Shown here piece by piece: positions 1 through 64,000 of a stretch of 64,000 bases of DNA. Origin of the DNA: Ulva prolifera (Eukaryota; Chlorophyta; Ulvophyceae; Ulvales; Ulvaceae). A program made the position numbers and the translations under genes. The stretch lies in NCBI GenBank assembly GCA_023078555.1, contig CM041200.1:4926936-4990935 (forward strand), written 5' to 3'. Below the pieces are notes generated by a model. It ran no database searches, was not told the DNA's origin, and saw only the letters and a list, made by a program, of their open reading frames with translations. Every line of letters starts with the position of its first letter. The first letter of the stretch is position 1.

Positions 1-632
1 CTCTAGTGTCTTGGCAACAAACTTCACCTTCTGCTTTGGCAATGGTGCAGCACCGTTACTGGCCACATGTCCGAGCACAGCGTCAACGGCCACGTACATA
101 CGTTTGGCAGCTTGACCTGCAGCAACGGACATGTCGTTGTGCATCCAAGGGTGATGCTGACCAGCGCCAATGGCAAAGATGCTGATGCCGTTGAGTCAAT
201 GTAGTTTTGTTGGTTTGAAGCACCTGGAGCAGATCCACCCTTCGCGTGAGCAGCAATCCATGCTTTTCCTTCTGACTTAATGTCGTTTAGTGCTTTGATT
301 CGCTGCTTGTCAAAGGGATCCTGCATGCCCATCCGAGGGTGTTCCAACATCTTTGCCTGATGTGGACTGTAATTCACATCACCGCCACATCACCGGCCAC
401 ATCCACTGTCAGATCACAGTTTCTGAAGGGCTGCAAACACGTCAGTGCAGCTGGGCCACACCAGAGTCATGTAATCGTTGATTGTGGCAGATAGAACTCT
501 GGTCTCATCGACAAACACTGGGTCCAGTGTGTTGGCCCATGCTGGAGATGCCGCCATCAAGCTAGCAATCGCCACAAACGCTCGCCTGGACAGCTGAGTG
601 TGAGCCCCCGCCTGAGCACGTTGGATCACCAT
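1..632 (-). CDS. Probable thylakoid-lumen protein, 3' end outside window
   Basis: Read on the minus strand, this piece has an N-terminal twin-Arg and hydrophobic segment (SRRAFVAIASLMAASPAWA). That is typical of a lumenal (Tat-type) thylakoid signal with an AxA cleavage site, followed by the start of a mature protein (NTLDPVFVDETR). A second exon near 190-355 carries a charged stretch with KMLEHPRMGMQDPFDKQR. A further frame at 1-190 reads AAKRMYVAVDAVLGHVASNG and then PLPKQKVKF, and it runs off the window edge. The last segment faintly resembles the C-terminal end of Psb27 (an A-x-x-x-L/V-x-GH-x-x-S-x-G pattern before PLP-K). The rest does not match Psb27, so the family is not assigned. The start is uncertain: the first ATG in frame is at 632, but an acceptor-like CAG just downstream would allow an upstream exon. 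The splice between the last two blocks was not resolved. Confidence 0.5.
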
Positions 633-1378
633 GCGTTGCCTGCACAAGTTCCGTGGTCATATCCATACGCATAGAAGGAAAATCTGTCCGGTAAAGTGCG
701 TCGCAGAGTCATGCCGGGGATGGCAGCGCTGCTTGGATTGTGTGGCGTGTAGCCAGAGAGAGCGAAAGTCGAAGGTTCATACCTAACTGGCGCACGAGCT
801 GGCCTCTGCATAACATGTTGACACATGTGTGCGCTCATGACTGCTTTTCTGTGCAAGTAAGCCCTAAGACGCAACGCAAAACTTGGACGAGAACCAGGGC
901 GTGGATATACAAGCGCCGTTCGAGTGCATGTAGGATCAAAGTCGCAAAAGCTGGCTAGAATATCAGACCAGACGTTATGACAGTCGGCATGATGTACCTG
1001 GTGAGCTACCACGCTTGGCACCTCGCGTAGCATGTCACACCGTGCAGAGGTGTCGTTGAGGGCGCAGATCTGGCGATGGTACAGTCCACTGGTACGCACG
1101 ATCGCATATCGGGGCAAATTCCGATCGTTTCAGACCAGCGCGCGGCAACACGTAGTTACGGTATGCCACTGCCCGATGCACGCTATGGTCTTCCTACACG
1201 TGCATCGCAGTTCAAGGACCGTGTTCGGAGATTGTCAACATATCCAAACAACTGCCGTAGGCGTCACATGTTGCAAAAAGTGCACACTTTACTATCATTG
1301 TCGCTGGAGGTGATACTCTAGTTTCCGCGGCTGCAACTTGCCGGCGTAGCACACTCTTGCGACGCCCTGACGGTCTAC
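633..1378. other. Intergenic stretch, no supported gene
   Basis: About 750 bases between the divergent lumenal-protein gene and the phosphatase gene. Open frames here are short, lack family resemblance and overlap each other. It probably holds both 5' regions and promoters, but no recognisable element was found. Confidence 0.5.
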
Positions 1379-3188
1379 ATGTTGGGAACTCAAGCTCCGT
1401 ATGGAGCAATCAGTAGGACGCAAACCCCACCACAGAAAGTAACCACTTGCTCCCAGAAACACCTGCAGCAGCGATGTGATCGTCTGAGTGTGTTTCGGAG
1501 CCGTCAAGGCGATGCGACAGCAGTACGATCGGTCATCGCCCACGCAGCATCGCTTGGAGACGAAGTCACTGCTTCGGAACTTGTCCAATCCGGTTTCGAA
1601 TATGGACTCTCTTGCACTCAAGGTCCTCGCGATACGATGGAAGATGAGCTGTGCATCATTGAATTTGCGAACAGCATATATGCAGGTGCGTGTTTCAATT
1701 AACCGTGTGCGTTGGCCGCATGAGTTTTGCTCTTCGTAACCTAGCTTCATCGTGAACTTCAGAAAGCTTTCATAGCTATGATATGTCCGTTTGCTGCTGT
1801 TTGCTTCACGACCGAGTCGCCTTACTTTCCAGGTCACTTGCAGGCGTTTTTGATGGGCACGGAGGAGACGCGGTGTCACAGTGGCTCAACGAAAATCTCC
1901 ACGAGTATGTGAAGCCTGCAATGGCACAGTCTAGTAACTATCAGGCTGCGATGGAGGCAGCCTTCCTTGCTGCAGACGCTGAAATTCTCGACTACCTGGA
2001 GCGTGAATCCATGGAGGGTGAGAACATCAAAGGCGCTGGGTCCACGGCGTCTGTGGTCATAACGCGTGCCAATGAGATCATCACAGCAAACATTGGGGAC
2101 AGCTCAGCCATCTTGATGCGCCGTGGGCAGCAGCTGCTGCTGACACAGCCTCACCGTGTATATGGCAAGTGTGTCACCAACCTGCTGCAGTCAAGACCCC
2201 TACCTGCATTCTGCGCTGCCAAATTCCTGCTCTGCAAGGTCTGACGGCTTTTATGTAACGTGGCTACGCTCTGAAGAATGTGCACTGATTCAGTCGGACC
2301 TAGATCCAACTTCTGTTGATGATCTGGCGCTAACCGCTAGTTCCTCTCGTGCCAGACGACAATGCAGTGTCAAAAATTTGCAGCGCATCAATTCATGGCT
2401 CGGCTGTCTGCTGCAGGTCTGAGATTGCCCAGGCAGAGATCAAGCGCGTGCAGGACTGCGGGGGGTGGATTTCCCGTGACGGCCGTGTGTGTGATGTCCT
2501 AGCTGTTTCTCGTGCCTTTGGGGACTGGGAGTTCAAAGGGAAGGGCTTGTCAACGTTGCTACAGGCGGGGATTGGTGAGGAATGGTGGGACCAAGAGTGG
2601 GCAGACTCTGTTACATTCACATGTGACCCCGTTGTTGCAACGCCGTCAGTGACACAGACGGCAATTAGTGAGGAAGCTGGGGATGAGTTCCTGGTCGTAG
2701 CTACTGATGGCTTGTGGTGCGTCCTTAATCCAGGTGTCGAAGTTGGACAGAAGGGTGCTTCATTGCTTGCGTGCCAGATCTCCTACACACGACACTGGTG
2801 TCGGTGACAGCGTGACATTTTGAGCACGTGGTGATTGTACGGGCCTGTGCTGGCAAGCATGGTCTGCTGTGGTTTGGATTGTCTGACGTGGTGCGGCTGG
2901 ACTAGCAGTGATTCTTTGGTTGCAGGTCAGTGACACCTACGCCAATGTGTGACTTCTGGCGTTTGCGTATGCAGGGATTTTTATTCACAAAACGAGGCGA
3001 TGCGGTATGCAAGAGAAGCCCTCAGGGCTGGGAAAAGTGCACAGGATGTCGCAGACAATCTCGTGGACAGGTCACTGAAACGGTATACCTCCGACAATGT
3101 TGCGGTGGTGGTTGTCAAGTTCCCTTGGGGAATACAGCAAGGCAATACGACAAAGAGCAAGAGCAAGAAGTTCATGGGCATGTTCTGA
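1379..3188 (+). CDS. PPH1: PP2C-type protein phosphatase, TAP38/PPH1 family (LHCII phosphatase)
   Basis: Four exons close in phase: 1379-1685, 1844-2168, 2417-2716 and 2975-3188 (381 aa). The PP2C metal-binding motifs appear in order: GPRDTMED (exon 1), VFDGHGG (exon 2), ATDGLW split across the exon 3/4 junction, and SDNVAVVVV near the end (exon 4). NIGDSSAILMR and AVSRAFGD are also present. The segment around the HRVYG motif and EIKRVQDCGGWI matches the TAP38/PPH1 subgroup much better than other plant PP2Cs. In plants that family dephosphorylates LHCII in chloroplasts and drives the state 2 to state 1 transition. The first about 60 residues are Ser/Arg/Gln-rich and could be a transit peptide. 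A Trp codon is split by the last intron (donor GTGCGT at 2717). Arabidopsis TAP38 has a C-terminal membrane anchor. Here the protein ends about 25 residues after VVKFPW with a Lys-rich tail and no clear anchor. Confidence 0.9.
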
Positions 3189-3443
3189 TGTTTCAGAGGT
3201 GTTGACCCCTGCAGCTCAGAGATGTAGCGAGAGTACGATTTCACATATCCGGCAATTTCGGCTTAGAGCTACTGTAAGTGTGCTCAAACATGTCTCTAAA
3301 TCTCAGTGCGCCAAAATGCATGCATTCGTTCTGAATTCAATGGAGTCGAGACGACGGCGAGGGTGGACGTCTGCGATGCACAGTCACCTGTCACCACTTG
3401 TGTTGATACAGCTGTTTGACCTCTGCAAGGCATCCGCAGAGTG
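3189..3443. promoter_or_regulatory. 3' region of the phosphatase gene, with TGTAA-type signal
   Basis: Short spacer between two same-strand genes. A TGTAA pentamer, the usual green-algal polyadenylation signal, lies about 80 bases after the phosphatase stop (near 3268). Confidence 0.35.
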
Positions 3444-6400
3444 ATGACCAGCTTCAGCCTCATGATTATTCATCTGCAATGTGGCCCAATGGTGTTCAAG
3501 CCGCTTTCGCGTGGGCTTGCTAGGCACCGACCCTGTGGTGTTGGACATGCCAACGCTGTCGAGTCCGAACCCATGGGGCCAAGCACTGAAGACCTGTTTT
3601 GCTTGAACGTGTTCGTGGAGGACGTCGAACTCGTTTCTGACAATGAGTATCGCCGCGAAGTGAACGGCCTGGCGCTGGCCTGCCGCTTCTTGGATTATCC
3701 CTTGTTTTTCATACATCCGCAGGTCAGGCACGAACGTTCTCCGCGCTGCACGTTCAACACCGGCAAATCCTGCGCACTATCTGAAACCAAATCCAAGCTA
3801 TCTGGAATCATATCAAAGGTACGGCATCTGCTGGGGCCAGCAGTGCGTGTTCTGCTGTGCATGTCGCCCTCACGCTACCTGCTGGGTGCAGGTTCCGCTC
3901 TACATCCTGCTGGTAAATTATTATGACGGATCGGAACCTCATTTGCTTGGAGCTGGCGCAGCCAAGCTACAGATAGGTCGTCCAGGGAGCAGCACACCAG
4001 GTGAACAGCACCTGGTTGCCCTGTATGATCCATGTGGCCTACCCGTGGCGCACGCACGGCTGCAACTGCAGCTGAGTGATCACGGCACTTCCATACATCC
4101 CCACATACTCAGACCACATCAGCCCAGCCAGCTTAAGCAAGAGAAGCAGGATTCTGGAAAACTGCGCCGTTGTGAAGCGTCGTGTAAGCTACCAACCCGC
4201 CCAGCTTCGTCTGTGGACAACTATGGCACCAGGAACTCTGGATGTTCACCGAGCTCACTGCACGTGCACTGCCATGTTCACTCGCCATCCCCGCCCCGCA
4301 GAGCAGCATCCGTGTTGAGGCGCCAGAAGTCACCGGAGAGGAAGAAGCTCAGTAGAGCGATCAAGACACAATCAACTGCACGTCCATGGTCCTCACCTCA
4401 GCAGCACAACAGCATCCGACCCCCTGCTGAGTCCTCCCGCGTGTACCCTTTGTCTGCACCAAGCACACCAGCTAAACCGGGGAAGGCCGCGGCCTCCCGC
4501 AGCTGCAGCGTGCAACCTCGCACCGCCACCGCAGCTACGCAGGTCCCTTCACAGCGCCACTCATCCAAGACTAGCAGCAGCCTTCAGAGGTGCTCTGAGG
4601 CCTCGCTTCCATCGAAAGCATCCCAGCGCTCCAGCAGATCCACCCGCGGCTCCAACAAAATCAAAGCAGCGAAACGACATGGCGTAGCTGCACAGGTTTA
4701 CCAGCAACGCCTGGAACGCCAGGCGCAACAGAAGCAACCTGAGGCCCCGCCACCCCAGCTGCACGTGGAACACGTGCAGTTGCAGCACACCACAGCCACA
4801 AACGGTGGCATACAACAGCATACCGCAATCCACGAGCAGCCGCTGCCACCATATCAGCCACAGGGCGCTGCTCCTGCGGCAGCTTGCATGCCCTGCAGCG
4901 GGCCGTACAACTTCAAGCCGCCGGGAGTCGAGCAGATCACAGCAGTGGCGTGTGAGATGATGACGCTCGTGTCGATGAGGGCGGCCATGTCCCAGGTGAT
5001 GGAGGGTCTCGTGCACCAGTGGCAGACAGGCTTGACGCAGCCATTCGTCATGCCCATGCAGCCAGCCATGCCGTCTCCCACACCCGCTGCTTCTGCGCCG
5101 TTCCCTGCTCCCGCCCCCGTCTGGACAGACACCGCTGCTGTTCCCCCATGCTCGCCACAGCCATACCAACCAGCGCCACAGCCCAGCTGCCGGCCGGTTC
5201 AGCAGCCGTGGGCGAGCTCACAGGGCGCCGTGCCCGCCGCGCGGAGCACAGTCGACGTGCTGCCGCTGGCCAGTCCGGCGGTCGAGGCTCACGAGCCGCA
5301 GCGCAGCGGGCGGAGCACGGCGCCGTGCGCGCCTGCGGCGTGGCGCGGGGACGGCGGCGCGGAGCTGGTGGCTGTGGAGGTGGCACCCCGCCCCGGCAGC
5401 GCTGCCGCCTCCGCACCTGCCGGCGGGCCCGTGCGCTCTCGTTGCATGAGTGCAGTGCCTCGCCTGGAACCTGGTGGCGCCACCGTGGGAGTGCAGTCGC
5501 ACCCCGTGACACCTGGACATGCGATGCCTGTGGACCCTGGCGCTGCGCTCATCACATCTTACAGCCCTGCCTGTGGACAGTCGGCTGAATCATCTGGCAG
5601 GCCTGGATGGGCTGCAGGGGATTGCTTGGCGCAGCCGCCTTCCGCACCAAGGCGCCAGTCGCAAACTGACCGAGAGCGCAGGGGTGGGGATGTTGGACAC
5701 CCTGTGGGGGCGCTGGGGGCTGGAGCACCACTCATGGCAGCTGCAAGTGGGTCACCTGCTAGCGGTGGAGATAGAGGTGCTCCTGGGGAGGTCACCGGCT
5801 GGGACTGCAAGAGTCCACTGGCTGGCAGCGGCGGCTTCGCTGCTTCGAAACTGTCCGGCGTGAAATGGTCGGATGGACAGAGCCTGGCATCAGGCATCGT
5901 GAACTCTGAGAGCCATCCAAGCCTCCAGGATGTCGTGCCGGGGCAGAATTTGGAGCTGGATGGCCCAACGGTGCAGGTGTGACAGCACTTGCTTGAATGT
6001 TTGGTTGAACACTCGACCTTGTTCCCACCCAGGATTGCTGGCGTCGAGCAGGCTGTACAACATGCTGCCAGCCGTGCGCAAGAGCTCATCCATTGCAGGT
6101 TGATACTGCGCCAGAGCCCGGGGTGGAGCCATCGATCGGAGGCTTCGAGAGCATCCGCACTGAACTCTCCGGAGCCATGACTGACGCCGGACGTGCTGCG
6201 GTGTGTGATGGCCTGCCGTCACTCTGTGGCTGTTCTGCAGACTACACTAGCTGGACACGATGCTAAAGCTTTCTGTTATCCAGGCACAGGCGCCTCAGTC
6301 TTGGGGTGGAGAGACGGACTACACCATGGCATCCCAGTCTAACGTCAGCTCATCCTCTGGCGGCAACTGCCAGGCCCCCGTTGACAGCACGCCAGCGCTC

Positions 6401-7737
6401 CGCCCAGGCCTGTGCAGCCCAGCCCCGCATTCGCAGTGCGTATCACACCCCTCCCCACAGCAACACGCCTCATGTGGCGTCAGCTTTCGACAGTTTGAGC
6501 ATGCACGGGAACGTGGGCATACTCATGACGTAACGACTCCGGTGACAGCACGTGACCAAGGAGTGAGTGATACCGGACACAGCATGGTGACCTCAGCATC
6601 GGCATGTGCAGGCCACAGTCCGCGGTCTCGATGTCTGGATCGTCTCTCTCAGGCAGCATCATGTCTGATGGCTCCATCTCCATGGCGAGCTCCAGCTCTC
6701 CTGAGCCCCCGCAGCTTGCTTCACCTGATGGCGGCGAAACGAAAGCCGTTGCATCGAGGCCCGCAGCCGCCGCAGCTCAGAGCCAAGTCCTGCTGTCCCC
6801 GGCTGCCGCTGCCACGCCACAAATTCAGGCATCGAGGCACCCTCTGGCGACAGCTCGGACTTCCACAGCTGCATCCCCACACATAAGGGAGCACGTTGCT
6901 GCAAGCGAGGCACTGTCTAGCTCAACAAGCGGAGGCAGCTCGGTGTATGAGTCTCTCTACAATGGCAGTAATGTCAGCGTGGTGTCGTCTCTGGCTGCTG
7001 CGGGCCGCGCCGGCGCAGCCAGGGCTGCGGCGCCGACGCAGGGCCACATGCCGCCCGGCGGCCTCGGGCCGGAAGATAGCTGCTCCGAGCTCGGCGCGTC
7101 TGCTCTGGACACCTCGTCTGACGGCGGCAGCGGAGCCACCTCACGGTATGCAGTCTCTCACTCAACCCTGATCGCTCAACTGGATTTAGGCTACCTGTAG
7201 CGGCATTATCTGGCCACTGAATCGTTCATCAACAGGTGTCAACTTCGCCCTTAAATCCCAGTAGCCTTGAAAGGGCACGAACCGCGCACTGCACTGTCTT
7301 CTGCGCCGCCGCAACAGCAAGCGAGAGGCCAGTGTTGACGAGCAGAGGACTGGCAGTGAGTTCCGACCACGCCTTGCAGGTTTAGTGAGGAGGAGGCGGC
7401 GATTGTGGCTGCAGCGCGGGCCTTCGGCCAGCCGTCGGAGCCGTTCTCAGGCATGCAGGATGTTGGGCTGCTGGGACTGCAGATGCTGGACGCGTACGCT
7501 CGCGCAAACGGCGACGTGGAGGGGTACACTGCAGAGGGGGACAGCGAGGGACACAGCGGGCGGTATGGAGGGACGGGCAGCGCGCGCATGTCGGAGATCG
7601 ACCGCAGCCTAGACGGAGACAGCTACTCATCGGGGAGCAGCTACGATGACGGAGACAGCTCCGCCGCATCGGGGTCGCAGGACGGTACTGGCAGTGAGAG
7701 TGGGCCGGACGACGGGTTCAGTGACATGGAGTGGTGA
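3444..7737 (+). CDS. MAP10-like microtubule-associated protein with long disordered region
   Basis: The first exon (ATG at 3444, or an in-frame ATG at 3573, to 3818) encodes LFCLNVFVEDVELVSDN, then CRFLDYPLFFIHPQ and FNTGKSCALS. Exon 2 (3892-5976) continues in phase with VPLYILLVNYYDGSEPHLLG and AGAAKLQIG. This series of blocks is the conserved N-terminal domain of the MAP10 family (MAP10_N), whose human member binds microtubules and acts in mitosis and cytokinesis. The remainder of exon 2 is Pro/Gln/Ser/Ala-rich and disordered. Further exons are 6099-6200, about 6284-6562, one ending at 7145, and 7380-7737. The last has a phase-consistent junction giving SRFSEEEAAIVAAARAFGQP and an acidic Ser/Gly/Asp-rich tail ending GFSDMEW. 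The junction near 6562-6620 is not resolved. Function in this alga is inferred from the N-terminal domain only. Confidence 0.75.
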
Positions 7738-8196
7738 GAGGATAGCTGTGTTTCACCTTTCCTGCGTGCTCTTGGCCAACGTCCGTAACGCTAGCGACGT
7801 CATTCGCATGTTGGGGTGTGTTTACAAATCTCAGCACGAGGGCACCTGCTGGGCCATTTTCTGAACTGGACAGCTGAGCACCCCCGCTCTTGAGGCCGAA
7901 ACGCCAGGATGCTGCTGCACACGATTATAACTGCTTATAAGACATATATCAATTCAAAAGTCACATGTGTGATTTGATCAAGAGCCTGTTCTTGAAACTA
8001 TCTCTACTGGCCATTCCGCTCTCGCGAATTCTACATACCGGCGAGACGGACAGGTTTGCCGCGATGGTGGCGCAGTTATTTGCTTCGCCCCGCCCACCAG
8101 TAGTGCGCAGCCACCATCTTGCCACTGGGGCAGGGCGGTGCCTACCGAGGTGGACGGGTGAACGTGCCCGCCTCGCTGTGGTGGCGCCGCTCAGCC
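7738..8196. other. Convergent intergenic region, nothing recognised
   Basis: About 460 bases between two genes whose 3' ends face each other. It is AT-richer around 7920-7970 (for example a TTATAACTGCTTATAAG stretch). No gene or repeat was seen. Confidence 0.5.
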
Positions 8197-9520
8197 TCAC
8201 GGCGTGCACTGCAGCTGCATCGCCTCCCAGCCGCGGTCGACGAAGCGCTGCAGCTGCGTCGGCGGGATGCACATCGCGAAGAAGGAGTTCTTGGACAGGC
8301 AGATCGCGGAGTCACTCGCGCAGGCGCTGACAAAGGTGCGGCCGTTGTCACTGCCGCCGCAGCGGTCGAACAGCGCCACGCCGGTCTCCTCGCAGCGCGG
8401 GGCCATCATCGCGTTGCCGGTGCCAATCTCGTTGCCGTTGATGACGATCTGTACGCCGATGCTGATCTCCACAGGCGTCGTGATCGCGACGGCATCGTCA
8501 CAGCCCTGTGTCAGGACGTTCAGGCTCACGGTGACTGGCACTTGCACCTGCACACAGCCCCCGCACATTGGATTGTTGGCGTCGCGCCTGCGTGAACACG
8601 TACCGTCTGTGCGCTGGCGGGACGCGCTCCGGAGGCTGCTGCACGCATGGTGGTGTCGCCAGCCACTGTGCAACCTCGGAGTGTCACGCACTGCCTGCCG
8701 CATGGACGTGGACGTGTTGCGTAATGAGGCCTGGAATTGTGTGGGTGGCGAGCCTGAAATATTCTGTGCGGGGCGAGCCTGAAAAAAATATGCGCGCGAT
8801 GCATCTCCATGAAGTCCGCACACGACCAGTCTGGAGTACGCAAGCACGAAGCCCTGCAGCGGCGGTTTCATCGAGTTTCTTCAGAGAGGGAGGAGGACGG
8901 GTCAGGGGGCGCACGTTGAACTCAGTGCCGGCATCGTTGAGAGCGGCATCGAGGTCGTTCATCAGCGCCAGCGACACCTCGGTCGTCACCGGCACCTCGT
9001 TCCCGTCCTCGTCCACCGCGGTGCTGTTTACGAGCGCCGAGATGGGGATCGTCGCAGTCGTCTTGTTGCCCGCAAGCTCAAACTCGAGGTTCGACAGGAA
9101 CGCCTCGTTCACCGGCACGATCTCGTCCTCTGGGTCCGCGGCCGCGGCCATCGCGTCGCACGGGGAGGTGGGGGTGTCCTCCATGTTGCGGATGCGGGTC
9201 AGGAGCGCCGGGTAGAGGATGAGCTCGTCTGTGACGTACAGGGTTCCGCGGCCGTCGCAGACGGTGGCGGGGTCGGCCGAGAGGCCGACGACGTTGTTGG
9301 TGTCGCCGGCCGCGTTGAGGACTTCCGCAAAGGCGGCGCCGTCGGCGTTGGTGAAGAGGTTCAGGCCGATGCCGGGGGCTGTGGCCGGGGGGGTGAAGGA
9401 GAGGGGGTTGGAGGACAGGTCAGAGGGGGAGACCTGTGTGCCGGAGATGAGCCAGGAGGCGACAATCTGCAGCAGGGCTGCTGGTCGGGCCAGGCTAGCA
9501 CTGAGGTTATGTAATGTTCG
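8197..9520 (-). CDS. Probable secreted/cell-surface protein, FAS1-like domain plus Cys-rich CBM1-like C-terminus
   Basis: Minus-strand coding from about 9520 reads LLQIVASWLISGTQVSPSDL, a Pro/Thr stretch, and later GTLYVTDELILYPALL. This layout (hydrophobic helix, S-D-L, later [LV]-x-V-x-D-x-[LV]-L-x-P) resembles the second half of a fasciclin (FAS1) adhesion domain. It continues through 9184-8900 with an acidic region (ELAGNKTTATIP and TTEVSLALMNDLDAAL). The last exon (8590-8197) is Cys-rich. It contains RCGGSDNGRTFVSACASDS and ICLSKNSFFAMCIPP, a CGG...C...C...N.F...C spacing reminiscent of fungal-type cellulose-binding CBM1 modules, and ends QLQCTP. The 5' end and the phase between the last two exons were not settled, so the start is approximate. 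A signal peptide was not located. Confidence 0.5.
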
Positions 9521-10228
9521 GTCTCCCGGAGGGTGTCCATGTAAGAGGGCGGTCTCGGCAGCATTGCACGGGATTTAACGGCGGCCGCAGGTGTAAGCCA
9601 ATTATCCGGCCGTGACGTGTTCACATGCTCATGCGCCGGGTCGACGGCGTAATTACGGTGCACAGTGACAGGCTGCAAACTGCGTGGATCGATCACCTGA
9701 TCAGGGCTGCAGAAGGCGGAGCCGCCGCGTACACGCCCTGGGACACTTATGCGGGATGACACCCCTCCAATATATTAATGCTGTCGCTGGGCAGCCAAGG
9801 CACCCCTGCTGCATGGCTTTGTGTGCATGCGGGGGACCCGGCGGCATGCGTATCGTGCTGCGAAAGCTTGGGTGTGACCGCGTGTGGGAAGTTGTCGACT
9901 GTTCTATGCATATCGGGGTGCAAGCTTGCTCTGGCGTGTGGTCCAAAGCACATTCAGCATGTCGCGACATGTCGACAAGGAGCTGTGCGCGGCGGCTAGG
10001 AAATTCCGGGACGTGTGCACATTTGGCCACGCGCATGTAGCAACTGCTGGTGGACTGTGCTAGCGAGCGAAGCATAGTGCGGGCGATCGACGTGCATGGT
10101 AGCTGCGCTAGTGCGCATACACATGTATACCATCGTACTGACGTACATGGACAAGGGAACCTCGGGCCTGAGAACGGCATCGGACGCCAGATTGCTACAT
10201 GCAACAAGTATTCTGTGGCTTTCGGAGC
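9521..10228. other. Gene-free stretch, nothing recognised
   Basis: No coding frame with family resemblance. The region is rich in GTGCATG/GCATGC words and contains the probable 5' part of the leftward secreted-protein gene. Confidence 0.4.
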
Positions 10229-10731
10229 TCATTTGATATGGGTATCGGGGCGCACTCTCGCGAAGTTGTCCATCGGCAACGTCTCGCAGCCTTGGGTCAG
10301 AAGCAGCTCAGTCAGCGCCACCGAGGCGTCCTGAGACGGAGCCAGCAACGTGAAGTCCATGCCGTCATCGAAATCGAACGCCTGAACACATGATGGCGGT
10401 TGGTATTTGTATATGCAGTGCCTGAACGCGTGCCAGTGGGAGTGTGTACACTCAGCCTTTGGCGTTTGCTGACGCGTTGTGCTCCTCCGTCTGCAACTAA
10501 CTGACGGGCTCGCAAGTCCCACAAGTAACCCAACCACGGCGGACATGTGGGCATACGTGCTGGTCGCGAACAGGCAAGAGCATTGACGGTATAGTTGCAG
10601 TTCGACTCGCACCACATCCGTGTTGGCCAGGTGCGGGAGTTCTGCGATGATATCTTCCATGCAGGCCTGCAAGGACAGCAGCACAGCTCGGAAGGGGCAA
10701 TGAGGGCAGGATCACCAGATGACGCTGCCAT
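10229..10731 (-). CDS. Small unidentified gene
   Basis: A minus-strand ATG at 10731 opens MAASSGDPALIAPSEL. A second frame continues with ACMEDIIAELPHLANTDVVR, and the final exon (after an acceptor near 10385) reads AFDFDDGMDFTLLAPSQD, later VALTELLLTQGCETLPMDN, and stops at 10229. The final segment looks like genuine soluble protein: balanced composition, acidic start, helix-prone LTELLL. The splice joining the first two frames was not resolved, and more exons may lie upstream. I do not recognise the family. Confidence 0.4.
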
Positions 10732-13717
10732 GACACAATACTGCTTGGGCTTGAAGGGTGTTAGCAGAGAGCAGCGACGGTCACCTCGCTAATGGAGGCA
10801 GTAGCTCCGCGCACGACGAGGACACCCCCAACCAGGGCGACAAAGTATGACCTCAACATGGCTGTAGAAATGATTGAAAGTTATCAAATTAAATCAGGTC
10901 AGCTGCAAGCAGGCGAGCTCTTCGTCTGCCGCAGCGCTGCTGGACCCGCGATACTCTGCTGTGATGATGTGTTCACGAAGTGCATCCGGCAGATGGAGCA
11001 CGCAACAAGGTATGCAGAAGCTGATTCAGGCTTTTGTTAGGAGCCGAATGGGACGCGGCCGCGCCCTGTAACACGCAAGTAATTATTCACGAAATCGCAT
11101 GCATGTGCTGTGCGCCAGCTGCCCACCTTCGGCGCGCGTTGCCGAGATCTGGTCGCACACCGAAGCCCACAATGTCGCGACGAATCCGGAACATTCGCAT
11201 GTCAGGCTGCCGCTGTTTTGACTGCGATGCCATGTGCCTCGTGAGCCTTTCGCTCTGGTGCACACGTGTCGTGGCGGGTGAGTTTGGTGTCAGACCCGAC
11301 GACTTCGTTGCTTGGGGGCTTTGATGCCAGGTGAGCACACTAACCAATCTGCTCTATATGCTGGACAGCATGCAACTTCACAGTCCTGGCAAATTCTGCG
11401 GTGCGCCACATGCATTGCCGAGTAGTATTTTGCCGGCACCGTGCCAGGACTGCCGTCGAGCGATGGGCCGCGAGCGCTCCATGGCCAGGCACGTTGGATG
11501 GACTATTGACCCACGCTCGCGGCCGAACACAGCGTGGTGCTACGAATGTAGCATCACCAGGGGCGTCCGTATCCGAGCGTCTGTGCTGTATCAAACGTGA
11601 GCCCATCGTGAAGCTGTTGCAGGGCATTGGCTTTCGCCATGTTCCCATGACTACACAACAAAAGAGCCCGCGAGATTCCATTTGATGCTTATAACGTCAT
11701 GCGTGTGTAACGTGTTCAGGCTTGAGAGCTCTCAAGACATAAGCGCGAGGAGGCCCAATCCTACGAAGGAACTTCCGAAGGAACTCCTCCGTACGTCTGC
11801 CGCTGGCGAACACATGCAATCAAAGTCGATGCAGCGCACTGGCATGTCTACACACGTCACTGACAGGCAGAGTCCTGGTCTAGTGGAGCACGCCGGGCTG
11901 CACTGGACGAGACTGTGGGCTTGCTCTGAAGTTCAATCAGGCGCTTGTGCATACTTTGCCTGCTTGAGAGCTGGAGACGGCAAACCACGGGACTGAAAGG
12001 GCACACCGGCTGCCCATGTACAGGAAAACAGCGGCTCCAGGCTGCTGCGTCCCAGTATGAAAGCAGGCATGCGATAGCGGCATGTAGCTCTGCTCCAACA
12101 CCGGGGCTTCTATGCAAAACACCCCCATAGAATGTTCCTCTGCAGCGACATTCTGGCCTGGAAAAGCCTTGCGCGTCGCTCCACCCCCACATGGCTGCCG
12201 TGCAGAGTCAGGCAATACTGCAGTTATGGTCATCGAAACGCTGCAGTCACAGACTCAGCCAAAGCTCGTGTCTACCTACTGGCCACAACGCAGGCTGTGG
12301 CTGCAGCATGCTCCGTGCATCGCAAGCGCAGCCAAAGGAGCAACCTTCGGACTGCGCAAGCAGTACTATGCCGCAGTATTGCAACCAAGCCCTGCTGCCA
12401 TCTCTGTCACTCACCACCATGTCGTTCAGCTGGGGCCAAAGCTACACTCCCCCAGGGTTCCATGGCCATTGCCTCCACAGTATATATATGGTATATATCA
12501 CCCGAACTAACGACCTCGGAGCACGCTCCCGCAGTGGCCTGCCGGATGTGTGCCTGCCCCTGCGGCACACCAAGGAGGCGTTGTGGTGGCAGGCTGCCTG
12601 TGCGTGAAGCCTGGTTTTGAGAATACAGGCGCACACCAGCCACCTGATGTAGCGCATGTGTTCCCGGTGACCCGGACTTGTCAATGCCCTCTTCGGGATG
12701 CGGCTCGGGGAATCCAGATTTACTTGACGTTACGTGCCCTGCCAGGGCGCGCCACAGAACCCCTGCGGCGCCCCCTGGTCTGGAGATCTGCAAGCGCACG
12801 CGGCCTGATTGCCGCATGGTGAGCGGCCGACACTGAGGTCACACGCTTGTATATGTGCATCCGCTTCGCCTCGCACGCGAGGGTGCAACTGTGAACACAG
12901 GCGTCGGCACAGGCGTAGTCTCAGCTGCAGGGTTTTTCAGCGCCCGGATAGGACACGGCTCGTGGACCGATCCATGTTGGCAACGCATGCTCTCGCTTGC
13001 ACCTGCCTGATTCGGCAGCCTCGTCCGGGCACCTCTGGTGCCCACCGCTGCCTGGTCCTCCGGCACATGCATGCAAGCCATGCATCTGCAACAAGTGCTG
13101 CAGGGGTCGTGGCCTTGGACGGGAACCACCCTGCTTACGGCGGCACTGACATCATGTGCTGTGGAAGAGGCGACGGCCGGGACTCATAGCCCAGCACGAG
13201 GATAAAGCGGTTTGTGATTATTCAGATACACCGGGCCATCCTTTCGCTATACAGCTGTATATAATCACCTCAGGGCGGCTGCACTGTTGAGCTCTTTGAC
13301 AATGCGTACATGAGTGTCTGCATCCCACTTCAAGCTGAGACGCTGCCCATGGGCATGGGCGTGGATGTGTGTTGGGTGGCCGGGAGCTCTGCCACGGCAT
13401 GCCGGCTGTCGCAGCCACGTGCGTTGTACAAGGACAGAGCCGAGGCGGGTAGCACCTCGGGCAAACAGCACACCCAAGCCACGTGTGCGACAGCCAGACG
13501 TGTGTGAACACGCACATGCATGCGAGCAATCCAGGCAGAGAAGCCTGGTCTCTGAAGGGCGCAAAGAACAGATTGAAGAGAACTGCGGGTTGGTATCAGG
13601 ACAATTCAATGACCACTCGCGAGGGACGAGCCCCTGGCAGCGCAGGCGCATTCTGCCACGCGCTGTAAAGATTTGAATGGTCCAAGTCAGCAATCAGCGA
13701 CTCGTGTGCGCTTAAAT
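10732..13717. other. 3 kb without a convincing gene
   Basis: Many overlapping 60-160 codon frames on both strands, none with recognisable motifs, plausible intron structure or sustained codon bias. A TA-rich run (TATATATATGG then TATATATC) lies at about 12480-12500. GCATGC-type palindromes cluster around 13065-13090. Non-conserved exons of either neighbour could be hidden here. Confidence 0.45.
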
Positions 13718-16700
13718 ATGATGCATCGCATTCATGGGCCCTCGTCAGGGCAGAGTGGCCACTGCCTCAGCTCTTGCAGATATGTTGCTGGCGCCCCATC
13801 CCGGCGCGCCTGGACATGCGTCGCCCAGGGGAAGCGCCGGAAGCGCAAACCAAAGGAGTCACTTGCCGAAGATGTCCCTGAGATGACAGAGGGTGTCAAA
13901 GCTAGCTTTTACCTGCGATTCTGTGATGTCCTGGGCGAGGACCCGTCAACAGCCATGCGCAAGATTGTAGACGGTACGCGATCAGTCCTGGAAGCAACGC
14001 GCAGACGAGCTTGTGTAGCCATTGCGAATTGTTCTGGGGGACCTAGTGGTTAACATCTGCATTCCCTTCCCGAAGAAGGGCCCACACGTGGCGCACCGTC
14101 AGGCTCTGACAGCGGCACTATGCAGAGGGCATCAAAATTGATTCGGAGTTTGTTGAGACGCTGCAAAAACAGCAGAGAGACGCTGAGGAAGCTTTGAAAG
14201 CGGCCAAGCTGTTGGCAGCTGTGAGCGGCGACACATTCACAGACCCTGGGGTGCGGTGCTGCTGTGTTCAATTGTTCGTCAGCTGCACTGCTCCTCCGCT
14301 GGGCATGTTCCGCACGCAAGAATACGCATGCAGCTTGACATATCGATGAAAGATGAGTACGAGAAAGCGAGCAAGCTCCTACGGTCCACAGAGCAGCTTT
14401 GGGAGACTCTCCAGACAGAGGACTTCGAGGCTTTGCCCACGAACGACCCGACCGCCTCCCAAGCACGCCCTAAACAAGCCGAGACATTGGAAGAGCAGAT
14501 TATGCGGGATATGATGGGGGACGCAGGCGGTCCAGGTACCGCAGCGGCGTCTCCGTCGTCCAGCATTCCCAGCAATGCCAAAATGAGCCTATACGACCAG
14601 ATGGATGCCATGCTCGGCTCCATCAGCGCAGGCTCCTTCTCCTCTCCAACCAGCAACACAGCACAATCCCCATCTAGCCCATCACCAGCTGCACCATTGC
14701 CGCCGCTGCGTGCTCCAAACCGCGGGCAGCAATCACCCCAGCAACAGCCTGACCGTCCTACAGCCCGGCAACCAGCCCAACAACAAGCTGCAGCCAAGCC
14801 ACCGCCGCAGCTCAGCAGCCGTCCAGCCCTCGGTGCCGCCAGTGCTCGTGACGACTCCGATGAGGACGAGCTCTCAGCTGCAGAACTGGAGAGGCGAGCT
14901 GTGGAGCTCGAAGAGGAACTGTTTCCAGGCCTGGCAGGGCAGGATGCTCTGCTAGAGGCTGACGCAGTCACAGTCGCCCGGGAGCGGCTGCAGGCAGTCA
15001 AATCTGGCAAGGCAGACATCGGTGGTGGCACCATGGAGGGCGCTACGCTTGAGGTGAGGTTCCCGGACCTGGAGGCCGAGGGAGTCACGATGGAGGACTT
15101 GCTAGCTGCCTCGAAAGCACAGCCACGGTGCGGGCGCCGACCCTCTGCCTCAGACCGTTTTGGGTCGTCTGGAGCAGCCGTTTCTGGGCCACATGTGTGT
15201 GGCAGCAGTAGTCGGCGGTCGTGCTTGATCTCATGCAGAACTTCTGACTTTTGGCGAGTGATTCATGTGGTTGTGGGAGTGAACTGCCACTGCTCCTGGC
15301 CAATGTGGCTCTGTACTGTTAGGCTGGTAGTCTACAGTGTGGGACATGTGCAGGGCCGCAGAAGTGAAGCCGCCGCCGCCTCCACAGCAGCCGGCCCAAC
15401 CGCCGCCAAAGCTTGCGTCGCGACCACAGGCGCCGCCACCCCCAAAGCCGACCGAGGCGGAAGACCCTGCTCCCGCCTCTTCAGACGCCCCAGGTCCAAA
15501 GTCTAAAGCGCCGAACCGCAAGAAGAAACGAGACGTCATGAAGGCCACAGCCGAGGCCATGGCCGCACCCCCCACGCCCTCTGCAGCCGCACAGGTGGAG
15601 GCTGCCCCGGCGCCACCTAAGCCGGCCATGCCCCCCCAGCCACGCGCACAAACGAAGCCTGAGAAGCCCGCATCGCCGGATCCGCCGGAAGCGCGGCCAC
15701 AGGTCGCGGCCCCACCCAAGCCCAAGCCAGCCGCCTTTTCGGAGAGTGTTTCGGCCGCGCCTGCTGAAGCCGAGAAGCCCAGGCACAAGGCCAGCAATGG
15801 CCGCACTGCTGCAGCTGACACCCCTGCTGTAGAAGCTGTCCCTGCTGCGGCTGCGCCGGTGGCACCCCGGCCCCGCACCCCTCCGGAGCCTCCGGCGGCG
15901 CCCGACCCCAAACCTGCAGCTGCACCTGTGGCAGACTCTATGGCTGACGTTAGCGCCAATGCTGGCGATGCCGTGCAGCTGTCGCCGACGGAAGCGGCAG
16001 AGCTGTGGGAGCAGAAATCTGCAGAGACGGAGCAGGCGTTGTCGGCGCCGAGGCCGGCGTTGCGGACAGCGAGTCGGGGCCGGGCGCGCGAGCTGGATGA
16101 CGCGATAAAGAAAACCCTAGAGGAGGCCGGGAAGTTGCCTCCGGCGAAACAGCAACAGGCGGTTCTGCCGAGGAAGCGGCGCAAGGCGCAGCGCGGCGCG
16201 GCGATGAAGGCTCTCGACCCCGAGACAATGAGCAAGCTGCTCACGCCGTCGCCGGTCGCAGCGCAGCAGGCGCAGAAGGCCGGTTTCGTCGTGCGGCGGC
16301 CAGACGCGGCGCCGATCACGTCCACCGCAGCGCCCAGCGCGCAGCAGGCCGGGGAACAGGGGGGCGCGGGGGCGGCGGAGGCTGCCCGGTCGGGAGAGGG
16401 GGGTGGCACCCCCGAGGCGCCTGTGGCACCCCCGAGGTTGTCAGCGCGGCCTGTGGCACTTGAGACTGCGCCGGAGAACGCAGAGGACGCAGGTGCGGCT
16501 GGATCTGTATGTAATGTGCGTGCATGCATGCATTCTATGCCAGCCAGTGCTTGAGCACAAATCTAACAGGGTTCCATGTGCAATCCTTCATGCTCAGCAC
16601 GTACACCCCCATGTGCGCGTACTATCTGGGTACTCTGCCAGCGCTGTGTGTGCACGCTCCGTGAGTTCTGCGTGCTGTGTTTCAAGCCTGAGGCCCTGCG

Positions 16701-18951
16701 CCGTGCAGAGGGCGCAGAGGAGGCCGCTGCGGCTGGCACGGCCTCGGGGGCCGGCGCAGCGGCGGCCGGAGAGCCGTTGTATGCGATGGTGGCGTATGCA
16801 TCCGGCGAGGGCGCGCACGTGACCTTCGGCGACCGCCAGAGCGGCATCCTGCCGGCAGACCTCATGTCGCGGCACACTGCGGGGCTGATCGAGGACGCGC
16901 GGCGGCAGAAGGTGTGTCCGTCACTGATACCGCGCCGCGTTGTTTTTTTTGTGGAGGTGTGGCGGGTGGTTGCGGCGCCGTCCCGAATGCCACCCATGTT
17001 GCCTGTGCCGCAGATTCTTTGCTGGACCCCGCCGCCATACGAGGCGCCAGACACTGCACCCGATGCTGTGATCGTGACTGCTGTAGCAATGGACGTGCCC
17101 CATGCATTCCGTACATGCGCGTGCTTTGCCACAACCGCCTGTGCATCACAGCAATGCTGCAACGTTGCATGCATGAGCGTCTCAGGGCCCAGAGGTGTGG
17201 CCGTCTCTCCAGCTCTCACACCCGCCTTCACTGCAGTGGCTTCGGGTGCAGGCAGCCTCAGGGGAGGCCTTCCAGCCGCGTCTCATCCGCGCCGTCATCA
17301 CCGACATGCGGCCCGACGGCACCGCCGTGCTGTCGGAGCGCGGCGCGTATACCTTCGCCGATGTCGGCACGGACGCCGTCAGCGCCGCGCTGGACCCGCT
17401 CATCGCCGAGGCGCTGATGGCGGCCGAGGCTCGCGTGGAGGCGTATGTGTGGGGCCCCCCGGACGACCGCGGCGGTTACCCGGCACTGTTCATGCCCCCG
17501 GCACGGGAGCTCGGCATCGCGCAGGCGCTGCTAGACACCTCCGGTCTGCCGCAGATGGAGGCTTGCCTTGTAGACGAGCGCGAGGACCGGCCCGCGGCCG
17601 CTCTGCCGTTCCAGACAAAGGTGCGCGCTTCGGCGGCCGGGGTGCCCTGTGGCCACTTCTAGACGGTGTATGTGCATGCTCGATCATGAAACTCTCGCAA
17701 ATGGCGACAAGTATGAGGATGAGGCTGGTCGAGATGAGAGCCTGGTGAGAGTGTTATGGTGGCGTGTGGCATGACTCACTGTGACTCAATGTGATGTGAT
17801 GGACGGTGACGGCGTCGATGCCGCGTTGATGGGGTAGCTGAGTCTGCTGCCGCTGCGGCTGCTGTGGTGTGATCCTCCAAGGAGCCGGTGCCGGCCGCCA
17901 GACCCTCGTGGCTGCGTAAGTCATGGCCAGTGGCCCCGTGAATGCGGAGTTGTCAATGTCCTCTTCAGGATTCAGCCCAGTATATTGAGATTCACTTTAC
18001 TGAACGTGGCTGCGCACATCCACAGCACAGCACAGCACAGCGTGTCTTATTGCGGGCTGGCTGCCGCAGGTGGCAGCACGCGTGTGCAGCGACGGCCTCG
18101 CGCACGGCATGCTCAAGCTTACCGTGCTCAGCACGCAGCACGACGCGCTGCTGCGCAAGCTGACGTTCGAGGACGCGGCGGTGAGCGCCGGGGAGCTGCC
18201 GCCGGAGACGCTGCGGTGCCTGTCGGGGCTGGCGCGGCTGGCGGAGGTGCCGGCGGTGCGGGTGATGCAGCTGCTCGGCAGCCCCACGCCTGCTGCGCAG
18301 CCACAGGTGTGCTCCCTCTACTTTGTATGTGCCGACCTGATGTGTGGCATGCACTTCTGGAGCATGCACTTCTGGAGCTGTGTGGGCGAGTTCCGATGCA
18401 GTTCAGCTCCACTGGGTGTTGGCGAGCTGGTCGTCGAAGTTGGTGACCTGTGGGTGACAAGCGATCAGGTCAGGCCCGGTGCGATGTGTGTTCGTGGCAG
18501 GCAGGATGTCCTAGATTCAGGCTGCAGCGCGGTGAGGCACAATCAGCAAACAATGAATTACTCCTAGTGATTGACAGCACGCCATGCTCCCAGACAGACA
18601 GCACAGTTCGATGCATTGTGTCAGTCTCTCTTCAACACAGCCGGTTGGTGCTCGCAGGCTAGATCCCAACATGTGATGTTCATTGAGGAAATTATGATGA
18701 GCCAGCGCACATGAATGCGAACCCACATTGATGTGAACATGTGTGTGCAGTTGTACATCGGCAAGGAGGAGAAGGACGTTGACAAAGGCGGCAGCGTCAT
18801 CGAGCGCTGCATGGCGCTGCACTGCAAGCACCTCATCGTGTCGTGCGCAGTGCAGAGCACGTTCGACCGGGAGCAGTTCATGGCGGTGCTGCAGGCTATC
18901 GTCACAGAAGCCAGCATCGCGCCCGCCACAGGCCCGCGGCAGCATGAGTAG
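13718..18951 (+). CDS. Unrecognised large multi-exon protein, ~1114 aa
   Basis: Eight exons close in phase: 13718-13973, 14126-14220, 14334-15127, 15354-16506, 16687-16911, 17237-17620, 18070-18306 and 18751-18951. The N-terminus is short, Ser/Arg-rich and acid-poor, so it could be an organelle presequence. It is followed by a basic patch (GKRRKRKPKES). Next come a helical segment (DSEFVETLQKQQRDAEEAL), an about 450-residue Pro/Ala/Gln/Lys-rich disordered region with a run of prolines at 15370, and a basic helix (PRKRRKAQRGAAMKALD). The C-terminal third is ordered. It has a beta-rich block (PLYAMVAYASGEGAHVTFGD), then RAVITDMRPDGTAVLSERGA, then LTVLSTQHDALLRKLTFED, and a last block CKHLIVSCAVQSTFDREQF. 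The two beta-rich blocks could be small OB- or Tudor-like barrels, but this is a guess. No family was recognised. Confidence 0.75.
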
Positions 18952-19425
18952 CACACAGCAGCCAGCCCCGGGGACATAGCAACACATCACACATGAGTAA
19001 CGTTAAATCGGAATATACAACTCTACCACACGCCTACCATAAATCTGTGCGTGGAGCATGTCACCTGCCCAGCTGCAGGTGGCAATGGCCATCCGGAATG
19101 CCAGTAGGACCCATTGCACCGCCACAGCAGCCTACGATCCCACCTGCTTCTGCCCCACCCTGCACCCCTTCCGGAGCTGAGTATGGGTCTGACTCCCGCT
19201 GTGTCTCGGACCACGAAAGCACCACCGCCTGCATGCGCAACTGCACTGCTGTACCGCACAGCCTGCGCCATGCCGGCCGAGTCCATGCACGCACACCGGT
19301 GTCACGCGCGGAGCCCTCTAGCCACAACGGCAAGCTCACACCGGGCACCAACTCCCGCCACAACGACCTCGGCCCGGCGCCTGCCAGCAGTGTCCCAGCA
19401 GACGACTGACACACCGGTGGCCACA
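18952..19425. other. Convergent 3' spacer
   Basis: About 470 bases between tail-to-tail genes. It is Pro/Ala-codon rich by chance but has no gene. Nothing recognised. Confidence 0.45.
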
Positions 19426-21229
19426 CTAGCCCTCCAGGTCGAGAGTGAAGGAGACGTAGGGATAGAGGTCGGCGTCCGTCGCGGCGCCGCCGCCGTCGTC
19501 TCCCTTGTAGAACTGGGCCCCGTACGTGCCAACGCACTCCGATAGGCCCTTCCGCAGGCGCGTCTCGTGCCGTGTCTCGGGCTCGATGAGGGCGCCGAGG
19601 AACTTCGGGGGCAGGCCGTAGCGCAGCACGCTCTCTACAAAGAGGCGCACGGCGCAGATGTGGATCCACGAGGAGAAGGCCTCCCCGAAGGCGGTGCGGC
19701 ACCACGCGCCGAGCTCGGCGCGCTTCTCGTCGAGCTGGTCGTGCAGCTGCGCGGTGCGCTCCTCCGCATTGAGTGCGTTGGGCTCGTCGTTCTCGCTTGC
19801 AGCGGCGTACTCCCGTGTCTGCAACGAGCATGCTGAGTTGCGGAGCTATGATGCGCTCATTCTTTGTCACTGCGCCGTTTAGCAGACGGCGGCGGGAGCA
19901 CAGTTCGATGGTGACGGTGTGGGCGGGAGAGGAGCGGTGCTGAGGCCCACGGGGAGATGTTGCAACCACTGGGACCGGGACGGGGGCGAGTTGCAGGCGT
20001 TCAAGTTGCATTGGTGCGGGATGATGGGCTTTCATGGTGCTGTGCAGGGGTGTGAGGGATGGACGAGTGTGTGCTGTGCAGGGGTGTGACGGATGGACGA
20101 GTGTGTGCTGGGCACGGCACGGGCACGGGGGACAACGTGGGATCCGAGGCGAGGTGTGTTTGGCACAAGCAGTGTCAAGCTTGGGTGGGCGGGTAAAGTG
20201 TGGTGGTGGTGGTGAGAGGCGCAGCTGTGGCAGAGCATGCCTGGGGCATGGCGGGTTCCGGACGAAGGTGATTGAAAACTTGGAAGGTGCACAGCTTGAT
20301 CATTGGCGAGATTGCGGCTGTAACAGTAGGCTGTGCGATTGACTGGAGCATGGAGCGAGAGCACACCGAGCATGATTTCATGCGGGCTGCTGTCTTGAAG
20401 TCATCCAGCATGCGGCGGAAGATGATCACTCGCATGAGGATGTACTCGTCATCCCGAGCCATTTCCTTTGCTGACCTTGGCACGATCATTTCGCACCATG
20501 TTTCATATGTGGTGAGGAAGTCTTTCTGTGCGTACGTCGGCACTGTCACGACCACTGTCATCAGATTTTCAGTGTCAACCACCTCTTCCTTTGGCACGAT
20601 CGATGACAGGTCCTTCACCGCCAGGGATCCGCCCGTCTTGCGATTAGCGGCCTGGTACTGCTGTTTCAAGGCTGAGTAATCGGTCATTTTGACCTGCAAT
20701 GCGGCCAGTGGCAGTCTGCTGAGAGCGCCACATGTGCACAATAGACTGGCAGTCGCATCAGCTGGACACAACACACAGCTTCGACACAAGGTACCACTCC
20801 ATAGTGTGTAATGGCGGTGGCCATGTATGCAGCGCGCACCTTCAGATCGTCGTCGACTCCTAGCACATTATCGTTGAGCTCCTCCACCAGCTCGTTCAGT
20901 GGCTTACGCAAAGGGTACCTAGCCTCATCCCAGGTGAAATTTGTTAAATAAGCTGACACTGGTCGGCTGTTCACCGTCAGCGGCTCCTCTGGAGAGAGCT
21001 CTCCGACCTGCCGTCGAATCTTGTTCACGACGCCCGCAACGACGACGTCGACACGTGCTAGATCATCGCTCAATGTCATCAGCTTGTCTAAACTGCCGAC
21101 ACGGAGTGACATGGGGAGCTCGAAACGGTAGTTCTGGCTGTAGTCCCCCTTGCCAGTGACTTTTTGAAGTGCGCGCCAAGTGCCATCAAGACTATCGTCT
21201 TGAAGCGGCAGGCTAACAAGCCAAAACAT
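19426..21229 (-). CDS. VHA-C: Vacuolar H+-ATPase V1 subunit C
   Basis: Three exons close in phase: 21229-20795, 20693-20367 and 19818-19426 (384 aa, the normal length for this subunit). The N-terminus MFWLVSLPLQDD and the later LRVGSLDKLMTLSDDLARVD match the foot domain. SGSLAVKDL-type sequence appears as TGGSLAVKDLSSIVPKEEVV. The middle has YILMRVIIFRRMLDDFKTAA. The C-terminal exon has FGEAFSSWIHICAVRLFVES, then VLRYGLPPKFLGALIEP and the terminal YPYVSFTLDLEG. Subunit C (Vma5, DET3 in Arabidopsis) bridges the peripheral stators and the V1 head and controls reversible assembly. It is cytosolic, at the vacuole or endomembrane surface. The second intron (19819-20366) holds a 34-bp tandem duplication. 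Confidence 0.93.
20037..20104. repeat. 34-bp tandem duplication in a V-ATPase C intron
   Basis: Two head-to-tail copies (20037-20070 and 20071-20104), starting GTGCTGTGCAGGGGTGTGA, differing by one base, with a partial third start. Confidence 0.8.
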
Positions 21230-21945
21230 AATAACTACTCTCGAGTGCTCACTTGTTTCTGAAAGCTTCTGCTTCACAGCATTCCGTTGCCACTCGCTAC
21301 CGATTCAGCTTACCCACGTTGATAATTCTGCCTCCACGATGACCATGCAAGCTACGTAGAGGACAGCCCTCGACCGGCTGGTGGTGTGTTTGCATCACTG
21401 ATCGCGCTGACGGGGCTGGCAGAGAACTGTCGCCATCCCCTCTCGCGCCATGCATGCACAGCGACCAGATGCACCGCTGCTCGCTCTGAACACAGACATT
21501 CACCAGCATGTCGGCTCAACGTGTTCTTTCACGAGTGAATGAGTATGTGCGTGCTTGCGTCGAGGAAGGGAAGTGCGCAGCGAGGCTGATCGAAGCGTCA
21601 CACAGTGGGCCTCAACTGTGCTTGCATCCCCGCATGCGCTATGTCGGGAAATTAGGCATACATGTTTGACGTTGATTTGGATGATGCTGAACTCGGAGCC
21701 CAACGGAAGCCTGTGCAGTGGGCTGTTCGTGTCGAGTCCGCGACATCGAGATCCGCGTTGAAACAAGAACGGTGCGTTCCCCTCACGACAACAACGCATG
21801 CCAGTGACCAGCGCAGGATGCGAGAGGAGCTCCTGTACCCATTCCGCTCAGTCCTTGGCGCGCCTGGCCCTCCACGACGCAGCAAGTTCCTCGTACCGAG
21901 CCCTCATGGGCTTCGTTGCTGTATCAGCCCATCCAGGCCCCAGGC
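21230..21945. promoter_or_regulatory. Divergent intergenic region between V-ATPase C and the GTPase gene
   Basis: About 700 bases between two divergent starts. A 53-codon frame from an ATG at 21510 (MSAQRVLSRVNEYVRACVEE) has reasonable composition. It could be a first exon or an upstream ORF of the rightward gene, but no splice could be fixed. No promoter motif was identified. Confidence 0.35.
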
Positions 21946-22593
21946 ATGCAACCACGCCCCGCAGCTCACATCCACCGCCGCTGCAGCGTCGAAGCTCGCT
22001 ATGGAAGGGCCGCTGCGGGATCAGAGCCCGCGTCTGCAGGCCGCCAGAAGACATCCCGGGCGGAACGCGCACAGGAGAGACGCCTGCGCGATGACCGCCC
22101 CAGCGACCGAGGCACTCACAAGAACGAGCCCCGTGATCCCTCTATATCGTGGCTCCCACAGGAGGTCGAGGAGGGCAATTGCGAGTACAAGCTCCGCCTG
22201 CGGGACCCCAGCTCTGCGCGCCTCGAGCAGCTGGTAACCCCCCTCCCGCGGCCCCTCCTCCACCAGCCCCTTGCAGAAAAGCCCCATCGGCCCCGCCCCT
22301 GTAATTTCAACTGGAACCTAGTGCACTGATCCAGCGCTGTCAGCTGCGATGGCTTCACTCCCGTGCACCACCTCGGCTGCCGGCCTCTGCGCCCTCATGC
22401 GACCAGGGTACACAGGCGCCATGCTCAGCCCGCCACTGCAGCACACCCGCCCGCGCACGCGCAGCCCATAAAATGCACTCACGCCACGCACGCCCCCTTC
22501 TGCATGTGGGGCGCACACACATCACAGCCAGCCCACTGCCCATGCCTCTGCATCGCGGCGGGCTCGGCGGGCCCGCTCTGGTCCTTTGCCGCG

Positions 22594-22626
<33 letters not shown>

Positions 22627-25600
22627 GTCCTCGAGTCCCACAGCAGCACCGGTGATGTGGTTGCGGCGTGTGCAGATCACGCAGATGAAGTTCCGCATGT
22701 CGGAGGGCAACGGCACGTGCTTCTACTATGTCGGGGTTGAAGACGGAGGGTACCCGCGTGGCCTGTCCGACAACGACCTGCGCTTGTCCCTCAACAACGT
22801 CCATGTGCGACCCCCCCCCCCCCCCCGCCCCCACCACCCTTGTGCCTTGTAAAGCGGCCACCCGAGCGTGCCCAGCATACGTCTTGTGCGTCCATGTGGT
22901 GGGGTCGGTCAGGGTATGCGCGACAGGGCGGCGTGCATGGTGACGGTGAACAATGCGCAAGGGCTCGGGCCATTGCGTGGCGGAGTATCAAAGCAGATTG
23001 CCGTACTAATTTCAATGCAGCGACACAAAACGCGTAACGCAGGCCTCCAGCGCTATTACACATGGTGCACCAACGCTGGCGGAGCGGTGTGCATGCGTGT
23101 GGTGATGGCGGGGTGGTGTGGTGCAGTACATGGCGGCAGCCCTCAAGGCGACGGCGATCGTGGCGCGGCTGTTCCAGGGGGCGCACGGCCGCTGCTGCGC
23201 GCTCGTGCACGTCCGGGACGGCGGCGTCGAGGATGTTTCGTACCTCGAGATGCGCGTCGCCGGTGCGGCCTGCGGCCTCCACGCTCCTCCGCCCCCCCCC
23301 CCCCTGTATACCCCACATGTCAAGCCGCAGATTTGCGGCGGGTAAGGGCGATCGAAACTGTTGCTGCCAGGCAGAGCACCATGGCTGTGTAGAATCAGTG
23401 AGAGCATTCATCGTGGACAGCAGCCGGGGCTCATCGGCTGTTTTGTGACACAACAGGTCGGCAGGTGCATTGGCCTCACCCTTGCGGCAGCCGACGTCCG
23501 AGTGTACATGCCCGCGCCACGTGCTACACAGCCTTGAGCATTCATCATTGCGCAACCGTTACGGCACCGCGGGAGGAGTTGTACAGGATAATGGCGGCAA
23601 GTCTGGATGTACTTTGCTGTATTCTGACCGGACATTCGCAACTCCGGATAAACGATGCAATGTTTGCTGAAGGGGTAAGCTGCCTGGAAACCCCCTCCAG
23701 ACACAATGTATGGCATTCACGAAGTGTCCTCCTGCGCTAAGTGATGCGGTCATGATCGGCTGTTTCGATTCCCGCAAGTACGCAACCCATGACCTCCCGA
23801 AACAGGGGCTTACCATCCTCAACCTGTCGGAGTTGAGAGATGTGAGACGTGCAGTCGGAGGCAGCGTCGGGTGCGGCAAGTCAACCCTGGTTGCGGTGCT
23901 GAGCCACGGCGCGGGCGGGCGGCCGGCGCTGGACGACGGCCGCGGCCGCGCACGCACGCCCGTCCTGCGCCACCGCCACGAGATCCAGAGCGGCCACACG
24001 AGCAGCATCAGCCAGTGCATCCTCGGCTACGATGGCCGCGGGGTGCCGCTGAACTACAACGCGGTGTCGGCGCCGACGCCGGCAGAGATCGGCGCCGCCG
24101 CGGCCAAGGTGCTCCACTTCATCGACCTCTGCGGCCACTCCCGGTTCTTCAAGACGGCGCTCTACGGTGCGGGATCCCCGGCCTCCGCATCATGTTTATC
24201 ATTCATGTTTGAACTTTTTTTATGTGAGGTTCCTCGATCATCTACTTTATTGACACGTTTATGATATTGATTGTAACCGAGCAGCGTCGGGACGACCGTG
24301 CCCCAGCTTTGATGCAGTGTCCGGCTTGGCCTGAGCAGTTGTGGCATGTACGCCGGTGCAAGGAATCGCGGTGGTGGTTTCCCCCGGCCCTTACTGACGC
24401 GGCGGGGGCGGTCATCAGGAACGATTCTGACACTTCTGCACGGGGGGGAGGGCTTGCGGTGAGGGCCGCAGTGCGTGCAGGCATGACGAGTCTGCTGCCG
24501 GACTGCCTGATGCTGTGCGTGCATGCGCGCGACGGCGTGAACCGCACGACGCAGGAGCACCTCGCTGCGGCGCTCGCGCTCGATATCCCCGTCTTCGCGG
24601 TCATCACGCAGGCCGACACCGTGGCCGTCGCGGCGCTGCAGGCGACGGTGCACGCGACGCGCACGCTGCTCGCGACCGCCGCCAGCACCGCCGCATTTGC
24701 GCGGCCGTGTCTGGCCGCGGGGCACAGCACAGACGACGCGAGTGACGCGGACCTCACGCCCGGCGCGGCCGATGCTCGCACACGCAGCGACTGTATGTTT
24801 GCGATAGACGACGAGCAGGTGCCGCCCGACGTGCATGCATTTGCAAAGACGCGAGCCTGTTGGGCGCTTTGGGTTCTGCTTGCGCAGGTTGTGGCTGTGG
24901 CGTGGGTGCGTCGGGCTGGGTTGGTGATCGTGTCCTTGTGGTGCTCACGTGTTTCACGGTGCTGCCCGCCCCGCCGATTTGTCCTTGTAATGCAGACACG
25001 AGACTGTTAAAGCGGAAAAAATCTGCCAGGTTCGTTTGCCGCAGCATGCATGACAGTCGGCGTACAGTGACCATTGATGCGACCCCTACCTCTCCTCTCG
25101 AGCCATACGTGCATGCGATCGTTTATGAGACTCGCAGCAGCACAAAGCGCAGCTGGGGAGGTGCAGCGACCACGCATCAGGGGAAACGCATGCATGGGCG
25201 TATGTTTGTGGTGCAGGCGGCGGAGAGGCGGCTCGAGCGGAGGGTGCCGCTGGTGGCCACGGAGGCCAAGGCGGCTGCGGTGGCGCAGCTCATGGGCATC
25301 ATCCAGCAACACCACCACCCCCTGCAGTGCCGCTCCTACATGGTGCCCTGCTTCGTCACCTCCTCCACCACCGGCGCGGTGCGGCCCCTGCACACAGCTC
25401 TGCGCTAGACTGCAGTGCTCACTTGTGTGGTTAGTGTCATTTTTTTCCACTTTTTTGCGCCTTTAGACACCCAAGCAACGCTGTCTCCCAGATCACCCCT
25501 GCCGTGAACGGAGACGAAGCTGTGCCCTGTGTAATGGATTAGGGTTTGGGATTCACAAGTAGTGTGATGCCGTGGTTACAGCTGGACGCGCGAGATGCGC

Positions 25601-28600
25601 CGCCCCAGCATGCATAGCGTGCACAGCGTGCGTGTGAGGTGCAGGGTGTGATGCTGCTGCACCGCTTCCTGTCGGGCCTGCAGCAGGCGCCACGGCGCAA
25701 GCAGCCGGTGGACGTGCGCCGCCGCCGCCACGTCCTGGAGTCCTTCTTCGGCCGCCTCGCACCCGGCGTCTCTGACGGGTGGGTGTCCCCCCTCACCCCC
25801 ACCGCCTTGCTCGCCGCCGCGCCTCCGCCGCAGCCTGCCCCGGCCACAAACGGCAACCCGACACCCTCGCAATCTTTGCACGCGTTCGATGCGGAACCTG
25901 CGCACCATGCCGCGGGGGCCTTGTATGCTGGTGTCAGCTTTCGTGCCGGCGGCGCTGCGGCAGACGGGCGTGCGCCTGCGGCTCCGCCACGAAGCTCGGC
26001 GCCGGAGGATATGGTCCACTTCCAGGTGGATCATGTGTTTGAAGTCCAGACAGTCGGCACCGTGCTGTCCGGGACGACGGTGCGGGGGTGCATCGAGCTG
26101 GGGACAACCCTGTGGTGGGGGCCACAGGATAATGCCGGAGAGTTTCTGGCGGTCGCCGTGCGTGGCATCCACCGGTCGCGCGTGCCGGTGGCCAAGGTGT
26201 CTGCGGGGCAGTGCGCCACGATCGCAGTGGAGCAGCTGCTGCCCCCGCAGGACGCCCGCCGCAACAGCTGCGGCTCCCCGCGGCGGCAGAACTCGCCGGG
26301 GCGTTCGTCCGCTGGGGCCGCGGCCGCGCCGCTGCCGGGGTCGCCGCTGGCGCGCACACACAGCGCGGCGGAGTCGCCGCGCAGGTCCGCGGCCACAACC
26401 CCGCCCGGAGAGGTGGCCGAGGCCCGCTCCGGAAGCATCGGTGGGGCCGTGAGTGAGGGGGCAGACGAGCGGCCGGACCTCGGAGGATCAATGCGGTCGG
26501 CGCTCGCCGGGTCTGCCATGGGCGACGCGGGCACCCCGACCCTTGGCTCCCCGTCGCAACTTGTCGGCAGGCTCATACCTGGCACTCAAGGCACGCCTGG
26601 CCACAGCTTGTGCCTTCTGCGTGATTACGCGATAGCCGAGGCTTGCTGCATGCCCGCTGCACCCTCGCAGTACATGATGTGAAGGATGTGCAATGCATGG
26701 TCATGATCGTCGTCGATGCTCAAAGCGTATGACCTCGACCCTGAGCGATGTGCGGAAGCCATGGAGCCGCCCTGGCTATAGCCAGCGTTGCCTGTGCCTT
26801 GAGAGGAGACAGGGGCGACAGCACACTCTCATGCTGTGCAGGGGTGCCGCCTGAGGCCACTGAGCGGCCGTCGCAACTGTCAGAGCTCATGGCTGCAGAC
26901 GGCGGGCCGCAGGGGGCCTCAGCGCCGCCGTCGGCGCACCAGGGGGCCCGCAGCCCGGCGCCGCCGGCCGGCGTGGCCCCGTTCCACGGCCAGGCGCCAC
27001 TGTCGGGGGAGGCGCTGCGGCGGCTGTCCGAGAGCCTGTCCGAAACCCAGATGCACATCGCCGCGACACCCCCTGATGCGTCTGGAGACGCCTCTTGGCA
27101 CCACGTCGGCATGCACTTGGCCGGTGCGCCCAGTCCCCCTCCCCCTGCCCCATCCTGCCGCTCTGCGGCGTGTGTGTGCGGTCGGTTGCATTTGTCAATT
27201 TACAAAAATATGTAGTAAAGTACGGGCCATTGTACGGCAGAACACCATTTAAACGACAACACAGAGCCAACAACACATCAGCTCAGAAACCAATCAGTCA
27301 GGTGCATGGTGTCTGTTACATTGTGGCTGTGTGTGTGAATGGTGATGTGGAAGAGATACTTTGCCTACATTTGTGTACCCGCGTTTACTCTTCTGTACCT
27401 CTGGCGGAGAATTCAAGTGCTGCAGCACACACCGCATGCTGGTGCCCTCAGGCAGCGTCGATGCTGTTCGCTGCTCCGCCAACTTGGGATCGAACCCTGT
27501 CACTGTAGCTCCCGGTCGACTTTGATTGTGCGAGCCTGGGGCGCGCTTGAGCTGTAAGTGCCACCAGCGCTGTGCAGAGGACCTGACGGCAAGCAGGTGT
27601 TGGTCTGAGCTGGCTGTCACCCCTGCGCTAGTTTCCTGCTTGCAGAGGCCGCCGCTGCTGTGGCCTGCTCTGTTCCGCAGCCCCACACGATGGTGGCACA
27701 CGTGCAGCTCCCGGAGCCAACCACATGGGCTGCCTGCGCCCTCACACTGCAGCCTCCCGGCACTTGTCCCATGCCTAGTGTATCTTATTATTTAAAAGAA
27801 GCGATCTAATTGCCTCTTTGTTTTTTTTAAATACAATTGTGGACACGATTCTGCTGTGACTGTCCCGTAAGCGCATGGCCCGCAGAAACAAGAGTGGGGA
27901 ACGGGAAAGGCATTCCTGTTGCTCAATTGTGACCAGCTTCTGCCAGGCATAGCAGTGATGTGTGAGGTCAGACCGTGTCCATTGCTGAGCAGGACATCTG
28001 TCGCATCACAAATCTCACTCCCGAACAGACGCCTCGTCAGGCAGCTGTGCCGTGTGCTGGTGCCGTGTGCTGTGCGCTATGACTTGAGGCAGCGCTGAGG
28101 GTGTGTGCAGGTCTGACGGTTGACGGCGATGCGGCGTCCGCCAGCCGTGGCCGCAAGGGCACCGTGCTCCTCGATCAACGCATGGAGCCGCACGCAACGA
28201 CTGAGATCTTCGCGCTCCTCATCCTGACCAACGGCCAGTGGCCGCCGCGGGGCCTTGTCACCGGCCGCTGGCCGCCCGGGCCATCGCCAGGCGATCTCCC
28301 CGTCGGCGACGGCGACGGCGGGGAGGCTACAAGCCCGCTGCAGCGGCGGGGGCGGGCAGGGGAGCGTGAGGTCGAGGAGCCGGGGGCGGAGGTGTCGTCC
28401 CGTGGCCGCTCGCGGAAGCCGCGGTACGTGCACATGGTGTACTGCGCTGCGACTCGGCAAGAGGCAGAGGTGCTTGCGATGCGAGAGGTACCCGTGGATC
28501 TCGAGAACGTTCGGTACGAGGTGGATGGGATCAATCTGTCGGCTGCTGCCGCAGCAGCTGCGGTGCTGCTGGGGGAGAAGGAGCCTGAGGATGGGACACA

Positions 28601-28754
28601 GGATTGCGTTCATGATGACCATGTAGGGGCTGTGGCCGACGTGCGGTTGAAGTTCATGCAGAGGGCTGAGTTCCTGGTGCCAGGGATGCGGCTGATTGTG
28701 AGGGACCATGCTGGCAGTGTGAGTGCTGTGGGGGTCGTGAGGGCTGTGGTGTGA
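21946..28754 (+). CDS. GTPBP1/GTPBP2-type translational GTPase
   Basis: The first exons close in phase: 21946-22233, 22676-22804, 23127-23262 and 23855-24166, then an exon from 24481. Family blocks in order are LPQEVEEGNCEYKLRLRD, then LEQLITQMKFRMSEGNG, VGVEDGGYPRGLSDNDLR, the P-loop GGSVGCGKSTLVAVL, switch 1 GRGRARTPVLRHRHEIQSGH plus TSSIS, G3 FIDLCGH, and PDCLMLCVHARDGVNRTTQE. G4 reads ITQAD. EF-Tu-like domain II follows at 26010-26240 (FQVDHVFEVQTVGTVLSGTT). Domain III is in the last exon, with RKGTVLLDQRMEPHATTEIF and a C-terminal RLIVRDHAGSVSAVGVVRAV. Human GTPBP1 is a cytosolic EF1A-like GTPase linked to tRNA delivery and mRNA decay. This gene has long Pro/Ser/Ala insertions between domains II and III, and its introns carry long C homopolymers. 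The start ATG at 21946 is provisional. Confidence 0.87.
22597..22625. repeat. 29-base poly-C tract in intron 1 of the GTPase gene
   Basis: An uninterrupted run of 29 C, ending about 50 bases before the exon 2 acceptor. Related runs of 16 C (22811-22826, just after the exon 2 donor) and 13 C (23292-23304) are in the next introns. Confidence 0.95.
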
Positions 28755-28950
28755 GGGACGACATCGAGTGTTGGGATGGCCGTATATCTTACACACGTGT
28801 CGAAATAGTGAGGCCAAGATGGCCTGTGGTATCTACGAGACAGCAGGAGCCGGCCGTAGGGGCGGCGTGTGCTGCAAACTGCATGTCTGCAGGGTCTACA
28901 AGGTGACACAGTCCTGCACAGCAGGGCACACAACAGTGTAAGTGTGGCAT

Positions 28951-29375
28951 CTACTTGCCGCGGATCTTATAGTACCCGATGGCGATGATCGACATGACTG
29001 AGAAGGCGCCGTAGATGCCTGCGACAATGAAGCAGTTCCTTGATGCTGTGTCCTTCTCATCAGAGGTGGCGGGTATGAGGGCTGTCGCCTTCCACTCTCC
29101 CAGATAGCTACATGCGGCACAGACATGAAGGCTCTAACGTTTCCTGGTTTATGAGGGGTTGACGCTGGACAGCCAGGTCAAAGTAGGCACAAGGCGGAAG
29201 AAACGTACTCGTAGTCTATGGTGATCAAGTACCCCACAAACAGCATGTAGACAAGACAAAACAAGGAAGTTCCCAAGCAGAACTGCGATCCTGCAAAGTA
29301 GCCTGTGTCAACTATGAAACATGAGCCCGTACGCCGCTCACCAACAGGACATTGGCCCGAGCTAAAGCAGCCCAT
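28951..29375 (-). CDS. RNase-kappa-like small two-helix membrane protein
   Basis: Three exons close in phase: 29375-29342, 29290-29209 and 29107-28951 (90 aa). The protein has a short Cys-containing start (MGCFSSGQCPVG) and membrane helix 1 (FCLGTSLFCLVYMLFVGYLI). A polar lumenal loop (DYLGEWKATALIPATSDEKD) follows, then RNCFIVAGIYGAFSVMS with helix 2, and a basic tail YYKIRGK. Size, two-helix layout and the NCFxAAGxY-type motif fit the RNase kappa (RNASEK) family. In animals RNASEK is a V-ATPase-associated endomembrane protein, and the ribonuclease activity given in the name is debated. The identification rests on short motifs, so moderate confidence. Confidence 0.65.
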
Positions 29376-30003
29376 AACGCGGGCCACGCGCGAGAAGGCT
29401 AAGCAGTCGCCTACGCAAGGCTCGAGGCCACGGCTGCCACTATTATCAGCGAATGGTAGATGACAGGAAAGGCATACCAAGAGTGTTGCAACACATGGCT
29501 GTCCCGGCGGGAGAAAGTCTTCCAAATCGACAACCTTTCGACCCTGCGACTTCCTCGCAAAGCGTTGATCGGTGGCAGCAAAACTTATTGCTTTCACGCT
29601 TGTATATTACTGTTGATCTGTTGAACTCGAAATGAGTTCGTTTCCGGCGACCTACAGCGACTGGGAGTGTGACGAGGTAGATCTCACGAACTCCGCGCAG
29701 GTGGTGCAACACGGTGGGATGTACATGAAGTCGGCGCAGAGCGAGACATGATCGACGAGATGCGCCTTCTGCAGGGCTGGTGTCCTGTGCACCAGGACTG
29801 CATGCATGGTACGCCGAAGTCAGGCAGCATCACTGATGGCACCACCCGAGTTTACGTGATCTATAGCGTCGCTCCGTGTAGCACTGCATCTGAGGCGGTG
29901 TACTCAGGCTTGTGTTGCTCGTCAGCTGTGTGAATATCGGCCTCGCGCGAGTGCTGACCGCTGGCGAAAGCACCGCGATCAACGTGCATGGCGCAATAAC
30001 GCA
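29376..30003. promoter_or_regulatory. Divergent promoter region between RNase-kappa-like gene and DPM3
   Basis: About 630 bases between divergent starts. A 39-codon frame from an ATG at 29632 (MSSFPATYSDWECDEVDLTN) has protein-like composition and a possible CAG/GTGGTG donor at its end. It may be an extra short cistron or a 5' exon of the DPM3 transcript. No identity could be given. Confidence 0.4.
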
Positions 30004-30291
30004 ATGAAGCGATTTCACAGGCTTCTGTGTTCATTCTTCCTCTTCCTTGCGTTTTGGCTGTATCTGTGCGTGCGACTCGCACCTCAGGAGCCTTCGATCG
30101 CGATACTGATCTACTCCCTGCCTATTCTTGTTGTCGGACTCTTCGGTCTCTATGCACTCATTCTGCTCATTCATGGCGTTTTGACGTTCCGGACAGTCCC
30201 ATCAGAGGCCGCTAGTTTGCGTGAGGAGGTCGAAGAAGCATTGCAGTACCTCCGTAAGCAAGGCATCGATTGGGAACAAGCAACTTCCTGA
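30004..30291 (+). CDS. DPM3: Dolichol-phosphate mannosyltransferase subunit 3
   Basis: A single intronless 95-codon frame. It has two N-terminal membrane helices (FFLFLAFWLYLCVRL and ILVVGLFGLYALILLIHGVL). The soluble C-terminal coiled helix (EAASLREEVEEALQYLRKQG, then IDW) is the DPM3 signature, in which the C-terminal helix binds the catalytic DPM1 subunit and anchors it to the ER membrane. Length (about 90 aa) and topology agree with plant and animal DPM3. The complex makes Dol-P-Man for N-glycans, GPI anchors and O-mannosylation. The frame holds only two internal ATGs. The stop is just 16 nt before the ATG of the Rab escort protein gene, and no TGTAA lies between, so the two are probably on one mRNA. 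Confidence 0.85.
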   Translation: MKRFHRLLCSFFLFLAFWLYLCVRLAPQEPSIAILIYSLPILVVGLFGLYALILLIHGVLTFRTVPSEAASLREEVEEALQYLRKQGIDWEQATS

Positions 30292-30307
30292 AAAATCGAA
30301 AGCCGCC

Positions 30308-32726
30308 ATGGAGTACCCCGAAGAGGTCGATGTTGTCGTTCTGGGGACGGGATTCGTGCAAGCTGTCATCGCATGGTAAGCTGTCTGCATTGCAGCTCCA
30401 TACAGCTCCAGTTGCTCCAACCCGATCACGCCTGTGGCTGTTGCCCACTTGGCCCCGACAGGTCGATGTGTGTGCAGCGCTGCTGCGCGGCGAGGCAAAA
30501 GCCTTTTCATTGTGGACGTGAATGAAGAATATGGCGAATCTGGAGCAAGTCTGGGTTGGAGCGAGTTCCACGCATGGGGTCAGAAGCATGCGAGTGCGCT
30601 CGCTGACACCACCACAGCACATCCCGATGCCGCATCAGGACCTTCTGAAGACTTGCCGCCCAGTGTCAGTGCCGTCCCAGTGCGGCAGGCCCCCAGCGGT
30701 ATCAAAGCACTACAATTCGAAGTGCATGATGGGGCCCATGACGTGGCCCCACGTGGATTCTGTATCGACCTTACCCACCAGGCATGCCCCAATCAACATC
30801 TTCAAATGCTGATGCCCTCAAAGCCGTTGTGCCCGTCATCTGCTGCCCATGAGTGATCGGGCGCTCGCGTACAGTATGTCATGGCCCAATCCCGTACATC
30901 TCATTCTGAGCCCCTGTATGTGGCTGTGGCATACAATTTACAGAGCACTATCAGACTCATCGCACGTACCCGCCCCTGGCACAGCTCACAGCTATGGATC
31001 ATGCACCACAATTTCAGTCTTTGGTGACAACAGTTGACAGCCACTGCTGAGCCTGCAGGCTTTCGAGAGCACTGGGCCGTGTGTCCAAGCCGTCCGCGAC
31101 ATCGGTCTGCACCATTCCCTTGAGTTTGCTGCCGTCTCGTCTGTCTACACATGGCATGAGGGCCGCCTGTACACGACCCCCTCCAGCAAAGCGGACGTGC
31201 ATGCTGCCCCGTGGCTGTCTCTTGCAGAGAAGCGCACTCTCAGCCTCTTCCTCGCGAATGCGCAACTCGCTGCCGCAGGCGGCTCCTCCGATTTGTTCCA
31301 AGCCTCGCACTTCAAGGCTGCCCTCGAGGACTTTGGCCTGCATGCCTCAGTGCAGGTATGCCGACACATGGAGCCTGCTGCGGGTGGACCACGGCCGCCT
31401 GGCTGTGCCGGACCAGTGCAGCGAATAGCCTCGCACAAAAATTGCTGCACAGTCGCTCTAACCCCTGCCGCTGAAGCTGCATTCTTGCGTGGCTGTCCGT
31501 ACAGTTGCTACCAGCAGCAGGATCGTCCTCGAATCCGCCTCACAAGTCTGTGCATCCGCACCAGTGCCTCAGAGCTGCACTGGGCCCGCTCACTTCAGCA
31601 GGCACCCGATTCGTTACATGGCACCCACTCACACAGCGCTGATGGTGGGGCTTGCATGCAGGAAGGGCTCATCTACTCCGTGTTCCAAGCTGAGAGCAAA
31701 GTCTCACGAGACACCCCTCTGGCCGGAAAAGACGTCCTGCAAGCGATGATCAAGTACATGTCTCAGAGTGGGACGTACGTGGCCGGCCAGGCGCCCTACA
31801 TCGAGAGCCGCTACGGCTGCGGTGATGTGGCACAGGCTTTCATCCGCCAGGCGTGCGTCTATGGCGGTGCCGTGGCGCTGGGCACCCCCATTGCAGACAT
31901 CCTCGTCTCGGACGGAGCTGCATACGGCGTGCGCACTGCATCGGGCCACACGATCCGCTGCTCCACTCTCTTCGCCAGCCCGGCGTACCTGCGCGGCTTT
32001 GGCACAGCGGATTCGGCCGCACAGGCTGCAGGCGCCGCGGTGGAGAGCGATGCGGGAGCTGTGGAGGGGGTCAACGTGGCAGATGCGGAGGCGGATGAGG
32101 AAGCGATGGCGGAGGCAGAGGAGGCGGCAGCGCGCGGTGGGGCCATGGCCCGGGGGATCGTCGTGCTGCGCCGTGCTGTGCTGCCGCACCTGACGAACTG
32201 CCAGATTGTGTTCCCGCCGGCGGCATGCGGCAACGAGCGCGCCGTGACGGTGTGGCACTGCCACCACACCCTCGCCGTGTGCCCGGCGCCGCTCGTGGTG
32301 CTCCACGTGTCCATGCCGCACGCCGCCGGCGAGGCATCGCTGCAGGCGCTGCGCGCGTGTGTTGACGCGCTGCTCAAGACCCCGGATGACTCAGCTGGTC
32401 AGGCTGATGAAGCCTCGGCTGGACAGGCGGAGGTGGGCGAGAGTGATGGTGGCAGTGAACAGGACCCCATCCTGGTGCAGTGCTACTATGTGCAGGACCT
32501 GAGTGGTGGTGATGGCCTGAAGCTGTGCAGAGGGGCTCTCTGCTGCCCGAGCCCTGGCCGTGACTGGACACTGGACAAGAGCCTGTTGCTTGGTGAGCGC
32601 CTCTTCAAGAAGGCGTTCCCTGACGATGTGTTTCTGACGAAGACGCCGGCTGTGGCGGCGCCTGCTGCAGAGGAAGAGGACATTGATCCTCTGGATGCGG
32701 CACTGAAGGACCTGGGCCTGGATTAG
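30308..32726 (+). CDS. REP: Rab escort protein (REP/CHM, component A of Rab geranylgeranyltransferase)
   Basis: Exon 1 (30308-30375) encodes MEYPEEVDVVVLGTGFVQAV, the FAD-like GxGxx start shared by REP and GDI. It is spliced in phase to 30478 onwards, giving ARRGKSLFIVDVNEEYGESG with the ASLGWSEF block. Later blocks are RGFCIDL, FESTGPCVQAVRDIGLHHSL plus EF (from about 31044), LSLAEKRTLSLFLANAQ, YVAGQAPYIESRYGCGDVAQ then AFIRQACVYGGAVALG, and a C-terminal ERLFKKAFPDDVFL. These follow the REP order rather than GDI (insert after conserved region 1, longer C-terminus). REP presents newly made Rab GTPases to the prenyltransferase and delivers them to membranes. The ATG lies in a strong context (GCCGCCATGG). 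The last about 150 bases are duplicated at 40061-40208. Confidence 0.88.
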
Positions 32727-33952
32727 CTGGTGCATAGGCAGTGCCGCGAATTGATACCTTTCCCACACACTCATACTGGAGGATTACATACTTCGTCGAC
32801 GCCTCCATTATTCCCCGGTTGTACATTTATCACCTCTTCCCGAAGTGTATTTTGGCACGCTAGATTTCGCACTCGCAAAACCTCTCGACAGAATTGGCTT
32901 GTGCCACTGTGACCCAGTCTGACAAACGGTTCGCTGCTGTTGGTGAATTGCAACTTGAACTATGAACGCCATGCAAACTTCCTCCGCGTGTAGCTACGTT
33001 GTTGGAACCATGACCTATCACTCGTGTGCATAACAGCACAAAGTCGTTTCGGCTCACTTCAGATTGCTGATGTTACAGATTGCTCCTGGCTACACCAGTA
33101 CAAACGAGAAGGGCAGCTGCTTGACGCATCAAACTTGCAACGCAGCGCTCGCCTCGGCTGACCCCGTCTCAGATACTATGTGTGGTGCACCGCCATCAGA
33201 CTCAACGATAGCAGCGTGTTCAACATGAATACCATGGCTGCAACCATGACACCCGAACGGACCACGGAACGAGACGCTCCGAAAACAAACACAGAATCTA
33301 AGCCGCCTGCTGCGGCCTGCCACGGCCCCCGGCTGCCGCCCCGCGCCCTGCACCAACCCCTATCCCGGCCTCCACATCCGGGAATGAATCATCCTGCTTT
33401 TTATCATCCATCATCAGCACCGAGCTCTCCTGTGCTAGCGCAAGACCGGACTGTGCATGTGCAGCACGCAGACGCTCGCTGCCACGGATCTGGGACTGCA
33501 GCTGCGACTGGGGACCCGGCGCGCGGCGCCGCGGCCGCGAGCTGACCCCGCAGTGCCATCGCCTCTACCTGCTCCAGCCGCCCCTCCGCCCCACTGCGGC
33601 CCTCCTCCAGCCCTGCAAGCCGCCCCTCCGCCAGCCGCCGGGCCTCCTCCGACATCTCCAGTCGCTCCTGCACCCCATCCCGCGCCTCCTCCACCGCCGC
33701 CAGATCCTGTAGCACCTCCTGCAGCCTACCGCGAAGCTCCCCCTTCACACCCTCCACTTCCTCCTCCAGCGCCTGCGCGGCCGCCTCCATCTCCCCATGC
33801 AGTGCCTCCTCCCGTGCGGCCTCCTCTCGCAGTGCCGCGTGCAGGCCTTCCAGCTCCCCCGCCAGCTCCGCCTTCTGGCCTTCTGCCGCGTCCAGCAACG
33901 CCTTGACTGCCTCCAACTCGGCCTACAGCCCCTCTGCGCCGCTGCTCGCGCT
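32579..33952. repeat. Segmental duplication copy A (REP 3' end + degraded golgin 3' half)
   Basis: This segment aligns to 40061-42862 at roughly 95% identity by eye, with several deletions in copy A. The match begins inside the last REP exon (at GAGCCTGTTGCTTGG), covers the 3' spacer and ends inside the coiled-coil gene, near GCTGCTCGCGCTC. Confidence 0.9.
33129..33952 (-). pseudogene. Truncated, internally deleted copy of the golgin-like gene
   Basis: The minus strand retains the C-terminal membrane helix region and coiled-coil pieces such as AVKALLDAAEGQKAELAGEL and EEARRLAEGRLAGLEEGRSG. These are nearly identical to the intact gene at 40.7-45.2 kb. It has lost about 95 bp near the membrane anchor, about 80 bp in the QLQQQ-rich part, about 1.17 kb of central coiled coil (the equivalent of about 41215-42383), and two short in-frame pieces. 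It has no 5' half and no start. A transcript of this piece is possible, but a functional golgin is not. Confidence 0.85.
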
Positions 33953-34777
33953 CCAGTTGTGAAGATGCTAGCTTGCTACTTTCCACGTCGCCGCTGTGGT
34001 GCACTGTGGGGCAAGTAACGTCACCGAGCACTCGGCAAACCTGGCTGCGCCTGCAAAGATGTAGCACTACAGGATATATCTTCATACCCCGACCTAGCAC
34101 CGGATCTACATCATAATGTGACCCATGCTAGTCGTGTTCCTGCTGTGTGGCCATGACCAGCGCAATCTTTTGTCACACACAGGAACTGGTTTTTAATGAC
34201 GGCATCGATGTATATCAGCCAACTTATGCGGGAACAGGTACGCAGAAATGCCAATGGCGGCGCCACATCGTCGACGACGCTTGATTGGATGCCTATTCTC
34301 GACAGTATCAGAAGCGGCGATGATGTGCCCGGGTTATGAATCGCACCGAGGTGGTGTCTCACTGACACATTTGTCCGCGCTGGCGGGTGTGTGCTGAACA
34401 ACCTCCTCGACTCTGCCATTGGAGACGGTCGCATTGTTTCCAGCCGGCACGTCAGACTGCTGCAACATGAGGCCGTGAAGCAAATCATACAAAAGGCTGA
34501 TGGTTCTGGCCTCGAATGTGCCTGACCAAGGAAATTCCTCCAGAGTCTCGTCCGCGCCGCCATGCGCGTCCGCGCCATCGGCTGCAGCCGCGCATGGCGG
34601 TGGTCCGTGGTTCGAGATCCCGCTCATCCTGCACGACATCTTACCATTGATCTTGTGCAATTGTCCAACCACTGAGGGGCCTTGCCGTCCGCTGTTCACA
34701 AGACAGAGATAGACAGAAATAAAGCGTCGAGGTTGCAGCGTCTGCCTCTGCATTCTGACATGGTTAGGCTGGAATTT
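33953..34777. other. Insert region, part 1: no identified gene
   Basis: A minus-strand frame at about 34334-34640 (GADETLEEFPWSGTFEARTI then SLLYDLLHGLMLQQSDVPAG) has plausible protein composition, with an in-frame ATG near 34640. No family, splice sites or partner exons were found. The rest shows nothing. Confidence 0.35.
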
Positions 34778-34802
34778 GGCCGCGACCTGCCTGTCCGAGG
34801 CG

Positions 34803-34927
34803 GGTGCCGAACTACCGACCTCACGAACCCAACTTCTGTGGCCATCCAGTGATATGACCGCTATACCACTGGACTCCTTGCTCGTCGCGATCCAGTGGTA
34901 TGGCGATCATATCACCGTGACTGGACT
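34803..34927 (-). repeat. tRNA-like/SINE-like remnant with inverted partner
   Basis: On the minus strand, 34878-34803 reads like a decayed tRNA: an A-box-like GTGGTATAGCGG followed by a GGTTCGTGAGG/GGTAGTTCGGC B-box-like segment. It does not fold into a full cloverleaf. An imperfect inverted copy of the first 35 bases (TCCAGTGGTATGGCGATCAT) lies at 34889-34927 on the plus strand. Confidence 0.35.
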
Positions 34928-34977
34928 GCCACATGGAAGCAGTTCGAGTATGCTAGCTCCCATGCCACCCGGGCTGC

Positions 34978-35362
34978 TTGCTATGTAACTACAAGGAGAG
35001 AGGCCGGGCATCGGGCCGTTCCTAGGAATCCATCCGCAAATCCACTCACTCATTCATGGCACTAGGCCGGGCACGAGCACGTGCCACAGCCCTGCATGCC
35101 GGTGACGCCAGCCAAAGATTGAACCCCCGCCTTGCTATGTAGTCACAAAGGACAGAGGCTGGGTACCGGGCCGTTCCTTGCTATGTATGTAGTTACAAAG
35201 GACAGAGGCCGGGCATGCAGCGAGCCGTTGCCAGGAATACACACGCAAATCCACTCACGCAGTCATGGCGCTAGGCAGGGCACGAGCACGTACCACAGCT
35301 CCGAGTCGGCCGGTGATGCCGGCCAAAGATTGAAGCCCCGCACGGAGCACAAGAGCATTGCT
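34978..35362. repeat. Imperfect tandem repeats starting TTGCTATGTA
   Basis: Copies start at 34978, 35132, 35178 and 35358. Copies 1 and 3 are full (about 155 and 180 bp) and share blocks such as ACAGAGGCCGGGCAT, AATCCACTCAC, GGGCACGAGCACGT and GCCAAAGATTGAA. Copy 2 is cut to 46 bp and copy 4 is only a start. Confidence 0.8.
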
Positions 35363-38300
35363 ATGTATGTATGTACAATGACCCAACTGATGGTGATACA
35401 GAGGTGCGAGCTGCTGCAGTACTACTGTATAGTATGGCTGCTTGCGTGACTGTTGATCATTCTCATCTGTGCTACAATGGCAAGGTGTTACAGCAAGTGG
35501 ACGTGAGTCGCTTCAACGCTATTCATGCTCGACAGCTGTCTGGACTTGCAGTTGCAGCCGTGGAGGGGCGGACCGTAGTTGCCTCCTGAATCGGAACTTC
35601 GACGAGGTAGCGGTGATGAATGGAGCACTCCAAGCTTGCAGTTGTCTCCGAAGTCCAAGTCACCGCAGTATCGCTGTTGCGAACGGCGTGCACAGGAAAT
35701 GCAGGTGATGTATATCTATATGTTCCTATCAATGTTGTGAAGCCTGCGCAATGTAAAGCGCGGAGGGGCGCACGCCGTTCAACAGCAGGCTCACCACCGG
35801 TTTTCAGCCAAACTCGGGGTGTTGGAATCTCGCATGGGGCGTGCGTCACGCGACACCACTGACCACACCGCCACGCCATGCACTCCACGAGATCAGTGTT
35901 GACAACTGGAATGCAGATTCGCGAAGCACGCAAAAAAGCTGCCGGTGAATGCATTCGATTTGTGAGACTGAGTGCACAGCAACTTTCAGCACAGAAAATG
36001 GTGAAGCACACGCATAGTCGGGCTCGATAGCACACGCAGAATAGCTGTTGGAGCTGGTGTGCAAGGATTGAGGCTCAGATTCGAACAGGTGATCACTTGA
36101 GGTATATGTGAAGTGCTGATCGGGCGGATTTTGGTCGAGCTGCATGTTGGTTGTTTGGCCTTGAGGCTGCGAATTTTCACAACACAACATCAGTGGTAAT
36201 GCACTCTGGGGTGTCACAGTGGCGTGCCGCAAACATCCTTGCACTGAGAATTGAAAAAGTCAGTTTTGGGGCATATTTGGAGGTGGACAGCACCACACAT
36301 GGATCCCACCTGCCACATAATTTACATGTGCTACTCCTACAAGTGCCAGGCAAGCCAGCAAGCTGCTGGAATTGGGGGCTGGCATGGCGGGCTCGCTCGG
36401 CCTCACTCTGCTGAGTCATGCCAAACCTGGATGTGAACACAACGAGTTTGGCAGAAAACCAGAGTCACGATCGCGATCGCAACAGCCTCTAGAGCTGTGG
36501 GTACATCTGTAGGTAGCAGCGCTGACAGCGTCTCTCCCGTTCGCGTCTGACGGTATATATATTCTGAAATATGTGCACGGAGCAGTTACCGAGCGGCGGA
36601 CGGGTGCGCCTGATCGCAGAATGCCTTCTCTTTTGAGGCAGCACCCACACGCCACGGCGTGCATATGCACTCACAAATGCATGCACATGTGCACCGCCAG
36701 CGCCCGATGATGGTGCCTGCAAAGCATGGTTGCAGCGCAATGCCTCACGAGAAGGCACGTCACTGCGTGGTAATCTTGGAAGCAAACAAATAATCTATCA
36801 TTGTGGAGGATAGCAAATGCTGCACAGTGTATCATATGATGACTGCCACTGCATATCATATGATGGGCCTTGCATGCATACAGCACTCTGCACATCAGCC
36901 ATGCTCATTGAGCATCCCATTGCTGTGGCTGGGAAGCGAGGCTTGGCCAGCAGCTATCTTTGCCTGAAACCGGAAATAGTGTTCTGGTAGCCAAGGCTGC
37001 CTGGTCCCCCAGAGTTGCAGCCTGAGTGCAGGACAAACTACTTGCCGATTCTACTGGCAGCTACCTGTATTCTACTGGCAGCTACCTGCCAGCAGTCCCA
37101 GAGGAGGGAACAATGGCAGACAGACATTGAAAACTTCCGCCTCAACCCTCAACTTCCACCTCATGGCCCCAGCTACAGCAGTTGGTTGCCTTGCCCACTG
37201 TGTGCGTGGCTGTGGCGTGCGCCGAGAGTGCAAACGGGCTGTTCAGAAAGGCAGGGCTTGTGTTTGGGATTGGATTGAGGGTCCGGGAGTGCGGGTGGAC
37301 GGGGTGGTGTGGGGGAGGCTGGCTTGCTGGATGTCGTTGTATGATTGGCTTTACAACCTGTGCTGCATGTGCCTTCGGGAAACTTGGGCCGGCTGGGGGG
37401 CAGATCAACCCACAAGCATACGGCCCCGGCCCCAGATTCCCCAGATTCCCGAAAGCACATTCAGCCGAGGCCGCACGTACACACCAACTACAACCCCCCT
37501 GGGGAGGTGCCAGCCTACCCCAGCAGGCTATCCCACCCCGCCCAGCACCCGCACACCCACTCGTAAAAGGAGACCCCCATAGCAATCAGACTCCCATTGC
37601 AATACCCCAGATTCCAGCTCGACGTGCCCGAAACCCCCTGACGGCGGGCCACACGCAAACGAGCGCGAGGCCAGAACCACCGCCGCCACAAAGCGGACAA
37701 GGCCGGGGTACTGTGTGTCTTGGGTACTGTGTGTCTTGCTGCGGCCACTGCCATGGCATCCCATCTGCAGGCATCCCAGAGGAGAGGCGGGAGGAGGTGC
37801 GACATAGCCTTTCAACTTAAGGTTCTGGAACGGATCACCGGCCCAGAGAGCAGCATGCTGCTACAGTGTATGCTGCACATGGAGTGCAGCAATGTCGGTG
37901 ACCACACCTAACATTATAATGCATGCATGTGTTACAAGGACAAAGGCAGCAAGGCGGGCAGCACTGCGAAAGAAGCAAACAAACGAAGCAAACACACAGA
38001 CACCCACGCACGCGACAGCCCAAAAAAAAAACCCCAGCACCGCCGCAGCAAAAGACACACATCCGCAGACCGCCAAGCACACACCCCCACACCCTCAAAC
38101 CACAAACCACGCACAAACCCCAAACCCCACGGCAAACACACAACATCACAACCACCAGCACCACAACGCCCGGTGGCAGGGGCGCGTACGACAGGGCCAA
38201 ACCCTGATGCATGTGTCACAACAAAAAGGGGGCAAATCCAGAGATCTAGAGGCAGCTATCACTGCAGGCCACAAATCTAGATCTGTGCACACCAGCAAAG

Positions 38301-40060
38301 ACACCGACAGCACGCAGCGCCCACTGGACACACGCGCCCTTGGAGATGCGCCCACTAGCAGCACTGCCGCCACATCCCCCAACTGGCCGATGAACCTCAC
38401 GCAGCGGCCACGTACGAGGCCGCGGCGCATGCGTGACCACGGCGTCCGGACCCACAGCATGTGGCCACAGCAGCCATCTCCAGGCGCGGCATGACCACGG
38501 GGTCATGTTAATGCGGACATGTATCGGAAGTCTGGGCTTGTCATCTCTCGTGAGCAGGGGTTGCGGTGTGAGGCAGACAAAAACCAAAACCGAATCCCAT
38601 CCGAATCAGCATGCTGCGCAGCATCACATGCATGGACACACGATCACACTATAGCTACACGATCACACTGTAGCTACAACCGCACGCGTTTGCGCAGGCC
38701 GACAGGAGTAACTAGTTTTACAAAAGAGTGAACGGGAGAAAACAAACACTGAAACCGAATCTCAGGCCGACAGGAGTAACTCGATTGTCAGAACCACCAC
38801 GGCCATGATTCTTGTAGTGTCGCGAATTGGCGACCATTATGACTGATGCAAGATTTTATGCATGTTCATGCATGCATGATCGCTCCCGGGTAAAAAGCCG
38901 TTCGCGCGCTGCGGCTGCTGGGTTCGAGTTCGCGAATGCTCTTTTCAGAAGAGTTCCAGAAAGTAAGTTTATGAAGGCTTGGGGGTGGTCTGTTCGAGTC
39001 GTATGTGCATGAAGCTATTTTGAAATATGCAACGAGACCTGGACGTCTTCAATGAGCCGCTGCCGTCACTGTCATTGCCGCCTGCCAGACCCGGAACCCA
39101 ACGTTGCGCAGCGCGCCCCACATGCCCGACTCGATGCGCGTCGGACGCGCATCTGGTCACAGCCTCAGCTGTGAGCTGACTCTATCGGCTGTGTAAAAGT
39201 CTGGACAAAACGCGCACGCAATCAAGGCGCTGGAGGAGTGCCGAGCGTGGTGCCCGGAGCGCTCGCAATCGTGATGACGGCCGCTGCGCATGCGCTCCGA
39301 GAAGGCGGGCGTCACGCGATGCCCTCGCGCATGCATTCTGGCGCAGAAGCCCCCGGACCCACATGCCGCTGCATCGCCCGCTTTGGCAACTCGATATGGT
39401 GGTAGTGCACTTGGCTGTCCTTCCAGTGATTAAATACCGGAGAGTGCGTGGATCCGCATTGACATGCCAACCTCTGCAGTGCTACGCGCGGGCACATGGA
39501 CACCGCGCTCTTGGAAGACCGGCCGGTCTTCCACACCAACGCGCGCCTGCTGTACTGAGGCCTGTGTGTTTCAATTATAATAAGTTATTCGCAGTTGTGC
39601 TGCAGTGGTGTTCCGTCACTCACAGTGATCAGGTCCACACGATGTATTCTGGCGTAGGGATGGCACAGAGTCGAGGTCGAGGTCCTCGTGTCGGACCGAG
39701 GTGAATGATCTCGACACGAGTTCCGAGGTGAAAAAAATGCTCACCTCGGATGAGGTCGAGGTCCCGCTATCTCGTGCGTCTCCAAAGGCGCACGTTGTGG
39801 CGCGCGCACGGTGGCTTACACTGCACTGGCTTGAAGCACATTCAAGTGCAGAGACTACACCAATAAATAGTAATTGATCTACCACACAGGTGCCTGGTAT
39901 TGACGTTTCAGATGTATATGGTTCAATATGGCAGATGCTGCATGTCACATGTGCCATCTGCCTTTAGGAAGTACGTGGATGCGGCGAGAGCAGCACATGG
40001 GACATCGCGCAACCAGACTTGGCTAGCCGCTGTGCACCGCACTGCGCAATGCATGCTCGC
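35363..40060. other. Insert region, part 2: repeat-rich, gene-poor
   Basis: About 4.7 kb with no recognised gene, RT, transposase or terminal repeats. It contains a 21-bp tandem repeat (ATTCTACTGGCAGCTACCTG at 37048 and 37069) and a doubled ATCATATGATG (36831, 36854). There is an A/C-rich, G-poor stretch (about 37970-38170) and doubled blocks CGATCACACT-TAGCTACA (38640-38680) and AGGCCGACAGGAGTAACT (38696, 38763). A cluster of short inverted repeats lies at 39672-39765. Frames here are low-complexity. Confidence 0.5.
39672..39765. repeat. Cluster of direct and inverted repeats (nested hairpins)
   Basis: CCGAGGTGA (39723-39731) pairs with TCACCTCGG (39741-39749) around a 9-base loop. CTCGTGTCG (39685-39693) pairs with CGACACGAG (39712-39720). 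CCGAGGTGA occurs again at 39696. GAGGTCGAGGTCC flanks the cluster at 39673 and 39752. Confidence 0.85.
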
Positions 40061-40208
40061 GAGCCTGTTGCTTGGTGAGCGCCTGTTCAAGAAGGCGTTC
40101 CCTGACGATGTATTTCTGACAAAGACGCCTGCTGTGGCGGCGCCTGCTGCAGAGAAAGAGGACATCGAACCTCTGGATGCGGCACTGAAGGACCTGGGCC
40201 TGGATTAG
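40061..40208 (+). pseudogene. Duplicate of the REP C-terminal coding end
   Basis: In-frame remnant encoding SLLLGERLFKKAFPDDVFL, then TKTPAVAAPAAEKEDIEP to the same stop. It has two conservative substitutions relative to REP (E to K, D to E) and no upstream REP sequence. The upstream bases are unrelated, so no REP protein can be made. Confidence 0.9.
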
Positions 40209-42862
40209 CAGGTCCATAGGCAGTGCCGCGAATTGATTCCTTTCCCACACACTCATACTGGATGATTACATACATCGTCGACGCCTCCAATATTCCCAGG
40301 TTGTACATTTATCACCTCTTTCCGCAGTGTATTTTGGCACGCTAGATCTCGCACTCGCAAAACCTCTCGACAGAAATGGCCTGTGCCACAGTGACCCAGT
40401 CTGACAAACGCTTCGCTGGTGTTGGTGAAATGCAACTTGAACTATGAACGCCATGCAAACTTCCTCCGCGTGTAGCTACGTTGTTGGAACGTTGGAACCA
40501 TGACCGATCACTCGTGTGCATAACAGCACAAAGTCGTTTCGGCTCACTTCAGATTGCTGATGTTACAGATTGCTCCTGGCTACACCAGTACACACAAGAA
40601 GGGCAGCTGCTTGAGCATCAAACTTGCAACGCAGCGTTATCTGTGTTTCCAGCTCGCCTCGGCTGACCCCGTCACAGATACTATGCGTGGTGCACCGCCA
40701 TCAGACTCAACGATAGCAGCGTGTTCAACATGAATACCATGGCTGCAACCATGACACCCGAACGGACCACGGGACGAGACGCTCCGAAAACAAACACAGA
40801 ATCTAACCCGCCTGCTGCGGCCTGCACCGGACCGCTGCGCAGCGGCCACGGCAGAGCGCGCACAGACGTGACGAGCGGTATGTACACGGCCCGGGCAGAG
40901 CGGCTGCCGCGGCCCCCGGCTGCCGCCCCGCGCCCTGCACCAACCCCTATCCCGGCCTCCAGATCCGGGAATGAGTCATCCTGCTTTTTATCATCCATCA
41001 ACAGCACCGAGCTCTCCTCTGCTAGTGCAGGACCGGACTGTGCATGTGCAGCACGCAGACGCTCGCTGCCACGGATCTGGGACTGCAGCTGCGACTGCAG
41101 CGACTCATTCGTCTGCTGCAGCTGCGCGACCTGCTGTTGCAGCTGCGCCAGCTGCGCCGCGGCGGCCTGGCTCGGGGACCCGGCGCGCGGCGCCGCGGCC
41201 GCGAGCTGACCCCGCAGCCGCTCCGCCTCCTGCTGCAGCGCGGCGCGCTCCGCGCGCAGCCCCTGCCCCTCCGCCGCCACTGTTGCCAGCTGCTGCCGCG
41301 CCTGCTCCAGCTGCACCTGCGCCTGCCGCGCCGCCGCCGACGCGGCCGCATGCATGCCGCCCTCCTCACGGGCTGGCGCCGCCTCCAGCCGCTGCTGCGC
41401 CTTCGCCAGCTGCTCCTGCAGAGTGCGCGCCTGCTGCGCGAGCTCCCCCTCCCGCCGCCGGGCCTGCTCCACCTCCGCCGCGAGCTGCTCTTTGTCCCCG
41501 AGCACCTTCTCCAGCTCCGGCACGATCGCCTCGAGCTCTGTCTGCAGCCCGGCTCGGTCCTGCTCCGCTGCGTGAAGCGCAGCGCGCAGCTCTGCTGCCT
41601 CTGCACCGGCACTGCGCTGCGCCTCTGCCTCCCGCAGCTGCACTCTAGCGGCCTCCAGCTCCCGCTCCAGGCCGGCCGCCGCCTTCGCCGCCTGCTGCCC
41701 GAGCATCTCCGCCTTGGCCGCGCGGCTGCGTAGACCATCTGCCGTCTCCCGCACCCCGTCCGCCTCCGCCTCCGCGGCCGCCTGGGCTTCCGCAGCAGCT
41801 TCCAGCTGCGCGGTCAGCTCCTCATGCACATGCGCCCACTCCTGCTCGCGCTCCCGCAGCATTTCCGTCTCCTCCGCCGCCTCCCGCATCCCCTCGATCT
41901 GTGCGCTCATCTGCTGGTGTACAGCCTGCCACTCCGCCTCACGCGCATCCCGCGCCCGCTCCGCTGCCGCGGCAGCCTCCTCCAGCTTCTGTACCCTCGC
42001 CGTGAGCTCCCCCCGTACGCCCTCCAGCCGCTCTGTGTGCTCACGATGCGTCTCTGCAGACGCAGCCAGCTCCCCCCGCAGCTGCTCCGCCTCTGCCGCC
42101 GCCACACCGGCGCGGTCAGATGCCTCCCGCAACTCCTCCAGTTCATCCCGTGCCGCCCGCAGCTGCGCCTGCAGCTCCCACTTCTCATCATCCCCCTCGT
42201 TGCCCTTCCCCTCTGCCTCCTGTCGGGCGGTCTCGGCGGCCGCCTCCGCCTCCCGCGCCGCAGCCTGCGCAGCCTCCAGCTCCCCCGCCAGCGTCTGCCG
42301 CTCGGCGTTTGCGTCGCGCAACGCGGTCTCAAGCGCACCTGCCTGCTCCATAGCTTCATCACGCGCCCGTTGTGCTGCCAGTGCCATCGCCTCTACCTGC
42401 TCCAGCCGCCCCTCCGCCCCACTGCGGCCCTCCTCCAGCCCTGCAAGCCGCCCCTCCGCCAGCCGCCGGGCCTCCTCTGACATCTCCAGTCGCTCCTGTG
42501 CCCCATCCCGCGCCTCCTCCACAGCCGCCAGATCCTGAAGTACCTCCTGCAGCCTACCACGAAGCTCCCCCGCCTCCGCGAGCTCCCCCTTCACGCCCTC
42601 CAGTTCCTCCTCCAGCGCCTGCGCGGCCGCCTCCATCTCCCCGACGCGCACCGCATCGCGGCCTGCGTCCTGTGCTGCACGCTGCAGGCTCTCCATCTCC
42701 CCATGCAGTGCCTCCTCTCGTGCGGCCCCCTCTCGCAGTGCCACCTGCAGGCCTTCCAGCTCTCCTGCCAGCTCCGCCTTCTGGCCTTCTGCCGCGTCCA
42801 GCAACGCCTTGACCGCCTCCAGCTCGGCCTGCAGCCCCGCAACGCCGCTGCTCGCGCTCGCC
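40061..42862. repeat. Segmental duplication copy B (undeleted copy)
   Basis: Partner of 32579-33952. It holds a REP 3'-end fragment, the 3' spacer and the 3' half of the intact golgin-like gene. It has all the blocks missing from copy A. Confidence 0.9.
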
Positions 42863-45242
42863 TCAGCCTGCGACAGAGCTGCACGTGCCTCCTCCAGCCG
42901 TTCCCCGACCGCCTGCGCCTCCTTTGCGGCGCGGCCAGCCTCCTCCTCCCATGCCCGCGCCTCGTCCTGCGCCTGCTTCAGCTCCGGCAGCAGCTCCTCC
43001 AGCTCCTCCTGTAGAGCCGCATTCTGCCCCCTCAGCCCCTCGACTTCCTCCGACACGTCCCCCACACCCTGAGCCTCCGCCCGGGCCGCCTCCAGGTCCG
43101 CTTGAAGTGCCACGTTCCGCTCCCGCATCTCATCGAGCTGCGCCGAGAGGTCCCCCGCGGCCTCCGCCTCACCCCTCGCAGCCGCTAGCTCCTCCTTCAT
43201 CGCCTGCAGCCGTTCAAACGCTGCCTCGACGTCCGCGGCCGCCGCCTCCTTCTCTGCCGCAGCCTCCTCCACCTCTGCCTGAGCCTGCGCGGTGATGGCC
43301 GCCTCACGCTGCGCCGCCGCCTCCAGCTCTCCCTCCAGCTCCGCTATCCGCTGACCCAGCTGCTCCTGCTCTTTAGCAGCTGCCGCCACATCGGCCGCTG
43401 CCTCGCCACGCACGCGCTCGACCTCCTCCCGCGCGCTGTCCTTTGCTTCAGCTACCTCTGACTCGAGGTCCTCTACACGCTGCGCGAGCTCCTGTGCTGC
43501 GTGCGCGGCCTGCGTGGCCTCCTCCTCCAGCACCGCCTGCCCGGCGCGCAGCCGTTCCGCGTCTTCGGCAGCCCCAGCGAGCGCCTGGAGCTGCTCATGC
43601 AGCGCCGCGAGCTCCTCTTTTGCACCCTCCCCTTGGGCCAGGAGGCCCTGCAGGCGCTGGACATCGGCCCGCAGCATCTCTGACTCCTCTGTGGCTGTGC
43701 GTGCGTCGGCCTGGGCTTGTGCCACAGAGTCGCGGGCTTGCTCAGCAGATACAAGAGCGGCGTCGCGCTCCTCGCGTGCAGCGGCCGCATCTGCTTGTAA
43801 CTGCGCATTCTGTGCTGCTCCTTCTGTCACTGCAGCCTCGAGGTCCTGGACCTGTACATCAAACGCTTGCTTGTGTTAGACGCGCATACTTTGGTTTGCA
43901 AAAGGTGCAGAGGTTCGCAGAATGGCCTTCTGTTCCCTAAGCAGCAATCGGAATTCTTCCAAGTACGCGAGGGGACGAGCATGCTGTGAAGGAAGTCACT
44001 GTCCGAAGAGTAATTGGCAGCAGGAAAGGCACCTTTGCAGCAGACGCAGTGTGGGCTTCATCCTCTAGAATCCGGATGCGCTCCATCAACGCATCTTGTT
44101 CATCCTTGTGGCTGGAGTGCAGCTCTGCCGTTTGCATAGCGTGTGCCTCTTGGGCAGTCTCCATGGCGTCTCGTAGGTCATCACGGTCCCGCTCTGCAGC
44201 CTCCAGTTTCTCCTGCAGCTGGTCGACAGAGGCTGCACTGGCGGCAATTGCCTGATCGCGTGCAGAAAGTGCTTCCGCCAGCTGCTGTTGCAACAAGTCA
44301 GCTGTGGCCACAGATTCTGAGAGCTGTTGCTGTGCAGCTTGCAAGTCAGATCCCAGGCGTCTGCACTCAGCATCTGCTGCAGATGTCTGATTCTGCATCG
44401 ATCCTGCAAGCCTGGTTTCTGCATGCTCCGCTCGCTGCAGGGCCGCTTCACGATCATCAACGGCACTTTGCTTTGCAGCAGATGCCGATGACAATTCAAG
44501 TTCCCACTCTTGCTTGGCTCGGGCGTGTTCTGATCTGATTGTGGAAAGCTGCTCTTTGGATGCCTCGAGCTGTGCATGCACCGCCATCTGGCTAGACTCA
44601 ACGAGGGCTAACTGAGCACGCAATTGCCCGTTCTCCTGCTTGAGCTGCCCGCTTACATGTCTTGCTTCTGAACCACCGTCCTCGACACCAGGCAGCGCAG
44701 GTGCAAGGAAACCTGCCTCGTGTTCTGCACCCGCGCCCGTTGTTATCAGACCTGTTACAGCAGAAGCCGGAACTACTGACTGCACAGGTGCTAGTGACGA
44801 CTGCGCTGGCGCAGCCCCGACTGCTTGTGCCGCGGGAGCGGAACGGTGCACAATGGTGCTCTCAGCGGTCGCTGCCGGCGCATCCGGGAGAGCCGGATCC
44901 CTGTTTTCAACACCAGTATCTTCATCAGGAGAGGTGTTTGGAACTTCTGGGGTTACATCGGCATGTGAGCTGCTTGCCGGAGCCCGAGATGATGGCTTGG
45001 GCTTGCCCGCAAGCTTTTTAGCCCTGAATTCCTCAAGCTGCAAAGTGATAGCACGTTCACGTGTACCAGGGTCGCGGGAGCCGTGGTTCCAGCCTTCACC
45101 GCTTGAGCACAAATGCAACGTGAAAATTGGGGAGCAAGCGGTACAGCGCGGCAGGTTGATCGACATCAAGAGCTCTTAGACATACCTTCTGCCTCCCTTT
45201 AGACCGCAGCGCTTGTTTCTTTTGCTGCTCTGTTTGCACCAT
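40681..45242 (-). CDS. Tail-anchored long coiled-coil protein, golgin/TNO1-like
   Basis: The main exon (43851-40681, 1057 codons) is almost pure coiled coil, rich in Glu, Ala, Gln and Leu (for example LEAVKALLDAAEGQKAELAG). It ends with a hydrophobic segment close to the stop (SGVMVAAMVFMLNTLLSLSL), typical of a C-terminal tail anchor. It is joined in phase to 44033 and up to about 45100, which adds a charged N-terminus (ITLQLEEFRAKKLAGK), a disordered Pro/Ser/Thr region and more coiled coil. A possible first exon at 45242-45186 (MVQTEQQKKQALRSKGRQK, donor GTATGT) did not join in phase with the acceptors I could see. An ATG at 45166 in the second exon is the alternative start. Tail-anchored coiled-coil proteins of this kind tether vesicles at the Golgi or TGN. 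The specific family is not certain because coiled coils converge. Confidence 0.75.
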
Positions 45243-46188
45243 TGCTACAGTGAGCACTGCATACCGCACGCCGGGAACGTGACTCTCTGCAGAACGCTAG
45301 CATACATCAGCCCACACATCAGTGAGTGTGCACGCAGCCGTGAGATCCTTTGGCCTATTGGCCAGTGAGTTTACGGCAAGGTAGCGCGAGAAATTTCGCA
45401 CAGCCCCGCAGCCGCGTACAGCATGCGTCATGATTTATCTCACCTGCGCCACATTCCCAATGCATGCAGGCTTACGCATGCAGGGGTCGTCCCGAGCTTT
45501 CTGACCTGCACGGCTGATTATTGGTTATTGTGGAACTTGCGCAAGTAGCCTGCTGCCATGATGGTCTCATGGGCAAATCAAAGCATGTACAGTGGGTGCG
45601 CACGTGTAGAAGGCGTCATGACTTGACCTGGCTTGATCAAGCAGGTACCACCCACGAGAACACGCCTCATTCACCCCAGACGCCATCACGAGGCAGGCGC
45701 GCTGCGTTAAGTCGTTTCCTTCCTGAACATCGCGGCGCAGTAGTGCGGCCATGCGCCTGTGCACAGGTACATGATGCAAACTGCAGGGTGGCGTCCATCC
45801 AACAGATGCCAGCGTGTGCTGAAATATGCACAGGCAGGCCACGGTGCCATGCAGCCTGTAGCATGCGCTGATCTATCTTCTACATAAGTAATTCAACTGT
45901 AACGAGCAGCGTACCAGCTTGTGGCACTGCACAAGAACTGCCTGTTCTATGCCGTACCCTGCAAGCAATTGCAGATGATGTCCAATGGTGCACGAGCACA
46001 CACAACGTGCAGTCTCGGTGTGAGGTACAAGCCTATGCAATTTTACTTGGTGTAATCTAGCCTCTGGAATGCTGAGTTCAAGACGTCCAGACCTCGTGCT
46101 ACGTCTCCAGCTCTGACCAGCTGTACAATGCCGAGTCTCAACACAAGCAACAGGCTGATTTCAAGCGCTCCAGACTCGCGCTGTGCCG
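45243..46188. other. Intergenic stretch, nothing recognised
   Basis: About 950 bases containing the presumed promoter of the leftward golgin-like gene and the 3' end of the DUF3228 gene. No gene, RNA or repeat was recognised. Confidence 0.45.
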
Positions 46189-47925
46189 CTAATCACGTTC
46201 AAGAACTGGTACTCTGAAGCGCCAGTAGTCAACAGAAGCCTGATACTTCTGCTTGTCCAGGGTCACCCCACTGCCACCCTCGTCCTTCCCAAGCGCATTC
46301 CGCATCATGGTGATCGGCTGCATCGGCGTCTCGTGGTCCTCATCCTGAGCCTTGATGGAGATGATCCCCCAGGGCGCATCAGGCAGCTCGCCAGCTTTGT
46401 CCTCCGCAGGCAATGCCGAGTGTTCCTTCTCCACCTGCTCCCGGCTATACAGAATGATGTCCAGCATCTTGGCCTCCGGCACTTCTACGCCTGTGGCGGG
46501 TATCCACCTACAGACACAGACCACAGCATCAGCGTAGTTCACGCCATATGCACAGATGCACGATGCTTCGTGGACGGCCATGTTGGGCACCAGTGCTGGA
46601 GCCATCGCAAGCTCTGTGCGCACGTTCGGGACCGCGTGCAGACACAGCATCCAGTCTGTCTTCACCGTCAGCACACACACTTACCTCGCACACTGCCTCA
46701 GCTACACTACAGCTACCCTGTATCAGCATGCTGGCTGCATTTTTCAACATAGTTTTTGGTTGTTTCTGTAGCACCCCAGTGCGGAGACCATGGGCTGGCT
46801 GCCTGACGTGATAGTCGCTCGAGCATTGCTTGCGGCAGCAGAAGTTCACCATTCATCGGGATTCACCAGCATCCACGCTCTGTCAGGTGCCAGTCGGACA
46901 TGTAAGCATGGACACATCGGTCCTGCGATGGGCTCTCCAGCACTGGGGCGGCCGCAGACGACCGGTCCTTGCTTGACACGTGCTGCTGACAAGCATTCAG
47001 GTCGGGAAAGAGTATATGTTCCAAGAAGCATGGCTTCACACCTGGATAGGACTGCCAGCTCCTCAGGCCTACGGGACTCGTAGGCAGTGCGGATGAGTGG
47101 CTGAAGTTCAGGTGTGATCTGTACGTTTCCCACCTTGGCTCCGATGAAGTTGGGCACGAACACATGCCTGCACAGTGCACCCCATGTCAGCAGACACAAA
47201 TATGAAAAAGATTATATTTGAAATGCTCCATGCAGCATAGACACATCACGGCATGTATATGCCAGCCGGGCAGCGGGTTGGACCCAAACATGCCATATGA
47301 TGAAGCAACAGTGCCAGCAGTAACCCATAACATGGCCCAAAGATCCAGACACAAAAACGCAGCAGTTTGAAAGTAGCTGGTGAGCACTTTGGAAGCAAAC
47401 GGGGACACAGGCGGAGTAGCTAGGTACATACACAAGCCAAGTCCATAGCCCTCTCAAGCAGGGCACACGTCGCATAGCATTCAAATTCTCGAACACCAAC
47501 AAAATCGAGCAATGGCCTGTTGTGACAGAAAATTACCCGCATCTAGGAAATGATGGAGGCAGTAGCTGGATGGCGCAGCTTCACACAATCTCATTGCTGG
47601 ACAGGACGGTGTGGCCATGTGGATAGTCTGGCAGGTGGTTTGCGAGATTTGAAGGGCAATTACGGATGTACTGCAAAGCAATTAGCATCCACTGCTGCAC
47701 AGTTGGTGTGAGACCCCAGTGGACATGCGGCTCAGCAAGAGATGCGCACTTGCAGAAAGGTGCATATCCGTCAACCAGCGCTGCTCCATCCTGGTGGTAC
47801 TCATGAATCTTTTTGACGAACTCCTCTTTGTCGAATGTGATCCGAGTTCCAGCGTAGAAAGGGTCATCCCATTGCCTGACCGCAAAGTTGTCCAAGAAGA
47901 ACACTTCTCCGCTTGGCAGCGCCAT
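46189..47925 (-). CDS. DUF3228 family protein
   Basis: Three exons close exactly in phase: 47925-47750, 47167-47042 and 46507-46189 (206 aa). The sequence follows DUF3228 along its length: LDNFAVRQWDDPFYAGTRIT, then FDKEEFVKKIHEYHQDGAAL, DGYAPFCKHVFVPNFIGAKV (junction split in a Lys codon), ESRRPEELAVLSRWIPATGV, LDIILYSREQVEKE, PWGIISIKAQDEDHETPMQP and ITMMRNALGKDEGGSGV. The family is found in plants, algae and other eukaryotes and has no established biochemical role to my knowledge. A CAG just upstream of the ATG means an additional 5' exon cannot be excluded. Confidence 0.85.
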
Positions 47926-49243
47926 TGACGAAATCCTGAACAATACACAATTTTCCACGGCCCAGCAGTTTGATCATACACCAACATGGAATGATGGACA
48001 TGTTTTCAAGCGTAATGAACTGGCGACTCGCTGGCGACAGCACAACACCTCGATATGGTAGCAGATACCGTTCATTGGCGGAACTGCTTGACCCGCCAGT
48101 TTCCCCGTAGATCCCCTCAGCACTCGTGGCTATGATGCCAGGCAATAAAAGACGTAACCATGGTTATGGCGAGAATTGGGTTATCCTGGTGCTCGTGCAT
48201 GAGTGCTCACCGCTGATGATCACCTGTGCCACTCATGAGGGTATCATCAAGCATGCACGCCAGAAGCTCCAGATGAGAGCCCACGTAAAACAAGTATTTT
48301 CGTATTCTAAAGATGCAATGGGTCAACAGCCTGTCTCCACCGATGGTACATCAACACCTGTGCTGATGAGCGTACCTCCTTGGCACAGCAGGCCACGATG
48401 GCCGGGCGGAAAAGCAAGCACGAGATCTGCAGACGGTTCCTTTACTGAGCAATACAAACATCAATATTGGAGCAGCTTGATGCGCCTGCCTTTCCTGTTT
48501 CAAATTCCGATGATCGCGAGTACTAGCGTGTGTAGCGGGGGACGGAATCCGGATGGGCCGTGTACACGACGGGATGAACACACATGGGAAGGTCGCCAGC
48601 AGACCCTGGACCGTGCATGTGTCACCCCCGATTTCGTGTGTGGCGCCATCGTCCGGCCCCTCCCAGACCACTGCACGAAACTAGCGAGCGTTTTACGGCC
48701 AGTCTACATGCATGCTCTGATGCATCCGACGATCGCCCGCCAGAAAGGTTCCAGCAGATGAACAGGTTTCAAATCATATTTCGAACATCTCACTTGGTTG
48801 ATTCGCGGGTGCTTCATGGTCAGCCCCACCAGGCTCTGGGAAAGGATTCTCGCTTTTGCAGTTGTGTACCTCCAGGCTTCCTCGAGTACTGGGGCACATT
48901 TCCATGAGCAGCGATACCGAAAAGGACCAATCTGGTATTTCCGTTCGGTGGGTTGACCTCGTGGTTTCACGACCCGTTGCGTTGCCATCACAGGCTGCAG
49001 GTAGTGGCTGTGTCAATTTCAAACAATTCCGATCAAAAGTTGTTCCCGGTACCACACAACACACACAGGGGCCTGTGTCATGCATCATCGATGCAGAAAG
49101 CCGGAAGAAAGGGATGCAGGAACGGGGCCATCTGGTCAGGTAAGCGTGATTGCCAGGCGTTGCATCCATCAACATCAATCTAGGTTTTGGATCACTGCGA
49201 TCGTTGCGCAAGCCTGACGTTGACATCGTTCAACGTTAACAGC
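47926..49243. other. Stretch without a supported gene
   Basis: Includes the presumed promoter of the DUF3228 gene. Frames on both strands up to 211 codons (for example 48126-48761) lack motifs, biased codon use or splice structure. Upstream exons of the terminal exon at 49338 may lie here but could not be drawn. Confidence 0.4.
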
Positions 49244-49337
49244 AACTATGTTCTGAACTGCACTGCACAGTGGACGACCTTGACTGCTCTGCAGAGAGGA
49301 GACACAGGCCAAGGAGAACAGGCTACGAGATGATCAG

Positions 49338-49676
49338 GTGTTCCATCAAATCGGGCCCAAAACACAATTATCGCGAGCTACACAGAGACGACAACAGAAG
49401 ATAGAAGCCCCGAAACATCGATCGAGGCAGGCAGCCGATGCCGGGGAAATTCTCAATCAGATAGCCCCCCGCAGGGCACATGGCCGCTCGAAGCATTCTA
49501 GACATGATGGCATCGAGGATGACACCCAGCCACCATTGACCCCGGGACTGCCCGCAGCTGGTGCCTCACCTGGAGCAGCAAACGCTCCTACCGAGGCTGC
49601 CGCTAGCACGCAGCGTGCGAAGACCACAGGGCGCCCTAAGAAGCGGCAGCGAGCAGCAGCATTTGTGATCGACTAG
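49338..49676 (+). CDS. Possible terminal exon of a basic nuclear protein
   Basis: An open frame that begins right after an acceptor-like GATCAG and has no ATG near its start, so it reads as a last exon. It is Arg/Lys/Gln-rich, then Ala/Pro-rich, and ends with TTGRPKKRQRAAAFVID. GRPKKRQR is both a classical nuclear localisation signal and an AT-hook-like core. No family was recognised and upstream exons were not found. Confidence 0.35.
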   Translation: MFHQIGPKTQLSRATQRRQQKIEAPKHRSRQAADAGEILNQIAPRRAHGRSKHSRHDGIEDDTQPPLTPGLPAAGASPGAANAPTEAAASTQRAKTTGRPKKRQRAAAFVID

Positions 49677-49874
49677 CAAAGATGACAAATGCCCACAAGT
49701 GCCTACTGCTGAAAGAATGACAACCAAGCCCCATAAACAGCATCAGCGCAATTGTGGTGTGTGTGCAACGACTGATGCCAAGGTTGGCTGCACTGATCAT
49801 ATTTGGTTCATGACCAGGTGTACAGTCTGTAGAGGCACATGACGTCGACGGTGATGGAAGCGAAGCCCAGTGTA

Positions 49875-52450
49875 TCACGCTGTTCCGCGTGAGCCTGGCA
49901 GGTCTTTCATTGAGACCGTGGCAGAGCCCCTCTTGGCGGCTCGCGGTTGTGTAACAGCAGGAGCCCAGCCTGTGAGCGAGATCAGCTGGAATGTATTGCT
50001 CACACAGCCCCGCTCCCTTGCATCTTCCCCATATGCGTAGATTGCAGCCGCCTGCACATCACTGCTAGGTGCATGCTTTGCTATCACGCATGCTAGAGCT
50101 AGACACGTGGCTACATCATCCCCACAGCGTGTCAAATCTGATGCGAACGCTTGCAAGCATGGCACCAGGGGCGCAGGATGGCCAGGATAGACTTCAGAGA
50201 CGGGCCGTGCGCTTGGCCGCCCCAGCACACACACAACATGGACACCGATGAGAGCAAGCAGCGCACTGCAAGAGCTGTGTCCCGGGGCAGCATCCCGCGC
50301 CGCTGCGCCGCAGCGTTCTGCTCACCTTGCACCTGCATGCCAAGGTTACGCACATCAACTGCACTGCATCTGCTCCAGACCCTGGACGTGCCGTGCTGTT
50401 GGTTCGCAAGCATGGCCAAAACTACATCACGCACTGCACACCACACAGTGCAGCAGGCCTGGTCTTGTACAGCGCGGTCAGTGCCTGCAAGCTCCGCGGC
50501 AATGGGGCTCCAGGGCGGTCATATTCAGCTACTGTGGAGCCATGTACCAGGGGGATGCAGGGCGAGGCGTACCCGGAGGTGGGTGATGGCGTCTGCGGCG
50601 TCGGTGTACTGAACTGTGAGGTCCTCGGTGTCCACTGTCTGTAGAGTGAACCCCGCGCCTGACAGCAGGCTGCCAGCATCCCGGACCTGCAGAGGACGTT
50701 GTTCTCATCACGGCGCCATGCTGTACTGTGGTGCTTCGAGCAGATGGGCTTGTTTCATGGCAAAAGCATGCAGGTTGTTCCTTGTTTTGCAAACGTTTTG
50801 GGACGAAGTGGAATGCATGGACCCGGTGTGATGCAAGGACTGCAGCATCCTGTAGCTTCATCGGTCAAGGGACTCCTTGGTGGTGGCATGCAAGTCGTTG
50901 CCACGATGCGCCCGAGGCAACACGGATTCGTGCACTGTGTCATCCCCTGTGTCGTGTTCAAGCTGAGGATCTCCACAATCACCGACAGAACGGATATTTG
51001 TATATACACGCCACTTACCCATATCTTCGAAAGTGTCAATGTCATAGGTGCATAAGCACAGAGAGATGGCAGAAGCAGTAGGGATGCGCTCATGGCATGT
51101 GAGGAAGCATCCAAGCAGCGAGCATGGAGTAAGTGTGACGAAAGTGTGTCAGGGACAGAGCTTTCGACCGGGGGTTGTCTGATCGCACATGAACGAGTGG
51201 GGATGTCCGCAGAGAGAAGCCACCGTCCCGCTCCTCCTCGGCCATCTGGCAAGCAGCACGCAATTCCCACAGCGTGTCACCACCGAGCATACTCGCTAGG
51301 AACATTCCATCTGGCTGCAGGACCCGCTTGAATTCCTGGAATGCCCGCTGCATGCACGTGGACGTAATTGTGCGCCTGTGGCAGAAGAGATCGTGAGCTC
51401 TGGAATCGCACACGCTGTGCTGGGTCCAGGGCACAGTGGAGCGGACTGTGCCGCAACGCCGAGCGGCAGGAGGCAGGTACTATGCACTTCTGGACGTTGC
51501 AATGACTATGCAGCGCAGCTGCGCTGTGCAAAAGGGCGGTCGCACCGGCAAGTCATTGACCCAGTGCAAGGAGTTGCATGCGACCACCACTGCACAACAG
51601 AACCACATCAACGTCACATGACCACGCACAGCGAACGATGCCGCAGCATTATACATGTATTGGGTGTCCGTTCCTGCGGTCGTGGACACAAACACGAGGA
51701 ACAGGTGCATGAATGGCACTGCAGCATTTGCTATTCTTCCGGGGTCGGCTGCAATCGTGAACTATGCCACTCAGGTTGATGCGTCGGCGCAGGAACACAC
51801 AATCGAATGTAGCTTCGGGGAAGGGAAGGAACTCTTCGTCTGCTACAGAAACGTCCATTGAGCTCCCGTGCTTGCTCAGTGTAGGAATCATAGCCTCCTA
51901 CACTCTGACACCCGATCAGTGCAGATCAGAATCAACCATCCCATCGTAAATCAGTGTGTGTGTAGCTGAAGAGTTACGTTTCCGGTCTATCCAGTGTTAT
52001 AGCCACACCTGGACCTTCAGTGCCATGGGCAAGGACTGATCTATGTAGGACATTTTCTGTACTTCACAGCCTACGGCATCGTTGCATAAACCATCCATGA
52101 ATGTTCGACCTGCATATCCTCATGCCCCGCTGTGATTGGAGATACCAGGGAGTCTGCATGTTCAGTCGTGCTGCTGGAGCGGGGGAGTGACGCACCGGCT
52201 CCCCCAACCACGAGCACGCTCGTGAATCTCTTCGTAACATCCCGAACTTTGTCCAAAAGTCGCTCCGCGCATTCTTGATGCAGTGCGTCGTGGGGACTGT
52301 CGGCTGAAAGTTCAAGCGCAGCTCTGCTGCGGTGTAAAGCTTTGAAGTCCCTGGAACGTCAATAGGCAGACGCTTGAACACAACACCACGAGTAAGGTCA
52401 CGAAATGATTTGTAGTGCATTGAGAACCTATTACCTATCAAAAACCTCAT
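49875..52450 (-). CDS. NDUFAF5: NDUFAF5-family mitochondrial complex I assembly factor
   Basis: Read on the minus strand, blocks in order are a basic Ser/Arg N-terminus (ATG at 52450), [20 protein letters not shown] with LVVGGAG at the motif I position, [15 protein letters not shown] spliced in phase to [15 protein letters not shown], then [20 protein letters not shown] plus [40 protein letters not shown] then [30 protein letters not shown], and a last exon with [13 protein letters not shown] and [12 protein letters not shown]. This is the plant form of NDUFAF5 (At1g22800-like). The human protein hydroxylates an arginine of NDUFS7 during early complex I assembly in the mitochondrial matrix. 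The glycine-rich SAM motif is degenerate, as it is in plants. Several introns were not fully resolved. Confidence 0.82.
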
Positions 52451-53155
52451 CCTGATCGACCGTCGAGAACTGCCTGCAAACGAGCGCGGCCAAGTCCTGC
52501 CCGCCGCGTGCTATACTGGATAGTCGACGAGACAACATCTCAACACACAGCTGAAGAAGCTGAATTGGCTGCACTAGCGCAGCTCAGCATGTTGTAGCAT
52601 GGGTCAGCGCTTATGAGGCTGGTTGGGACTCGTGAGTTGGCACAGGTGCATCAACAGGCCGAGCAATGATCCCGTGTCGAAAGGCAATAATTGTGTTGCG
52701 TTTGTGTAAAAGATATTGGACCCGTGGATGTATGAACACGCTTACAGCTCCTGAACAACCTTGGTTCAGCATGCATGCCATGATCCTCATTATGCCTGCT
52801 TAAAACTGCTATGACATCACTCAAAAGACTGCTGTCACAACTAGCTTGTTTGGTCTACACTCGACATGACTATCAATGCGTGCGCTCTCACGGCTGATAG
52901 ACACCCACCACACGGCCTCCCCTCTGCTCGATGAGCCATCCTGTGGACCAACTAAAACCGAGTCCACTCCACAGCCTCTCTCGCATCGGCCTGCGCTCCG
53001 AGCTGGGGCAGTACAAGAGAGCCGCGCTCACAAACTCAGCTTACCTTGCACGGTATCCCACTTGCCCACAGCATGGTCGAGGACTTACCGCCTGCCTGCA
53101 CAATCGCACACTCGTTCAGGCACACTGCTCACAAACAGACGTTTTTTACACAGCT
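52451..53155. other. Intergenic stretch
   Basis: About 700 bases with the 5' region of the NDUFAF5 gene and the 3' region of the repeat-protein gene. A short extra 3' exon of the latter is possible if the GTGCGT at about 53195 is used as a donor. Otherwise nothing was seen. Confidence 0.4.
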
Positions 53156-54868
53156 TCAGCAGGCATGTGCAGGTGTCTCAAAGTGGCGATCAGGCAGTGG
53201 GCAGAGCAGAAACGCACTGTTACGGCGGCCCTGGCTACCCGAGCGGCGAGCAGAGTAGTCCACGGAGCGGCGCTTGCGGACTGCGGCGCTCTCCAGGTTG
53301 TTGCGGGGGGCAGGGCTGGGGCTGCGGGAGGGGGTGGGGGAGGAGAAGCTGCTGGAGCGGCGGCCCTCAGAGCTGCCGCCGCGGCCGCCGGAGCGGCGGG
53401 CGGCGTAGTCCACGGAGCGGCGCTTGAGCACGGCCTGGCTGACTAGGCGGTTTGCGGGCGCCGGGGAGGAGGAGCGCTGTGGGGAGGAGTAGTTGCTGCT
53501 GGAGGACGCGCGGCGGGCGGGGGCGCCGGAGTTGCGGTTCTGCGCCTCACGGCCACCGGAGCGGCGGGCATCGTAGCTCACGGAGCGGCGCTTGAGGACA
53601 GCCTGGCTGACGAGGCGGTTCGCAGGCGCGGGGGAGGTGGAGCGCTGGGGGGAAGAATAGTTGCTGCTGGAGGACGCGCGGCGGGGGGGGCTGGAGGAAG
53701 AGCGGCCCTGCGCCTCACGGCCACCGGAGCGGCGAGCGGCGTAGTCCACGGAGCGACGCTTGAGGACAGCCTGGCTCACGAGGCGGTTCGCCGGGGCGGG
53801 GGAGGAGGAGCGGGAAGGTGCCTCGTAGGAGCTGGAGCTCGAAGTCGGGGAGTATCCACTGCCACGGCGGCGGTTGTTCTCCTCCTCTCCGCCAGAGCGG
53901 CGGGAAGAGTAGTCGACTGACGCACGGCGCTGGGGGGTCGGGCGGCTGTTGCTGGAGACGCCAGAGCTGCGGCGCTGAGCCTCACGGCCACCAGACCGGC
54001 GAGCAGCATAGTCTGCACAACATAACAAGACCGTAAGTATCTGTTTATGTCGACCACTTGGTTTGCAGGATGCTGGGATGAGTGCAGAGGACGGTATATC
54101 CTGCCTTCCTGTTGTGCACATAGCCAGTGTTCAGGCTTCACCGCACAAATATGACGAATCATGCACGACTTATCTGAAACTTCGGTCTGCAAGTGCGCGA
54201 CGTCACAGCTACTGCGCTCGTCATTGCAACTTGTGGCGTCATCGTGTGCGTGTGCCACCTGGCGACACAAAGTCACTGAAGAGATGCCAGAGGTAACACA
54301 GCAAACAGGTATGCTAGCAATGTCCTAGAACTGTGCCACGCTTGATGAGAGAGAGCCCGGATGCCTAAAAGGGGCGCCAACTCGTTACGCGAAAGCACGT
54401 GCTCGACCGAATAACCGGAGATGGCTGGATACTCGGACGGCAGACAACAACATATGTATGCCACCGTAGCGTAATACTAGCTATTCTCCTAACGGCGTGC
54501 CTCTGGTTCTGGGCAGAGGCACTCATATGGCCGGGTGCTGGCGGGCTGTTGAGACGTGCAGAACGTCTACTACGCGGCGATGGCAGCCGGAAACTCGCCG
54601 CAGCGCGCAGCATTTGTTCCATAATAGATGCTCTAATAGTAATATGGATGCGCCGGGGCTTCAGCCGTGCCGTGCACATCGGAGCGCCCACCAGCGACCG
54701 AAAAAACAGGGTTCAGACGATGGAAGCGCTACACCCGAAGACTCGGCCCTGGAAACAGCGATTCAATCAAGCAATAGACTCAGGTGATATCTTACCTGGC
54801 TGGGGTCGGCGTGCGTTGAGCACAACCGCCCGCCGGGCGCTGGCAACAGGGGCACGCAGCGACAGCAT
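53156..54868 (-). CDS. Candidate plastid-targeted, disordered 56-residue-repeat protein (EPYC1-like linker architecture)
   Basis: Two exons close in phase. Exon 1 (54868-54796) encodes a 24-residue presequence, MLSLRAPVASARRAVV followed by LNARRPQP, with no acidic residues, as in algal chloroplast transit peptides. Its intron has GTAAG/CAG borders. Exon 2 (54012-53156) completes a 309-aa protein built from repeats. Three consecutive units are exactly 56 residues. Each starts SV(D/S)Y, has ARRSGG or SRRSGG, passes through a Ser/Arg/Pro/Ala-rich spacer with (S)SPAPA, and ends ANRLVSQAVLKRR. Partial or diverged units (31, 50 and about 15 residues) flank them. The protein is strongly basic and predicted to be disordered, apart from the short helix-prone ANRLVSQAVLKRR motif. 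Transit peptide, repeat length, SSSPAPA spacers and one helix per repeat are the layout of the Chlamydomonas Rubisco linker EPYC1, but the helix sequence differs. The C-terminal tail after GRRNS could be intron read-through. Function is an inference from architecture. Confidence 0.7.
53281..53990. repeat. 168-bp coding tandem repeats
   Basis: DNA repeats underlying the 56-residue protein units. For example, the block GGAGCGGCGCTTGAG recurs at intervals of 168 bases. The copies are similar enough to suggest recent duplication or homogenisation. Confidence 0.85.
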
Positions 54869-55725
54869 CTCTCTTGTCTTCACAGGTGTGCTGGTTGAGG
54901 AGCTGAGGTGAGCCAGACGTAACACTGCAGAGGCCGTATGTGTGGGCTCACTATGTTATAACTCCTGTTGGTGTCGCCCCCACTCCGATGCGCATGGAGG
55001 GATGTCAAGGGCGTGCCATCTTGCAGCAACTCCCGATGTCGCGACACAGGCGGCGCACTGATGCACGTGCGTTCATGTAGTCCCACCCTGTACGCCGCCA
55101 AACCCGACAAATCTCCACCATCTGCCGTATCCCATCGCCCTGCCCTGTACAGGCGATGCGCAGCTGATGTCGCTACGGTCTCCCAGTCATCTACAGCAGC
55201 TGATTGCCAGCCGTGGCAAGCGCGATCGTCCATGCTACCTTTGCAACACACGAGTGCTCTCCAGAGCTATCGCGCCTGCAGTGCCACCACCCGTGTGCAC
55301 TCAGACTCTGATGTCCGACACCCTGCACTGACGCTGTACATCACTGACGAGATCGCCCGAGGCTCTTGTGCAGCAGATTGGACGATTTTTCAGCTTTGTA
55401 CACCGCTGTCGCAATCCCACCGCTCTTTCAGCAAGCATTGACTCCTGGTACACAGCGGTCAGTAACCTCATGTGCGCGATGACGGATCATGCTGCCCATG
55501 CGCTGCCTCAACACCGTTACAATCTTTGTCATTTGCTCCACTGCAATGGACCACATCACCTGCCATGAAAAACGACCTCATCGCATTACTCATCCAGAAC
55601 ATATTCATGCCAGCTGAGGCACGATCAATTCGCCTTTGTTGTACAAGAAATGCAGTGTACAGCATACAGTTCAAGCTGGACTGGACTTGAGTACCGCTTC
55701 AATTTGTGTACACGGGTACACCTGG
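54869..55725. other. Intergenic stretch, presumed promoter of the repeat-protein gene
   Basis: About 850 bases between the start of the leftward repeat-protein gene and the end of the leftward channel gene. No gene or recognisable regulatory element was found. Confidence 0.45.
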
Positions 55726-58700
55726 TCATGCTATCATCGTGAAGTCTTGGCTAGCCTTGTCCATCTCCTGCTTCTGGACCTGTTTGATGAGGGGGTTGTC
55801 CGGCTTCTCTGGCACCCGAGTCAGCGCAAGCAGCTTCACATGCCCGCTGCCAATGTTCCAGATGCGCTTGTCTGTGCGGGCTGCGATGCCCTGGGGATTG
55901 ACGACGAGCTTCAGAGGGTTGCTGCTGCCATTTGGCAGCTCATAGAAGCCCACGAGCACATGCTGCAGCTGGAAACACCGCCGCTGTAGCTGTGCATAGC
56001 TCGCCACCTCCCCCACCCCGCACACCCAGCTGCTGTCAAACACCTGTGGCCACGGGCACCTGGTCAGCAGTGCATGCTTTCCAGGATCACAGGCCCATTA
56101 TGCAAACCATCAGTGACACATTGTGAGGACGACAGCCTGATACATGCTGCAGAGAACTAGCTGCTGTGTGGGACCAGAAGTTCAAAGGAACACACAGCAC
56201 AGACAACGACCGCAGGTGCCTCTAAGACCTTTCCCTCAAGATGAGGATCTGCAAATGTTTGCAGCAGTGGGCTCCGGCGGCACACCTCCACATCTGCTGT
56301 GTCTCCGATGGAGAAGTACGGAACCAGGAGCTTCGGGTAGTGGGCGAGGAAGGCGAGCATCTTGGAGCTGAAGCTCGTGAAGTTCACGCTGATGCCGACG
56401 GGCAGCTGGGTGAAGTCCTCGAAGCGGGTCTGGCTGCCATAGGCCATCTTCTCGGCCACGATGCTGACGAAGCCCCGGGACGCCCGCTCCAGGCGCATGC
56501 GCACGTTCAGCTGCGCTGCCAGCACCTACACAGCGTGTACAGCGTCCAGCAGGATCCCCTCGGTCGCAGCACATCTGGCTGAGGGCCCATTCCAGGTCCT
56601 GGCGCCAAAACAGCATGCCAAGGCACTGGGACATGACAAGACTGGAGAATCAAGCAACAGCGCCAAAACAGCAAGCATGAGATGAGCTACACTAGCGAGC
56701 CAGGAGGTTGGGGAGGGAGGGGAGCGTGCCACAGACTCAAGGCGGAGGAGGTCTCCGGGGGTGGTGATGTCATCGTAGCCGTTGGTCATGTCTTGGTCGG
56801 GGTCCAGCCAGCGTTCGTCACACAGCACCATGGCGATGTCCACACTGCACCCCTCCCGCACAGCAGTGTCAGGCACAGACGATGGGCATTGTGAGTGCCA
56901 AAATGCATACATGCACACGATCAGAGGCTGTGTGGGCAGGCCTGGTATGGAGCCAAGGCAGTCACAACATCGATCGAGGAACAGTCAAACGCTTCAATGG
57001 CGCACTACAACAGATCAGGAGCACGCTTGCTGATTTCTGATATACACATGCGCCGATCGAACTGCAGCATATGTTGAAGATGCGACCAACACCAGGACGG
57101 GCAAAGCGTGCAGAGGTCATGCAGGCTCACTAGAACATCTGCAATGAAAAGCGCACCCCTTGACCTCGAGTTTTGAGACATCCCGCCTCAACAGAGCGCT
57201 GCCATGCACATGATTAGCTGTCACGTTCTGAAGCCTGCAAGTTGGGCTCCCGTCACAGAAGCGCATGCACGAGGCAGTCGAAGCATGGAGAGACACCCAA
57301 GCTGCTTATGCCTGTGGCGTGTGAGGCCATCATCCAGCAGTGCGGCGGACTGCTGGCTCTGAGCCCGAGCAGCTGAGCTTTCCACCAGCAGTTAACGAAT
57401 CGCACATACTGCAGCGTTTTACACCTCTTGCCGGCCACGGTGCCACACACACCCATGTAGGTGCTGCGGCTACCGCAGCATTGCAAAAGCAGCACAGCAG
57501 CATGCTGCAACCACAATGCTTGTGAGCAAACTCTGATGTCCAGAATGCAGTAACAAAGCTAGTCTCGGGTTGCACAAACCAACCTTTAGCATCATCACCA
57601 TGACATATATGGATGAACGAAACTGCAGGCCAATCGGGATTCCTCACCAGACCAGCACACACAACTTGCACTGGCCAGTGCGTTTGTGCGAGAACAGAAG
57701 CAGCAGCTGATCTAAGACACACCTGACTGTGTCCTCCACAGCCTCGAGGGTCTCTGGTGGGTGCTCGTTGAAGAAGCTGACATGGGAGCCGCGGGGCAGC
57801 TGTGTGCGACCTCTGTCCAGCTCACGACACAGCGCGCACATGAACTGCCGCGTCTTCCAGCCACAGATCAACACATGCAGAGGCTCCTCGGGATCTCGGT
57901 CCAGGTGCTGCATATCCTGCTCTCCTGGCAAGAACATGCCTGCGTCTGCAGGTGGCTGTCACGGCTTCAGGCACATGGGGGTTGCAGCTCGGCCGGGGGC
58001 TCTGAGTGACAGTTGTACTGTTGCTTGTGGCAAAAATGAAGCACGCAAGTTGATGCAGCCCTGTAACCATTGCGTGATAGTGCTGTGGTCCTAGATGAGC
58101 ACATGCCGAGTGGGTGCTGTGGTCCTAGATGAGCACATGCCGATTCTGACTTATCTTTCGGATGCATGAAGCATACCAAACTGGACGTCGGCTGTGTCAG
58201 CCTGAGAGAAGCATGGGAACTCCAGGGACAGCATGTCCAGCTCCTGGCCGCTGCAGCTCTCCGTCGCAGTCATCTTCTCATGCTGTGGGATCTGCAGGCA
58301 AGAATCAAGGATCCAACGCATAAGCGCGAAATGTGGATTGCTGAAAAACTATCAAGCAAGAAACACTTGTGAGGGCTCGAGTAAAAGGAAAGTATCTCTG
58401 AAGAGCAATTATTTTGATCAATTAGCCAACGGCACATACGTGTGGTGCACCAGGATCCCCATCCGCTCGCACTGGCTGTCACACCTCATTTGGCATCGCG
58501 CCACGTTCGGCTCGGATACAACACATGTGCTGACAGCTAATCTTGTCCTGCAAAGATCAATCAACACCGACAGGTGAACAATTGACGTGGCAATATTCAT
58601 CGCATGGCAGTACCTGAGTTGCCTTTCTGGGTTGAGAGCTCTGTTCCTGGAGCGTTTGATGGACTTGATTTTGGTTGATGTCCGGGTTGTGTGTTGGGAT

Positions 58701-61700
58701 GCGTTCTAGTTCCCCAAGTTCTAGTGGTTGCTCGTGTGGCGGCCGCTCGCTTGGCTTGTTAGCTTGTTGTGTGTGTGTTAGCTTGATGTATTGATTTGCT
58801 TTGCCATACAATGGCCCGATATGTGTAACTTAGACTAATATCGACAAAACCTGACTGCCGGTGCCAGTGAGCTCCAACATCCAAAACAGCGCTCGCGTCG
58901 CACCAACTTGCGGGAGGATCCATTTAGGCTATGCGTGACTCAAACCACCAAAAAAACATGCACGACCACCAATAGGCAACAAGTTAGAAGCAGCAGCGGC
59001 TGCACTCAAGCACATGCCGGGCTGTGCTACAGGCTGTGCGCACCATTGCAAAGGCTGCAGAGGACATGCGGGGCTGCCAGCCGCTCTCGTCGGCGGGGAT
59101 CGGCTGCGGCAGCGGGGCGATGCGGCAGCTGCCGGACTGCCGCAGCATGACGAGCTCGTCGCCGCGGCGCAGGCGGTAGTCCCGGTCCGGGCACAGCAGG
59201 ATCGAGGCGCCGTTGATGACGCCCATCGGCGTGCACGTCGGGAAGCGAAACATGACGTCCTCAAAGAGCTCCCCCTCGAGCTGCGGGTGCTCCTCCATGC
59301 TGACCTGCAGCAGCACTCGCTGGAGCTGTCGGGCCATATGCGGTGTAGCGCTGGTGACTGTGGCCGCGCAAGGCTGCTCTGCGAATGCGAGGTTTGGTGT
59401 GACTGTGTGGTGCGCCATACGCTGTGCTGTAAATTAAAGTAAATCTGAATTTACTGAGCCGTATCCTATTGGAAACTGACAACTCTAGCTAACAGGACCA
59501 CATATGCCGTACTAGAATGGTGAGCTATGTCTAAAATCAAAGTGCACAGTGCATGTGCTGTCGAGTGCTGAGCCACAGGAGGGTGTCTGCAGCACAGATG
59601 TGCTTGCATTTGCGGCTGCAACCAGCTGTAGATTCGTTTGCGTCACCGTATCGCAGAGTGTGATGCATTTCCACCTGCACTTGTACACATGCTGCATCGT
59701 TTGCAGCCCACAACCTCACATTGCATTGCACTCGATGCAAGGGAGCAATCAAAGGTGCCATGCTTTGGCATAGTATGTATTGGTCAAGGTCGCTGTGGAA
59801 CAGAGAGATCGTGCACCTGGGCACCCAGCTACCGGGCAGCGCTGAGGTACAACAAACGAAACAGCGCGTGCAGGCCACCTGCAGGACTGCGCCAGCTGCA
59901 GGGCGGCGGTATGCCAAGCGCACCCTGGAATCAGACGAGAAGTCCCACAGCCTGCGGGTGGTCAGCCCAGCGATCGGCTGCCGCAGCATGCGCACCAGCC
60001 GCCGCGCATTCAGGCGGGCCGTCGCGACCGGAATCACACGCGGGGAGCATGCATACGTCACAGTCTCCACACTGTCCTGATTATATACCTGCACCAGCCT
60101 TCAGCAGTTTGGTCTGGCTGCATGGCATGATCGCGACAGTCCGAACAAAAGGCTGCCGCGTGTGTGGACACATCCGGAAGCAGATGCTGACGGTGGTCCA
60201 CAAGTCCAGAGGTCTGAGGCCACATCGCTGCTATAGGCCAGACCCCTGCTGGAGGCGTGCCTCAAAATGAATCATGTGAGTGGCGCAGCACCTCGCAGAT
60301 GATGTGGCCTGCCCTCTCTCGCTCTGGGCCCTCCTCCGGAGGCTGCATCTCGTCAAGCAGCACCGCAACACGCACCGACTGCGCATCAGCCTCGATAGGG
60401 CCCCTGCAAGGCTGCCGCTGCCAGTGTCAGCAAAAACGGTGTCCGCCGTTCCGACATATCATAATCAAAGCCATGTCGGCTGCGGCATGTGATGCGACAA
60501 CGACACAGAGTGATTGCATGTGGCATGGAGGCTGGCGAACTCAGTACCTGGACTGGTCCCCAAGAATGACGGTGGATGCTGCATAGTACGCGTTCACATT
60601 GTGGAGGTCTGGCTGTGTCAAGGGGTTGCCCTGCCGGAACACAAGCGTGCTGCCAAGCGTTTCGTCATTCAACATCGTCCTGCATCGCATGCAGACCAGG
60701 TTCAGCTGAAGGAGAATGACGGCGAAAGTCAATAGATTCACCTCTGACGTGCTGCCACCATCAAGTCTGGGGGCGCCCAGCAGATGCCGCAGCTGCATTT
60801 GCAAAAGGGAGCATGCAGCGGGTGAAGTCAAGGACGCACCTGAACCATGCTTGGATCTCCAATTTTGGTGTTTCGGTGAGGATCACGATTGTAGTGCCAC
60901 CGATGTCCTTGTATGCATGGCAGATCTGCACCAGATCGTCAGTTGACTCTCGCCACATGGTCTCTGTCAGGCGTGATGTCGAGACGAAAATGCTGAGGTG
61001 ACGACAAAGCGGGGGTGAGCAACAACAGCACGTGATGTCGTCGGTTGCACCTGCCTGGACACAGTCAGCAGCATTTCCCTGTCTCTGGGACTCCTGCCAA
61101 AGGCCAGCAGCAAAAAGTGCCCAGTTTCCAGCACTTGACTGCCGACCCGAACATTCTGCACGCATGCCCATCAGAATGTTGAAAATAGATACCAACGCGG
61201 TCAAATGACAGCCGATCATGCACACGACTTGTCCAAAGCTCCCAGTGCACCGGCCACGGTGATGGGAAGAGGGCCCATACCTCCTCTAGGCCTTCAAGGA
61301 AAGCCTGCTCCACAAGTGCAAGCACAAGCGCGAATGCCAAGAATCCGACCGTCGCCACACAAATAGAATACAACTGCATCGCATGAACGTATTTAGGCAG
61401 GCATAGGAGTTGGCTGGCTGCAGACAGTGAAGGCAAGTCCCCGCACAGGTGTAATAGCTGTATTTGGGGTTGAGGAGTGGACATGCCTGTAGTGGAAACA
61501 GCCCATCGTCATCGAACTCCCCAAAGACGAGCTTGTAAGTGGAGTACCTGCAAGGGATGCACCTGAATGTGCAGTGCATGCTAGCGAACTTATTCCTTCA
61601 CTTGCAGCAGGTGTTCACCAGGCTTTGCAGGAGTGTGTTGCTAGGATGCCACATGTAATCTGGTCGCCAAGCGTTGGCAATGTCTCATGGTTCCGGCTAT

Positions 61701-62749
61701 GGAAGCATGCATACACATCAATTTACAAACATACGTACATGCACTCATACGTAAGCACAAGCGTGTGCACAAATGCGAAGAACATGTCACAGATGGTCGC
61801 TCATGCACACAGGTCCGCAAACAAAAAGAAACATTGTGATACCGTGTTCAGAAAGCGGAAGGTCTGGGCACGCACAGTGAGTCCCAGAGAATGGGATCGC
61901 CTGAGATCGCTGCCCTGGCTAGTGCAAGGGCTGTCAACAACGCAACATTTGCGGCGATGAACAAGCTCAAATCATCCATCGTGCCCTGCAAACGCACGTG
62001 TCTTACGTCTTTCAGCAAGAATACCTTGAGAACGGCAAGCGTATCGTCAGTCATAACTGCCTTAGCAAGACCGCGAGACGTCCAAATGTGAAGGGGCTCG
62101 GCCAAAGTTGTACTGCAGATGCAGCCAAGCAACATTGCTGCATTCCTGCACCAGTGCTAAGGTGCCATGCAGTCCACCCGAACATACCTTTCTATTTATG
62201 TAGTAAGTATAGCGGATATAATCAAGTCCTGGCAAAGAAAGCAGCTTTTTCCAAAGCGAGCCGTCCTTCGCCTTGTCCCTGCTGTTAGTGCTAGTATTCG
62301 CCTTGATGATGCGTTTCGCAATCGGTCTCCAGACACTTGCATCATCTTCTTCTCTGTCGAATGAGCTTAGTGCTGGCTTTCCGTCCACTTTCGAGCTGCA
62401 TAGAGCGGCAAATCGAATTTGAATGCCACAAATACAACGTTTTCAAGCGAAGGGCAGACGTGCGAAGGAAACACGATCCATCAAACAATCAAATAGAAAT
62501 TGCCGCGCTATGACATCCATGAACGCGCTGATAGTCTTCGCAAGCAAGAACAATGTGGACATCTGCCACGGCGGGCCGGGGGAAATACAGGACCACGCAA
62601 ATGTAGCCAAGGACGCACGAGATACCGTTTCCGTTCCGTCCATTCTTCGCAGCAGCAACTTGTGAGCGGGATCGGCTCTTGTAAGAAGCTAGCGCAATTG
62701 AACGGGATGTTTGTCGACATGATGCTGTTGTCTGTCGTATACTACGCAT
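55726..62749 (-). CDS. CASTOR/POLLUX/PEC-family ion channel with two RCK-like domains
   Basis: A long minus-strand gene with about a dozen small exons. N-terminal candidates are MRSIRQTTASCRQTSRSIAL (ATG 62749, Ser/Arg-rich, transit-like) and a hydrophilic exon ending LDYIRYTYYINRK (donor at about 62188). Membrane segments follow at 61950-61290 (FIAANVALLTALALARAAI and SICVATVGFLAFALVLALVE). The cytosolic part matches the family block by block: VLETGHFLLLAFGRSPRDRE, GGTTIVILTETPKLEIQ, RQGNPLTQPDLHNVNAYYAA, DSVETVTYACSPRVIPVATA then RLVRMLRQP, LEGELFEDVMFRFPT with LRRGDELVML (about 59300-59150), HVLICGWKTRQFM (about 57870), DIAMVLCDERW (about 56830) and a final VLVGFYELPNGSSNPLKL to the stop at 55726. 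Members are cation (Ca2+/K+) channels of the nuclear envelope (CASTOR, POLLUX/DMI1) or plastid envelope (PEC1/2). Which membrane applies here is not shown. Exon borders are approximate. Confidence 0.82.
58081..58143. repeat. 34-bp spaced direct duplication in a channel-gene intron
   Basis: TGCTGTGGTCCTAGATGAGC plus nine further bases occurs at 58081-58109 and, without change, at 58115-58143. Confidence 0.9.
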
Positions 62750-63231
62750 CAGTGCCAAAATCAACAATCAAAAGAACGATAATATTCAATATGGTCAAGA
62801 TTAAGTATTCAATATGTTTGCCGACGTGCACGATCGCCCGAGCGATGAACGCAACGCTCGACGTCATACATAGCAGGTCATTGGCACAGAATGCATGCTG
62901 CACGAGGCGAACATTTCAGAGCGGCAATGTTGTTGTGTATGGATAATCTACGTAAGTACCTGCAGCGGGCTCTTGTTGCCGTAGGACGGTCTTCAATTTC
63001 GGCTTCCTACTTGTCGACACCCATGATGGGCATGATCGCAAACGCCGAAAGCCATGCGGGCGCAACAGAGTCCGTTTACACCCCGCAGCTATGGTCCGAG
63101 GCCATCGCTGCAACTCCAAAGAATTGTCAATGGACTCAACTATACGTCTGCATGATGCTGGAACCTGATTGGACATGTTGCAGCAGCCTGGAATGCAATG
63201 CTTTGCAATTCGAGCGTGAATCCAGCACTTG
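62750..63231. promoter_or_regulatory. Divergent intergenic region between channel gene and RF1 gene
   Basis: About 480 bases between divergent starts. It is AT-richer than its surroundings at 62745-62820. No distinct promoter motif was identified. Confidence 0.4.
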
Positions 63232-64000
63232 ATGTTGCAACGTGGACGTCACGTGTTAAACGAAGCTCGGCATGTGATTATTAATGTGGCAAATGAAGCA
63301 GCAGGTCCCTGGTTCCGCGGCCTTCACTGTGGGAGGCTGGGCAGCACTGCGCCCCACTTCCGAACCAATCAAGCGGATACATTTCTAGCCGGTTACAGCA
63401 CAGTCGCAAGATTTCAGCTGACAGAAGACGTGAAGCGCCAACTGCATGAATCAGTCTCGCAGCTGGACGCCCTCGTCCAGCAGCTGAACGATGCAGGTTC
63501 ATTGTCCAGCTCCCGAAGACAGAACCTGCAGCGCGACGTAAATCGCCTCCAGAACACAGCAGCTCAGCTATCAGAGTATGATCACCTTGATCGCGAGGTA
63601 CAGAGCATGTATTCTGTACTCTATTCGCTATGGAAGTGCGCAAACGTCAACGCACCAAATTTCCGCCCGGCCGCAGATTGACGAGTACAAGGCCCTCGCA
63701 GGAGATGATGAAGACTCAGATCTTAGAGAGTCTGCACAACTCGAGATCATTGCCCTGGAGAAGCAAAGGGAATCTGTCGAGCACAGCCTGCTGCTGAGCC
63801 TGCTACCCCATGATGATGTGGATGATCGTGATATCATGCTGGAAGTACGAGCGGCTGCAGGTGGTCAAGAAGCTGCTCTGTTCGCAGAGGAGCTGTTTGG
63901 CATGTACCAGGCATTCTCTGGTGAGGCCCGAGCTCCAATCTTTGTTGCACCTGAGCAATCCAAGGAACGAGCATGCACCCTGATAACCCGGCACGGTATG
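63232..64000 (+). CDS. Organellar class-I peptide chain release factor (RF1/PrfA type), 5' part
   Basis: Exon 1 (63232-63597, 122 codons) has a basic, acid-poor start (MLQRGRHVLNEARHVIINVA), consistent with a mitochondrial or plastid presequence. The N-terminal helical domain follows (KRQLHESVSQLDALVQQLND). The donor GAG/GTACAG joins in phase to exon 2 (63677-63920), which encodes IDEYKALAGDDEDSDLRESA, then LLSLLPHDDVDDRDIMLEVR and AAAGGQEAALFAEELFGMYQ. The last is the RF1 motif E-[IV]-R-A-[GA]-x-GG-x-EAALFA. The gene continues beyond the window, so the stop-codon-recognition (PxT) and catalytic GGQ motifs are not visible and the organelle cannot be decided. Confidence 0.88.

Follow-up and report, generated by a model that had tools for sequence, protein, structure and literature searches.

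Does the repeat gene at this locus encode a linker that gathers Rubisco into the pyrenoid of a green seaweed? Pyrenoid formation outside a few studied species is largely open. As far as the available portions of two reports go, the known linkers have no sequence in common and have been found species by species, and no Ulva linker is named (PMC11570498; PMC13159521). The pyrenoids of Ulva prolifera are described as starch-sheathed in the accessible text of PMC8911146. A first-pass annotation of the window, the whole stretch of 64,000 nucleotides analyzed, had read the gene as a chloroplast scaffold of the EPYC1 type, built from disordered repeats that each end in a helix-prone motif. The gene model, the repeats, the relatives of the protein and the other genes that carry its motif are considered here in turn.

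Structure of the window gene

The two exons of the window gene (gene A; Table 1), once joined, give a single frame that runs to one stop and encodes 309 amino acids. The two-exon, in-phase model drawn before thus holds, its coordinates included, with a frame unbroken across a GT-AG intron, and the splice is independently supported by a phase-1 intron at the same codon in three other motif genes of the genome. The 3' end is putative; a third exon for the tail YTLAQVKSALA of some relatives was not found by similarity between 49.5 and 53.26 kb (best score 24, against maxima of 16 to 32 in 20 shuffles). In the genome searched, an 88.9-Mb assembly of 44 contigs, the window DNA matched only itself and has no second copy.

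Table 1. Features of the window gene (gene A) and positions of the other motif genes. Positions without a contig name (C1 to C5) are those of the window; a slash in the intron row marks an exon boundary.
Feature	Position	Strand	Description
Exon 1	54796..54868	-	73 nt; transit-peptide-like leader MLSLRAPVASARRAVVLNARRPQP; last base opens the Asp codon of motif copy 1
Intron	54013..54795	-	Phase 1, GT-AG; splits Asp codon; CAG/GTAAG ... TTGTGCAG/AC
Exon 2	53156..54012	-	857 nt; six motif copies, Ser/Arg/Pro/Ala-rich spacers, stop codon
Motif copy 1	53966..54012	-	Residues 25-40; at probable mature N-terminus
Motif copy 2	53867..53929	-	Residues 53-73
Motif copy 3	53699..53761	-	Residues 109-129
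Motif copy 4	53531..53593	-	Residues 165-185
Motif copy 5	53363..53425	-	Residues 221-241
Motif copy 6	53213..53275	-	Residues 271-291; end diverged
ANRLVSQAVLKRR	53753..53791, 53585-53623, 53417-53455	-	One per 56-residue unit, first unit given first
Gene B	C5:4110130-4112781	+	Longer repeat protein; counterpart of P0009; 10 motif units in part read
Gene C	C2:11323673-11327019	-	Counterpart of P0011; leader, 7 motif units in exons read, PGRL1-like end
Gene D	about C3:4036100-4039720	-	Two open frames, 920 residues (8 motif units) and 225 residues (2 motif units)
Gene E	C1, leader near 10199770, exons from 10201707	+	One motif copy directly after leader
Leader ends			A ...VLNA RRPQP DY; B ...RCNA RHRRP DY; C ...AVRA GRRTS DY; E ...VAAA KRKKP DY

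The protein contains 23% Ser, 18% Arg and no Trp, with a net charge of +44 and a pI of 12.0. Its leader is of the transit-peptide type, judged by inspection, and is laid out as in the RbcX-family and PGRL1-like proteins described below. The string Y-x-x-R-R occurs six times, the residue before Tyr (Asp, once Ser) being 25, 58, 114, 170, 226 and 276, so that successive copies lie 33, 56, 56, 56 and 50 residues apart. Four successive copies spaced by exactly 56 residues bear out the repeat length read earlier. At this lag the protein has 103 self-identities, compared with a best of 52 when 200 shuffled versions were scanned over lags 20 to 149, and TRF finds a period of 168 bp (2.6 copies, score 657) under the frame. 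Of the three 56-residue units previously described, the spacing stands and the uniformity does not: units 1 and 2 differ at 8 of 56 positions, whereas unit 3, owing to its diverged spacer, departs from them at 27 and 30 positions. The stretch ANRLVSQAVLKRR begins at residues 99, 155 and 211.

AlphaFold2 gave the exon 2 protein a mean pLDDT of 45.5, with 222 of 284 residues below 50, from an alignment of only 8 rows. This agrees with the earlier description of the repeats as disordered. The accessible text of PMC11570498 gives features of pyrenoid linkers, named FLIPPer, with which the window protein agrees in its repeat spacing (33 to 56 residues, within a range of 20 to 120) and, in this low-depth model, in being largely disordered; the repeating structured (helical) elements of the same list are not seen in it. 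Indeed, the model from the 8-row alignment contains no helix of four or more residues, the region of ANRLVSQAVLKRR included, contrary to the helix-prone character first assigned to that stretch.

Elsewhere in the window, an open frame of 1064 residues (40681-43875, minus strand) occupies the most GC-rich and strongly skewed stretch (42-44 kb: GC 0.69, GC skew -0.29) and has no Pfam match at 0.001. The frame at 31038-32726 (plus strand) encodes a partial GDP dissociation inhibitor (E 3.6e-16 to Pfam GDI).

The conserved motif

A protein search with the window protein returned at least 7 relatives (E 1.9e-25 to 5.7e-5), and a profile search at least 12 matches, which include the 7 relatives and two proteins of Ulva mutabilis; both counts are lower bounds, as only the candidates with most words in common (7989 and 7990) were scored. 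The prediction that a similarity search would miss this protein therefore failed. The host, taken at first for a trebouxiophyte, appears to be an ulvophyte, Ulva itself or a close ally, with two Ulva mutabilis proteins in the family. These two, P0009 (UM004_0280.1) and P0011 (UM016_0026.1) in EukProt, have counterparts in this genome that are 65-68% and 65-83% identical by segment, respectively.

What is conserved in the family is a motif some 21 residues long, [RK][RK][RK]SVDY[AS][AS]RRSGGxxENxRR. In 110 units tabulated from 24 sequences or exon pieces (P0015 contributed none), a set that includes orthologues and near-duplicates and for which the search pattern itself prescribes Tyr and the two Arg, Asp precedes Tyr in 78%, and Ser and Gly follow the two Arg in 71% and 76%. 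The first-pass annotation had placed the conserved unit end at ANRLVSQAVLKRR; what the relatives keep is instead RRSVDYAARRSGG, and DPRVARRRS replaces ANRLVSQAVLKRR in many of them. Among the sequences compared, ANRLVSQAVL occurs in the window protein only, with DPRVA at that place in many relatives.

Between this genome and Ulva mutabilis, the motifs have diverged less than the spacers. For gene B, 168 of 209 motif positions are identical with 1 gap column, compared with 176 of 312 and 114 gap columns in the spacers; for gene C, the figures are 99 of 120 with 2 gap columns and 149 of 223 with 25. This points to constraint on the motif, which by itself names no partner. Pfam has no repeat family above cutoff for the motif proteins, NCBIfam has nothing above cutoff for the two Ulva proteins, and the PDB, searched by sequence or profile, contains no match to the repeats of the window protein and its relatives. 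The motif strings and the two Ulva gene names were not found in the open-licence literature, outside which most subscription papers lie.

A conserved tail like RRRLRQEYTLAQVKSALA stands at or near the end of P0002, P0004, P0005, P0006, P0007, P0008, P0009 and P0010, is followed in P0009 and P0010 by DYG.HAM.S.E, and is absent from the window gene. This tail may form an interaction domain of its own in the longer candidate linker.

Other genes with the motif

The motif occurs in at least five genes of this genome, A to E. Queries of 30 and 23 motif residues revealed no sixth locus, and the gene count is a lower bound.

Gene C ends in two hydrophobic segments, as in a two-transmembrane protein, and a zinc-ribbon pattern, CPDCG...CDNC. 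Aligned over 157 aa (E 6e-30), the corresponding end of P0011 shares 36% identity with the product of C1:3186083-3186559(-) (locus L025 3075-3863 (-)). We take this product to be PGRL1 and use it as the in-genome reference for the end of gene C; a profile-library search gave it no name. PGRL1 is a thylakoid protein with its N-terminus in the stroma. MITH1 was considered as an analogue of gene C and set aside, since the accessible literature gives it no detectable Rubisco-binding motif.

The product of gene D, seen as open frames, is large and alanine-rich, and Ala/Glu-rich at its start. A likeness to SAGA, which would entail a starch-binding CBM20 domain, was rejected: none of the 8 CBM20 matches in the genome lies on the contig of gene D, where introns could hide one. 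Upstream of gene D on C3, a frame of 728 residues (L028 7716-9899 (-)) resembles by eye a retrotransposon reverse transcriptase.

In each of the four genes whose leader was located (A, B, C and E), the first motif has its Asp codon divided by a phase-1 intron, with an Ala six positions ahead of this Asp; P0009, P0011, P0013 and P0014 have the same Ala spacing. Common descent of the leader-plus-motif exon is the simplest reading of these sequences. Were the leaders cleaved after the conserved Ala, where inspection would place the site, every mature protein would start with the motif. As limited candidate lists yielded no Ulva mutabilis orthologue of the window gene, the chief linker may be gene B, with the window gene a short form particular to its lineage.

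Gene E and the RbcX family

RbcX is a Rubisco assembly chaperone. Taken as a single sequence, the spliced product of gene E has RbcX as its best Pfam match (E 0.0015; 19.3 bits, below the cutoff of 27), and phmmer against the PDB gave a chance lysozyme match (0.26) followed by RbcX (0.55), neither of them significant. A homologue search returned 86 proteins, 26 of them with precomputed PF02341, including named proteins of Coccomyxa, Trebouxia and Ostreobium. When a profile built from 22 of the 86, 15 of which had PF02341 beforehand, was run against the PDB, all nine matches at E up to 1 were RbcX (some named ORF134), the best being AtRbcX2 at 2e-5. The AlphaFold2 model of the homologue P0013 has a mean pLDDT of 67.4, with at least 88 in most blocks of residues 101 to 230. 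Foldseek matched this model to 122 structures at E up to 10 and to none at 0.001; the best had an E value of 2.1e-3 and a TM-score on target of 0.66, and the best 50 of the 122 are, without exception, entries for RbcX or chains of RbcX size from complexes of RbcX with Rubisco. When the genome was scanned plainly with PF02341, a sole locus was listed, C1:5645515, and not gene E. By profile and modeled fold, and with a weak single-sequence signal, the product of gene E is RbcX-like.

Gene E shares profile and fold with RbcX, but differs in having the motif DYASRRSG at the N-terminus, after the leader, which is absent from the named RbcX relatives of Coccomyxa, Trebouxia and Ostreobium. The longer form DY.SRR.G.QEEN.RRR is present in 8 of the 86 homologues, among them P0014, which has precomputed PF02341, and DYASRR alone in two more (P0049 and P0054); the other 76, some perhaps fragments, were unmatched. 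The pattern [DN]Y[ASPG][SA]RR is absent from the RbcS loci and the other RbcX locus of the genome (five loci of 3.1 kb). A microbial-rhodopsin exon (Pfam Bac_rhodopsin, E 2.1e-18; L026 8615-9106, C1 near 10205600) lies a few kb downstream of gene E.

Comparison with known Rubisco linkers

The Rubisco-binding motif of the EPYC1 type is Trp-centered, W[+]xx[hydrophobic][-], and the Chlamydomonas motif was reportedly defined by Meyer in 2020. Since the window protein has no Trp, it has no motif of this form. In Chlamydomonas, one Rubisco-binding motif is common to EPYC1, SAGA1 and the kinase KEY1, according to the accessible text of PMC11649565 and PMC13086578. The present system is alike in its disordered candidate repeat linker, the repeat spacing being about 60 residues in EPYC1, and in placing one motif on candidate linker, membrane-associated and Rubisco-related proteins; here five genes have it, one of them RbcX-like. 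It is unlike in the motif itself, which has no Trp and no predicted helix, and in that the chaperone is RbcX-like and the anchor PGRL1-like. A further parallel is Chlamydomonas activase, for which a construct of transit peptide plus 23 residues holds the Rubisco-binding motif (PMC9133816, available portion); in gene E, too, the motif directly follows the leader.

CsLinker of Chlorella sorokiniana condenses Ulva Rubisco, less efficiently than its own, and the residues to which it binds are retained in Ulva Rubisco, as described in the accessible part of PMC11570498 (Barrett et al.). It is, like the window protein, a basic, repeat-rich, disordered green-algal protein. In contrast with the window motif, it touches RbcL through helices of about 10 residues, via Phe173, Arg176 and Lys177 (same source). 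V-L-K-R-R in the window motif has a spacing like that of F-L-x-R-K, a likeness between patterns and not between full sequences, which was left unscored because basic residues match trivially in the window protein. PYCO1 of diatoms and CsoS2 of alpha-carboxysomes, known here from partial descriptions, are multivalent Rubisco linkers with short repeated stickers.

Proposed role of the motif

We think that the motif is a sticker for Rubisco or the pyrenoid and that the window gene encodes a short multivalent linker. This is the best account of the motif, because the layout is that of Chlamydomonas and the family has RbcX-family and PGRL1-like members. The EPYC1-type scaffold first proposed thus gains circumstantial support, since both an RbcX-family chaperone and a PGRL1-like membrane domain are fused to the motif. 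We give a probability of roughly 0.55 to the full reading, in which the window gene encodes a plastid-imported disordered linker and the motif is both a sticker for Rubisco, or another core component of the pyrenoid matrix, and a pyrenoid address across the lineage. The shared leader exon and intron, the constraint on the motif, the pyrenoids of Ulva and the condensation of Ulva Rubisco by CsLinker also speak for this reading. What counts against it is the lack of Trp and, unlike in EPYC1 and CsLinker, of a predicted helix at the motif, the weak single-sequence signal of RbcX in gene E, the missing motif in the named RbcX relatives, the RbcS loci and the other RbcX locus, the window gene having no orthologue among the Ulva mutabilis candidates compared, and the affinity that Arg/Ser-rich repeats could have for other polyanions.

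The window protein would enter the plastid as a disordered, strongly basic linker, and its six motif copies would act as stickers, presumably for Rubisco or else for another core component of the matrix. Joined by Ser/Pro/Ala-rich spacers of about 35 residues, they would allow one chain to bridge several holoenzymes and help to condense them. Within the lineage the motif would be a general pyrenoid address. Several copies would make linkers (genes A and B); several copies on a PGRL1-like anchor with two transmembrane segments would tether the matrix to thylakoids (gene C); and a single copy at the predicted mature N-terminus would bring the RbcX-family chaperone to the matrix (gene E).

The motif could instead be a homotypic or adaptor tag that does not bind Rubisco, recognized by another matrix protein or serving as an RRxS-type kinase docking or phosphorylation site, with the window protein a pyrenoid or stromal client. 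All units are basic and carry a Ser ahead of DY, single-copy tags occur (gene E), and the longer gene B, with its clear Ulva counterpart, may be the real scaffold; taken alone, however, such a tag leaves the motif on an RbcX-family chaperone unexplained, and we hold it to be unlikely.

Tic62 and TROL are membrane organizers for FNR. A thylakoid scaffold, with the motif as part of a PGRL1-related complex and the repeat proteins as organizers of cyclic electron flow or of another stromal enzyme at the membrane, would account for the PGRL1-like ends of gene C and P0011. It is improbable, given that the RbcX-like gene E has no link to electron flow, and that the open frame seen of the PGRL1-like product itself has no motif. 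We see just as little likelihood in an Arg/Ser-rich plastid protein that binds nucleic acid, in the nucleoid or as RNA: repeats of such charge and Arg content could bind other polyanions, but the motif is specific, containing Asp, Tyr, Gly and Glu-Asn, and has changed less than the basic spacers, and the fused domains are not nucleic-acid binding.

In Chlamydomonas, unstructured sequence past the cleavage site helps import (PMC9133816, available portion), and the first motif directly follows the leader in 4 of 4 genes. That the motif merely aids chloroplast import is nonetheless very improbable, considering that the window protein has internal copies as far as residue 276 and that genes B to D hold many more. 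A spurious open frame over a GC-rich minisatellite, for which the 168-bp tandem repeat would speak, is hardly credible in view of motif relatives in other species and loci and of three further genes spliced at the same codon.

We see an even chance that Ulva-type green seaweeds use the exon-borne sticker DYxSRRSG as a universal pyrenoid address, which together with its leader exon was copied onto at least two multivalent linkers, a chaperone of the RbcX family and a thylakoid tether derived from PGRL1, as a Rubisco-organizing system that evolved independently of EPYC1 and CsLinker and with binding that is perhaps helix-free. With its motif also on an RbcX-family chaperone and a membrane protein of this alga, the window gene may be one piece of an unreported Rubisco-gathering pyrenoid system of green seaweeds. 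If so, ulvophyte seaweeds would gain at once a linker, a tether to the membrane and a tag on a chaperone, all recognizable by one motif, and the family would be a clear case of a condensate address that spread together with its leader exon.
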